A DNA stretch of 42,443 nucleotides from Flavobacteriaceae bacterium (lineage in GTDB: Bacteria; Bacteroidota; Bacteroidia; Flavobacteriales; Flavobacteriaceae), in NCBI GenBank assembly GCA_023558315.1, contig JAMJVX010000010.1, positions 1 to 42,443 on the forward strand. Reading direction: 5' to 3'. The number at the start of each line of letters is the position of its first letter. Position 1 is the stretch's first letter. Positions 1 through 42,443 of the stretch are shown here, piece by piece. The translations under genes and the position numbers were made by a program. The notes below the pieces were generated by a model that saw only the letters and a program-made list of their open reading frames with translations, had not been told where the DNA came from and ran no database searches.

Positions 1-1
1 A

Positions 2-808
2 ATTAAAGTAGCAAATAAGAATAGAACATTTACTATCCATACCCCAAAAGGGTATCCAAACAAAAAAACTTCTTATCCCGTTCTTTTCCTATTTCATGGA
101 AATCCATCTCAAGGGTGGCAAATGAAATTATATACTGGGATGAATAAAACTGCTGATAAAAATAATTTTATCGTGGTATATCCTGATGCTATTGATAATA
201 GGTGGGCATTTGATAACTGCGAAAAAGTAGATGATGATATAGCATTTGTCAAAAGCCTTTTGGCTTATCTCAATGAAAAATACAATATAGACAAATCAAG
301 AATTTATTTTTCTGGCATGTCTGGAGGCGGTTTTTTTTTAACAATTCTTGCTAATGAAATGCCTGAAAAGATAGCATCTATGGCAATGATTGCCAGTAGT
401 AGTATAGATGAAAGTTTATGTGAAGTAAATGTAATTGATACTCCTATTCCTCTTTTGTTTATTCAAGGTACCTCAGATTTTATCTATAATGGTGTTCCTG
501 AAAGAGGAATATTTTCAGCTCGTCAAACAATTGATAAATGGGTGAAAAGAAATAAATGTGATACAATACCTATTGTTACAGAAATACCTAATACTAATAA
601 AAAAGATTATTCATCAGTTATAAAATACCAGTACCTATCAAAAATAAATAAAGATGTTACTTATTATAAAATAAAAAATGGTGGGCATCATTGGCCGAAT
701 TCAAAATTTAATGCCAATTCATTTACTAAATTTGATTTGGGAGCGTTTAATAGAGATATTGATACGAATCAAATTATATGGGACTTTGTTTCTTCTTATA
801 AAAAATAA
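2..808 (+). CDS. PHB-depolymerase-like esterase (5' end cut by window)
   Basis: The reading frame is open from base 2, so the gene begins before the window; the first ATG at 122 is internal. Upstream residues already carry the oxyanion-hole motif of alpha/beta hydrolases (LFHGNPSQGW, near bases 92-121). The nucleophile elbow GMSGGG follows at about bases 315-332. A candidate Asp lies in IQGTSDF and a candidate His in NGGHHWP, so a full Ser-Asp-His triad is visible. This arrangement matches the LpqC/PHB depolymerase (CE1-like) esterases, which hydrolyse polyesters or acylated sugars, often outside the cell. The N-terminus is missing, so a signal peptide cannot be judged. It ends 5 bases before ung and may be co-transcribed with it. 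The family is fairly sure, the substrate unknown. Confidence 0.8.
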   Translation: MKVANKNRTFTIHTPKGYPNKKTSYPVLFLFHGNPSQGWQMKLYTGMNKTADKNNFIVVYPDAIDNRWAFDNCEKVDDDIAFVKSLLAYLNEKYNIDKSRIYFSGMSGGGFFLTILANEMPEKIASMAMIASSSIDESLCEVNVIDTPIPLLFIQGTSDFIYNGVPERGIFSARQTIDKWVKRNKCDTIPIVTEIPNTNKKDYSSVIKYQYLSKINKDVTYYKIKNGGHHWPNSKFNANSFTKFDLGAFNRDIDTNQIIWDFVSSYKK

Positions 809-813
809 ATTTC

Positions 814-1479
814 ATGGAAATTCAGATTGAGGGTGGTTGGAAAGAAGTGCTAACTCCTGTATTTAATACTCAGGAATTTAGAACCCTAGTAGATTTTGTA
901 AAGCAAGAGTATAAAACTAAACAGTGCTTCCCTTTGGGGAAACATATTTTTGAAGCTTTTAATCAATGTCATTTTAAGGATTTAAAAGTAGTATTATTAG
1001 GGCAAGACCCCTACCATGATGTAGGTCAAGCACATGGCTTGTGCTTTTCTGTTCCTGAAGGGATTCCGCCACCTCCTTCATTAAAAAATATATTTTTAGA
1101 ATTAGAAAAAGATTTAGGAATTCATTACCCTAAAAGTGGAAATTTACTACACTGGGCATCGCAAGGGGTCTTGCTTTTAAATGCAACTCTCACTGTTGAA
1201 GCGCATAAAGCAGGAAGTCACCAAGGAAAAGGATGGGAGATATTTACTGATAAAGTAATTCAAATAATCTCCGCACAAAAAAAAGATATTGTTTTTTTAT
1301 TGTGGGGGAACTATGCCAAACAGAAGAAAAAACTTATTGATATTTCTAAACATAAAATTTTAGAAAGCGGACACCCCTCACCTTTGAGTGCGAATAGAGG
1401 TTATTGGTTTGGCAATAAGCATTTTAGTCAATGTAATGCCTATTTAGAGAAAATTGAGAAAGATCCTATTAAATGGTGA
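814..1479 (+). CDS. ung: Uracil-DNA glycosylase
   Basis: Removes uracil from DNA in base excision repair. The 221-residue length is normal for family 1 UDG. The catalytic water-activating motif GQDPYH is present near residues 65-70, followed by GLCFSVP, and the Leu-loop motif HPSPLSANRG near residues 188-197. LLLNATLTV carries the conserved Asn that reads uracil. The ATG at 814 lies 5 bases after the esterase stop codon. The gene converges on the SUI1 gene with only 3 bases between stop codons, so there is no room for an intergenic terminator. Nothing looks unusual in the protein. Confidence 0.97.
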   Translation: MEIQIEGGWKEVLTPVFNTQEFRTLVDFVKQEYKTKQCFPLGKHIFEAFNQCHFKDLKVVLLGQDPYHDVGQAHGLCFSVPEGIPPPPSLKNIFLELEKDLGIHYPKSGNLLHWASQGVLLLNATLTVEAHKAGSHQGKGWEIFTDKVIQIISAQKKDIVFLLWGNYAKQKKKLIDISKHKILESGHPSPLSANRGYWFGNKHFSQCNAYLEKIEKDPIKW

Positions 1480-1482
1480 TTT

Positions 1483-1815
1483 TTAAGAATTTACTCGCTT
1501 AATATTATGTCCTTTATTTTCAAAATAAACACATATTTTCTCAATAAAATCTCCTTGAATTAGCATTTCCCCATTTTTGATTGAGCCTCCTGTACTGCAT
1601 TGTTTTTTAACCTCTTTAAACAGGTTGTTCAAATCCTTATATCCAAGTATAAATCCTCTAATAATTGTTGCTGTTTTCCCTCCTCTATTTTTCTTAGTTA
1701 AATATATTTCTAAGTTTTGTTTTTGAAAAGAAGGAGATTCTGTTTCAGCGATTTGCGATTTATCTTTGATTAATTCCGATAAACTAGCGAGGCTATCAAA
1801 TTTTTTCTCACTCAT
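1483..1815 (-). CDS. SUI1/YciH-family translation initiation factor-like protein
   Basis: A 110-residue protein whose second half is an eIF1/SUI1 fold: the basic segment KKNRGGKTATIIRGF (about residues 41-55) is followed by CSTGGSIKNGEMLIQGD and a C-terminal helix. The bacterial YciH relatives are thought to affect the fidelity of translation initiation and are dispensable in E. coli. The N-terminal 40 residues are polar and less conserved. Its start codon immediately abuts the stop codon of the DUF2911 gene with no spacer, so it is the last gene of the leftward run that begins upstream of cinA. Family assignment is secure; a role in this organism is inferred. Confidence 0.9.
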   Translation of the reverse strand: MSEKKFDSLASLSELIKDKSQIAETESPSFQKQNLEIYLTKKNRGGKTATIIRGFILGYKDLNNLFKEVKKQCSTGGSIKNGEMLIQGDFIEKICVYFENKGHNIKRVNS

Positions 1816-2334
1816 TTATGTAATGAGAACATAAACTACAGTTGTATCCCATCTAAATCTAATGTATAAGCCCGTATTGTCGTTTTCAAAATCAATAGTA
1901 AATTGTTCTATGGATTCGCTTAATTTAGACATTGAAGAGACTTTTGCAGTAAATACATCACTTTCTTTATTTGGTCTTTCAGAGGCTTTTCCATCAATTA
2001 CTTTGTTTAATGTAATCAACCAATGATTTTCTTGTACGACAGCGTGTATGCTATAAGTTCCAGCTGGAAGGGGATTACCTGCAAAATTAATATTCTTTGA
2101 GGTAGTGAATATTGTTGGTTTTTTCGCTCCCATTACCCAGTATTTTCCATAGGGGACTAGAGCGCCTTCTGCTTCATTTCCAAATACAACTTTGCCTTTT
2201 GTATAAGGTCTCCCATAGGTAAATTCAAGTAAAAAATCATTTTTTTCAAATTTAGCTGATTCTATTGGAGCCTTAGGTGAACATGCTGTAAATATTATAA
2301 TTCCAGCAATTAATAAGTATTTCAAATTTTTCAT
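1816..2334 (-). CDS. DUF2911-family lipoprotein
   Basis: 172 residues with a lipoprotein signal: basic start, hydrophobic core and a lipobox ending FTAC with Cys18. The body carries hallmarks of DUF2911, a family common in Bacteroidota: an early TYGRPYTKGK segment, then LVPYGKYWVMGAKKPT, and LPAGTYSIHAV followed by the WLITLNK strand. No enzymatic function is established for the family; it is probably a beta-rich periplasmic or outer-membrane-anchored protein. It sits 14 bases after cinA and directly against the SUI1 gene, so it is translated from the same transcript. Family assignment is firm, function unknown. Confidence 0.9.
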   Translation of the reverse strand: MKNLKYLLIAGIIIFTACSPKAPIESAKFEKNDFLLEFTYGRPYTKGKVVFGNEAEGALVPYGKYWVMGAKKPTIFTTSKNINFAGNPLPAGTYSIHAVVQENHWLITLNKVIDGKASERPNKESDVFTAKVSSMSKLSESIEQFTIDFENDNTGLYIRFRWDTTVVYVLIT

Positions 2335-2348
2335 AATAGTTTGTTGTT

Positions 2349-3584
2349 TTAAATAAATTTATATAATAGTTCTAATGATTTGCTAACTGTTTTTCTAATA
2401 ACTCTTTCTCGGTAATTTCCAAAGTTAAAAGAAAAAGTTTGAGTTTTGTTTTTATCTGATACCGCAATACAAACGGTTCCAACTTGGGCTTCAGAATCTC
2501 CTTTATTTGGTCCTGCATTCCCAGAAGTGGCTAAGCCAATATCTGTATTATATTTCTTTCTTACTCCTTCAGCCATATACTTAACTACTTCTTCACTAAC
2601 TACGGAGTGTTCTTCAATTACTTCATTTGGCACATCTAATAGAGATGTTTTACTTTGTGTGTGATACGCTACAATACTTCCTTTAAAATACTGAGAACTT
2701 CCTGGAATCTTTGTAAGAGTACTTGAAATAGCCCCTCCAGTACAGCTTTCAGCAAGCGATAAAGTTTTTTTATTCTCTATAAATATTTCTTGAAGCATTA
2801 ATTCTAAATTATCAAAATTTTCGCCAAAGATACTATCCCCAATAATATTATACAATCCTTTAGTCGCTTTATCAATATTTTTTTTTAATAAACTATCATT
2901 TTTATCTTTTCCAGATAATCGCAATCGCACCCTTCCTAAACTAGGCAAATAGGCTAGTTTTAGGTTTTTAGACAAATTATTTTCCCATTCTTCTAGCTTT
3001 AATGCTAATTCACTTTCAATTATTCCATACACTAAAAATGTTTTATGAATAATATAAGGAAGATTGAAAGCGGTTTTAATTTTTGGAATTACTTGTTCTT
3101 TTATTAGTGCTTCCATTTCAAAAGGGACTCCAGGGAGAGAGACAAATATTTTATTATTTTCTTCAAAGAGCATGCCAGGAGAGGTTCCTAATTCATTTTT
3201 TAAAACAATAGCCTTTGAGGGTAATATAGCTTGATTTAGAGTTTTCGCGTTTACGGTTTTTTTAATTGAATTCTTAAAAAGACTTTCTATATGTTTTACT
3301 ATCTCTTCTCTTTTTATAAGAGTATCGTTAAAAAAATCACAAAGTGCATCTTTTGTAATATCGTCTTTTGTAGGACCTAATCCGCCAGTAATTATAATGA
3401 TATCAACTCTCTTTTGTGCACTTTTTAACGTTGAAATAATGTCATTATGTGAGTCTGCTATACTACTTATTTGAGTTGTTTCTACTCCTATCTTACTAAG
3501 TTCTTTAGCAATAAAAGTAGCATTAGTGTTTACTATTTGCCCTATAAGAATTTCATCTCCAATATTGATTATTTCCGCTTTCAT
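2349..3584 (-). CDS. cinA: CinA-like protein, nicotinamide-nucleotide amidase
   Basis: 411 residues in two domains. The N-terminal half is a MoaB/MogA-like fold beginning EIINIGDEILIGQIVNTNA and containing IIITGGLGPTKDD, associated in the family with ADP-ribose pyrophosphatase activity. The C-terminal part, from about residue 255, is the PncC-type amidase with LAESCTGG and the ATSGNAGP segment; it deamidates NMN to nicotinate mononucleotide in pyridine nucleotide recycling. Length is typical of two-domain CinA. The ATG overlaps the end of the upstream FAH-family gene by 4 bases, which indicates translational coupling. The competence link in the name comes from Gram-positive bacteria and is not implied here. 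Confidence 0.95.
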   Translation of the reverse strand: MKAEIINIGDEILIGQIVNTNATFIAKELSKIGVETTQISSIADSHNDIISTLKSAQKRVDIIIITGGLGPTKDDITKDALCDFFNDTLIKREEIVKHIESLFKNSIKKTVNAKTLNQAILPSKAIVLKNELGTSPGMLFEENNKIFVSLPGVPFEMEALIKEQVIPKIKTAFNLPYIIHKTFLVYGIIESELALKLEEWENNLSKNLKLAYLPSLGRVRLRLSGKDKNDSLLKKNIDKATKGLYNIIGDSIFGENFDNLELMLQEIFIENKKTLSLAESCTGGAISSTLTKIPGSSQYFKGSIVAYHTQSKTSLLDVPNEVIEEHSVVSEEVVKYMAEGVRKKYNTDIGLATSGNAGPNKGDSEAQVGTVCIAVSDKNKTQTFSFNFGNYRERVIRKTVSKSLELLYKFI

Positions 3585-4192
3585 TTTATAGGTAGTGAAA
3601 AATATTTTTTGTTTTCTATAAATCCTTCTAACAAATCTCCTTCATCTATTTTTCCTACACCACTTGGAGTACCTGTGAAAATAACATCTCCTATTTTCAA
3701 AGTAAAAAACTGAGAGACATAAGAAACAATCTCATCAATTTTCCAAAGCATCAGATTGGTGTTCCCTTGTTGAACCAAAGAATTATTTTTTTTTAGAGAA
3801 AAAGATATCTCATTTATATCTTTAAAAGAGCTTTTATCTACCCACTCCCCTATCAATGCAGAATTATCAAAACCCTTAGCTTTTTCCCATGGTAATCCTT
3901 TTGTTTTTAGCTCTGTTTGTAAATCTCTTGCCGTAAAATCAATACCCAAACTAATTTGATTATAATATTTATGTGCAAAAGCAGGCTCTATATATTTTCC
4001 TATTTTATCTATTTTTACGAGTATTTCAACTTCATAATGGATATTGTTTGAAAATTCAGGAATGTAAAAAGGAGTATTTTTTTGTAAAACAGCACTATCT
4101 GGCTTTAGAAAAATTACTGGGTCTTTAGGTTTTTCATTACTCAATTCTTCAATATGAGCAGCGTAATTCCTCCCAATACATATAATTTTCAT
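3581..4192 (-). CDS. Fumarylacetoacetate hydrolase family protein
   Basis: 203 residues matching the short, single-domain FAH family: start MKIICIGRNYAAHIEEL, then PVIFLKPDSA, the metal-binding acidic pair in HYEVEILVKI, and the GIDFTARDLQ segment with the third acidic ligand. Near the end IGDVIFTGTPSGVG is the usual FAH signature. Members act as hydratases, isomerases or acylpyruvate/oxaloacetate decarboxylases and need Mg or Mn. The substrate cannot be read from sequence. One base separates it from the exonuclease gene upstream and it overlaps cinA downstream, placing it inside a tight operon. Confidence 0.93.
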   Translation of the reverse strand: MKIICIGRNYAAHIEELSNEKPKDPVIFLKPDSAVLQKNTPFYIPEFSNNIHYEVEILVKIDKIGKYIEPAFAHKYYNQISLGIDFTARDLQTELKTKGLPWEKAKGFDNSALIGEWVDKSSFKDINEISFSLKKNNSLVQQGNTNLMLWKIDEIVSYVSQFFTLKIGDVIFTGTPSGVGKIDEGDLLEGFIENKKYFSLPIK

Positions 4193-4193
4193 T

Positions 4194-4967
4194 TTATTGT
4201 TTTGTGTTTAAACTTTCCAGTTGAATCTCATTGATAACTTTCTTTGTATACATTGGAAAATCGGCATTTAGCATCCATTTTAAATACGCTGGATTTTCTT
4301 TCCAAAGAGAAGACACAGATTTACCTTTATGTTTTCCAAAACTCACACACGCTTCATTTTTTTCGTTATAAATAATAAATCCTGCAAAATCTACTGTTCT
4401 TTTCTGTTGGGTAAACTCTTCTAAGAAATCAATATTATTTTCTAACTCTGGATATTTTTTTAGTTGAGAAATTAAAACCTCATAGGTAGCTTGAGTATCC
4501 GCTTCTGCAGAATGCGCATTTTCTAATTCTTTATCACAATAAAATTTAAACGCCGCAGATAATGTCCTTTTTTCCATTTTATGAAAAACTGTTTGCACAT
4601 CAACTGCTTTAAATGATTTTTTAGTGAAATTTATACCTGCACGCAACATTTCTTCTGCTAGTAAGGGAATATCAAATCTATTGCTATTATACCCTGCTAA
4701 GTCGGCCTTATTTATAAAATTCTGAATGTCTTTAGCAATGTTTTTAAATGTAGGTTTGTCTTTGACGCGTTCATCCGTAATCCCGTGAATGTCACTCACT
4801 AATTTTGGAATAGGCATTTCGGGATTTACCAACCACGATTTTAATTCCTTTTTTTCATCAGGAAAGACTTTAAGGATAGCAATTTCTACAATTCTATCTT
4901 TCGCAATATCTGTACCTGTAGTTTCTAAATCAAAAAAACAAATAGGACGAGTTAATTTTAGAGACAT
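4194..4967 (-). CDS. DEDDh 3'-5' exonuclease (DnaQ/RNase T superfamily)
   Basis: 257 residues. All DEDDh active-site positions are visible: Asp and Glu in FFDLETTGTD (residues 11-20), Asp in GYNSNRFDIPLL, and His and Asp in HSAEADTQATYEV. After the nuclease domain (about residues 1-175) there is a separate tail with FGKHKGKSV and PAYLKWMLNADFP, resembling the small DUF3820-type domain. The polymerase III epsilon subunit is one relative, but nothing here shows a polymerase-binding motif, so a general DNA repair or RNA-processing exonuclease is equally possible. It lies 9 bases after the E2 gene and 1 base before the FAH gene. Confidence 0.92.
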   Translation of the reverse strand: MSLKLTRPICFFDLETTGTDIAKDRIVEIAILKVFPDEKKELKSWLVNPEMPIPKLVSDIHGITDERVKDKPTFKNIAKDIQNFINKADLAGYNSNRFDIPLLAEEMLRAGINFTKKSFKAVDVQTVFHKMEKRTLSAAFKFYCDKELENAHSAEADTQATYEVLISQLKKYPELENNIDFLEEFTQQKRTVDFAGFIIYNEKNEACVSFGKHKGKSVSSLWKENPAYLKWMLNADFPMYTKKVINEIQLESLNTKQ

Positions 4968-4976
4968 GTTTTTAAA

Positions 4977-6266
4977 TTATAATATTCCCTCAAGAAGTTC
5001 TTCTACATTCTCGAGATAATCAGATATTTTTTTTGCAAAGAGTCCTCCCAAAACTCCATTGATAATTCTATGGTCATAACTATGGGTAAGAATCATTTTT
5101 TTCCTAATTAAAATTTTATCTCCTTCTTCTGTTTCTACTACTGAAGGTAATTTTCTAATATTTCCTATAGCCAAAATACCTACTTGCGGTTGATTTATGA
5201 TAGGAGTTCCCGCAATAGCCCCTGAGGCTCCAATATTGGTCAAAGTATACGTGCCATTTTCTATATCGCTAGGAGCTAATTTATTATTTCGTGCTTTTTG
5301 CGCTAAGTCATTTACCGCAAATGCTAACTCTGACAAACTGAGTTTATCTGCGTTTTTTATGACAGGTACAATAAGTTTATTATTAGGTAGGGATGTCGCC
5401 ATTCCTATATTTATATTTTCTTTTTGAATAATTTTACCCGCTTCTAAGGAGCTATTCAGTTTCGGAAATGCTACGAGCGCTTTTGCTACTGCCGCAATAA
5501 ATAATGGAGTAAATGTTAACTTTAAAGTTTCGTCCTTAAAAATAGTTTTGTTTTTAGCTCTCCAATCCCATAATTTAGTGACATCTGTTTCTAGAAACGA
5601 TTGTACATGAGCAGAAGTTTTTTTACTTTTAATCATATGGTCTGCTAAAATTTTTTCCATACGATCAAGCTCAATAATCTTATCTCCTTTAGACGTTTTT
5701 ATAGGAGTATCAATGGACTTTTCTTGTCTTTTCTGTATAAATTTAAAAATATCACTTTTAACGATACGTCCATTTAGTCCAGTTCCCTTGATTGAAAGAA
5801 GGTCTTCATTAGACAACTTTTCTTTTTCAGCAATTGTTTTTATCAATGGAGAATAAAACAATTGAGATACATTTGGAGTAGAGTAATTATTATCTTGTTT
5901 TTGAGAAGAAGAAGGCTGTTTTTTTTCGCTCTCTAAAAATGATTTGGGAAAAGAAGGCTGTTTTAAATTATCAGTTTTACTTTGTGATAAAGTGCTTTTT
6001 TCTGCTGATTTCGTGTTGTTAGAACTAGATGTTTCAATAAGCCCAATAACTTGACCTATTTTCACCGTATCTCCTTCATTTACTTTTTGTTCTACTAGAG
6101 TTCCCGAAACGTCTGAAGGGACATCGGAATCAACTTTGTCAGTAGCAATTTCAACAATGGCATCATCTACCTCAACTTTATCACCTACATTTTTAAACCA
6201 TTTTATCAGAGAAGCTTCTTCTATGCTTTCTCCCATTTGTGGGAGTTTTAATTCATAAATTCCCAT
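4977..6266 (-). CDS. 2-oxoacid dehydrogenase E2 (dihydrolipoyl acyltransferase)
   Basis: 429 residues with the usual E2 layout: one lipoyl domain (about 1-78; lipoylated Lys in ATDKVDSDVPS), a long Ser/Lys/Gln-rich linker, a peripheral subunit-binding domain (about 135-170, SPLIKTIAEKE and GTGLNGRIVKSDI), and the catalytic acyltransferase domain. The core of a pyruvate, 2-oxoglutarate or branched-chain complex; the single lipoyl domain and lack of neighbouring E1/E3 genes fit a stand-alone, possibly branched-chain type. The catalytic HxxxDG motif reads HRIING, so the Asp is replaced by Asn. It starts 41 bases after pnp and heads the tight gene run down to the SUI1 gene. Confidence 0.92.
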   Translation of the reverse strand: MGIYELKLPQMGESIEEASLIKWFKNVGDKVEVDDAIVEIATDKVDSDVPSDVSGTLVEQKVNEGDTVKIGQVIGLIETSSSNNTKSAEKSTLSQSKTDNLKQPSFPKSFLESEKKQPSSSQKQDNNYSTPNVSQLFYSPLIKTIAEKEKLSNEDLLSIKGTGLNGRIVKSDIFKFIQKRQEKSIDTPIKTSKGDKIIELDRMEKILADHMIKSKKTSAHVQSFLETDVTKLWDWRAKNKTIFKDETLKLTFTPLFIAAVAKALVAFPKLNSSLEAGKIIQKENINIGMATSLPNNKLIVPVIKNADKLSLSELAFAVNDLAQKARNNKLAPSDIENGTYTLTNIGASGAIAGTPIINQPQVGILAIGNIRKLPSVVETEEGDKILIRKKMILTHSYDHRIINGVLGGLFAKKISDYLENVEELLEGIL

Positions 6267-6307
6267 ATAAAGTTAATTTAAAGTATTGTAAAATAAGTAT
6301 CCAAAGA

Positions 6308-8434
6308 TTATTTATCTTCAGGTTTAGGCAATAATACTTTACGAGATACTTTAGGTTTTCTTGTTTTTGGGTCAATGCCCATATATTTAACTTCCAATTC
6401 ATCCCCTATAGAAAATTTACCTTCTAAGGTCTTTATATGTGCCCATTCTATTTCTGAGATGTGTAAAAGCGTTTCTTTTCCTGGTACAAATTCTACTACA
6501 AGTCCAAAGTCTAAGATTTTTTTCACAACTACATTATATCTTTCTCCTACTTCTGGACTAAATGTAATTGCTTTAATTTTTTCAATGACAATATCTATTT
6601 TTTCTTGATCTACTCCTAATATTTCAACAACTCCTTGCGTTTCACTTTCTTCACCTATAAATATCGTAGTATTTGATTCTTTTTGTAATTCCTGTATGTT
6701 TTTTCCACCAGGACCAATAACTGCGCCAATAAATTCACTTGGTATATGCATTTTTACCATTTTTGGAGCATGTGCTTTCACATTTTCCATAGGGTTCTCT
6801 ATCACCTCAGTTATTTTATTTAAAATATGAAGTCGCCCTTCTTTTGCTTGATGTAATGCTTGAGAGAGAATTTCATATGATAACCCGCTTACTTTAATAT
6901 CCATTTGGCATGCCGTTATTCCTTTCTCAGTTCCAGCTACTTTAAAATCCATATCCCCTAAATGATCTTCGTCTCCTAAAATATCTGATAACACTGCGTA
7001 ATTATCTCCTTCTAATACAAGTCCCATCGCTATCCCAGAAACAGGAGATTTAATCTGTATTCCTGCATCCATAAGTGCCATTGTTCCCGCACATACAGTA
7101 GCCATAGATGATGAACCATTTGATTCAAGTACCTCAGATACTATTCTAATTGTATATGGGCAATCTTGAGGGATAACTCTTTTTAAAGCTCTTTGAGCTA
7201 AATTTCCATGACCAATTTCTCTTCTTGAGGTTGCTCTTAAAGGATACGCCTCTCCCGTTGAAAAAGGAGGAAAATTATAATGTAAATAAAAGTTTTCTTC
7301 TGATTGTTCCGTAGGAGTATCCACAATATTTGCTTCTTTAGATGTTCCTAAAGTAGTTGTTGCTAATGCCTGCGTTTCGCCTCTTGTAAAAATTGCAGAA
7401 CCGTGCGTTGATGGAAGTGTACTCACTTCTCCCCAAATTGGACGAATTTCATTTGTCTTACGACTATCTAATCGCGTCTTATCATTAAGAATTAAATCAC
7501 GAACTGCTTTTTTTTGAGCTTTATCAAAATAAAAAGAAATAAGTTTTTCTTTTTGTTCTTTATCTTCTTGCTCTTCTGTCGTAAATTCTGCCTTTATACT
7601 TTCTTTTAAATCTTTAAATTTTATAGTTCTTTCTGCTTTAGGCAAAAATTCTTTTGATATCTGGTAACATTTATCATAAGACGCATCTAATATTGCTTTT
7701 TCTAACGTCTCATCTTTTTCATCTTTAGGATAATCTCTTGCTTCCTTTTTACCAACTTGTTCTACTAATTTAATTTGCGCTTTTATTTGGGTCTTTATTG
7801 CACTATGTCCAAATTTAATTGCTTCAAGCATTTCATCTTCAGATATTTCGCTAAATTCTCCTTCAACCATAATTATAGACTCTTCACTAGCACCTATAAT
7901 TATATCAATATCTGATGCGGATAACTCTTCTTTAGTTGGATTAAGAATAAATTTATCTCCATTTCTCCCTACACGGACTTCAGAAATTGGACATTGAATA
8001 GGTATATCCGAAAGCTGTATTGCTGTAGATGCTGCTAACCCTACTAATGAATCTGCCATTACATTTTCATCGGCAGACATAAGTTGAATCATTACTTGTG
8101 TTTCAGAATGGTAATCTTTTGGAAATAACGGACGTAATACTCTGTCTATTATACGCATTGTGAGTATTTCTTCAGTAGAAGGTCGCGCTTCTCTTTTAAA
8201 AAAACCTCCGGGAAATCTACCCGCTGATGCAAATTTTTCTCTGTAGTCTACGGTAAGTGGTAAAAAATCTAAATTATTAGATTCTCTTGAAGAAACTACA
8301 GTAGCTAGGAGAATGCAATTCCCTAATTGAACTGTAACAGAACCATCTGCTTGCTTTGCTAATTTACCTGTTTCAAGGGTAATAACCCTCCCATCTTCTA
8401 AGGTTATTTTTTCTGTAAATGTTTTAGGAATCAT
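6308..8434 (-). CDS. pnp: Polyribonucleotide nucleotidyltransferase (PNPase)
   Basis: 708 residues, normal for bacterial PNPase. Two RNase PH-like cores are present (first with [18 protein letters not shown], second with [15 protein letters not shown] and the catalytic acidic segment [16 protein letters not shown]), separated by the helical domain. A KH domain ([15 protein letters not shown]) and an S1 domain (residues about 630-695, [18 protein letters not shown]) close the protein. It degrades RNA 3'-5' by phosphorolysis. The gene follows rpsO, as in many bacteria, with a small hairpin in the 61-base gap. No -7 box is seen before it, so it probably depends on rpsO transcription. Confidence 0.98.
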
Positions 8435-8462
8435 TATGTTGTGTTATTAATTATAAAAATAA

Positions 8463-8478
8463 CCTTTTAAATAAAAGG
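8463..8478 (-). terminator. Hairpin between rpsO and pnp
   Basis: Six-base perfect stem CCTTTT/AAAAGG with a 4-base loop, followed on the minus strand by a T-rich stretch. It could act as a leaky terminator or a processing site in the rpsO-pnp transcript. In E. coli the same intercistronic position holds a terminator and an RNase III site; here the role is inference, and the A/T-rich stem is weak. Confidence 0.4.
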
Positions 8479-8495
8479 AAAAAATAAATATATTT

Positions 8496-8765
8496 TTATT
8501 TTCTTAGTTTAAGCTCTTTAATGATAGAACGATAGCGCTCTATATCTTTTGACTTAAGATAATTTAAAAGGCGTTTTCTTTTTCCTACCAATTTCAGAAG
8601 AGATCTTTCAGTATTAAAATCTTTTTTATTTGATTTTAAATGATTTGAGAGATGCTCTATTCGGAATGAGAATAAGGCGATTTGACCTTCTGAAGAACCC
8701 GTATTGTTGTCAGATCCTCCGTGTTTTTTAAAAATATCTTTCTTTACTTGAGTTGTTAAATACAT
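8496..8765 (-). CDS. rpsO: 30S ribosomal protein S15
   Basis: 89 residues, exactly the usual length. The family pattern is clear: GSSEGQIALFSFRIEHLSNHLK, then the RNA-binding LLKLVGKRKRLLNYL and the C-terminal IERYRSIIKELKLRK. Binds 16S rRNA early in small-subunit assembly. It has its own -7 box at 8783-8790, about 17 bases before the ATG, and leads into pnp. Unremarkable otherwise. Confidence 0.98.
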   Translation of the reverse strand: MYLTTQVKKDIFKKHGGSDNNTGSSEGQIALFSFRIEHLSNHLKSNKKDFNTERSLLKLVGKRKRLLNYLKSKDIERYRSIIKELKLRK

Positions 8766-8782
8766 ATTAAAAAATAAGTTTG

Positions 8783-8790
8783 CAAATATA
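8783..8790 (-). promoter_or_regulatory. -7 box for rpsO
   Basis: Minus-strand TATATTTG, a full match to the Bacteroidota -7 consensus TAnnTTTG, 17 bases before the rpsO ATG. No TTG-type -33 element is seen at the expected distance. Confidence 0.55.
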
Positions 8791-8827
8791 ATTCAAATAT
8801 TCTTACTTTATATAAATAAAATAAAAA

Positions 8828-9682
8828 TTATCTTACAGGATTGTTTTGGACTAAGTCAATATACAAATTGACCTTGTTTTTTAATTCTCTTCTGTGTACG
8901 ATAAAGTCTAAAAAACCCTTTTCTAACACAAATTCACTTTTTTGGAAGCCTTCTGGCAAATCTTTTCCTATTGTATCTCTAACTACTCTAGGTCCTGCAA
9001 ATCCAATAAGTGCCTTTGGCTCTGCAATATTAATATCTCCCAACATTGCAAAAGAGGCAGTTGTCCCACCCGTTGTTGGATCTGTACAAAGAGATATATA
9101 TGGTAGTTTTGCTTCTGCTAATTCGGCTAATTTTGCAGAAGTACGCGCCATTTGCATTAAAGAATATGCGGCTTCCATCATTCTTGCCCCCCCAGATTTG
9201 GAAACAATTAATAAGGGAAGTTTATGTTTTATTGCATAATCTATGGCTTGAACAATTTTTTCACCTACGCCAGAACTCAATGAACCCCCTATAAAAGTAA
9301 AGTCCATACAACAAATGACTATATTTTTTCCTTTTGACTTCCCTACCGCTGTTCTAATCGCCTCTGTTAACCCTGTTTTTTTTTCAGCTGCTTTAATCCT
9401 ATCAGAATACTTTTTTACATCTTTAAATTTTAAGATGTCTACAGCTCTTATATCTTTATTTAATTCTTCAAATTTATTATCGTCAAATAAAATTGAAAAA
9501 TATTCTTTACTACCAATACGCACATGATAATCATCATCTGGAGCAACATATAAATTATTCGCGAGTTCTTTCGCATCAATAATTTTTCCTGTTGGAGTTT
9601 TATGCCAAAGCCCCTTTGGTATATCTTTTTTTTCTTGGGTTTGTGTTTGAATCCCTTTTTCTTCTCTTTTGAACCAACTCAT
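8828..9682 (-). CDS. accD: Acetyl-CoA carboxylase carboxyltransferase subunit beta
   Basis: 284 residues. The carboxyltransferase core is clear: [21 protein letters not shown], then [19 protein letters not shown] and [19 protein letters not shown], with [20 protein letters not shown] further on. Transfers carboxyl from biotin to acetyl-CoA in the first step of fatty acid synthesis, with AccA. The N-terminal region that in E. coli carries a Cys4 zinc ribbon is aligned by WHKTPTGKI and [14 protein letters not shown], but none of the four Cys is present. The ATG follows the fbaA stop directly, so the two form one operon. Confidence 0.97.
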
Positions 9683-10735
9683 TTACAATGTGTTTATATT
9701 CTTTAAATCTTTAAACGCTTGTGTTAATCTATTCTTCATTGTCTCTTCTCCTAAACGAAGCCATTTTCTTGGATCGTAATACTTTTTATTTGGAACGTCG
9801 TGTCCCTCTGGATTACCTATTTGAGATAATAAATAGTCTTTTTTGTCCAACATATAATCTCTAATCCCCTCTGTGAAAGCAAATTGTAAATCCGTATCTA
9901 TATTCATTTTGATTACACCATAACCAATTGATTCTTGTATTTCTTCAACGCTAGAACCAGAACCACCATGGAAAACAAAAAAGATGGGATTTTCAGGTAG
10001 GTCAAATTTTTTAGAAATATACTCTTGTGAATTTTTTAATATTTTTGGGGTCAATTTTACATTTCCTGGCTTATACACTCCATGGACATTCCCAAAAGCA
10101 GCTGCAATTGTAAAATTAGGACTTACCTTGCGTAATTCTTCATACGCGTAACTTACCTCCTCTGGTTGTGTATAGAGTTTTGAAGAATCTACATCCGTAT
10201 TGTCTACACCATCTTCTTCTCCGCCCGTAATTCCTAATTCTATCTCCAATCCCATATCTATCTTGTGCATTCTTTCTAAATACTTTTTACAGATTTCAAT
10301 GTTTTCTTCAATGGGTTCCTCAGATAAATCAATCATATGTGAACTAAAAAGTGGACGTCCATTCTTTTTGTAAAATTCTTCACCTGCATCTAATAGTCCA
10401 TCTATCCAAGGAAGAAGTTTTTTGGCACAATGGTCTGTATGCAAAACAACTGTTGCGCCATAGGCTTTAGCTAATTCATGAATATGCAGTGCCCCAGCTA
10501 TAGAACCTGCAATCGCTGCTTTTTCATCGGTATTTTTCAATCCTTTTCCAGCATTGAACTGTCCTCCACCATTTGAAAATTGAATAATTACTGGACTATT
10601 CAATTCCGCTGCCGTTTCCAACACCGTATTTATTGTATTGTTTCCTGTAACGTTGACGGCTGGAAGTGCAAAACCTTTTTGTTTTGCTACGCTAAATAGT
10701 TCCATTGCCTCTATTCCTGAAAGTACTCCACTCAT
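9683..10735 (-). CDS. fbaA: Class II fructose-bisphosphate aldolase
   Basis: 350 residues, typical of the longer class IIA (E. coli FbaA-like) type. Zinc and substrate motifs are visible: VVLHTDHCAKKLLPW with the metal-ligand His, LEIELGITGGEEDGVDN, FGNVHGVYKPGNV, and FHGGSGSS near the end with another zinc His. Cleaves fructose 1,6-bisphosphate to DHAP and glyceraldehyde 3-phosphate, and works in reverse in gluconeogenesis. It heads an operon with accD (zero spacing). The -33/-7 promoter upstream is the best-formed one in the window. Confidence 0.97.
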   Translation of the reverse strand: MSGVLSGIEAMELFSVAKQKGFALPAVNVTGNNTINTVLETAAELNSPVIIQFSNGGGQFNAGKGLKNTDEKAAIAGSIAGALHIHELAKAYGATVVLHTDHCAKKLLPWIDGLLDAGEEFYKKNGRPLFSSHMIDLSEEPIEENIEICKKYLERMHKIDMGLEIELGITGGEEDGVDNTDVDSSKLYTQPEEVSYAYEELRKVSPNFTIAAAFGNVHGVYKPGNVKLTPKILKNSQEYISKKFDLPENPIFFVFHGGSGSSVEEIQESIGYGVIKMNIDTDLQFAFTEGIRDYMLDKKDYLLSQIGNPEGHDVPNKKYYDPRKWLRLGEETMKNRLTQAFKDLKNINTL

Positions 10736-10763
10736 AATATTTATATCTTAAAAATTAAAGAGG

Positions 10764-10794
10764 CAAAAGTACACAAAACGAATTAATGAGCAAA
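10764..10794 (-). promoter_or_regulatory. -33/-7 promoter of fbaA-accD
   Basis: Minus strand: TTTG at 10794-10791, a 19-base spacer, then TACTTTTG at 10771-10764. This fits the Bacteroidota TTTG-N19-TAnnTTTG promoter in both boxes and spacing. The predicted leader is about 20-25 bases. Confidence 0.7.
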
Positions 10795-10863
10795 TGTTTT
10801 GGATGTTTTTGTTGAAAGTTAAGTATACTAAAACTATTTTACCTATGTAAATAAATAGTATCC

Positions 10864-13032
10864 CTACAACTTCTCCAAAAGAAACTCTGTCATTTTAGTA
10901 TAAAGATGATTACGGGTATTTCCTCCATAAATACCGTGATTTTTGTCTGGATAAATCATCCATTCAAATTGTTTATCTGCTTGTATCAACGCTTCAACCA
11001 TTCGCATCGTATTTTGAACATGAACATTGTCATCTCCTGAGCCGTGTATTAATAGAAAATCTCCTTTTAATCTGTCGGCAAAATTTATTGGGGAATTGTC
11101 ATCATATCCCTCAGGATTTTCTTGTGGCGTTCTCATAAATCTTTCGGTATAGATAGTGTCGTAAAATCTCCAGTCGGTCACAGGTGCCACTGCAATAGCA
11201 AAAGAAAAAACATCGTTTCCTTTTAAGATAGAATTAGTTGACATCAAACCTCCATAACTCCATCCCCATATGCCTATTTTGGTTTCATCAATATATTCTT
11301 TTTGTCCTAATTGTTTCGCTACTTCAATTTGATCAAGGGTTTCATAATGTGCTAATTTTTGATAGGTCATTTTTTTAAACTTAGCCCCTTTAAAACCTGT
11401 TCCTCTTCCATCTACGCATGCAACGATAAATCCTTTTTGTGCTAACATATTATGCCAAAAGTCATTGGCGCTGAGCCATTGATTGGCTACTTGTTGAGAA
11501 CCGGGTCCCGAATATTGAAACAATAACAACGGATATTTTTTAGAAGGGTCAAAATCTGCTGGTTTTACCATCCACATGTTTAACGATTCGTCATTTATCG
11601 TAATTGTTGAGAATTCTTTAGGGGAAGTCTTAAAGGTTTTTAATTTTGATTTTAACTCTTCATTATCTTCAATCACGCGAAGCGATTTTGTTGTTTTCGT
11701 ATCGCGAAGCGTATATATAGAGGGTGTTTTTGCATCGCTATAAATGTGAATATAAGAACTAAAATCTGCACTAAAAACAGCCCCATTTGTCCCTGTTTCG
11801 TTAGAAAGTACTCTTTTATTCTTACCCTTTAAGCCAATTGCATAAACCACTCTTTCTATGGTATTTTTTTCAACTGATGTATAATAGATTTCCTTGCTTT
11901 CAGGGTTATAGTCAATAAACTTAACAACCTCCCAATCTCCTTTAGTGAGTTGATTAATAAGTTTACCATTTTTAGTAAAATGATATATATGATTATACCC
12001 ACTTCTATCGCTAGTCCATAAGAAACTATTGTCTGCTAAAAAAGTAAGATTATCGTGAATATCTACATATGCCTCGTCTTTTTCTTCAAGAATAACACTA
12101 GCTGATAACTCACTTACATCAACTTTCCAAAGTTGTAAATGATTTTGCAGGCGATTCATCGTTTGTACCGTCAAAATATTTGTTTCTGGGGAAAACTTAA
12201 TTCTCGGAATGTAATAAGGGCGTTCTTCTCCTAATTCAATTGTCTTAATTTTCTTTGAAGTTAAATCATAATGAAATAGCGTAAGTGTTGCATTTTCCTC
12301 ACCTGCTTTTGGATATTTGAATTTATAAGGATAAGGATATAATCCTTTACCATACACATCCATAGAAAACTCAGGTACTTTAGATTCATCAAATCTCAAA
12401 AAAGCAATGGAGCTACTATCTGCATTCCAATCAAAAGCGCGCACAATTCCAAATTCTTCTTCATAGACCCAATCCGTCAATCCGTTGATAATATGTTTGC
12501 TCCCATCTGAGGTGACTTGCTCTATTGTGTTTTCTTCTAAATTTTTTACATATAAATTTCTTTCGTACACAAAGGCAACTTTTGAGCCATCTGGTGAAAA
12601 TTTAGGGGCTTGAACCTTTTTGTCAAACAGCAAAGTACTTTTTTTAGAAGTGATATCATATACCCAATATGTCGCTTCTTTAGAGCGTCTATAAATGTAG
12701 GTAACATCTGTTTCTAATAAAAGTTTATTTTCCTCTTTTGAAAAAGTATATGAAGTAAAAAAAGGAGTTGAAATAGACGTTTTGGAAGAAAGGAGTGTTT
12801 CTGTTTTTTCTCCAGACAAATAATCATATATATGTATTTCTGAAGAGTTCTCTTGCCAATCTGTTTTTAAAACGGTATATTGTTTTCCATTAGATAAAGG
12901 CGTTAATTTTTCTAATCTTTCTTGAGAAAAAGTACCATCCCAAAGATTTTTTACAGTTATTTCATTAGTTTGACTATAAACTAATAAAGGGATAGTTATA
13001 AATAAAAGAGTGTATGTTTTTAATGTATTCAT
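10864..13032 (-). CDS. Dipeptidyl peptidase IV-type S9 peptidase
   Basis: 722 residues with a cleavable signal peptide (hydrophobic stretch to about residue 20, VYSQT), so periplasmic or surface. An eight-blade-like beta-propeller precedes a C-terminal alpha/beta hydrolase. The DPP4-specific double-Glu site that holds the substrate N-terminus is seen in WVYEEEFGIVRA. Catalytic residues: Ser in GWSYGG, Asp in HGSGDDNVH, His in PDKNHGI. Predicted to release Xaa-Pro type dipeptides from peptides in protein feeding. No type IX C-terminal sorting domain is seen. It stands alone between fbaA and ribF with no clear -7 box (closest is TAAAATTG). Confidence 0.95.
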   Translation of the reverse strand: MNTLKTYTLLFITIPLLVYSQTNEITVKNLWDGTFSQERLEKLTPLSNGKQYTVLKTDWQENSSEIHIYDYLSGEKTETLLSSKTSISTPFFTSYTFSKEENKLLLETDVTYIYRRSKEATYWVYDITSKKSTLLFDKKVQAPKFSPDGSKVAFVYERNLYVKNLEENTIEQVTSDGSKHIINGLTDWVYEEEFGIVRAFDWNADSSSIAFLRFDESKVPEFSMDVYGKGLYPYPYKFKYPKAGEENATLTLFHYDLTSKKIKTIELGEERPYYIPRIKFSPETNILTVQTMNRLQNHLQLWKVDVSELSASVILEEKDEAYVDIHDNLTFLADNSFLWTSDRSGYNHIYHFTKNGKLINQLTKGDWEVVKFIDYNPESKEIYYTSVEKNTIERVVYAIGLKGKNKRVLSNETGTNGAVFSADFSSYIHIYSDAKTPSIYTLRDTKTTKSLRVIEDNEELKSKLKTFKTSPKEFSTITINDESLNMWMVKPADFDPSKKYPLLLFQYSGPGSQQVANQWLSANDFWHNMLAQKGFIVACVDGRGTGFKGAKFKKMTYQKLAHYETLDQIEVAKQLGQKEYIDETKIGIWGWSYGGLMSTNSILKGNDVFSFAIAVAPVTDWRFYDTIYTERFMRTPQENPEGYDDNSPINFADRLKGDFLLIHGSGDDNVHVQNTMRMVEALIQADKQFEWMIYPDKNHGIYGGNTRNHLYTKMTEFLLEKL

Positions 13033-13081
13033 GATTTAAATTATTTTTAAGTAGCAATTTTACTACATTTTAGGAAATATT

Positions 13082-14011
13082 CTAAAGAGTTTTTAAAATA
13101 TTTTCGCAAACAGTTTTATCTTTTTCTAAATGACTTTTAAGTAATTCTAAACTAGAAAAAGATTTTTCTTCTCTAATAAATTCATAAAACTCAATAGTTA
13201 TAGTTTCTTCATAAATATCATTATTAAAATTAAAGATATGCACTTCAACACTTAACCCTCTATTTTTTAACGTAGGTTTATTTCCAATATTCATCATTCC
13301 AAAAAATCGCCTTTTATTCCATAACACTCCTACAAAATAAACTCCTTTTTTTGGAAGTATTTTCTTCTCATTGTCTAAAAAAATATTCGCGGTAGGAAAT
13401 CCTATTTTTCGCCCAATTTGCTCCCCCTTAATTACTTTTCCACTTAAAGAAAAGGGACGATTTAAATATTTTTTTGTAGTGGGCATATCTCCCTGACTAA
13501 TCAATTCCCTTATTTTTGTTGAACTTACCTTTGTCCCCTCAACACTTTGAGCTGTGGCAATATTCACATCAAACCCATATTTTGACCCTAAGGTTTTTAA
13601 ATGAGAAATATCTCCTTCTCTATTATACCCAAAACGCTGATTGTATCCTATAATTATCTTAGTTATTCCTATAGAATCTACTAGTATTTTTTTAGTAAAA
13701 TCATCTGAACTTAATGTTGAAAAATTCTTTGTGAAAGGATAAACAACTACTATATCAATCCCTATTTGTTCTAAATGAGAAATGCGTTCTTCAATGGTAT
13801 TAATGAGAGGCGAAGGACTGTCTGGATAAAGAATATGGCGAGGATGTGGATGAAAAGTAAACACCATAGATTTGCAGTTCTTTTCCTTACTTTCATTTAC
13901 CATTTCAGATAAAATCTTTTGATGTCCAATATGTACCCCATCAAATACACCTATTGTTGCTATAACAGGTGTTGTTTTATCATACTCTTTTAAATCCCTA
14001 ATAACTTGCAT
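13082..14011 (-). CDS. ribF: Bifunctional riboflavin kinase / FAD synthetase
   Basis: 309 residues, normal length. The N-terminal FAD synthetase domain shows TIGVFDGVHIGHQKIL (nucleotidyltransferase HxGH) and the SSTKIRELISQGD signature. The C-terminal flavokinase shows GRKIGFPTANI and the MNIGNKPT segment. Converts riboflavin to FMN and then FAD in the cytoplasm. Divergent from dusB, with opposed -7 boxes in the shared 103-base gap; DusB is an FMN enzyme, but a regulatory link is only a thought. Confidence 0.96.
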   Translation of the reverse strand: MQVIRDLKEYDKTTPVIATIGVFDGVHIGHQKILSEMVNESKEKNCKSMVFTFHPHPRHILYPDSPSPLINTIEERISHLEQIGIDIVVVYPFTKNFSTLSSDDFTKKILVDSIGITKIIIGYNQRFGYNREGDISHLKTLGSKYGFDVNIATAQSVEGTKVSSTKIRELISQGDMPTTKKYLNRPFSLSGKVIKGEQIGRKIGFPTANIFLDNEKKILPKKGVYFVGVLWNKRRFFGMMNIGNKPTLKNRGLSVEVHIFNFNNDIYEETITIEFYEFIREEKSFSSLELLKSHLEKDKTVCENILKTL

Positions 14012-14048
14012 TATAAAATTGTTATTTTATTATTTCTATATGAAAATG

Positions 14049-14056
14049 CAAAACTA
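14049..14056 (-). promoter_or_regulatory. -7 box for ribF
   Basis: Minus-strand TAGTTTTG matches TAnnTTTG, 37 bases before the ribF ATG. No clear -33 TTG. Confidence 0.5.
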
Positions 14057-14086
14057 CATAAGTTTTAAAGATGTTTTAAAAAAAAC

Positions 14087-14094
14087 TATTTTTG
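14087..14094 (+). promoter_or_regulatory. -7 box for dusB
   Basis: TATTTTTG matches TAnnTTTG, 20 bases before the dusB ATG. It faces away from the ribF box. Confidence 0.5.
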
Positions 14095-14114
14095 CAAAAA
14101 TTCTATTTTAGATA

Positions 14115-15095
14115 ATGATAAAAATAGGCGAACATATTTGTTTTGAAAAATTCCCATTGCTATTAGCGCCAATGGAAGACGTTAGCGATCCCCCATTTAG
14201 AGAATTATGCAAGGAACAGGGAGCAGATTTAGTGTATACAGAATTTATTTCAAGTGAAGGATTAATTAGAAATGCGGCTAAAAGTGTTCAGAAGTTAGAT
14301 ATTTACGAAAAGGAAAGACCTGTTGGGATTCAAATCTTCGGAGCAAATTTGGATAGCATGCTAGGAGCTTTAGAAATTGTAGAAAAATCTAATCCAGATA
14401 TTATAGATATTAATTTTGGGTGTCCAGTAAAAAAAGTTGTAGACAAAGGAGCAGGAGCTGGAATTTTAAAAGATATTGATAAAATGGTAAGTCTAACCGC
14501 AGAAATGGTGAAGAGAACAAAACTTCCTATAACAATAAAAACAAGGCTAGGTTGGGATTTTCAATCTATTAAAATAGTTGAAGTAGCGGAACGATTACAG
14601 GATGTAGGGATAAAAGCCATTGCTATACACGGTAGAACTAGAAAACAAATGTACAAGGGCGATGCTGACTGGAAGCCTATTGCAGCGGTAAAAAATAATC
14701 CTAGAATGCACATACCTGTATTTGGGAATGGGGATATAAATACACCTGAACGCGCTAAGGAAATGAGAGATATTTATCATCTAGATGGCGCAATGATAGG
14801 TAGAGCTAGCATTGGCAATCCATGGTTTTTTAAACAAGTAAAACATTATTTAGATACGGAAACGCATCTAACTCCTATTAGAATAAGTGAAAGAATAACT
14901 ATGGCAAAACGCCATTTAGAAAAAGCAATACAATGGAAAGGAGAAAAGTTAGGAATTGTTGAAACAAGAAAACACTATTCCAATTACTTTAAGGGAATTC
15001 CAGACTTTAAACCTTACAAACTAAAATTAATTACTGAAGATAATTTGCAAAATATAGAAAAAACTTTTGCAGAAATATTGACTATTTTTGATTAA
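14115..15095 (+). CDS. dusB: tRNA-dihydrouridine synthase (DusB type)
   Basis: 326 residues of a flavin-dependent TIM barrel that reduces uridine to dihydrouridine in the tRNA D loop. Motifs: LAPMEDVSDPPFRELC at the N-terminus, INFGCPVKKVVDKGAGAGIL with the catalytic Cys, TIKTRLGWD, IHGRTRKQMYKGDADW and GNGDINTPERA for FMN phosphate binding. Flavobacterial genomes normally carry DusB, hence the symbol; DusA or DusC cannot be wholly excluded without a tree. Converges on the aconitase gene with an 11-base gap. Confidence 0.93.
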   Translation: MIKIGEHICFEKFPLLLAPMEDVSDPPFRELCKEQGADLVYTEFISSEGLIRNAAKSVQKLDIYEKERPVGIQIFGANLDSMLGALEIVEKSNPDIIDINFGCPVKKVVDKGAGAGILKDIDKMVSLTAEMVKRTKLPITIKTRLGWDFQSIKIVEVAERLQDVGIKAIAIHGRTRKQMYKGDADWKPIAAVKNNPRMHIPVFGNGDINTPERAKEMRDIYHLDGAMIGRASIGNPWFFKQVKHYLDTETHLTPIRISERITMAKRHLEKAIQWKGEKLGIVETRKHYSNYFKGIPDFKPYKLKLITEDNLQNIEKTFAEILTIFD

Positions 15096-15106
15096 AATAG
15101 TTTTCT

Positions 15107-17368
15107 CTACGCCTCTTTTTTAATTAGATTAAGTGCCGAGCCTTCTCTAAACCACTTTATTTGTTGTGCATTATAGGTATGGTTTGCTTTAACAATATCT
15201 TTACTTCCATCCATATGAACTATTTCAATATTCATGGGTTTTTTAGGAGCAAAATCTTTTAAGTCTATAAAATTAAAAGTGTCATCTTCTTTAATTAAAT
15301 CATAATCCGATTCATTATCAAAAGTTAAGGCAAGCATTCCCTGTTTTTTAAGATTTGTTTCGTGGATTCTTGCAAAAGATTTAACAAGAATTACTTTAAT
15401 CCCTAAATGACGGGGCTCCATTGCAGCGTGTTCTCTAGATGAGCCTTCTCCATAATTATGGTCTCCTACAACAATGGTACCAATTCCTTTTTCTTTATAA
15501 AATCTTTGAACATCTGGCACGCCTCCGTATTCATTAGTGATTTGATTTTTTACGAAATTAGTTTTTTGATTAAACGCATTAACTGCACCAATAAGACAAT
15601 TATTAGAAATATTATCTAAATGTCCTCTAAATTTCAGCCATGGTCCTGCCATCGAAATATGATCCGTAGTACATTTACCAAAGGCTTTTATTAATAATTT
15701 AACCTCCGTAAGGTTTCCTCCATCCCAAGCAGGAAAAGGCGTTAATACTTCCAATCTGTTAGATTTTGGGTCAATATTTATGGAAATGTTATTCCCCTCT
15801 TTTTCAGGAGCGATATACCCATTATCTTCTACCTCAAATCCTTGCGTTGGAAATTCAATTCCTTGTGGCGCATCCAATTTTATTTTGTTACCCTCTTCAT
15901 TTGTTATATAATCTGTCAGAGGATTGAAATCTAGTCTCCCAGTAATTGCAATAATAGCTGTGATTTCTGGAGAGGCAACAAATGCATGTGTATTTGGATT
16001 CCCATCATTTCTTTTTGCGAAGTTTCTATTAAACGAGTGTATTATAGAATTTTTTTCTTGTGTATCCTCACTTTGTCTTTTCCATTGCCCTATACAAGGA
16101 CCACAGGCATTGGTAAATATTTTAGCGTTAAATTTTTCGAAAAGCGTCATTAACCCATCTCTTTCTGCTGTATATCGTACCTGTTCCGAGCCTGGGTTTA
16201 TTCCTAGTTGTCCTTTAATTTTTATTTTATTATCTAAAGCTTGTTTTACAATAGACGCCGTTCGCGATAAATCTTCATAAGAAGAATTTGTACAAGATCC
16301 AATCAGCCCCCATTCAACATCTAAAGGCCAATTTTCTTTTTTGGCTTTAGCTGACATTTCAGAAATGGGTGTTGCCAAATCAGGAGTAAATGGTCCATTT
16401 ATATGTGGTTCTAAAGTACTTAGGTCAATTTCTATAACTTGATCAAAATAATTTTCTGGGTTTTCATACACCTCTGGGTCAGCGGTTAAATGTTCTTTAA
16501 TTTCATTAGCTGCATTTGCCACATCTTCTCTATTAGTTGCTCTTAGATAGCGTTCCATAGATTCGTCATATTCAAATGTGGAGGTTGTCGCCCCTACTTC
16601 AGCACCCATATTACAGATGGTTCCTTTTCCTGTACAAGAAAGACTTTTAGCCCCTTCTCCAAAATATTCTATAATATGTCCAGTCCCTCCTTTTACGGTT
16701 AAAACTCCAGCCACTTTTAGAATTACATCTTTCGCAGATGCCCATCCAGATAATTTACCTGTAAGTTTTACACCAATGAGTTTTGGAAATTTTAATTCCC
16801 ATGGCATATCTGCCATTACATCTACTGCATCTGCACCTCCTACACCAATGGCAAGCATTCCTAAACCCCCAGCATTTACGGTATGTGAATCAGTCCCTAT
16901 CATCATTCCTCCTGGAAATGCATAGTTTTCTAAAACAACCTGATGTATGATTCCTGCGCCGGGTTTCCAAAAACCTATCCCATATTTGTTTGAGACCGAC
17001 TCTAAAAAGTTAAATACTTCTGCATTCCCAGATTCAGCTACCTTTAAATCTTTCTTAGCCCCTTCTTTTGCTTGTATAAGGTGGTCACAATGCACTGTAG
17101 TAGGTACGGCTACTTTTATCTTACCTGCTTGCATAAATTGGAGTAATGCCATTTGTGCTGTTGCATCTTGACAGGCGATTCTATCTGGTGCAAAATCTAC
17201 GTAATCTTCCCCTCTGACATACGCTTTGTTTGTTTCTTTTTCCCAAAGATGCGTGTATAAGATTTTCTCAGATACTGTTAACGGGCGATTTACAATTTTT
17301 TTTATATTTTCAATACGTGAGGTAAAATTGTTGTACACCTCTTTTATCATTTCTATATCAAAAGTCAT
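15107..17368 (-). CDS. acnA: Aconitate hydratase
   Basis: Aconitase of the mitochondrial-like 750-residue type; catalyses citrate to isocitrate in the TCA cycle. The 4Fe-4S ligands lie in [10 protein letters not shown] and ACGPCIGQW; the swivel domain has [17 protein letters not shown]. The open frame extends to 17440, but I start at ATG 17368 (753 residues): the extra 24 residues do not look like aconitase, [15 protein letters not shown] fits the family N-terminus, and a TAnnTTTG -7 box lies inside the extension. Symbol by convention; some genomes call this type acnA, others aco. Confidence 0.95.
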
Positions 17369-17391
17369 AGTTGTTTTTTTTTTAATGTGCG

Positions 17392-17399
17392 CAAAGATA
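17392..17399 (-). promoter_or_regulatory. -7 box for aconitase
   Basis: Minus-strand TATCTTTG, 23 bases before the ATG at 17368. A transcript starting here would not include the upstream start candidate at 17440, so the box decides the start. A ten-T run (17374-17383 on the plus strand) lies in the leader. Confidence 0.55.
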
Positions 17400-17510
17400 A
17401 CACTTTTTTGAAAAACTCTCTCTTTGTCTTCCTTACTCATAAAATGTCATTTCTAAGGAGGCAGAAATTCATTTTTTGTCTAATATTTTCCCATTAAATT
17501 GGGCAAGTAG

Positions 17511-19925
17511 TTAATACCCACAATCATTTGAAAGACTTTGATAATAATCACTATATAAAGTGCCTATTGTTTGCCCACTTGCAGTCTGAATACAAGTCAA
17601 ACTAAGATTATTAGTTACATCTAAATCGCTTAATAATGTGTTATTTGATACATCTAAAGCAGTCAATGAAGTGCCTTCCACATCTAAAAAAGTCAAGGAA
17701 GTGTTATCAGATATATTTAATTCAGTTAAATTATTATTCCTGTATAAGTATAACTTATTCAATTCTGTTAGGTTTGATAAATTCAAATAGGTCAATGAGC
17801 TATTATCGTTTAAAACTATCAAAGTTAATTCTGTATTAGTAGATACATCCAAATGAGTCAACGAATTATCGTAAAGGTATAAAGATTCTAAAGCAGTGTT
17901 TGTAGATAGTCCAATATGGGTCAATGAATTATCGTATAAGACTATGCTAGTCAAAGACGTATTTGGATTAAGTATCAGATTTGTCAACGAATTATTGTAC
18001 GTATTTAAAAATATCAATGCAGTGTTTGTAGATACGTTTAATTGTTTTATATCATTATTATATGCTTCTACAAAACTCAATGACGTGTTTGTAGTCAAAT
18101 CTAATTGCCCCAACGAATTATTATTTACTTGTAAACGAGTTAAAGCAGTCATGAATTCTACCCCCCCTAGATTTCTGAGATCGTTATTATGGTCAGATCC
18201 ATTATACTCAAAAAAAGTGATGGTTTCTAAGACGTCTTGACGGATACTGTTTACACTACTCACAGCATTTCCTTCGTACGTTTCATTACATTGATGATTA
18301 GTATTATTTACTCGCGTATGTCCGTTATTTATACAACTAATAATTGCGTTTCTAAAGTGTTCGTCTGGGATATTTATATAAGCAATATAGTTTACTGAGT
18401 CGCTGTAGGAAGTTCCCTTTTTGTTGGTAGCAAAGGCGCGAATGTCATACATTCCACCCGTCAAAGTAAATGTAAAATTATGTCCATCTGCATTAATATT
18501 TTGTGTTGTCGTTGCTATTCCTACATTACTAGAAATCGTAGGAGTGCTACCACTTTCACTCCACACAAATCCAAATGAGGTAACTGTTGCTCCTCCAAAA
18601 TTTGTTATCGTTCCACTTAATGTATTTATAGAAATACTGAATCGCACTGTGGGAGGAGTTGCTTCTATTGTCCTAAAACTTAAGGGTGTTCCATATACAG
18701 TTCCTGCGTTATTGGTTGCATAAGCTACTACGTAATAAAGGGTATTATCACTCAATCCTGTAAGGTTTTTTGAAAAACTCTCCCCAGCGTTTATAGTGCT
18801 TCCTACTTGTACGGTGGTTCCCTCTCCAGAAAGAGTTAGAGAGGAACTATTAGTGCTATAGACAAATCCATAACTTTGGACAGGGTTGTTTCCTGTAGTA
18901 TCTATACGTCCTTTTAATGTAGCGGTAGTATAAGCGACAGGATTTGCGCTCAAAGTGGTTAGTGTTGGGGGTGTATCGGGTTCGGTAGTAAGTGTGATTG
19001 TATATGTTTGAGATGTTCCGTTACTAGCTGTCACAACGATACTGTTGCTCCCTACACTTAGTACACTATTTTTAGTAAATGCGTTTGAGCCTATAGTGGC
19101 GGTGGCTTGGTCTGCCAAACTCAGTTCACTTATTTGTGCTTGTGTAGTTCCATATGGCAAGTTTGAAAAGACAATGTTGGTTCCTGAAATATTATTTTGT
19201 GTTTGGGTAAAATTTGTACCAGAGACTGCTAAGGTCATACTTTTAATAGTCGTCTCATCGTTTTTAGTTTTGATATTACATATAATGCTATACCCTATTC
19301 CTACACTGTTGGTAGCATAAGCAACATAATAGTATGTAGTATTTTTAGAAAGCCCTGTTGCATTACTTTGAAAACCTCCTGTATTTGATGCTTTCCCCAA
19401 GTTAGTTTTTGTGCTTAGTGTCGTTGTTAAATTGCCGCTAGTTGTACTCCAGATGTGTCCGTGTTCTGTGATACTTATATCATCTCCACCAAAATTGGTA
19501 ATATTCCCTGAAAGTGTTACACTCGTTAGAAAGGGAGTTCCATTTGCATGCAAAACTGTTGGAACAGCCAAGGGGCGCTTAAATGTAAAACGAACCGAAT
19601 AGATTTTCATGTCTCCATTTTCTGCAGTGATAACGATATCGTCACCCCCTGCCTGTAGCACTCTTCCTACGTTTGTATCCGCATCTGCTTTAGGAGAAAT
19701 TTCTAATGTTTTAATTGTCACAACAGTGGTATTGAATGGGAGACTTTCTGAGAAAGTAATTTCTTTTCCATTTATATTTCCTTGATAATCTTTGTCTGCC
19801 GTTACTACTAATTTGGTAATTGCATTTTCACTAGATTTAGGTTTTTCACATTGATACACACTTAGTGTAAATACGGCTATAAGTGTTATAAACGCTAAAT
19901 ATTTGTAGTTTTTTATGTGTCGCAT
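17511..19925 (-). CDS. LRR surface lipoprotein candidate 1 (beta-sandwich + LRR)
   Basis: 804 residues. An N-terminal hydrophobic segment ends at Cys26 (SVYQC), followed by CEKPKSSE, suggesting a lipoprotein. Then come alternating beta domains: a DUF5018/cadherin-like unit (about 33-113), a fibronectin-III-like unit (about 115-220), another pair (222-420) and one more Fn3-like unit (to about 512). An LRR N-cap follows (INIPDEHFRNAIISC, with a second Cys in HQCNETY), then eight 21-22-residue leucine-rich repeats (595-764) and a C-cap with two Cys, ending in DCGY. No type IX sorting domain. Paralogue of the gene at 36579-39320; probably a surface adhesion or recognition protein, but the ligand is unknown. 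Confidence 0.85.
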   Translation of the reverse strand: MRHIKNYKYLAFITLIAVFTLSVYQCEKPKSSENAITKLVVTADKDYQGNINGKEITFSESLPFNTTVVTIKTLEISPKADADTNVGRVLQAGGDDIVITAENGDMKIYSVRFTFKRPLAVPTVLHANGTPFLTSVTLSGNITNFGGDDISITEHGHIWSTTSGNLTTTLSTKTNLGKASNTGGFQSNATGLSKNTTYYYVAYATNSVGIGYSIICNIKTKNDETTIKSMTLAVSGTNFTQTQNNISGTNIVFSNLPYGTTQAQISELSLADQATATIGSNAFTKNSVLSVGSNSIVVTASNGTSQTYTITLTTEPDTPPTLTTLSANPVAYTTATLKGRIDTTGNNPVQSYGFVYSTNSSSLTLSGEGTTVQVGSTINAGESFSKNLTGLSDNTLYYVVAYATNNAGTVYGTPLSFRTIEATPPTVRFSISINTLSGTITNFGGATVTSFGFVWSESGSTPTISSNVGIATTTQNINADGHNFTFTLTGGMYDIRAFATNKKGTSYSDSVNYIAYINIPDEHFRNAIISCINNGHTRVNNTNHQCNETYEGNAVSSVNSIRQDVLETITFFEYNGSDHNNDLRNLGGVEFMTALTRLQVNNNSLGQLDLTTNTSLSFVEAYNNDIKQLNVSTNTALIFLNTYNNSLTNLILNPNTSLTSIVLYDNSLTHIGLSTNTALESLYLYDNSLTHLDVSTNTELTLIVLNDNSSLTYLNLSNLTELNKLYLYRNNNLTELNISDNTSLTFLDVEGTSLTALDVSNNTLLSDLDVTNNLSLTCIQTASGQTIGTLYSDYYQSLSNDCGY
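17634..18143 (-). repeat. LRR-coding tandem array, 8 units
   Basis: Six 63-bp and two 66-bp in-frame units encoding the pattern LxxLxxxxNSLTxLxxSxNTx. Two Asn positions per unit (about 9 and 19) and the following Thr are nearly fixed. The next stretch (NNLSLTCIQ) is a degenerate ninth unit leading into the C-cap. Confidence 0.85.
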
Positions 19926-19944
19926 TTTGAATGTTTTTATTAGG

Positions 19945-19952
19945 CAAATTTA
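19945..19952 (-). promoter_or_regulatory. -7 box for LRR gene 1
   Basis: Minus-strand TAAATTTG, 19 bases before the ATG at 19925. It lies in the 43-base gap after dgt, so the LRR gene need not depend on dgt transcription. Confidence 0.5.
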
Positions 19953-19968
19953 ATAAAATAAATTGATT

Positions 19969-21291
19969 CTATATTTTTTCTGAAATCTCTATTGCTTTAC
20001 CATCTGTAAGACTTGCAACAAAGCAACATGTTTGTAAAAGTGTCTCGTAAAGAGTCTCTTTTTTTTCGTATTTCCACAAAGGATTAAAAAAGCGAAGTAA
20101 TAGCCTATCATAGGAAGTAGGAACACCTCTAAAATCATTTACTAAAGCCGTAGAAAACTTATTTAACAATTTAGAAATTATCTTAAAGCCTGTTATCTCT
20201 TTTTCTAATACCTGAGGGGATCTATATATTTTCTCTTGACTAATTTTTAAAATATCCTCAATTTCAAGTTTAAACCTGCTTTTTTTTATCAGTGATTCTT
20301 TAAAATTCCCTTCTAAAATAGTCGGCAAATTAGTACTAAATATATCAATTGTATCTTCCACAAGCGCATTTATAAACAAGGAACGTAGATAGCCCATTCG
20401 TTCTTTTACTGTTTGTAACGCTCTATATTTTTTTGTATTTATCTTATCTTTTACTATGGGAATTAAATATTCCAATCCAAAAGATTCATCTATCCATCCT
20501 AAATTTATTCCGTCTTCAAAATCAATAATTGTATAACATAAATCATCTGCTGCTTCCACTAAATACGTCAAAGGGTGTCTGCGATATTTATGTGTGTCAT
20601 AGTCATACATCCCTAATTCCTTGCCAATTTCCTCAAATAGCATTTTGTCTTTTTGAAAAAACCCATATTTTTTATCCGCCACATGTGTTGTTGGACGAAA
20701 AGGAATTGAGGCTTTTGGGTATTTTATAAAAGTGCCTAAAGTAGCATAACTTAGTCGCAACCCTCCTTCATTTCCTTTTGAATTTTTTGTGAGAATATGA
20801 AGCCCATTCGCATTTCCTTCAAAATTTGCCAAATCTTCAAACTCTTCTTTTGTTAACTCATTTTTATACTGCTTCCCTTTTCCATTTTTAAAAAAATGCC
20901 CAATTGCGTTTTCACCACTATGTCCAAAAGGAGGATTTCCAATATCATGCGCTAAGCAAGCCGAAGCTACTATCGCCCCAAAATCAGTAAACAAATATCC
21001 CTCTTTTACCAAAAAAGGCTCATTTTCTAATATATACTTTCCAGCTAATCTCCCTAAACTTCTCCCCACAACCGCTACTTCCAAACTGTGTGTAAGACGT
21101 GTATGTACAAAATCTGTCTTAGAAAATGGAATTACTTGCGTTTTGTCTTGTAAACTCCTAAATGAGTCAGAAAAGATAACTCGGTCATAGTCAACCTCAA
21201 ATCCCAACCTAAACTCATTTTCTTTGTTACGTATTCGTTTCTCTGTATCTCCAAATCTTTTTAAAGAGAGTAAATTTTCCCAATTCATCAT
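19969..21291 (-). CDS. dgt: dGTP triphosphohydrolase (dGTPase)
   Basis: HD-domain hydrolase that cleaves dGTP to deoxyguanosine and triphosphate, affecting dNTP balance. Visible: SDSFRSLQDKTQVIP, THSLEVAVVGRSLG, the HD pair in SACLAHDIGNPPFGHSGE, and LVEAADDLCYTIIDFEDG with a further metal-site Asp. The frame opens at a TTG (21303), but that codon lies within a -7 box, so ATG 21291 (440 residues) or ATG 21288 is the start. Either gives MNWENLLSLKRFGD, a good family N-terminus. Divergent from the glycosyltransferase. Confidence 0.94.
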   Translation of the reverse strand: MMNWENLLSLKRFGDTEKRIRNKENEFRLGFEVDYDRVIFSDSFRSLQDKTQVIPFSKTDFVHTRLTHSLEVAVVGRSLGRLAGKYILENEPFLVKEGYLFTDFGAIVASACLAHDIGNPPFGHSGENAIGHFFKNGKGKQYKNELTKEEFEDLANFEGNANGLHILTKNSKGNEGGLRLSYATLGTFIKYPKASIPFRPTTHVADKKYGFFQKDKMLFEEIGKELGMYDYDTHKYRRHPLTYLVEAADDLCYTIIDFEDGINLGWIDESFGLEYLIPIVKDKINTKKYRALQTVKERMGYLRSLFINALVEDTIDIFSTNLPTILEGNFKESLIKKSRFKLEIEDILKISQEKIYRSPQVLEKEITGFKIISKLLNKFSTALVNDFRGVPTSYDRLLLRFFNPLWKYEKKETLYETLLQTCCFVASLTDGKAIEISEKI

Positions 21292-21300
21292 AATATTTTC

Positions 21301-21308
21301 CAAAAATA
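21301..21308 (-). promoter_or_regulatory. -7 box for dgt (very short leader)
   Basis: Minus-strand TATTTTTG with only 9 bases between it and the first ATG. With transcription beginning a few bases after the box, the mRNA leader would be only a few bases, close to leaderless. Confidence 0.45.
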
Positions 21309-21331
21309 TAAACTTTAAAAAAATAAATATT

Positions 21332-21339
21332 TATTTTTG
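21332..21339 (+). promoter_or_regulatory. -7 box for glycosyltransferase-porW unit
   Basis: TATTTTTG, 18 bases before ATG 21358. It faces away from the dgt box 23 bases to the left, making a compact divergent promoter. The upstream TTG start at 21337 overlaps the box and is rejected. Confidence 0.5.
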
Positions 21340-21357
21340 CCATTATTTATCACTAAA

Positions 21358-22278
21358 ATGAATCCCAAAGTAGCTATTTTAATCCCCTGTTTTAATGAAG
21401 AAAAAACAATAGGCGTCGTTATTGATGACTTTAAAAAGGCATTGCCAAACAGTAGAGTATATGTCTGCAACAACAATTCTACAGACAACACCTATGACGT
21501 GGCAAAAACACATGGCGCTACAGTTATTAACGAATATAAAAAAGGAAAAAGTAATGCGGTTTTAACCCTCCTTAAAAAAGTAGATGCTGATATCTATATT
21601 ATGGTAGATGGAGATGATACGTATCCTGCAGAAAATGCCCCACAGATGATAGAAACCCTACTGAAATATAATGTAGATATGGTAGTAGGTGATAGATTGT
21701 CAAGTGGTGCCTATAAAAAAGAAAATAAAAGAGCGTTTCATAACTTTGGAAATATTCTCATAAGAAAACTAATCAATTATTTTTTTAAAGCAAATCTCAA
21801 AGACATTTTAAGTGGATATAGAGTGTTCACAAAAGGATTTATAAAAAATTATACTAACCTAATTAAAGGCTTTGAATTAGAAGTTGATTTGACATTGTTT
21901 TCCTTAAATTATAACTTGTCAATTAAAGAAGAACCCATTGAATATAGAGATCGTCCAGCAGGAAGCGTTTCAAAGTTAAACACCTACAAAGACGGAATTA
22001 AAATCATATGTCTTTTTATAAATTTATATAGACTTTACAAACCGTTATCATTTTTTAGGAATGTTAGCGTATTGTTTTTTCTTATCGCTATTGTTTTTAG
22101 TATCAACCCCGTATATGAATATTTTAATATGGGTTATGTCTATAAAGTCCCCTCTCTTATAGTTTCTGTTATGTTTTTTGTAGCCTCTACACTATCATTA
22201 TTATGCGGTTTTATTTTAGATAGCATTTTAAAAATTGACAGAAAAAACATTAAACTAAACATTAGGAATACAAAATAA
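21358..22278 (+). CDS. Family 2 glycosyltransferase, membrane-bound, dolichyl-phosphate-sugar-synthase-like
   Basis: 306 residues from ATG 21358. GT-A fold: VAILIPCFNEEKTI at the N-terminus, CNNNSTDNTYDVA, the metal/nucleotide-sugar motif MVDGDDTYP, and DILSGYRVFTKGF with the acceptor-side signature of the DPM1/GtrB group. The C-terminus has two predicted transmembrane helices (about residues 232-250 and 262-285). It probably transfers a sugar to a lipid carrier (undecaprenyl phosphate) or to an envelope glycan. Followed 30 bases later by the porW-like gene, likely in one transcript. Sugar and acceptor are unknown. Confidence 0.9.
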   Translation: MNPKVAILIPCFNEEKTIGVVIDDFKKALPNSRVYVCNNNSTDNTYDVAKTHGATVINEYKKGKSNAVLTLLKKVDADIYIMVDGDDTYPAENAPQMIETLLKYNVDMVVGDRLSSGAYKKENKRAFHNFGNILIRKLINYFFKANLKDILSGYRVFTKGFIKNYTNLIKGFELEVDLTLFSLNYNLSIKEEPIEYRDRPAGSVSKLNTYKDGIKIICLFINLYRLYKPLSFFRNVSVLFFLIAIVFSINPVYEYFNMGYVYKVPSLIVSVMFFVASTLSLLCGFILDSILKIDRKNIKLNIRNTK

Positions 22279-22308
22279 AATACCTGCTTTACTCGTTTTC
22301 TTAGTGAA

Positions 22309-24393
22309 ATGAAAAAAAAGCTGTTTGTTTTTAGCTTCCTTGTATTCTCATTCTGTATAATTATACTTTCCTGTTCTACCAGTAAAAACCGTTTCTTTAA
22401 TCGTAATTATCATAGATTAACAACTAAATACAATGTCCTATTCAATGGTGAAGAAGCGTTTGGTTTAGGATATGATGCGCTATTATCTACCCATCGCGAT
22501 GATTTTTTTGAATTGCTATCAATATATCCATATACTATTGAAGAAAACAGTAAAGGACTTCCTACTTCACAATTATTTAGTAGAGCAGAAACTAAAGCAA
22601 TAAAGGCAATCCAAAAGCATTCCATGAGAATTAAAGACGTGGAATATAATAGACTTATTGAAAGAGTCTATCTGCTTTTAATTAAAAGTAGGTTTTTTGA
22701 TGGACGATTTATTCTTGCAATAAATTCTACGAAAGAGTTTTTAAATAAATTTCCTAATTCTATATACCTTAATGAAGTATTGCTTTGGAGAGCAATTTTA
22801 TATATTCAATTAGAATATGAAGAATTAGCCATTCGGAGTTTAAAACAAAATGTATATAGATACTTAAAATCAGATCCTTTATATGGAGAAAATTTTGCTG
22901 TTATAGGTCAAGCACATATGAACTTAAAACAAATTGATTCTGCCTTATATTATATGAAAAAAGCAGCTGATTATAAGGAAATAAATCCTCTTTTAAAACC
23001 GAGGTACTTATTTATTACCGCTCAAATGTATGAAAGGCAAAACAAATTAGATTCTGCACTTTTATATTATAAAAAAATACACTCTTTATCTAGACGAAAG
23101 CAACAAAAATTTGGAATTAATTCTATTTTACAATCCCATTTAATTAATGCTAAACAGGGTGACACAATAAATTTTACAAATAAATTATTGCGTCTAACAA
23201 AAAGAGAACGCTATAAAAAAGACAATTATATTATCTATAAAACCTTAGGGGAATTTGCTTTAAATATTGAAAACAATCCAGAAAAAGCGATTGATTATTT
23301 TAATAAATCATTAAAAGAAACTTCAAATAATATTAAAAGCAAAAGTCAAAATTATCAATTATTATCTGAATACTATTTTAAAGAAAAAGATTTTCTTAGT
23401 GCGGGAATATACTTAGATAGTACAATTAGAAATACTTCTCCTACTAATAAAAATTATAGGGATTTGCAAAAAAAATATCAATCGTTAGAAACGATAGTTT
23501 TTTTAGAAAAAAAACTCAAAGATACCGATAGTATCTTAACTCTTATTTCCAAAACAAAGCCAGAACAAAAAAAATATTTTGAAAATTATATTGATACACA
23601 AAATGAAAAAGAGTTAAAAAAACTCACAGATTCTAAAGAAACACAATCTGAAAGTACTTTTTATTTTTACAATACATTATCAAAGACAAAAGGGCAGCAA
23701 CAGTTTCAAAGTATTTGGGGAAATAGACCCAATGTTGACGAATGGAGGTTAACTAGTAAAATTAATTCCATTTCCTCTTTTAAAAACACTACTTTAAACG
23801 CTTCCGAAACATCCTTTTTCAAAAAAACTCCTGAAAGTTATATGGCGTTGCTCCCTAAAGATTCTTTAGAAATAGATTCCATTAAAAAAGATAGAAATCA
23901 AAACCTTTTAAAATTAGGAGCCATGTATGCTACAAAATACTCCAATCAAACGCTTGCTACAAGTTATTTGGAAAAATTACTTGCCTCTAATCCCTCCGAA
24001 GAAGAAAAAGAACAAGGCTTGTTTTTCCTCTCAAAAACAACTAATCCAAAGAAAATAGTCCATTATAAAACTGCCTCAATTTTAGAAGATACTACAAAGG
24101 TAGACTCTACGAAATCTCCTTCCTTAAATTATAGGAGTCTCAAAACTCTATACGATTCTAAGCAATATGAAAAAGTTATTGAAGCAACGAATAATCTCAA
24201 ACCTAATAAAACTACAAACGCTAAAACAGCCTTATTAAGAGCAAATTCTTTAGGGAAAATAAATGGGTTAAAAGTATTAGAAAAAGAATATAGGGCAATT
24301 ATTAAAAATTATCCTTCAAGTATAGAGCGTCGCTATGTTGAAAAACAATTAAATTATATAGAAGAAATTAAAATAGATTCTTTAGGAATATAA
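22309..24393 (+). CDS. porW: PorW/SprE-like type IX secretion and gliding lipoprotein
   Basis: 694 residues. Lipoprotein signal with IILSC (Cys22), then the family N-terminus SKNRFFNRNYHRLTTKYNVLFN, which matches the PorW/SprE group of Bacteroidota. The body is helical and TPR-like (for example SALYYMKKAADYKE, ALLYYKKIHSLS, AIDYFNKSLKE), with a Lys-rich C-terminal half. PorW/SprE is an outer-membrane lipoprotein needed for type IX secretion and, in gliding species, motility. This copy seems somewhat shorter than gliding-species homologues as I remember them. No other T9SS gene lies in the window. The last bases, including the stop, form copy 1 of a 20-bp direct repeat. Confidence 0.78.
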   Translation: MKKKLFVFSFLVFSFCIIILSCSTSKNRFFNRNYHRLTTKYNVLFNGEEAFGLGYDALLSTHRDDFFELLSIYPYTIEENSKGLPTSQLFSRAETKAIKAIQKHSMRIKDVEYNRLIERVYLLLIKSRFFDGRFILAINSTKEFLNKFPNSIYLNEVLLWRAILYIQLEYEELAIRSLKQNVYRYLKSDPLYGENFAVIGQAHMNLKQIDSALYYMKKAADYKEINPLLKPRYLFITAQMYERQNKLDSALLYYKKIHSLSRRKQQKFGINSILQSHLINAKQGDTINFTNKLLRLTKRERYKKDNYIIYKTLGEFALNIENNPEKAIDYFNKSLKETSNNIKSKSQNYQLLSEYYFKEKDFLSAGIYLDSTIRNTSPTNKNYRDLQKKYQSLETIVFLEKKLKDTDSILTLISKTKPEQKKYFENYIDTQNEKELKKLTDSKETQSESTFYFYNTLSKTKGQQQFQSIWGNRPNVDEWRLTSKINSISSFKNTTLNASETSFFKKTPESYMALLPKDSLEIDSIKKDRNQNLLKLGAMYATKYSNQTLATSYLEKLLASNPSEEEKEQGLFFLSKTTNPKKIVHYKTASILEDTTKVDSTKSPSLNYRSLKTLYDSKQYEKVIEATNNLKPNKTTNAKTALLRANSLGKINGLKVLEKEYRAIIKNYPSSIERRYVEKQLNYIEEIKIDSLGI

Positions 24394-24400
24394 GAAAGAG
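24381..24400. repeat. 20-bp direct repeat, copy 1 (porW 3' end)
   Basis: TTTAGGAATATAAGAAAGAG, identical to 24897-24916. It includes the last codons and the TAA stop of the porW-like gene. Flanking bases differ on both sides, so the repeat is exactly 20 bp. Confidence 0.9.
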
Positions 24401-24435
24401 GGTATTGCGCTTTTAATTAAAATAACTATTTATTA

Positions 24436-24443
24436 TATATTTG
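24436..24443 (+). promoter_or_regulatory. -7 box for InlB-repeat lipoprotein
   Basis: TATATTTG, 15 bases before ATG 24459. The alternative TTG start at 24441 lies within the box and is therefore rejected. Confidence 0.55.
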
Positions 24444-24458
24444 CTAAATAATATCTAT

Positions 24459-24806
24459 ATGAAAAATCTATATATTAAAACTTTATATTTTATAACATTC
24501 ATTCTTATATACAAATGTACAAACATAGAAGAGGACAAAGAATCTATTTCTCCTACTAAATACACTTTAACAGTTACTTCTGGAGAAGGTGGGTCAGTAA
24601 CCCCAGATGCTAGCGGAACCTATAATAAAGGGGCTACAATAACAATAACAGCCACTCCAAATAATGGATATGTCTTTGACAAATGGGTGGGTAGTGATAA
24701 TGATAATTCTAACTGTAATTTCTCAGGACCTTTAGGTTGTCGAACTGGCATAACAATGAACTCTAATAGATATGTTGACGTTTTTTTTAAAAGAAAAGTA
24801 GAATAA
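24459..24806 (+). CDS. Small InlB B-repeat-like lipoprotein
   Basis: 115 residues. A hydrophobic N-terminus ends in LIYKC (Cys20), followed by the acidic run NIEEDKE, compatible with a surface-exported lipoprotein, although Lys before Cys is unusual. The rest is one divergent InlB B-repeat domain: YTLTVTSGEGGSVTPDASG, KGATITITATPNNGYVFDKWVG and a final VDVFFKR strand. Two Cys (in NCNFSGPLGC) could form a disulfide loop. Such domains usually occur in long adhesins; here it stands alone, so it may be a remnant or a minimal surface protein. Its own promoter is present, and the gene sits between two copies of a 20-bp direct repeat. Confidence 0.8.
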   Translation: MKNLYIKTLYFITFILIYKCTNIEEDKESISPTKYTLTVTSGEGGSVTPDASGTYNKGATITITATPNNGYVFDKWVGSDNDNSNCNFSGPLGCRTGITMNSNRYVDVFFKRKVE

Positions 24807-24896
24807 AATAATATCCCAATATCAACTTTATTCATTATTATAACTATTTAAACTACTGTAAAGAAACATATTAGTTTAAACTTTAACAAAAAAATA

Positions 24897-24916
24897 TTTA
24901 GGAATATAAGAAAGAG
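24897..24916. repeat. 20-bp direct repeat, copy 2 (tRNA-Thr 3' edge)
   Basis: Identical to 24381-24400. The last two bases (24915-24916) are the discriminator and final acceptor base of tRNA-Thr(GGT), so the repeat ends at the tRNA 3' terminus. The stretch 24807-24914 holds no gene that I can see. Confidence 0.9.
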
Positions 24917-24986
24917 CCAATGACGAGATTTGAACTCGTGACCTCTTCCTTACCAAGGAAACGCTCTACCCCTGAGCTACATCGGC
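24915..24986 (-). tRNA. tRNA-Thr (anticodon GGT)
   Basis: The minus strand folds into a cloverleaf: acceptor GCCGATG pairs with CATTGGC (one G-T), D arm GCTC/GAGC, anticodon loop TTGGTAA on a TTTCC/GGAAG stem, and T arm CACGAG/CTCGTC with TTCAAAT. The GGT anticodon reads ACC and ACT. CCA is not encoded. Last in the array. Confidence 0.95.
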
Positions 24987-24996
24987 AAAAAAAAAG

Positions 24997-25069
24997 AGCG
25001 GAAGACCGGGCTCGAACCGGCGACATTCAGCTTGGAAGGCTGATGCTCTACCAACTGAGCTACTTCCGC
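24997..25069 (-). tRNA. tRNA-Gly (anticodon TCC)
   Basis: Cloverleaf on the minus strand: acceptor GCGGAAG/CTTCCGC perfectly paired, D arm GCTC/GAGC, anticodon loop CTTCCAA on CAGC/GCTG, and T arm GCCGG/CCGGT with TTCGAGC. Reads GGA and GGG. Ten bases separate it from tRNA-Thr(GGT). Confidence 0.95.
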
Positions 25070-25094
25070 AATTTTTAGGATTTCAATAAAAATG

Positions 25095-25176
25095 TGGGGA
25101 GAGTAGGATTCGAACCTACGAAGGCGAAGCCGGCAGATTTACAGTCTGATCTCGTTGACCACTTGAGTATCTCCCC
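25095..25176 (-). tRNA. tRNA-Tyr (anticodon GTA)
   Basis: 82-base type II tRNA with a long variable arm (around GCCGGCTTCGCC). Acceptor GGGGAGA/TCTCCCC, anticodon loop CTGTAAA on a CAGA/TCTG stem, T loop TTCGAAT. Reads TAC and TAT. Confidence 0.95.
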
Positions 25177-25189
25177 AAATAAATTTAAG

Positions 25190-25263
25190 AGCCGATGGAG
25201 GGACTCGAACCCACGACCTGCTGATTACAAATCAGCTGCTCTAGCCAGCTGAGCTACATCGGC
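25190..25263 (-). tRNA. tRNA-Thr (anticodon TGT)
   Basis: First tRNA of the array. Acceptor GCCGATG/CATCGGC, anticodon loop TTTGTAA on CTGA/TCAG, T loop TTCGAGT. Reads ACA and ACG. Its acceptor arm is nearly the same as that of tRNA-Thr(GGT). Confidence 0.95.
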
Positions 25264-25322
25264 AATAAATTTTTATTTTTTTCAATCTATAAAGAACTAT
25301 TTCCTTTAAATAAAAAGGTCGG

Positions 25323-25355
25323 CAAATTTAGAGATTATTTTTAAATAAAAAACAA
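25323..25355 (-). promoter_or_regulatory. Promoter of the tRNA array
   Basis: Minus strand: TAAATTTG (-7 box) at 25330-25323, about 60 bases before tRNA-Thr(TGT), with TTG at 25355-25353 after a 22-base spacer. One transcript would cover all four tRNAs. Confidence 0.5.
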
Positions 25356-25399
25356 AAAAATAATAAAATATAGTAAAGTGTAACATGATTAAATTTAAT

Positions 25400-25417
25400 T
25401 TAACATTAAATTAACAT
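25400..25417 (+). promoter_or_regulatory. Pho-box-like direct repeat TTAACAT-N4-TTAACAT
   Basis: Two identical heptamers TTAACAT at 25400-25406 and 25411-25417, 11-bp period, with AT-only spacer TAAA. Further related heptamers are GTAACAT at 25380 and TTAACTT at 25432. The geometry (7-bp repeats, 4-bp spacer) is that of PhoB boxes, and the sequence resembles the TTAACA-type PhoP boxes of Bacillus. It lies about 75-90 bases before the -7 box of the lipoprotein/receptor cluster. Function is inferred; the region is AT-rich, which raises the chance of coincidence. Confidence 0.4.
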
Positions 25418-25490
25418 TGAGGGTATTAAACTTAACTTTAAAATAACAATAATTTGATTTTGGGTTAAAACAAATAATCTGTAACCTATA

Positions 25491-25498
25491 TAGATTTG
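25491..25498 (+). promoter_or_regulatory. -7 box for lipoprotein-receptor unit
   Basis: TAGATTTG, 21 bases before ATG 25520. No -33 TTG at the right distance, which would suit an activator-dependent promoter. The TTG start candidate at 25496 lies inside the box. Confidence 0.55.
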
Positions 25499-25519
25499 CA
25501 ATCTAAAATTGAATTAGAA

Positions 25520-26764
25520 ATGCAAAATTATTTTAATTATTTATTCTTTATCATAACAACAATTATCATTATTGCTTCATGTAGTGTGCCTAGTGATAAT
25601 TTTGACCTAGTAAACTCTACAACCTATGAATACTCATTAACAGGAGAAATTACGGAAGATAAAACCTTAAGTGAATCAACTACTTGGAATCTTAACGGTA
25701 GAGTTTTTGTCAAAAATGGGGCAACTTTAACAATTCCTGCAGGAACTATTATTAAAGCAAATCAAGGAACAGGAAGCAATGCGGCAGTTTTAATAATCTC
25801 AAGAGGAGCAAAGATTATCGCAGAGGGAACCGCTGATAAACCCATTATTTTCACTACTCAATACGATAGTATAACTGCTGGAAATTTTATAGGAACTAAC
25901 CTCAATGAAAACTCTAGGGGGCTTTGGGGAGGGCTTATAATTTTGGGAAAAGCCCCTATCCATGGTGATAAACCAACAGCAGGAGTGACAGAGAGAAATA
26001 TAGAAGGACTTCCCGCAAATAGCTTAAATGGTATGTATGGTGGTTCGATTGAAAACGATAATTCTGGTATCCTTAAATATGTTTCCGTCCGACATGGGGG
26101 AGTGGCCATAGGAGAAGGCAACGAAATTAATGGAATTACCTTTGGGGGTGTAGGAAACGGCACTTTGGTTGAAAACATAGAAGTCGTTGGAAATGTAGAC
26201 GATGGTGTAGAATTTTTTGGAGGAACAGTAAATGCTACAAATGTTTTAGTATGGGCGCAAGGGGACGATGCTATAGATATTGATGAGGCCTATAAAGGAA
26301 CGTTAAAAAATGTTTTTGTGAAATTAGGAATTGCTTCAGACCATGCACTTGAAGTAGACGGCCCAAAAAGTGGACCTAATGTCAATGCTCAATATACACT
26401 TTCTGGCGCAACATTTGTTGGATATAATGCGCCTGCGGGTAGAGCATCCATTGCTGACTTTAGGGATGGTGCTGTAGGTATAAATAGTGGAATTTTAGTT
26501 AAAGGATTTAAAGCAGAATCAAATGTAGAATTAGATGCCTCAGCAGATGTTACTCGTTTCACAAAGGGGGATTTATTATTTAAGAATTGGAAAGTCAAAT
26601 TACCTGAAGGAAGTACTGACATCAATGGAATATTTGATAATAAGGTGTCGGGAGACACATTTAATAATCCCGTTTTTGCAACTGCTATAACAAGTGAATC
26701 TATTACTGTTGGTGCGGATGAATCGGTATTTGGCTGGACCATGTATAAAAAGAAAGGGAACTAA
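25520..26764 (+). CDS. Beta-helix-like lipoprotein paired with TonB-dependent receptor
   Basis: 414 residues from ATG 25520. Lipoprotein signal with IIIIASC (Cys21). The N-terminal part reads TGEITEDKTLSESTTWNLNGRVFVKNGATLTIPAGTIIKA (in short runs), followed by Gly-rich strands with LWGGLIILGKAPI and GTVNATNVLVWAQGDDAIDID, suggesting a right-handed beta-helix. It belongs to a Bacteroidota family that is often found beside a TonB-dependent receptor and is sometimes misnamed multidrug transporter. Probably a surface partner of the receptor at 26813, 48 bases downstream with no promoter of its own. Ligand unknown; phosphate-related uptake is a guess from context. Confidence 0.75.
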   Translation: MQNYFNYLFFIITTIIIIASCSVPSDNFDLVNSTTYEYSLTGEITEDKTLSESTTWNLNGRVFVKNGATLTIPAGTIIKANQGTGSNAAVLIISRGAKIIAEGTADKPIIFTTQYDSITAGNFIGTNLNENSRGLWGGLIILGKAPIHGDKPTAGVTERNIEGLPANSLNGMYGGSIENDNSGILKYVSVRHGGVAIGEGNEINGITFGGVGNGTLVENIEVVGNVDDGVEFFGGTVNATNVLVWAQGDDAIDIDEAYKGTLKNVFVKLGIASDHALEVDGPKSGPNVNAQYTLSGATFVGYNAPAGRASIADFRDGAVGINSGILVKGFKAESNVELDASADVTRFTKGDLLFKNWKVKLPEGSTDINGIFDNKVSGDTFNNPVFATAITSESITVGADESVFGWTMYKKKGN

Positions 26765-26812
26765 TTTATAAAATCTTAAATCATCAAAAAATTCAATAAC
26801 AAATAATTTATT

Positions 26813-29665
26813 ATGAAAAAATATTTACTACTTATTTTACTTTTGAGTGCATTTCTAGCACAATCACAAGTAGGAACCATCACTGGAAAACTTACAGATA
26901 ATGTGTTTCAAGACCCCATTCCTTTTGCCAATATAATAGTAAAGGATACGGATACTGGAATTTCTACAGATTTTGATGGGAATTACCTATTAGAATTAGC
27001 TCCCGGTAATTATACTCTAGTTTATTCTTATCTGGGTTATGAAACTCAAGAAATTTCGAATATCGTTGTAGAACAATCAAAAACAGTTACTTTAGATATC
27101 ATCTTAGAAGAATTAGCGCAAGGGCTAGAAGAAGTAATTATAACAACTACAGCAAAAAGAAATACAGAAACATCGGTATTAGCGATGCAAAAAAATTCCT
27201 CAAGTCTATTAGATGGGCTTTCTTCTCAAACAATAAAAAGAGCTGGAGCAAGTAATATAGCTGCTGCTGTAAAAAGAATTCCAGGGGTTTCTGTACAAAA
27301 TGGCAAATATGTATTTGTTAGGGGATTGGGAGATAGATATACTAAATCTATTTTAAATGGTATGGACATTCCAGGATTAGACCCAGATAGAAATGCATTA
27401 CCTATGGATGTTTTTCCTACTAGTATATTAGAAAATATTGCGGTGATTAAATCTTCTACTGCCGATTTACCTGCAGATTTTACAGGAGGAATTGTAGATA
27501 TTATTACCAAAGAATTTCCTTCTGAAGAAGAATTTAATTTATCATTTAGTACGTCATATAATCCTACGATGCACTTTAATAATAATTATTATAATTTTAA
27601 AGGAGGAAACACAGATGTGTTAGGTTTTGATGATGGTACAAGGAGTATTCCAACTTATGACAGTAATGCTGATAATAGTCAGTTTGAATCAATAACTAGG
27701 AAATTTACACCTCATATGGCAGCGACTCCGACTATGAGTAATATGGATTTTGGGCTAAATTTTTCCTATGGGAATCAAAAAGACATAAACGAAGATAGTT
27801 CTAAAAAAATTGGATATTTTGTCTCTGGATATTATAAAAATACATCGACACTAAACGAAAATGCACAAAATAATCAATACATTATAAAAGAACCTGCAAA
27901 CAAATCAATTTTTGGATTGCGATTAGCCGATGGTCAACAAGGGACTACGGGTTCTAATAATGTGGTGGCAGAAACTATGGGGGGAATTTCCTTTAAAACA
28001 ATTCAATCAAAATATAAACTTAATGTCTTGTATATTAAAAATGGGCAATCTACTGCTGGTGAATTCATTAGAGAGGATGGAGATGGTGACCAAGGGGCAA
28101 AATTTAAGAAATTTAATTTAGAATATACCGAAAGAAATATTGCCAGTGGATTATTATCTGGAACACATACAAACGATGATGCCTCTCTAAAAGTAGAATG
28201 GAAATTTGCACCTACTTTAGCGCAAGTTTATGACAAAGACGTTAGAAACACACAATATAGAATTGAGGAAAACGAGAACACAGGAGAAGTATATTACAAT
28301 TTAGAAGAAAATGGAAGGCCTACAAGAATTTGGAGAGAATTAGATGAAACAAATTATGTTGGGAAAATAGATGTTACAAAAAAAACAACTCTTTTTGAAA
28401 AAGAAGCGAAAATTAAATTTGGAACATACTATGCTGATAAAGTTAGAACATTTAATATTTACAGATATTTTGTGCAATTTAATTATGCTGTAGATACAAA
28501 AGGAGATGCAAACCTTATTTTAGCTAGTCAAAATATTTTAAGCCCAAATAAAGCCAATGGAAATTATATCCTATTTAACAGAAATGATGTCGTAGAATTA
28601 GGCAGGTCATATGTTTCTAAACAAAATAATTTAGCAGGTTATGTCTCAGTAGAATTAAAGCCTATTGAAAATTTAAAAACGATTATTGGTATTCGTTATG
28701 AAGATTTTAAAACATATTATAAGGGGGTAGATGCTGCTGGAAGAGATGTTAATGGCAACCTACAAGAAGGCAATAAATTATACCGTCCTGAATTATTAGA
28801 ATATCAGAGCATTATAGATGTAAATGATTTTTTTCCTTCTTTAAATCTTATTTATTCGCTTAATGAAAATACAAATCTTAGAGCTTCTTATTCTAGGACA
28901 ACCGCACGCCCATCATTTAAAGAGGCATCAATAGCACAAATTTATGATCCCCTCTCAAATATTACTTTTATAGGAAATTCTCAATTAAGACCAACCTATA
29001 TTAACAATTTAGATATGCGATACGAAGTTTTTGGAGAAAACAATGAATTAATTGCTTTTAGTGGTTTTTACAAAACATTTAAAGACCCTATTGAGTTAGC
29101 TACTTTTGAAACAGATAGCGATCAATTTCAACCAAGAAATTTAGGGAACGCAACAGTATATGGAATAGAAGCAGAATATAGAAAAAGAACCCCTTGGATT
29201 GACAATCTATTTTTTAAGGCAAATGTTTCCTATATTATTTCTCAACAAAAAATGGGACCTGTAGAATATAATTTAAGAAAAGGAGTGGAGAAAGAAGGGC
29301 AAACAATATCAGATATAAGACCTTTACAAGGACAATCTCCCTATCTAATTAACGGAGGCTTAGAGTACAACGATTTTGAAAAAGGATTAGAGACAGGATT
29401 GTTTTATAATGTGCAAGGAAAAACATTAGAGGTAGTTGGTTTAGGAGAGTCTCCAGATGTATATACACAACCTTTTCACAATTTAAGTTTTTCATTTAGA
29501 AAAAAACTTGGAAAAGAAAACAAAACCTCAATTTCTCTTAATATCTCTAACATTCTAGACGATGTCAGGGAAAGTCTATTTGAATCATATAACTCTACCC
29601 ATCAAATCTTTAGATATAGAAATGTAGGGCGTTCCTTTTCAGTAGGATATAACGTGTCTTTTTAG
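26813..29665 (+). CDS. TonB-dependent outer-membrane receptor with regulatory-like N-domain
   Basis: 950 residues. Signal peptide cleaved near SAFLAQSQ. A carboxypeptidase-regulatory-like beta-sandwich (about 22-105; GTITGKLTD, FANIIVKDTDTGISTDFDGN) precedes the plug (about 125-235; RIPGVSVQNGKYVFVRGLGDRY, TADLPADFTGGIVDI) and a 22-strand barrel ending in SVGYNVSF, the usual aromatic C-terminus. Takes up a ligand too large for porins using TonB energy. It lacks a SusD partner, so it is not a typical polysaccharide locus; the lipoprotein upstream takes that place. The downstream PiT gene hints at phosphate compounds. Confidence 0.93.
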   Translation: MKKYLLLILLLSAFLAQSQVGTITGKLTDNVFQDPIPFANIIVKDTDTGISTDFDGNYLLELAPGNYTLVYSYLGYETQEISNIVVEQSKTVTLDIILEELAQGLEEVIITTTAKRNTETSVLAMQKNSSSLLDGLSSQTIKRAGASNIAAAVKRIPGVSVQNGKYVFVRGLGDRYTKSILNGMDIPGLDPDRNALPMDVFPTSILENIAVIKSSTADLPADFTGGIVDIITKEFPSEEEFNLSFSTSYNPTMHFNNNYYNFKGGNTDVLGFDDGTRSIPTYDSNADNSQFESITRKFTPHMAATPTMSNMDFGLNFSYGNQKDINEDSSKKIGYFVSGYYKNTSTLNENAQNNQYIIKEPANKSIFGLRLADGQQGTTGSNNVVAETMGGISFKTIQSKYKLNVLYIKNGQSTAGEFIREDGDGDQGAKFKKFNLEYTERNIASGLLSGTHTNDDASLKVEWKFAPTLAQVYDKDVRNTQYRIEENENTGEVYYNLEENGRPTRIWRELDETNYVGKIDVTKKTTLFEKEAKIKFGTYYADKVRTFNIYRYFVQFNYAVDTKGDANLILASQNILSPNKANGNYILFNRNDVVELGRSYVSKQNNLAGYVSVELKPIENLKTIIGIRYEDFKTYYKGVDAAGRDVNGNLQEGNKLYRPELLEYQSIIDVNDFFPSLNLIYSLNENTNLRASYSRTTARPSFKEASIAQIYDPLSNITFIGNSQLRPTYINNLDMRYEVFGENNELIAFSGFYKTFKDPIELATFETDSDQFQPRNLGNATVYGIEAEYRKRTPWIDNLFFKANVSYIISQQKMGPVEYNLRKGVEKEGQTISDIRPLQGQSPYLINGGLEYNDFEKGLETGLFYNVQGKTLEVVGLGESPDVYTQPFHNLSFSFRKKLGKENKTSISLNISNILDDVRESLFESYNSTHQIFRYRNVGRSFSVGYNVSF

Positions 29666-29674
29666 TATTTAACG

Positions 29675-29682
29675 TATTTTTG
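29675..29682 (+). promoter_or_regulatory. -7 box for PiT gene
   Basis: TATTTTTG in the 27-base gap after the receptor gene, 10 bases before ATG 29693. It suggests that the transporter can be expressed apart from the receptor unit, with a very short leader. Confidence 0.45.
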
Positions 29683-29692
29683 TTTTTTTAAA

Positions 29693-31921
29693 ATGGAAAA
29701 TATTTATCTATATATTGTCATTATTTTATGTTTATTAGCAATTGTAGATCTTGTAATTGGAGTAAGTAATGATGCCGTAAATTTTCTAAATTCTGCTATT
29801 GGCTCTAAAGCAATTTCCTTTAAAGTTTTAATGATACTTGCAAGTATTGGGATTATCCTCGGTGCATTATCCTCAGGTGGAATGATGGAAGTAGCGCGAA
29901 AAGGGATATTTAATCCTAGCGCTTTTTTCTTTGATGATATTATCCTTATCTTCTTAGCAGTAATGCTAACAGACATTATTTTATTAGATTTTTTTAATAC
30001 TCTTGGATTTCCAACTTCTACTACGGTATCTATAGTCTTTGAACTATTAGGGGCTGCAGTAATGATGGCGGTTCTAAAAATTATTAATTCAGAAGCAAGT
30101 TTCGCTACTTTAGAAATGTATATTAATACCGCAAAAGCTACCCAAATTATTTTGGGAATTGTTCTTTCCGTATTCATCGCATTTTCTGTAGGGTATTTTG
30201 TGCAATGGATATCTAGACTTATAATTAGTTTTAATCTAAAAAATAAATCCAATTTAACTAATACTATTTTTGGTACAATTTCGCTTGTTACACTTTTTTA
30301 TTTTATTGTTATAAAAGGATTAAAATATCTAGATATTCCTTTTTTAAAATCCTATATGAATAATGCCAATTTTATTGAAGTTATAGGTATATTATTTATT
30401 GTATTCTTTTTGTTGTGTTTCGTTTTTACTCGTATACTAAAATGGAATATTTATAAAATTATCATAGGTGTAGGTACATTTGCTTTGGCATTGGCATTTG
30501 CTGGTAACGATTTAGTGAATTTTATAGGAGTACCCGTAGCGGCCTTTCAATCATTTAAAATCTGGATAAATAGTGGGGTTTCTCCAGAATTATTAAATAT
30601 GCAAACTTTGGAATCTAAAGTCTCCTCTCCTACTCTATTTCTATTTATTTCAGGGATTATTATGATAATAACGCTTTGGATATCATCTAAAGCAAAAAAA
30701 GTCATCAAGACTTCCATAGATTTATCTAGTCAAAATGATATAGAAGAACGATTTAAACCCAATATTTTTTCAAGAGTAATTGTATCTTTTTTTGCTAGTA
30801 TAAATACTCTTATTAATAAGATTATGCCAATAAAAATAAGAATTTTTATTAAAAAGCAATTCAAGAATAACATAGGGAATAAAGAGTCTAAAGACTCGCC
30901 TTCTTTTGATATGTTAAGAGCGTCAGTAAATTTAGTGATTGCTGCTTTATTAATTACAATTGCAACTTCTTTAAAACTCCCTTTATCTACAACCTATGTT
31001 ACTTTTATGGTTGCAATGGGAACTTCCTTAGCAGATAGAGCATGGAATAGAGATACGGCTGTATATAGAGTTTCAGGCGTGACAAATGTAGTAGTTGGAT
31101 GGTTTTTTACTGCAATTAGTGCTTTTATTATTGCAGGTATTTATTTATTAATATTAAAAAAATTAGGAATTGCTGGAATTATCCTTGCACTTGTATTTAC
31201 CATCTATATTATTTTACGAAATCATCTAAGACATAAAAGAGAATTAAAGAAAACATTAGAGAATTTTTCTTTGGTTAAGCTTCAAAGCAAATCACTTCAA
31301 GGAATTATAAAAGGGAGTTCTTCAAACGCTTTAAATTTTTCAGTGAGGATAAATGAAATATATCTTAATTTGATAAAAGGGGTATCGCTACATAAAAAGA
31401 AAAGGCTCAAAGATTATTTTAAACAAATCAAAAAATTAGAATTTGAGATTTCAGAGTTACAACAAAATGTATTTCCTCTCATAAAAAATACAGAAAAATA
31501 TTCTCTAGAAATAAATAAATTTTATATCGCCTTATATACAGGGTTTGAAAAAATGTTGCAAAAAACAGATTTTATTTTAAAAGAATGTTTTGATCATGTA
31601 AATAATAATTACATGAAACTCAGATTTATTCAAATCAAAAAATTAGAAATTCTTTTTGAAAAAAACCAACTTCTATTTGAGCAAGAAAAAGCATTTTATG
31701 AGAATACGAATTTAAAAAACATAAATGTACTTGAAAAGGAAGTACAAAATGTAATTAATTTTATTGAGGAATTATTAAGCAAAGAAATTAACACCATCAA
31801 AAAAGACAATAAAACCTCCAAAAACACAAAGCTTTATTTCAAAATACTAATTAATTTTCAAGAGATAGTTAATTTAAAAAGAGAAATAATCAAAGAATTT
31901 AAATCAATACAAAAACTCTAA
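29693..31921 (+). CDS. PiT-family inorganic phosphate transporter with PhoU-like C-terminal domain
   Basis: 742 residues. About 10-12 membrane helices. The duplicated PiT signature is present: GVSNDAVNFLNSAIGSKA near residue 23 and AGNDLVNFIGVPVAAF near 265, plus GFPTSTTVS and the matching KLPLSTTYVT. After the last helix (about residue 515) comes a soluble, all-helical tail of about 220 residues, Lys- and Glu-rich, resembling DUF47/PhoU regulators; in many bacteria this is a separate gene beside pit. Imports phosphate with a cation. Bacteroidota PiT proteins of this long type are common. It follows the receptor cluster and precedes a MarC-family gene by 19 bases. Confidence 0.9.
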   Translation: MENIYLYIVIILCLLAIVDLVIGVSNDAVNFLNSAIGSKAISFKVLMILASIGIILGALSSGGMMEVARKGIFNPSAFFFDDIILIFLAVMLTDIILLDFFNTLGFPTSTTVSIVFELLGAAVMMAVLKIINSEASFATLEMYINTAKATQIILGIVLSVFIAFSVGYFVQWISRLIISFNLKNKSNLTNTIFGTISLVTLFYFIVIKGLKYLDIPFLKSYMNNANFIEVIGILFIVFFLLCFVFTRILKWNIYKIIIGVGTFALALAFAGNDLVNFIGVPVAAFQSFKIWINSGVSPELLNMQTLESKVSSPTLFLFISGIIMIITLWISSKAKKVIKTSIDLSSQNDIEERFKPNIFSRVIVSFFASINTLINKIMPIKIRIFIKKQFKNNIGNKESKDSPSFDMLRASVNLVIAALLITIATSLKLPLSTTYVTFMVAMGTSLADRAWNRDTAVYRVSGVTNVVVGWFFTAISAFIIAGIYLLILKKLGIAGIILALVFTIYIILRNHLRHKRELKKTLENFSLVKLQSKSLQGIIKGSSSNALNFSVRINEIYLNLIKGVSLHKKKRLKDYFKQIKKLEFEISELQQNVFPLIKNTEKYSLEINKFYIALYTGFEKMLQKTDFILKECFDHVNNNYMKLRFIQIKKLEILFEKNQLLFEQEKAFYENTNLKNINVLEKEVQNVINFIEELLSKEINTIKKDNKTSKNTKLYFKILINFQEIVNLKREIIKEFKSIQKL

Positions 31922-31940
31922 CTTTTCTAACTAACAAATT

Positions 31941-32531
31941 ATGAATACAATTATTCCAAATTTTGTAGATGTAATAACTATCACGCTAATTTTATTTGCT
32001 GTCATTGATATTATAGGAAGTATTCCCATAATACTTTCTTTAAAAAGTAAATCAGGAATTATTCAACCTGCAAAAGCAATATTTATTTGCTTGATCATAA
32101 TGCTTATTTTTCTCTTTGTAGGAGAGTCTATTTTGCATCTTATAGGTATAGATATTAATTCTTTTGCAGTAGCAGGTGCCTTTATTATCTTCTTCTTAGC
32201 TATTGAAATGATTTTTGGTATTTCATTTGGAAAAGAACAAGAGGTTAAAAATACGAATTATACTATTGTCCCTATCTCTTTTCCCATTATTGCTGGACCA
32301 GGAAGTATTACCTCTATTCTTTCTCTAAGAGCAGAATATGAAATAGTCAATATTGTCATTGCTATAATCATAAACCTCATTTTAGTTTATTTTGTATTGC
32401 GTTTTTCAAAATATATTGAACGACTTCTAGGAAAATCGGGAATAGAGATTACGAAAAAAATATTTGGAATAATCCTTTTGGCAATTGCCATTAAATTATT
32501 TACAAGTAATATTAATCAATTATTGAATTAA
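31941..32531 (+). CDS. MarC-family (UPF0056) integral membrane protein
   Basis: 196 residues with six predicted membrane helices. Family signs: AVIDIIGSIPIILSL in the first helix, INSFAVAGAFIIFFLAIEMIFG, and PISFPIIAGPGSITSIL in the middle. The family is widespread; once linked to multiple antibiotic resistance, that role was not upheld, and its substrate is unknown. It sits 19 bases after the PiT gene with no box of its own, so it is probably co-transcribed. Its 3' end meets a hairpin at 32540-32570. Confidence 0.92.
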   Translation: MNTIIPNFVDVITITLILFAVIDIIGSIPIILSLKSKSGIIQPAKAIFICLIIMLIFLFVGESILHLIGIDINSFAVAGAFIIFFLAIEMIFGISFGKEQEVKNTNYTIVPISFPIIAGPGSITSILSLRAEYEIVNIVIAIIINLILVYFVLRFSKYIERLLGKSGIEITKKIFGIILLAIAIKLFTSNINQLLN

Positions 32532-32534
32532 TAT

Positions 32535-32570
32535 AAAAAAAGAGAGCCTAAACTAAGTTTAGGCTCTCTT
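32535..32570 (-). terminator. Rho-independent terminator between marC-family gene and the 91-aa gene
   Basis: Perfect 14-bp stem (32540-32553 with 32557-32570; AAGAGAGCCTAAAC) and a 3-base loop. On the minus strand it is followed by five Ts (32539-32535), so it ends the leftward 91-residue gene. On the plus strand only TT follows, then As, so it suits the marC transcript less well. Confidence 0.85.
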
Positions 32571-32607
32571 AAAAAAAGTGATAAATTTATAGTTAGTAAG
32601 AAAATAT

Positions 32608-32883
32608 TTATTTAGCTTTTTTTCTCTTCTTAACCTCTACTTTTACTTCTACACTGTCTCCCATTTCTTCAATTTCATGAAGGACTTCACCTCCTTTCAT
32701 CATAAAGACTTTTTTATGCTTCATCATTCCATGATGATCGTCCCCTTTCATTGTCCAACTGCAGCTGCTTTTGTTAGTACAATTTTTTGACTTATTACAT
32801 GTTTTCCCAACTAGTAAGCCAAGGATAAAAAAGATGATTATTAAAATAGCGGTTAAAAACCAATTTTTGTTAAAAGTTTCCAT
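32608..32883 (-). CDS. Small membrane-anchored Cys/His/Met-rich protein
   Basis: 91 residues, not recognised. One N-terminal transmembrane helix (about 9-26; AILIIIFFILGLLVG) is followed by three Cys at exactly six-residue spacing (29, 35, 41) and then a cluster of His and Met (GDDHHGMMKHKKVFMMKGGE). The end is highly charged (EVKVEVKKRKKAK). The residue mix suggests binding of a soft or transition metal such as copper, but no known motif (CXXC, MXCXXC) is present. It has its own -7 box (32913-32920) and a strong terminator, so it is a genuine single-gene unit, divergent from mfd. Confidence 0.8.
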   Translation of the reverse strand: METFNKNWFLTAILIIIFFILGLLVGKTCNKSKNCTNKSSCSWTMKGDDHHGMMKHKKVFMMKGGEVLHEIEEMGDSVEVKVEVKKRKKAK

Positions 32884-32912
32884 ATTATAATTTATTTTTA
32901 TTAAACATTTTC

Positions 32913-32920
32913 CAAAGTTA
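32913..32920 (-). promoter_or_regulatory. -7 box for 91-aa membrane protein
   Basis: Minus-strand TAACTTTG, 29 bases before the ATG at 32883. Confidence 0.5.
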
Positions 32921-33005
32921 GATATATTTTTATAATAAAAGTTTAAAAATTATAGTAAAATATTTTGAATTTATCAAAAATTAAACAAATACTATAGAAT
33001 GATAT

Positions 33006-33013
33006 TATATTTG
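33006..33013 (+). promoter_or_regulatory. -7 box for mfd
   Basis: TATATTTG, 17 bases before the GTG start at 33031. It supports that start over any further upstream. Confidence 0.5.
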
Positions 33014-33030
33014 TTTCATTAAAATCATTA

Positions 33031-36000
33031 GTGATAAATCAACCTCTTTTTTTTTCATATTTAAACTCGAAAGCGCAAAAAGGATTTTTGGAATCAACGC
33101 AAAATGTATTTTTAAAAAATGCTATTGGTTCTGGGATAAGTTTTTTTTTATCTGCTGTTTATAAAAACACAAAAAATCCTCTTTTATTAGTATTTGACGA
33201 TAGAGAGCAAGCCGCATATTATTTTAATGATTTTGAAAAAATTATAGCGATTAAAAATATATTTTATTTTCCAGCGGGCACTAAATCCCCATATGAGGAG
33301 GAAAATATAGATAAAGCAAACATATTATTGCGTTCGGACACGCTTTCTTCATTGAGGAAAAAGAAAATTCCCCCAATTATAGTTACTTATCCAGAAGCTA
33401 TTTTTGAAAAAATAGTATCTCAAAAAACACTAACCAAAAACCTTCTAGATGTACATGTTGGAGATTCCCTTTCCTTAGATTTTATCACAGAATATTTATT
33501 TGAATATAATTTCCAAAAAGTAGATTTTGTATGCGAACCCGGTGATTTTGCAGTACGCGGTGGAATTATAGATGTATTTTCCTTTTCTTACCAACACCCA
33601 TACCGTATTGCTCTTTTAGGAGATACAATAAATAGTATTAGAACATTTAATGTATCTGACCAGTTATCTATTTCAGAAGTAGATACTATGGTGATATTAG
33701 GAAATATACAAGAAAGCTTTCAAAAAGAGGAAAGAATAAATTTATTTGAGAGTTTACCGAAAGACACTCAATTAGTGTACAACGATTTTGATAAAGTCAC
33801 TGAAAAATTAGCCGACTTATTTGAAAAAGCATCACAAAATTACAAAGCACTTGGAGAAGATACTTTACTCTCTTCTCCCGAGAAATTATTTATTTCTTCT
33901 GAAGAATTTGTAAAAATAAATCAAGAGAAAAAAAATATTTTATTAAATAAATCTTCATTCTTTACTGAGTTAAAAGAGGTTGATTTGCATCAGCTTCCTC
34001 AGTCTTCTTTCAATCAAAATTTTGATAATTTAATAACGTATTTTGAAGAAAAAAATCAGCAAGGATATGCTATTACTCTTTTTTGTGCCAATGAGCAACA
34101 GTCCCAGCGATTTAAAGATATATTTGAGCAGACGGAAATACAATTTTCTTACCAGATTGTTGTAAAATCTATTTATCAGGGTTTTGTAGACGACCAAAAC
34201 AAACAGATTTTTTTTACTGACCATCAGTTTTTTCAGCGTTATTATAAATATGAACTTAAATCCTCTTATACTAAAAAACAAGCGCTAAATATCAAAGAAT
34301 TAGTCCGCTTAGAAATAGGGGATTATGTGACGCATATTGACCATGGGATTGGGCAATATGGAGGATTGCAACAAATTGAGAATCAAGGAAAAAGACAAGA
34401 AGTAGTTAAATTGATTTATCAAGGCGGAGATGTGCTTTATGTGAGTGTGCACTCTTTACATAAAATTTCTAAATATAATGGTAAGGAAGGTACACAACCT
34501 AAAATATATAAACTAGGCTCTAAACTTTGGAAGCACTTAAAGCAAAAAACGAAGAAAAAAGTTAAAGAAATTGCGTTTAGTTTGATACAACTTTATGCGG
34601 AGAGGAAGCAGAAAAAAGGATTTGCATACGCTGAAGATTCTTATTTACAACACGAATTAGAAGCCTCATTTCTATTTGAAGACACACCAGACCAGAGCAA
34701 AGCCACTAAAGCAGTTAAGGAAGATATGGAGAGTGAAATTCCTATGGATAGGCTTATTTGTGGAGATGTTGGATTTGGCAAAACTGAAGTTGCTATAAGA
34801 GCGGCTTTCAAAGCGGCTGCAAATGGGAAACAAACCGCCGTATTAGTTCCTACTACAATTTTAGCCTACCAGCATTTTAGAACGTTTTCTAAAAGATTAG
34901 AAAATCTACCTGTCAAGGTATCCTATCTCAATAGGTTTAGAAAAGCAAAGGATAAAAAAGAAATCATAGAGGAGCTTAAAACTGGAAAAATAGATATCAT
35001 AATCGCGACTCATCTTTTGGTAAGCAGTAAAATTGAATATAAAGATTTAGGACTTCTTATAGTAGATGAAGAGCAAAAATTTGGGGTGGCTATCAAAGAG
35101 AAATTAAAAGATTTAAAAAGGAATATAGATGTTTTAACCCTAACAGCAACACCTATTCCACGAACGCTACAATTTAGTATGATGGCAGCAAGAGACTTAT
35201 CAGTAATCAATACGCCTCCACCCAATAGATATCCCGTAGAAACTGAGGTGATAGTTTGGGAAGAAGAAACATTACGAAATGCCCTTTTGTATGAATTGCA
35301 TAGAGGCGGACAGATATTTTTTGTGCATAATAGAGTAGATAACATTTCTGAAGTAGCGAGTAAAATTCAAAGATTAGTCCCACAAGCAAAAATAAAAATT
35401 GGACACGGACAAATGCAAGGAAAGGAATTAGAAGAAATAGTCTGGGAATTTATCACGCATAAGTTTGATATCTTAGTGGCTACTACCATTATAGAAAATG
35501 GATTGGATGTCCCCAATGCTAATACTATTTTTATAAATAACGCACAGAACTTTGGACTGAGTGATTTGCATCAAATGAGGGGGCGCGTTGGAAGAGGGAA
35601 CAGAAAAGCGTTTTGTTATTTGATTATTCCCTCTAAAGTGGGGATATCCACTGAAGGACAAAAAAGAATTAAGGCGATTGAGGATTTTTCTCATTTAGGA
35701 GCAGGTATGCAAATCGCTATGAGAGATTTAGAAATTAGAGGGGCTGGAGACTTATTGGGAGGAGAACAAAGCGGATTTATTAATGAGATGGGATTGGAGA
35801 CTTATCAAAAAGTTTTGGATGAGGCTATACAAGAACTCAAAGAAAAAGAATTTGAGAATTTATATAAGAAAGAAAAAGAAGAACGCCCAACCTATGTAAG
35901 AGATTTTCAATTACAAACAGATATAGAATTGCAATTTCCTGTATCGTATATAAATAGTATCTCAGAGCGGTTAAATTTATACCAACGTTTAAGTAAAATT

Positions 36001-36360
36001 GAAAATAGAGAGGAACTAGAAACTTTCCAAAAGGAAGTAGAAGATAGATTTGGAAAATTCCCAAGCATTGTGGAAAAATTATTTCAAACTGTCCCTTTAA
36101 AATGGCTTGCTAAATCATTGGGAATAGAAAAAATAAACTTACGAAATAATAAACTATCTGCTTCTTTTATTACCAACCCTGAAAGTGCTTTCTATCAATC
36201 TGCATTATTTACTAAAATATTAAATTGGGTACAACAAAACCCACAAATAGCGAAAATCACAGAAAAAGAAACGCAAGAAGGGAAGACTCTTGTTCTTATT
36301 TTAAAACCCGTAAACACTATTGAAAAAGCGATAGAAGTGTTAACAAACATTGTAGAATAG
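33031..36360 (+). CDS. mfd: Transcription-repair coupling factor Mfd
   Basis: 1109 residues from a GTG start. Domains in order: UvrB-like N-terminal region with PYEEENIDKANILLRSD and RGGIIDVFSF, the RNA-polymerase-interacting domain (about 430-500; EIGDYVTHIDHGIGQYGG), and an SF2 translocase with Walker A GDVGFGKTEVA, DEEQ box VDEEQKFGV, TATPIPRTL and the helicase C motif QMRGRVGRG. The TRCF C-terminal domain closes it. Removes RNA polymerase stalled at lesions and recruits UvrA. Length is normal for Flavobacteria. Confidence 0.98.
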   Translation: MINQPLFFSYLNSKAQKGFLESTQNVFLKNAIGSGISFFLSAVYKNTKNPLLLVFDDREQAAYYFNDFEKIIAIKNIFYFPAGTKSPYEEENIDKANILLRSDTLSSLRKKKIPPIIVTYPEAIFEKIVSQKTLTKNLLDVHVGDSLSLDFITEYLFEYNFQKVDFVCEPGDFAVRGGIIDVFSFSYQHPYRIALLGDTINSIRTFNVSDQLSISEVDTMVILGNIQESFQKEERINLFESLPKDTQLVYNDFDKVTEKLADLFEKASQNYKALGEDTLLSSPEKLFISSEEFVKINQEKKNILLNKSSFFTELKEVDLHQLPQSSFNQNFDNLITYFEEKNQQGYAITLFCANEQQSQRFKDIFEQTEIQFSYQIVVKSIYQGFVDDQNKQIFFTDHQFFQRYYKYELKSSYTKKQALNIKELVRLEIGDYVTHIDHGIGQYGGLQQIENQGKRQEVVKLIYQGGDVLYVSVHSLHKISKYNGKEGTQPKIYKLGSKLWKHLKQKTKKKVKEIAFSLIQLYAERKQKKGFAYAEDSYLQHELEASFLFEDTPDQSKATKAVKEDMESEIPMDRLICGDVGFGKTEVAIRAAFKAAANGKQTAVLVPTTILAYQHFRTFSKRLENLPVKVSYLNRFRKAKDKKEIIEELKTGKIDIIIATHLLVSSKIEYKDLGLLIVDEEQKFGVAIKEKLKDLKRNIDVLTLTATPIPRTLQFSMMAARDLSVINTPPPNRYPVETEVIVWEEETLRNALLYELHRGGQIFFVHNRVDNISEVASKIQRLVPQAKIKIGHGQMQGKELEEIVWEFITHKFDILVATTIIENGLDVPNANTIFINNAQNFGLSDLHQMRGRVGRGNRKAFCYLIIPSKVGISTEGQKRIKAIEDFSHLGAGMQIAMRDLEIRGAGDLLGGEQSGFINEMGLETYQKVLDEAIQELKEKEFENLYKKEKEERPTYVRDFQLQTDIELQFPVSYINSISERLNLYQRLSKIENREELETFQKEVEDRFGKFPSIVEKLFQTVPLKWLAKSLGIEKINLRNNKLSASFITNPESAFYQSALFTKILNWVQQNPQIAKITEKETQEGKTLVLILKPVNTIEKAIEVLTNIVE

Positions 36361-36406
36361 GAATAAAAAAACAAAATTTTGAAGTTCTCTTAATTCTTAA
36401 TTTTTT

Positions 36407-36414
36407 TATATTTG
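36407..36414 (+). promoter_or_regulatory. -7 box for the 47-residue ORF
   Basis: TATATTTG, only 9 bases before ATG 36424, giving a leader of a few bases. Confidence 0.5.
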
Positions 36415-36423
36415 CCTTTTAAA

Positions 36424-36567
36424 ATGACTTCAGGAAACGCCTTATTATTTGATATTGAACCTCTAAAACAGGATAAAGACTTATTCAATAATAAAATCCT
36501 ATTAGATAAAGAGGGGAAAGCCCTTTATAGGAAAGAAGGGCGAAAATGGGTTAAAATCTTGGATTAA
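36424..36567 (+). CDS. Small ORF, 47 residues, unknown
   Basis: ATG to TAA, encoding MTSGNALLFDIEPLKQDKDL and further, ending GRKWVKILD. Soluble, highly charged (Lys, Asp, Glu), no signal or membrane segment, no family that I recognise. The repeated LLFD/ILLDKEGKALYR pattern looks like a small beta-hairpin-rich fold. Support comes from a full-consensus -7 box just upstream and from its fit in the gap between mfd (63 bases) and the convergent LRR gene (11 bases). It could also be a leader or a decayed fragment. Confidence 0.55.
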   Translation: MTSGNALLFDIEPLKQDKDLFNNKILLDKEGKALYRKEGRKWVKILD

Positions 36568-36578
36568 AAACACATTTA

Positions 36579-39320
36579 TTAATAACCGCAATTTCCAGAT
36601 AATGTCTGATTCAAATCTTTAGTAACATTTTCAATGCTTTGTCCACTTGCTGTTTGAATACACGTCAGCGAAGAATTCCTATCTACCCATAAGTAAGTTA
36701 ATGACGTATTATTACTTACATCCAAACTCGTTAAGGAATTAGAAAATACCCACAATCGATTCAACGCTGTGTGAATACCTACATCCAAACTAGTCAAAGA
36801 ATTAGTAGCAACAATTAAATTTTCTAAAGCCGTATTAGTACTTAAATCCAAATAGGTAAAAGAATTGTTTTGCATACTTAAATAATCCAACTCAGTATTA
36901 GTACTTAAATCTATACTATTTAAAGGATTTGTACTTACAAATAAAGTTCTCAATTTAGTATTACTACTTATATTTATACTAGTTAAAGAGTTTGAATTTA
37001 AATATAACTTAGACAATCTTGTAAGACTACTCACATCTATACTGCTCAAAGAATTTGAAGTAGCTACTAAGCTAAAAAGCTGAGTATTATTTGATACATT
37101 CAAATTACCTAAAGGATTAAAACTTGAACCTAAATTTGTTAACCTAGTATTATTTGATATATCTAAACTAGTCAAAGAATTATTAATAATATCTAAGTTT
37201 GCCAATACTGTAAGGTTGCCTACATCCAAATTTTCCAATTTATTATTATATAAATTTAAATTTGTTAATAAGGTAAGATTACTTACCTCCAAATTAGTCA
37301 AGGAGTTATTACTCGCCCTTAATATGACCAACGTTGTATTGTTTTCTATCTGCAAACTGTTTAAGTTGTTATAATCTAAAGCTAACCAGTTTAAAGACTT
37401 CATATAACTTACTCCCGTGGCGTCATTAATACGAATACTAGTATCATTATGATTAGGAATCCCATTATTGTAATTAAATTTAGTAATTGATTCAAGGACA
37501 TCTTTACTAATTAAACTTCCATCTGCTGAAATATTTCCTTCATAGTTTTCAGTACATGCATATTTATAATCGCCAGCTACTCTTGTATGTCCATTGTTGA
37601 TACAACTAATGATAGCATTTCTAAAAATATCGTCTGGAATATTTATATAAGATCCCGAAAGACTTGTAGATAAGCTTATTGTATTTCCATATGTAATTCC
37701 AAATGCGTTGGCAGCATATACTTTTATATAATACGTAGAGGCACTACTTGCTGTAAACGCTCCTGTAAAATTCCCTATACTATTTTTAGTTCCTAGAGAA
37801 ATTGTAGTTACACCATTTCCACTTACTACTAAATCCTCTCCACTGATAGTAGAAGCATATACAAAACCATGCTGGCTTACTTGGGTGCTTCCAGTCCCTA
37901 TATCACTAAGATTACCTTCTAAAGTAAAGGTCATTCCCGAAACGCTAGCATTAATTAGATTTACACTTGGAGGAGTCGCATCTAGTGTGGTAAACCCTGC
38001 TTTTAATCCATAACTTGTCCCACCTGAATTAGAGGCATAAGAAACATAATAGTAAATAGTGTTGTCACTTAATCCTGTTAGATTTGTTGTGAAATCTCCG
38101 AATCCAGTATTAGTACCTACTTGTACATTTGTTCCGCTTTCCTCAAGCGTCAGAGTCGCTTCATAATTTGTACTATATATAAAACCATGATTAGTTATGG
38201 ATGCTTCACCTATCGTAATCACTTTTGCATTTAAAGTTGCTGTAGTATAACTAACATTTGTTGCTGCAATAGTAGCCACTTGTGGTCGCATAGCGGGTTC
38301 ATTAATAAGTGATATTGTATATATCTGTGCGCTCTTGTCACTTGCTTCCACAGTTACATTATTTGTTCCAACACTCAATAAACTGTTCTCTCCAAAAGTA
38401 TTTGCACCTATAGTTGCTTTCGCTTGATTAGAGAGTGAAATAGCTGATACCCTCGCTTGTGTTGTCCCAAAAGGCAATCCGGTAAATATAATAGTAGTTC
38501 CCGAAATAGTTCCATCAGCAACGCTTCGCGTTTGGGTAAAAGGACTACCCCCAGATATACTCACTTCAATGCTTAAACTCAAAATATTGGCTTCATTATT
38601 TAGGGTTGTGAAATTTATTTGATTACCATATGCCGTACCATTTGCAGTAGTTATATAAGGGCGCACGAAATAGGTCGTAGAAGTATTTAAATCAGATAGA
38701 GTACTTGTATATTCTCCTGTTGGATTTTTGCTAGTTTTGTTCGATGAAGAATTTAAACTAGTACTTAATACATTACTTGCTCCTAATACTAACTCATCCC
38801 CTTGAGCAGTATCACTATATATATGTCCATATTGTACAATTGTTCCAGTGTCTATATTCCCTATTTTTGAAGTAATACTTACAGAAATATTTGCTCCACT
38901 TTGCGAATTATTAATACTTACAGCTGTTTGTGCTCCTCCAGAAAGTGTTTGAAAGATATCAGTTTGTTGTTGTGCGGTTATAGTGACAGAATAGGTTTGT
39001 GTACTACTATTCTCGGCAGTAACAGTAATAGAATTAGTACTACCCACGACGAGATTATCTCCTACTTTTTTACTGGCGTTTGCTTTTTCAGATAAAGTAA
39101 AGGCTTTAATACTTACTTGTGTAATTCCAAAAGGTACTTTATTTGAAAACGTAATATTAGTACTGTTAATCACTCCTGTATATTCTGTGCTTCCTGAAGC
39201 AACTGTAAACGCAGTAATGGATCTTCCAGAAAGTTTTTCTTCTTCAGGATTACATCGCAATACACTAATAAACATCCCTACTATTATACTAAGTGCTATA
39301 AAATATTTTATTATTTTCAT
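36579..39320 (-). CDS. LRR surface lipoprotein candidate 2 (paralogue of 17511-19925)
   Basis: 913 residues with the same plan as candidate 1. The signal ends ISVLRC (Cys23), followed by NPEEEK. Then DUF5018-like and Fn3-like beta domains alternate (about 30-560), a shared LRR N-cap (INIPDDIFRNAIISC, with second Cys in KYACTENYEG), eleven 21-residue LRRs (643-873) and a C-cap with SLTCIQTASGQSIEN and final NCGY. N-cap and C-cap are nearly the same in both proteins, while the LRR count differs (11 against 8). No type IX sorting domain. It follows the CstB-like gene by 43 bases with no box of its own. Confidence 0.85.
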   Translation of the reverse strand: MKIIKYFIALSIIVGMFISVLRCNPEEEKLSGRSITAFTVASGSTEYTGVINSTNITFSNKVPFGITQVSIKAFTLSEKANASKKVGDNLVVGSTNSITVTAENSSTQTYSVTITAQQQTDIFQTLSGGAQTAVSINNSQSGANISVSITSKIGNIDTGTIVQYGHIYSDTAQGDELVLGASNVLSTSLNSSSNKTSKNPTGEYTSTLSDLNTSTTYFVRPYITTANGTAYGNQINFTTLNNEANILSLSIEVSISGGSPFTQTRSVADGTISGTTIIFTGLPFGTTQARVSAISLSNQAKATIGANTFGENSLLSVGTNNVTVEASDKSAQIYTISLINEPAMRPQVATIAATNVSYTTATLNAKVITIGEASITNHGFIYSTNYEATLTLEESGTNVQVGTNTGFGDFTTNLTGLSDNTIYYYVSYASNSGGTSYGLKAGFTTLDATPPSVNLINASVSGMTFTLEGNLSDIGTGSTQVSQHGFVYASTISGEDLVVSGNGVTTISLGTKNSIGNFTGAFTASSASTYYIKVYAANAFGITYGNTISLSTSLSGSYINIPDDIFRNAIISCINNGHTRVAGDYKYACTENYEGNISADGSLISKDVLESITKFNYNNGIPNHNDTSIRINDATGVSYMKSLNWLALDYNNLNSLQIENNTTLVILRASNNSLTNLEVSNLTLLTNLNLYNNKLENLDVGNLTVLANLDIINNSLTSLDISNNTRLTNLGSSFNPLGNLNVSNNTQLFSLVATSNSLSSIDVSSLTRLSKLYLNSNSLTSINISSNTKLRTLFVSTNPLNSIDLSTNTELDYLSMQNNSFTYLDLSTNTALENLIVATNSLTSLDVGIHTALNRLWVFSNSLTSLDVSNNTSLTYLWVDRNSSLTCIQTASGQSIENVTKDLNQTLSGNCGY
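36702..37394 (-). repeat. LRR-coding tandem array, 11 units of 63 bp
   Basis: Eleven uninterrupted in-frame 21-codon units with pattern LxxLxxxxNSLTSLDxSxNTx. All are exactly 63 bp, unlike the array of the paralogue, where two units have an extra codon. Confidence 0.85.
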
Positions 39321-39363
39321 AGTTTACTAGATAAAATATTTTTGCAGTATATAATTTTTAAAT

Positions 39364-40752
39364 TTAATTCTTTATAAATTCTGCTAAGTCTTTTCTAATC
39401 GCTTGAAATCCTAAAACTATATTCGTTATATCATTAATGTTATTTCGTTTTAAAATCGAAGCCGCTATTACAGATCTATAGCCTCCTCCGCAATAGATAT
39501 AAAAACCCTTTTCCGCTTTAAATGCTTCTATTGAAGTATGAATACTATCCAAAGGAATGTTCTTAGCGTTTGCGAGATACCCATTTTTATACTCCATTGG
39601 TTTTCTCACATCAAATAACTCTATCTTATCGTTAGTGATTTTTTCTTTTAAATCAATAGCCTCTACATTTTTGATACTATCAATATCATTACTAGAATCT
39701 TTCCATGTCTGAAATCCTCCTTTCAAAAATCCTAAAACATTATCAAATCCCACACGAGCTAAGCGCGTAATGGTTTCCTCTTCTCTTCCTTCTGGAGCAA
39801 CAACCAACAGCGGTTGGTTTATATCTTTCAAAATAGTAGCTGCCCAAGGAGCAAACATTCCATCCAAACCCACAAAAATAGCATTAGGGATAAATCCTTG
39901 CGTAAAATCCTTTTGATGCCTAACATCTAAGACAATTACTCCCTCTTCCTTCCTTTTGTTTTCAAATTCATCTAAAGATAAAAACACGGTATTTTTGTGT
40001 AGTAATGAATCCGTATCATTATATCCTTGCGTATTTAATTGAACATTCCATTTGAAATAGTCTGGAGACTCTAAAAGGTCTTTTGTCGTTTCTTCAATAA
40101 ATTCTTCACGAGTCATTTCCTCCTTCAGCGCATAATTAACTTTTTTTTGATTGCCTAAAGTATCTGAAGTAATAGACATCATATTTTTTCCACAGGCAGA
40201 ACCTGCACCATGAGCGGGATATATGAGCACATCCTCTTCTAAAGGCATAATTTTTTCGCGAATACTATCGTAGAGCATCCCTGCCAATTCTTCTTTGCCT
40301 AACCCTTTTCCTTGTACAAGGTCTGGTCGTCCTACATCTCCTAAAAAAAGCGTGTCGCCTGTAAATGCCGCTTTTGTTTTTCCCTCCTTATCCATAAGTA
40401 AATACGTTGTGCTTTCTAGGGTATGCCCAGGGGTGTGTAAGGCTTTTATCTTCAAATTTCCGAAGGAGAATGTCTGATTATCTTTAGCAATTATCGCATC
40501 AAAAGAAGTCGTTGCATTAGGTCCAAAAATGATAGGGGCGCCTGTTTTTTTGGATAGAGATACATGCCCACTAACAAAATCTGCGTGAAAGTGCGTCTCA
40601 AAAATATATTTTACTTTAGTGTTGTTTTGTTCTGTTTTTTCGAGATAGGAGTCTATTTCTCTTAGCGGATCAATAATTACTGCCTCCCCTTCGCTTTCAA
40701 TATAATAACTTCCTTGTGCTAAACACTTCGTATAAATTTGCTCTATTTTCAT
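39364..40752 (-). CDS. CstB-like persulfide dioxygenase-rhodanese fusion
   Basis: 462 residues. An N-terminal metallo-beta-lactamase domain (about 1-240) has the iron-site motif THFHADFVSGH (His54, His56), HTPGHT (His110), TGDTLFLGD (Asp133) and PAHGAGSACGK (His181, Cys187). Then come two rhodanese domains: the first (about 262-350) has no catalytic Cys (VVAPEGR), and the second has it in YCGGGYRS (Cys421). This MBL/pseudo-rhodanese/rhodanese order is that of CstB from Staphylococcus, which oxidises persulfides to sulfite and thiosulfate. Predicted role: sulfide and persulfide detoxification in the cytoplasm. No CsoR-like regulator, sulfide quinone reductase or TauE is adjacent. Confidence 0.88.
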   Translation of the reverse strand: MKIEQIYTKCLAQGSYYIESEGEAVIIDPLREIDSYLEKTEQNNTKVKYIFETHFHADFVSGHVSLSKKTGAPIIFGPNATTSFDAIIAKDNQTFSFGNLKIKALHTPGHTLESTTYLLMDKEGKTKAAFTGDTLFLGDVGRPDLVQGKGLGKEELAGMLYDSIREKIMPLEEDVLIYPAHGAGSACGKNMMSITSDTLGNQKKVNYALKEEMTREEFIEETTKDLLESPDYFKWNVQLNTQGYNDTDSLLHKNTVFLSLDEFENKRKEEGVIVLDVRHQKDFTQGFIPNAIFVGLDGMFAPWAATILKDINQPLLVVAPEGREEETITRLARVGFDNVLGFLKGGFQTWKDSSNDIDSIKNVEAIDLKEKITNDKIELFDVRKPMEYKNGYLANAKNIPLDSIHTSIEAFKAEKGFYIYCGGGYRSVIAASILKRNNINDITNIVLGFQAIRKDLAEFIKN

Positions 40753-40781
40753 GTATTTCTATAAATTATTTTTAAAAATAG

Positions 40782-40789
40782 CAAAATTA
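40782..40789 (-). promoter_or_regulatory. -7 box for CstB-like gene
   Basis: Minus-strand TAATTTTG, 29 bases before ATG 40752. Probably serves the LRR gene downstream as well. Confidence 0.45.
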
Positions 40790-40823
40790 TAAATTTTCAC
40801 AAATACTTTTCACTCAATAAAAT

Positions 40824-40831
40824 TATATTTG
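40824..40831 (+). promoter_or_regulatory. -7 box for nhaC
   Basis: TATATTTG, 21 bases before ATG 40853. The TTG start candidate at 40829 overlaps the box and is rejected. Confidence 0.55.
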
Positions 40832-40852
40832 CTCTTAATACATAAAATAAAT

Positions 40853-42289
40853 ATGACTAAAAATTCAAATCCAAAAATTTCTTTAAAAGAAGCCCTCATC
40901 CCTCTAATTATCCTTATACTATTATTAGCCCTTAATGTCTCTATATTTGGAGATGATTCTTTGGGAGGTTCCAATCAATTTATCTTATTATTAGGAGCTT
41001 TTATTGCAGCGGGGGTAGGGTATATAAAAAAAATAAGCTATCACAAAATGCTCAAAGCCGTTGGAAAAAATCTTAAATCTGTCACAAATGCTATCCTTAT
41101 TCTTTTGTTTGTAGGCGCTTTGGCAGGTACGTGGTTAGTAAGTGGGATTGTCCCCACCATGATTTATTACGGCGTCCAAATACTACATCCCCTTATTTTT
41201 TTGCCTGCCTGTATCATCATATGTGCGATAATCTCATTAGCCACAGGAAGTAGCTGGACTACCTCTGCCACCGTTGGAATTGCGCTTATTGGAATTGGTA
41301 AAGCCTTAGGTATTCCCCAAGGAATGATTGCAGGGGCAGTCATTTCTGGTGCGTACTTTGGAGACAAATTATCGCCCCTTAGCGATACGACTAACTTAGC
41401 CCCCGCAATGGCTGGAGGAAATTTATTTACGCATATTAGATATATGACCCTGACTACTATTCCCAGTATCGTCGTTACGTTTCTTGTTTTTCTCATTCTA
41501 GGTTTTGCTAACTATAATAGCGGCGAAGTAAATGTAGATGTTATTACAAATACTATTAAAAATCATTTTTTTGTGTCTCCTATTTTATTTATTGTTCCTG
41601 TTCTTGTAATAGTGATGATACTAAAAAAGACACCCCCTCTATTTGCGCTGATGGTTGGCGTTTTATTAGGTGGATTATTTGCTCTGTTTTTTCAACAAGA
41701 TTTACTACTATCCTTGTCTGGAGCTGCACAATTAGATTTCAAAAGCGGTTATGAAACGCTGATGAATGTCATCACTACGAGTACACAAATAAATACGGAT
41801 AACACATTGCTAAACGATTTGTTTTCTACTGGAGGTATGGAGGGAATGTTAGGGACTATCTGGTTGATTATTTGTGCGATGGCTTTTGGTGGAGTAATGG
41901 AAGCGATTGGTGCCCTGCAAGCCATTAGTGAAGCCTTATTAAAATGGGCAAAAACAAATTTCCAATTAGTTCTAAGTACCGTCGCATCTTGTATAACGAT
42001 AAACGTCACTGCATCTGATCAATATCTCTCTTTGGTTATTCCTGGGAAAATGTTTAAAAAAGCCTATAAAGACCGAAATTTAGCCCCTGAAAATTTAAGC
42101 AGAACACTAGAAGATTCTGGAACTGTGACTTCTGTCCTTATCCCATGGAATACTTGTGGAGCCTATCAATCTTCAGTCTTAGGGGTGGGTGTTGGAGAAT
42201 TTTTCATCTATGCGATTTTTAATTATATCAGCGCCTTTATGACCTTGTTATACGCTGCTTTAAAGATTAAAATAAAAACTTTGAAATAA
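40853..42289 (+). CDS. nhaC: Na+/H+ antiporter, NhaC family
   Basis: 478 residues from ATG 40853, with about 11-12 membrane helices. Family signs: SLATGSSWTTSATVGIALIGIG, ISGAYFGDKLSPLSDTTNLAPAM (the NhaC signature) and NVTASDQYLSLVIPGKMF. Exchanges sodium for protons in the inner membrane, in keeping with a marine lifestyle. Other NhaC-superfamily members swap malate/lactate (MleN) or other solutes, so the substrate is a family-level guess. It lies 19 bases before the partial receptor-type gene with no box between them. Confidence 0.88.
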   Translation: MTKNSNPKISLKEALIPLIILILLLALNVSIFGDDSLGGSNQFILLLGAFIAAGVGYIKKISYHKMLKAVGKNLKSVTNAILILLFVGALAGTWLVSGIVPTMIYYGVQILHPLIFLPACIIICAIISLATGSSWTTSATVGIALIGIGKALGIPQGMIAGAVISGAYFGDKLSPLSDTTNLAPAMAGGNLFTHIRYMTLTTIPSIVVTFLVFLILGFANYNSGEVNVDVITNTIKNHFFVSPILFIVPVLVIVMILKKTPPLFALMVGVLLGGLFALFFQQDLLLSLSGAAQLDFKSGYETLMNVITTSTQINTDNTLLNDLFSTGGMEGMLGTIWLIICAMAFGGVMEAIGALQAISEALLKWAKTNFQLVLSTVASCITINVTASDQYLSLVIPGKMFKKAYKDRNLAPENLSRTLEDSGTVTSVLIPWNTCGAYQSSVLGVGVGEFFIYAIFNYISAFMTLLYAALKIKIKTLK

Positions 42290-42308
42290 AACTAAATTAA
42301 TTACTACA

Positions 42309-42443
42309 ATGAAAAAAACCTTTCTAATTTTAATAACCGTGCTTATTCCTTTTGTCTGCTTTTCACAGATTACAGGGAAAGTGATAGATGAAAACAATAC
42401 CCCCATTCAAGGCGTAAGTATCTATATAGAAAATAGTTATACA
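42309..42443 (+). CDS. N-terminus of a carboxypeptidase-regulatory-like outer-membrane protein (cut by window)
   Basis: 45 residues to the window edge with no stop. A signal peptide (MKKTFLILITVLIPFVCFSQ) is followed by ITGKVIDENNTPIQGVSIYI, the start of a CarboxypepD_reg-like beta-sandwich. This usually precedes a TonB-dependent receptor barrel in Bacteroidota, but other surface proteins carry it too. Probably co-transcribed with nhaC. Confidence 0.8.
   Translation, partial: MKKTFLILITVLIPFVCFSQITGKVIDENNTPIQGVSIYIENSYT

Follow-up and report, generated by a model that had tools for sequence, protein, structure and literature searches.

A unique 20-bp direct repeat between a shortened porW gene and a tRNA array in a Flavobacteriaceae genome: a probable rearrangement junction

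The window, which is the whole 42,443-nt stretch of Flavobacteriaceae DNA analysed here, carries a gene of the type IX secretion system that converges on an array of four tRNA genes, with a small putative lipoprotein gene lying between them. The features of this locus are the following.

22309..24393, + strand: porW/sprE, TPR lipoprotein of type IX secretion with a shortened C-terminus, 694 aa
24381..24400, + strand: copy 1 of the 20-bp direct repeat TTTAGGAATATAAGAAAGAG, giving the last porW codons and the stop
24412..24443, + strand: probable Bacteroidota-type promoter with a weak -33 and the -7 element TATATTTG, pattern match only
24459..24806, + strand: small putative lipoprotein gene, 115 aa, with one divergent InlB B-repeat domain (PF18998)
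24897..24916, + strand: copy 2 of TTTAGGAATATAAGAAAGAG; on the - strand, the 3' trailer of tRNA-Thr(GGT)
24914..24986, - strand: tRNA-Thr(GGT), intact, last gene of the array
24996..25263, - strand: tRNA-Gly(TCC), tRNA-Tyr(GTA) and tRNA-Thr(TGT), the rest of the array
25323..25356, - strand: promoter-like motif of the array, TTTG-N22-TAAATTTG, 59 nt upstream of tRNA-Thr(TGT), pattern match

Among exact direct repeats of the window, TTTAGGAATATAAGAAAGAG is the longest. Its copies lie at gene 3' ends in the same orientation, 516 bp apart, with a spacer of 496 bp between them. Copy 1 spans the final PorW codons (...D-S-L-G-I-stop, stop at 24391-24393) and 7 nt more, and copy 2 is mostly trailer, sharing with tRNA-Thr(GGT) just the last 2-3 nt of the tRNA gene. 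An earlier note on this DNA had reported a perfect 20-bp direct repeat bracketing one small gene; the identity is exact, both coordinates are right and the spacer has a single ORF of 115 codons. Exact 20-mer pairs are expected 0.007 times in the whole window and 0.0002 times within 600 bp. With up to 3 mismatches allowed, shuffles of the window gave a mean of 0.01 matches, and two matches in none of 100 shuffles. The check for further copies that the note had proposed returned no exact copy besides these two in the draft genome of 1.56 Mb, so the 20-mer is unique to this site and no common genomic motif; matches at 3 mismatches number two genome-wide, as in a reversed-pattern control.

The sole ORF of the spacer begins at the ATG at 24459 and codes for one PF18998 InlB_B-repeat domain. 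A Bacteroidota -7-like element, detected by pattern match at 24436, lies in front of it. The segment was said to hold one promoter and one surface-protein gene and no recombinase, which agrees with the promoter-like motif and the putative lipoprotein ORF found there and with the lack of any recombinase in the 496 bp. The N-terminal part of the putative lipoprotein is shared with two larger paralogues encoded on contigs C17 and C53, and the draft genome has no second copy of the 496-bp segment. A defence gene identity was rejected for the ORF, which gives no PADLOC match. A phage origin of the segment was likewise discarded: IMG/VR holds no exact match to the 20-mer, viral contigs gave only two matches of 19 residues each, and phage records show no relatives of the lipoprotein. 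In another genome (L169, G122:C6), two large lipoprotein-like proteins of about 1100-1180 aa with InlB-type repeats are encoded 0.7-10.5 kb downstream of tRNA-Thr(GGT) of the same array and on the array's strand. The window itself has two large lipoprotein-like proteins with LRR-like repeats, at 17511-19925 and 36579-39320, which share a near-identical segment (IPDEHFRNAIISCINNGHTRV and IPDDIFRNAIISCINNGHTRV).

The porW product has a lipobox-like start and weak TPR matches, and its 33-37% identity over almost the full length to genes in the porW-bactofilin context assigns it to PorW/SprE. It is 694 aa long, against about 820-880 aa in most relatives. Local alignments to the relatives stop at window PorW residues 668-693, mostly 681-693 (one more locus is truncated by the end of its contig), and past this point the proteins of the relatives run on for 103-133 aa. 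Their conserved C-terminal region, for example NWKVVFPF...VVVHGF...NFVILSSNYK, is absent from the window protein in the alignment, and no other place in the draft genome was found to encode it. Homology to other PorW proteins breaks off at copy 1 or a few codons ahead of it, within a resolution of a few to about 25 codons because the last PorW residues are poorly conserved. The gene is cut at the junction, as a rearrangement would predict, and its new end was probably made in that event. Tail loss alone needs no rearrangement, since other short PorW genes (L025, L031, L032, L128) keep their adjoining bactofilin gene. In F. johnsoniae, SprE residues 759-870 are poorly ordered and their deletion has no effect on T9SS secretion (PMC10994853), while the PorN-binding C-terminal D6 domain of P. 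gingivalis is not present in flavobacterial SprE (PMC8754138). The F. johnsoniae sprE delta-cterm deletion removes the same tail of about 110 residues that window PorW lacks, but it was engineered in a complete T9SS, whereas the window truncation is natural and coupled to a rearrangement. As secretion there does not suffer from loss of that tail, the window protein probably retains its function.

Gene order in relatives is porW, then bactofilin, then a small AtpI-like gene. Among 80 porW loci of GTDB genomes, bactofilin directly follows porW in all 79 with readable downstream DNA, 78 of which also have the PorW C-terminal domain, and a tblastn match to bactofilin follows porW in 30 of 31 other loci. 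None of the loci scanned has a tRNA array beside porW. The 80 loci, retrieved by an alignment scan, are all more distant and none carries the array downstream of porW; a single-sequence scan of GTDB contigs for an empty site or congener found nothing, and a genus search for congeners returned only the genome of the window itself. Judged by PorW, marine Flavobacteriaceae MAGs and Candidatus Arcticimaribacter are among the closest named relatives. Contig C37 of the window genome encodes bactofilin, behind an EamA-type transporter gene. The notion that porW originally ran straight into the tRNA array finds no support in these comparisons: porW of the relatives is longer and continues into bactofilin, never into tRNAs, and the array belongs upstream of tuf. 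With porW and the array apart in relatives, their junction was possible only after a rearrangement in this lineage.

The Thr-Tyr-Gly-Thr array has a conserved position of its own, between xerC-hpf and tuf in relatives, with array and tuf adjacent in many members of the family. In the window genome, tuf-trnW-nusG is found on contig C62, behind rlmH-rdgB and without the array, and rpsU-xerC on contig C28 (L183, G000:C28, 3422-4602), without hpf or tRNAs after xerC. Genes that ancestrally flanked the two sides, namely bactofilin (C37), tuf (C62) and xerC (C28), are hence apart in the same genome, as expected of a rearrangement. Beyond the array, at the place that hpf and xerC occupy in relatives, the window (25496-31921) encodes a protein that looks secreted, a TonB-dependent receptor and a PiT-like transporter. 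The promoter-like motif of the array would permit it to move as a self-contained unit. The trailer of tRNA-Thr(GGT) starts with TTTCTTATAT, which resembles ordinary trailers such as TTTTTTATAT of genome G288; 9 of the first 10 nucleotides match, a short and post hoc resemblance that does not extend to the remainder of the trailer. We rejected a conserved trailer element, as the 20-mer is not kept among relatives and only its first T-rich nucleotides resemble some of their trailers. Nothing comparable to the copy on the porW side is seen in other porW genes.

Conserved linkages broken on both sides indicate that porW and the tRNA array became neighbours within this lineage. We favour, with moderate confidence, the interpretation that the site is a lineage-specific chromosomal rearrangement junction, at which a shortened porW was joined to the relocated tRNA array with the one-domain InlB-repeat lipoprotein gene between them. 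porW would have lost its dispensable C-terminal tail together with its bactofilin neighbour, and the self-promoted array of four tRNAs would have left the xerC-hpf/tuf interval to land convergent to it. Copy 1 could have been gained during joining, with the tRNA-Thr trailer serving as template (by template switching or end repair) for a short copy that would supply porW with new last codons and a stop; such an origin of the 20-mer in the rearrangement is the most likely one. The lipoprotein gene may have been captured in the event or may have already resided at the site. Capture by classical non-homologous end joining was rejected because no Ku match is found in the draft genome, which makes template switching or alternative end repair likelier. 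Illegitimate rearrangement junctions with short templated duplications likewise combine a short perfect duplication with broken ancestral linkages, and have no dedicated recombinase or ends, but 20 nt is long for pure microhomology. The literature on tRNA integration sites and template switching yielded no directly matching case.

The interval between tRNA-Thr(GGT) and tuf is empty in many Flavobacteriaceae and filled in small-genome marine relatives. In five of them (G160, G162, G020, G349 and G351; loci L170, L172, L173, L174 and L175) about 2.5-7 kb of differing genes separate the two, and a membrane glycosyltransferase-like gene recurs among the fillers. In L173 (G020:C20), a degraded 39-nt copy of tRNA-Thr(GGT), from anticodon to T-arm, is found between genes about 2.4 kb downstream of the tRNA gene itself (85% identity, E 3.6e-7); it is possibly the remnant of an old tRNA-targeted insertion.

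Such variability, and the hint from the 39-nt piece of an older tRNA-linked insertion at this spot, fit a different order of events, in which a rearrangement first joined the shortened porW to the array via one 20-mer and a 496-bp non-autonomous lipoprotein cassette was inserted later, duplicating 20 bp as a target-site duplication or through att-like sites and an enzyme acting in trans. A perfect, locus-unique direct repeat that exactly brackets one promoter-gene unit supports it, and a 20-nt perfect duplication around 496 bp is the expected trace of an insertion too. We nevertheless judge this course of events unlikely. The segment has no recombinase and no terminal inverted repeats (one end matches the reverse complement of the opposite end at 9 of 20 positions), the genome offers neither a second segment nor a further 20-mer, viral contigs lack the 20-mer and the inserts read in relatives carry no such flanking repeat. 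Only two tyrosine recombinases were found in the draft genome, of 316 and 307 aa, in a search that covered this recombinase family; they have the length and context of housekeeping Xer proteins, one lying beside rpsU as expected for xerC. The earlier note is supported in that the repeat marks a real junction event and is unique to this site; the likeness to attL/attR sites that it drew is weak as an analogy. Integrative elements at tRNA 3' ends do share a direct repeat with one copy abutting the tRNA 3' end and a small cargo, but their repeat holds the 3' part of the tRNA and restores the gene on insertion, whereas the 20-mer includes just 2-3 nt of it, the segment measures 0.5 kb and has no other copies, and no integrase of the tyrosine type was seen in it or in trans apart from the Xer-like pair. 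Target-site duplications of IS or MITE elements also flank a segment with a direct repeat. At 20 bp the repeat is longer than is usual for them, and here, in contrast to such elements, the segment is single-copy, lacks terminal inverted repeats and carries a host-type lipoprotein gene. A bolder proposal would have very small non-autonomous cassettes land repeatedly at the 3' side of tRNA-Thr(GGT) in streamlined marine Flavobacteriaceae; the 496-bp cassette with its 20-bp flanks would be a minimal member of this kind, moved by an Xer-type enzyme of the host or by an unknown one. We hold this to be very improbable.

Other explanations do without any insertion. Unrelated pieces could have been joined by the assembler through a short shared word, as the draft genome consists of 83 contigs and no relative has the joined genes side by side. 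We consider such an artefact improbable: a wrong join of this kind would leave a single copy and not two copies 516 bp apart, the contamination estimate is 0.01, and bactofilin, tuf and xerC all stand in new contexts elsewhere in the genome, which a real rearrangement predicts. The location of both copies at gene 3' ends in the same orientation might also suggest a functional repeat, that is a regulator site, terminator or RNA element common to both segment ends. The probability of this is slight, since the repeat coincides with a coding end in copy 1 and with a tRNA trailer in copy 2, has only two copies genome-wide, does not fold more stably than shuffles and is not conserved as a trailer in relatives, and Rfam matches are restricted to tRNAs. 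A structured RNA at the site was accordingly dropped, as Rfam and folding against shuffles revealed nothing apart from the four tRNAs. The AT-rich composition of the region favours chance identity of the two copies; given the expectation within 600 bp and the position of one copy where PorW homology ends and of the other at the tRNA 3' end, coincidence is scarcely credible.

The site looks like an ordinary genome scar and not a mobile cassette, and the 20-mer repeat is interpreted as a by-product. This small-genome marine flavobacterium has broken linkages that are family-wide, porW-bactofilin on one side and xerC-hpf-tRNAs-tuf on the other, and the tRNA-Thr(GGT)-tuf interval stands out as a variable spot in its clade. 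It also tolerates a PorW without the C-terminal tail, which fits the finding that F. johnsoniae does not need this tail.

Follow-up and report, generated by a model that had tools for sequence, protein, structure and literature searches.

Is the short repeat that precedes the genes for a lipoprotein, a TonB-dependent receptor and a PiT phosphate transporter in a member of the Flavobacteriaceae the binding site of a phosphate (Pho) regulator? The repeat lies on contig C10, which is our window (the whole stretch of DNA that was analysed, 42,443 nt); the genome comprises 1.56 Mb in 83 contigs and is 92% complete. We think that the answer is very probably yes. By sequence comparison and analogy, we give a probability of roughly 0.88 to the reading that a Pho-regulon operon (lipoprotein, receptor, PiT-PhoU, and possibly MarC) has its operator and promoter at 25389-25498, where the response regulator on contig C67 would act during starvation for inorganic phosphate (Pi).

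The array and the genes behind it

The relevant features of the window are:

25389-25395 (+): degenerate heptamer TTAAATT, 11 bp ahead of the perfect pair and part of a triple-heptamer match at 25389-25416 (2 mismatches)
25400-25417 (+): perfect direct repeat TTAACAT-TAAA-TTAACAT, read directly; the putative core of a distal Pho box
25432-25449 (+): another direct repeat, TTAACTT-N4-ATAACAA, at positions that fit the relatives' grid (-59 and -48 from the -7 octamer)
25465-25471 (+): promoter-proximal degenerate heptamer TTAAAAC, on the grid at -26
25491-25498 (+): -7 promoter box TAGATTTG, from the sequence; no -33 TTG at a gap of 19-21 nt ahead of it
25520-26764 (+): lipoprotein, 414 aa (ATG at 25520), predicted parallel beta-helix
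26813-29665 (+): TonB-dependent receptor, 950 aa (CarboxypepD_reg_2, Plug, beta-barrel), after a gap of 48 nt
29693-31921 (+): PiT phosphate transporter, 742 aa, after a gap of 27 nt
31235-31918 (+): PhoU-fold C-terminal domain of PiT, two three-helix bundles in a structure model
31941-32531 (+): MarC-family membrane protein, 19 nt behind PiT and possibly the last gene of the operon

The original prediction rested on two copies of TTAACAT with an 11-bp period, and these are present, at 25400-25406 and 25411-25417 with the spacer TAAA. It also named two related heptamers. TTAACTT at 25432-25438 is on the grid that we describe below; GTAACAT at 25380-25386 is out of phase, and we dropped it as a member of the array. 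The array extends further than had been noticed, with members also at 25443 and 25465. The -7 box without a -33 TTG is as it had been described.

Taken alone, the repeat is unremarkable, as it was picked post hoc in AT-rich DNA (the intergenic gap is 256 bp and 82.8% AT) and identical pairs of 7-mers are common in shuffles of such a gap: in 10000 dinucleotide shuffles, some identical pair arose at distance 11 in 1360 and at distances of 8-20 in 8324. The specific motif fares better. TTAACAT-N4-TTAACAT arose in none of the 10000 shuffles, and TTAACA-N5-TTAACA arose once. In the whole genome, the window has the only exact copy of TTAACAT-N4-TTAACAT, and the backwards pattern has none. Pairs of TTAACA-N5-TTAACA with one mismatch are not enriched genome-wide (22 sites, as against 46 for the backwards control), and 17 of the 22 fall within open reading frames. 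Three heptamers in a row with up to two mismatches occur only in the window and upstream of a gene for a MORN-repeat protein; at three mismatches, there is no excess in this genome (5 matches versus 8 for the control). Since the window alone proves little, the finding stands or falls with the comparison to relatives.

At E = 0.001, neither Pfam nor NCBIfam has a family that matches the lipoprotein. Its AlphaFold model has a mean pLDDT of 86.9 and is mostly beta strands. The best matches in PDB are polygalacturonase, pectin methylesterase, and pectate and alginate lyases, none of which reaches E = 0.001; we take all of these structures to be parallel beta-helices. (The lipoproteins of three relatives, L026, L033, and L036, have DCGG-type, cysteine-containing repeats behind the lipobox; the protein from the window does not.) A PiT transporter had been listed among the downstream genes, and PF01384 identifies the N-terminal part of its product with 109.8 bits, versus a cut-off of 33.7. 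It is the only PiT in this genome. To our eye, the cluster looks like a main phosphate-acquisition route of the cell.

A run of four tRNA genes on the minus strand ends at 25263, before the gap. Adjoining this tRNA cluster, 24441-24806 (+) encodes a 121-aa protein with a divergent InlB B-repeat domain. Elsewhere in the window, 36579-39320 (-) encodes a 913-aa protein with a weak match to leucine-rich repeats (LRR_4, slightly below the cut-off).

Conservation and phasing in relatives

The lipoprotein matched in 47 of 60 genomes (our own genome counted). An alignment of lipoproteins, used as the query, found named relatives; a scan of contigs with the receptor as the single query protein found no relatives. 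The closest relatives in the comparison set share the family level only. Most of the relatives with names belong to the Flavobacteriaceae, and many are marine; we took the best 80 named lipoprotein loci (L054-L133) for comparing loci. The receptor gene is on the lipoprotein's strand in 78 of the 80, and in at least 46 a PiT gene follows downstream on that strand (many loci stop within or before PiT). A Porin_O_P gene often lies between the receptor/lipoprotein pair and PiT.

For the upstream regions, we began with 108 sequences and left out five that duplicated named genomes, the 15 members of group B (which score below 180 bits and have the lipoprotein behind the receptor), and L037 and L038. 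Removing similar sequences reduced the remaining 86 to 79, with the window counted among them. Two copies of TTAACA at a distance of 11 bp, with at most one mismatch in each, occur within the 200 bp before the start codon in 55 of these 79 non-redundant, though phylogenetically dependent, regions. Shuffling the 79 regions 100 times gave a mean of 5.9 (SD 2.3) and a maximum of 13. A distance of 11 is by far the strongest; the next are 33 (24 regions), 22 (21), and 19 (21). At this stringency, 24 of the 79 lack a pair within 200 bp. The motif thus passes the check that had been proposed, conservation ahead of orthologous receptor/lipoprotein pairs, and it is this conservation that gives the putative box its significance.

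Other genes at the same loci serve as controls: the 11-bp pair precedes 47 of 67 lipoprotein genes versus 5 of 71 unrelated genes. It is not enriched upstream of the divergent dGTPase genes of the named loci (3/44). Among genes for phosphate uptake, we found the pair before 10 of the 14 PiT genes that have a gap of their own and before 5 of 23 porin genes. A scan upstream of pstS and phoX had also been proposed. The boxes before pstS are on the grid (see below), but PhoX upstream regions, which we tried as an independent positive set, gave a weak signal, with 6 of 24 at distance 11.

The boxes are phase-locked to the promoter. We anchored 65 of the 79 lipoprotein promoters on a -7 element that was chosen blind to the heptamers. 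Relative to the -7 octamer, TTAACA is found at -26 (40 promoters), -70 (33), -15 (30), -59 (19), and -37 (15). One of the 11 possible phases accounts for 155 of the 240 hexamers; if the anchors are jittered by up to 5 nt, then the highest count in 1000 trials is 52. A -33 TTG at 19-21 nt is missing from all 65, so the lack of this element, which had been expected of an activator-dependent promoter, is a family-wide feature. Similar offsets recur before other phosphate genes. Porin_O_P promoters (18 of 30 anchored) have TTAACA at -15 in 10 cases and at -37 in 7, PiT promoters (14 of 29 anchored) have it at -26 in 7 and at -37 in 5, and pstS promoters (5 of 9 anchored) have it at -26 in 3. A -33 TTG is present in 0/18, 1/14, and 0/5 of these, respectively. 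Because unrelated genes share the grid, common descent of one promoter does not account for the geometry of these predicted promoters.

In the window, the hexamers on the grid are TTAACT at 25432 (-59), ATAACA at 25443 (-48), and TTAAAA at 25465 (-26). These proximal heptamers are degenerate. The perfect pair sits some 80 bp ahead of the -7 box, at -91 and -80, which is 1 nt off the grid of the relatives (-92 and -81). We also considered that the perfect pair might mainly have another function (in silencing, as an enhancer at a distance, or in a promoter that serves the side of the tRNA genes, the four minus-strand genes that end at 25263) and that only the degenerate heptamers act at the operon's promoter. 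However, distal heptamers that are in phase are common in the relatives (at -70 in 33/65 and at -59 in 19/65), and a long array is the rule. Also, the dGTPase side of the lipoprotein gene shows no enrichment in relatives. We consider a separate function for the perfect pair to be unlikely. All in all, we hold it to be very likely that the site in the window is a Pho operator of the flavobacterial kind.

The regulator and the reversed arrays

This genome has a single match to PF00486 (OmpR-type regulators), at C67:13093-13773, and a histidine kinase gene is next to it. Matches to the regulator at E = 1e-40 were found in 34 of 40 genomes (our own counted). Most of the orthologues from the same family are 60-66% identical to it; a few genomes have second matches, at 40% identity or less. 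Since its scores are below the NCBIfam cut-offs for PhoB (212.2 versus 296.2 for TIGR02154 and 218.7 versus 270 for NF053854), we call it the flavobacterial PhoB orthologue and not a member of the equivalog; the regulator of one relative (L026) likewise scores below these cut-offs. The region of the recognition helix reads RTIDVHIR in 23 of 24 aligned regulators, including our own, and RTIDVHVR in the other (L118).

The regulator's orthologues often lie near the genes in question. Among the 80 named loci, phoB is divergent from and upstream of the lipoprotein gene in 19, and a dGTPase gene is in this position in 51. Elsewhere, the gene of the orthologue diverges from the lipoprotein gene in two genomes (G011 and G042) and from pstS in two others (G046 and G043), and it is near pstS in G046, G043, and G050. 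The upstream region of the C67 regulator gene itself has no good box. In one relative, an exact box (L253:1501-1517) is 65 bp from the start of phoB, on the opposite strand, and autoregulation is possible in that genome. The PhoR-like kinase of our genome (L134:1808-2728) begins about 38 residues later than those of relatives, and it seems to have one N-terminal membrane segment, versus two in three relatives.

TonB-dependent receptors often carry iron or vitamins. The array might then serve a direct-repeat regulator that responds to another signal (iron, vitamin, or envelope stress), and the receptor might import a ligand unrelated to phosphate. In Riemerella anatipestifer, according to the portions of PMC9603813 drawn on here, some targets of PhoP are not obviously phosphate genes and the motif is ArcA-like. 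However, only one OmpR-type regulator is encoded in our genome, porin O/P, PiT, and pstS have the same boxes ahead of them, and the low-Pi loci of Flavobacterium johnsoniae are described as tightly repressed under nitrogen and iron limitation (PMC8115612, in part). We consider a signal other than phosphate to be very improbable.

We also searched 99 genomes for the exact extended 17-bp motif AACATTAANTTAACATT and found 47 sites in 37 of them, versus 3 sites for the backwards control. We inspected 31 of the 47. All 31 are within about 100 bp of the start of a gene for a MORN-repeat protein (20 sites), a porin (9), the window lipoprotein (1), or phoB (1), so the motif is not scattered at random. 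We had thought of the exact motif as mostly a word of porin and PiT promoters, and we dropped this view when mapping placed 20 of the 31 sites at divergent MORN-repeat genes, in reverse orientation. These 20 sites are 64-83 bp (17 bp in one case) before the MORN-repeat gene, which is on the opposite strand.

The MORN-repeat promoters (51 of 69 anchored; L254-L282) have TGTTAA at -47, -36, and -14. In contrast to the lipoprotein promoters (0/65), 30 of the 51 have a -33 TTG at 19-21 nt, and the gap is exactly 20 nt in 26. Because the reversed array overlies a complete -33/-7 promoter, it suggests that the Pho regulator would repress the MORN-repeat gene. The orthologue in our genome is on contig C18:

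L284:1094-1468 (-): secreted MORN-repeat protein, 124 aa

It has four heptamers upstream, where inspection by eye shows no clear -33 TTG. This second array, at C18:19318-19356 (L284:1501-1540), lies between a comF-like gene (+) and the MORN-repeat gene (-).

That the repeats arose by chance in a gap of 83% AT and have no function is hardly credible: the frequency of identical 7-mers in shuffled gaps, the lack of enrichment of one-mismatch pairs in the genome, and the offset of the perfect pair by 1 nt would fit with chance, but the motif is conserved before orthologues and phase-locked to the -7 box, it is common to porin, PiT, and pstS promoters and rare before control genes, and the only triple-heptamer matches in the genome with two mismatches or fewer are the window site and the site of a MORN-repeat gene that bears boxes in relatives.

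We return to the Pho operator. Control by a PhoB/PhoP-type regulator, the central claim of the original prediction, is supported by the conservation before orthologues, by the grid that the porin, PiT, and pstS promoters share, and by the non-random placement of the motif. We propose that, when Pi is scarce, the PhoR-like kinase would phosphorylate the sole OmpR-type response regulator. Dimers of this regulator would bind head to tail on the TTAACAT-type heptamers, which recur every 11 bp on the same side of the helix, and would recruit RNA polymerase to a promoter that has a -7 box but lacks the -33 element. The products of the operon would then be a lipoprotein/receptor pair for the outer membrane and a Pi transporter for the inner membrane. 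Binding, activation, co-transcription, and the receptor's ligand are what we infer for this organism. The ligand is presumably related to phosphate, given the gene context and the published induction of the corresponding pair (see below).

A PhoU-like fold in PiT, and comparison with known systems

The last 228 residues of PiT are modelled as two three-helix bundles (pLDDT 88.6). The first 11 rows from Foldseek are PhoU or PhoU-like proteins, with TM scores of 0.53-0.73 (1sum is titled only "hypothetical protein"). VIA-align gives Z = 17.9 to 1t8b, with an rmsd of 3.2 over 205 residues; the cytosolic domains of plant ALMT (AtALMT) come next at Z = 12-15, and other bundles are at about 9. The domain in the window does not match Pfam's PhoU (PF01895), and the domain of a relative (L122) has E = 0.0018, which is below the cut-off, so we label it a PhoU fold and not a member of PF01895. 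A sequence profile of the domain found no PhoU among PDB sequences; the comparison of folds alone did.

In our genome, we found no match to Porin_O_P, PhoX, PstS, or (at the level of Pfam) PhoU, absences that are uncertain at 92% completeness. We searched 40 genomes for three families and found a long PiT in 28. A stand-alone PhoU is present in 1 of the 28 genomes with a long PiT versus 6 of the 12 without (Fisher p = 0.0014, uncorrected for kinship). This suggests that the PiT-PhoU fusion takes over a PhoU-like role. More tentatively, we speculate that in many Flavobacteriaceae, PiT-PhoU might be both transporter and sensor and might signal Pi to PhoR without Pst or a stand-alone PhoU. Here, the fusion would be under its own Pho box, which would close a feedback loop. 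The same regulator might activate through forward arrays that replace the -33 element and repress the secreted MORN-repeat gene through mirror arrays over a complete -33/-7 promoter. This scheme is a good deal less certain than the operator.

The new elements are a definition of this family's Pho operator, the mirror arrays, and the fusion of PiT with a PhoU fold in a genome in which Pst was not found. A literature search (most subscription journals were outside its reach) turned up neither a Pho array phased to the -7 box nor a PiT-PhoU fusion described for Bacteroidota. The flavobacterial Pho operator can be defined by its heptamer, its 11-bp period, its offsets of -15, -26, -37 and so on from the -7 octamer, and the lack of a -33 element. 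With this definition, the Pho regulons of uncultured marine flavobacteria could be read from sequence. The analysis also links phosphate to a receptor/lipoprotein pair about which little is understood, and it points to a route for sensing Pi without Pst, which raises the question of how PhoR learns the level of phosphate. Compared with PhoU and PiT as two proteins, the window's transporter has both in one fused protein, with the PhoU fold in the C-terminal domain.

A known counterpart of the pair is in F. johnsoniae. According to the part of PMC8115612 used here, Pi depletion raised the transcripts of Fjoh_0544 (PhoB) by 3.06-fold, Fjoh_0545 (TBDT) by 8.02-fold, and Fjoh_0546 (lipoprotein FII, IPR011050) by 9.91-fold. 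The receptors have matching domains (Plug, CarboxypepD_reg-like, and OMP_b-brl_3), the predicted beta-helix of our lipoprotein would fit FII's annotation as a pectin-lyase fold, and, as in the Fjoh_0543-0546 PhoBR/TBDT/FII cluster, a lipoprotein of putative beta-helix type is beside a TBDT, with PhoBR adjoining in some relatives. In our genome, however, PhoBR is on contig C67, not beside the pair, and the operon runs on into PiT. Hence we say that the window pair corresponds to, not that it is, the pair of the F. johnsoniae cluster; the correspondence is one of domain content and gene neighbourhood. In its main text, that paper (PMC8115612) uses none of the words promoter, motif, binding site, and upstream.

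In the portions used of PMC2996285, ElpS of Caulobacter crescentus is an outer-membrane lipoprotein that is induced by low phosphate and encoded beside a TonB-dependent receptor gene, and PMC8115612 (in part) gives it 31-36% identity with F-type lipoproteins. As points of difference, ElpS leaves the cell through type II secretion, and the receptor gene beside it is reported not to be co-regulated. PhoP of R. anatipestifer, another member of the Flavobacteriales, is OmpR-type and is reported to be up in phosphate starvation, and TTTAACA is the most conserved part of its DAP-seq motif (PMC9603813, in part). This resembles our heptamer, although the sections of that paper that we drew on describe no 11-bp array or phasing to the -7 box, nor the operon of the window. 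For the plcP clusters of marine bacteria, Pho boxes were predicted by bioinformatics (PMC4796936, in part).

As outlined in the part of PMC4415409 used here, a PHO box consists of two 11-nt direct repeats, each with 7 conserved and 4 less conserved positions, before phosphate genes. The array in the window is like the PHO box of PhoB/PhoP regulons: it has 11-nt direct repeat units before phosphate genes, with an exact pair at 25400-25417 and with a period of 11 that is strongest in the relatives; the phosphate-uptake genes downstream are conserved in relatives; and the genome has an OmpR-type regulator with an adjoining kinase as the presumed cognate pair. The heptamer differs, being TTAACAT rather than the CTGTCAT of Escherichia coli or the GTTCACC of Streptomyces. 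The consensus for PhoP of Bacillus subtilis is TTAACA-like, with N5 spacing. Compared with the classical PHO box, the flavobacterial array may span several units, and it appears to be phased to the -7 element of Bacteroidota and to occupy the place of the -33 element.
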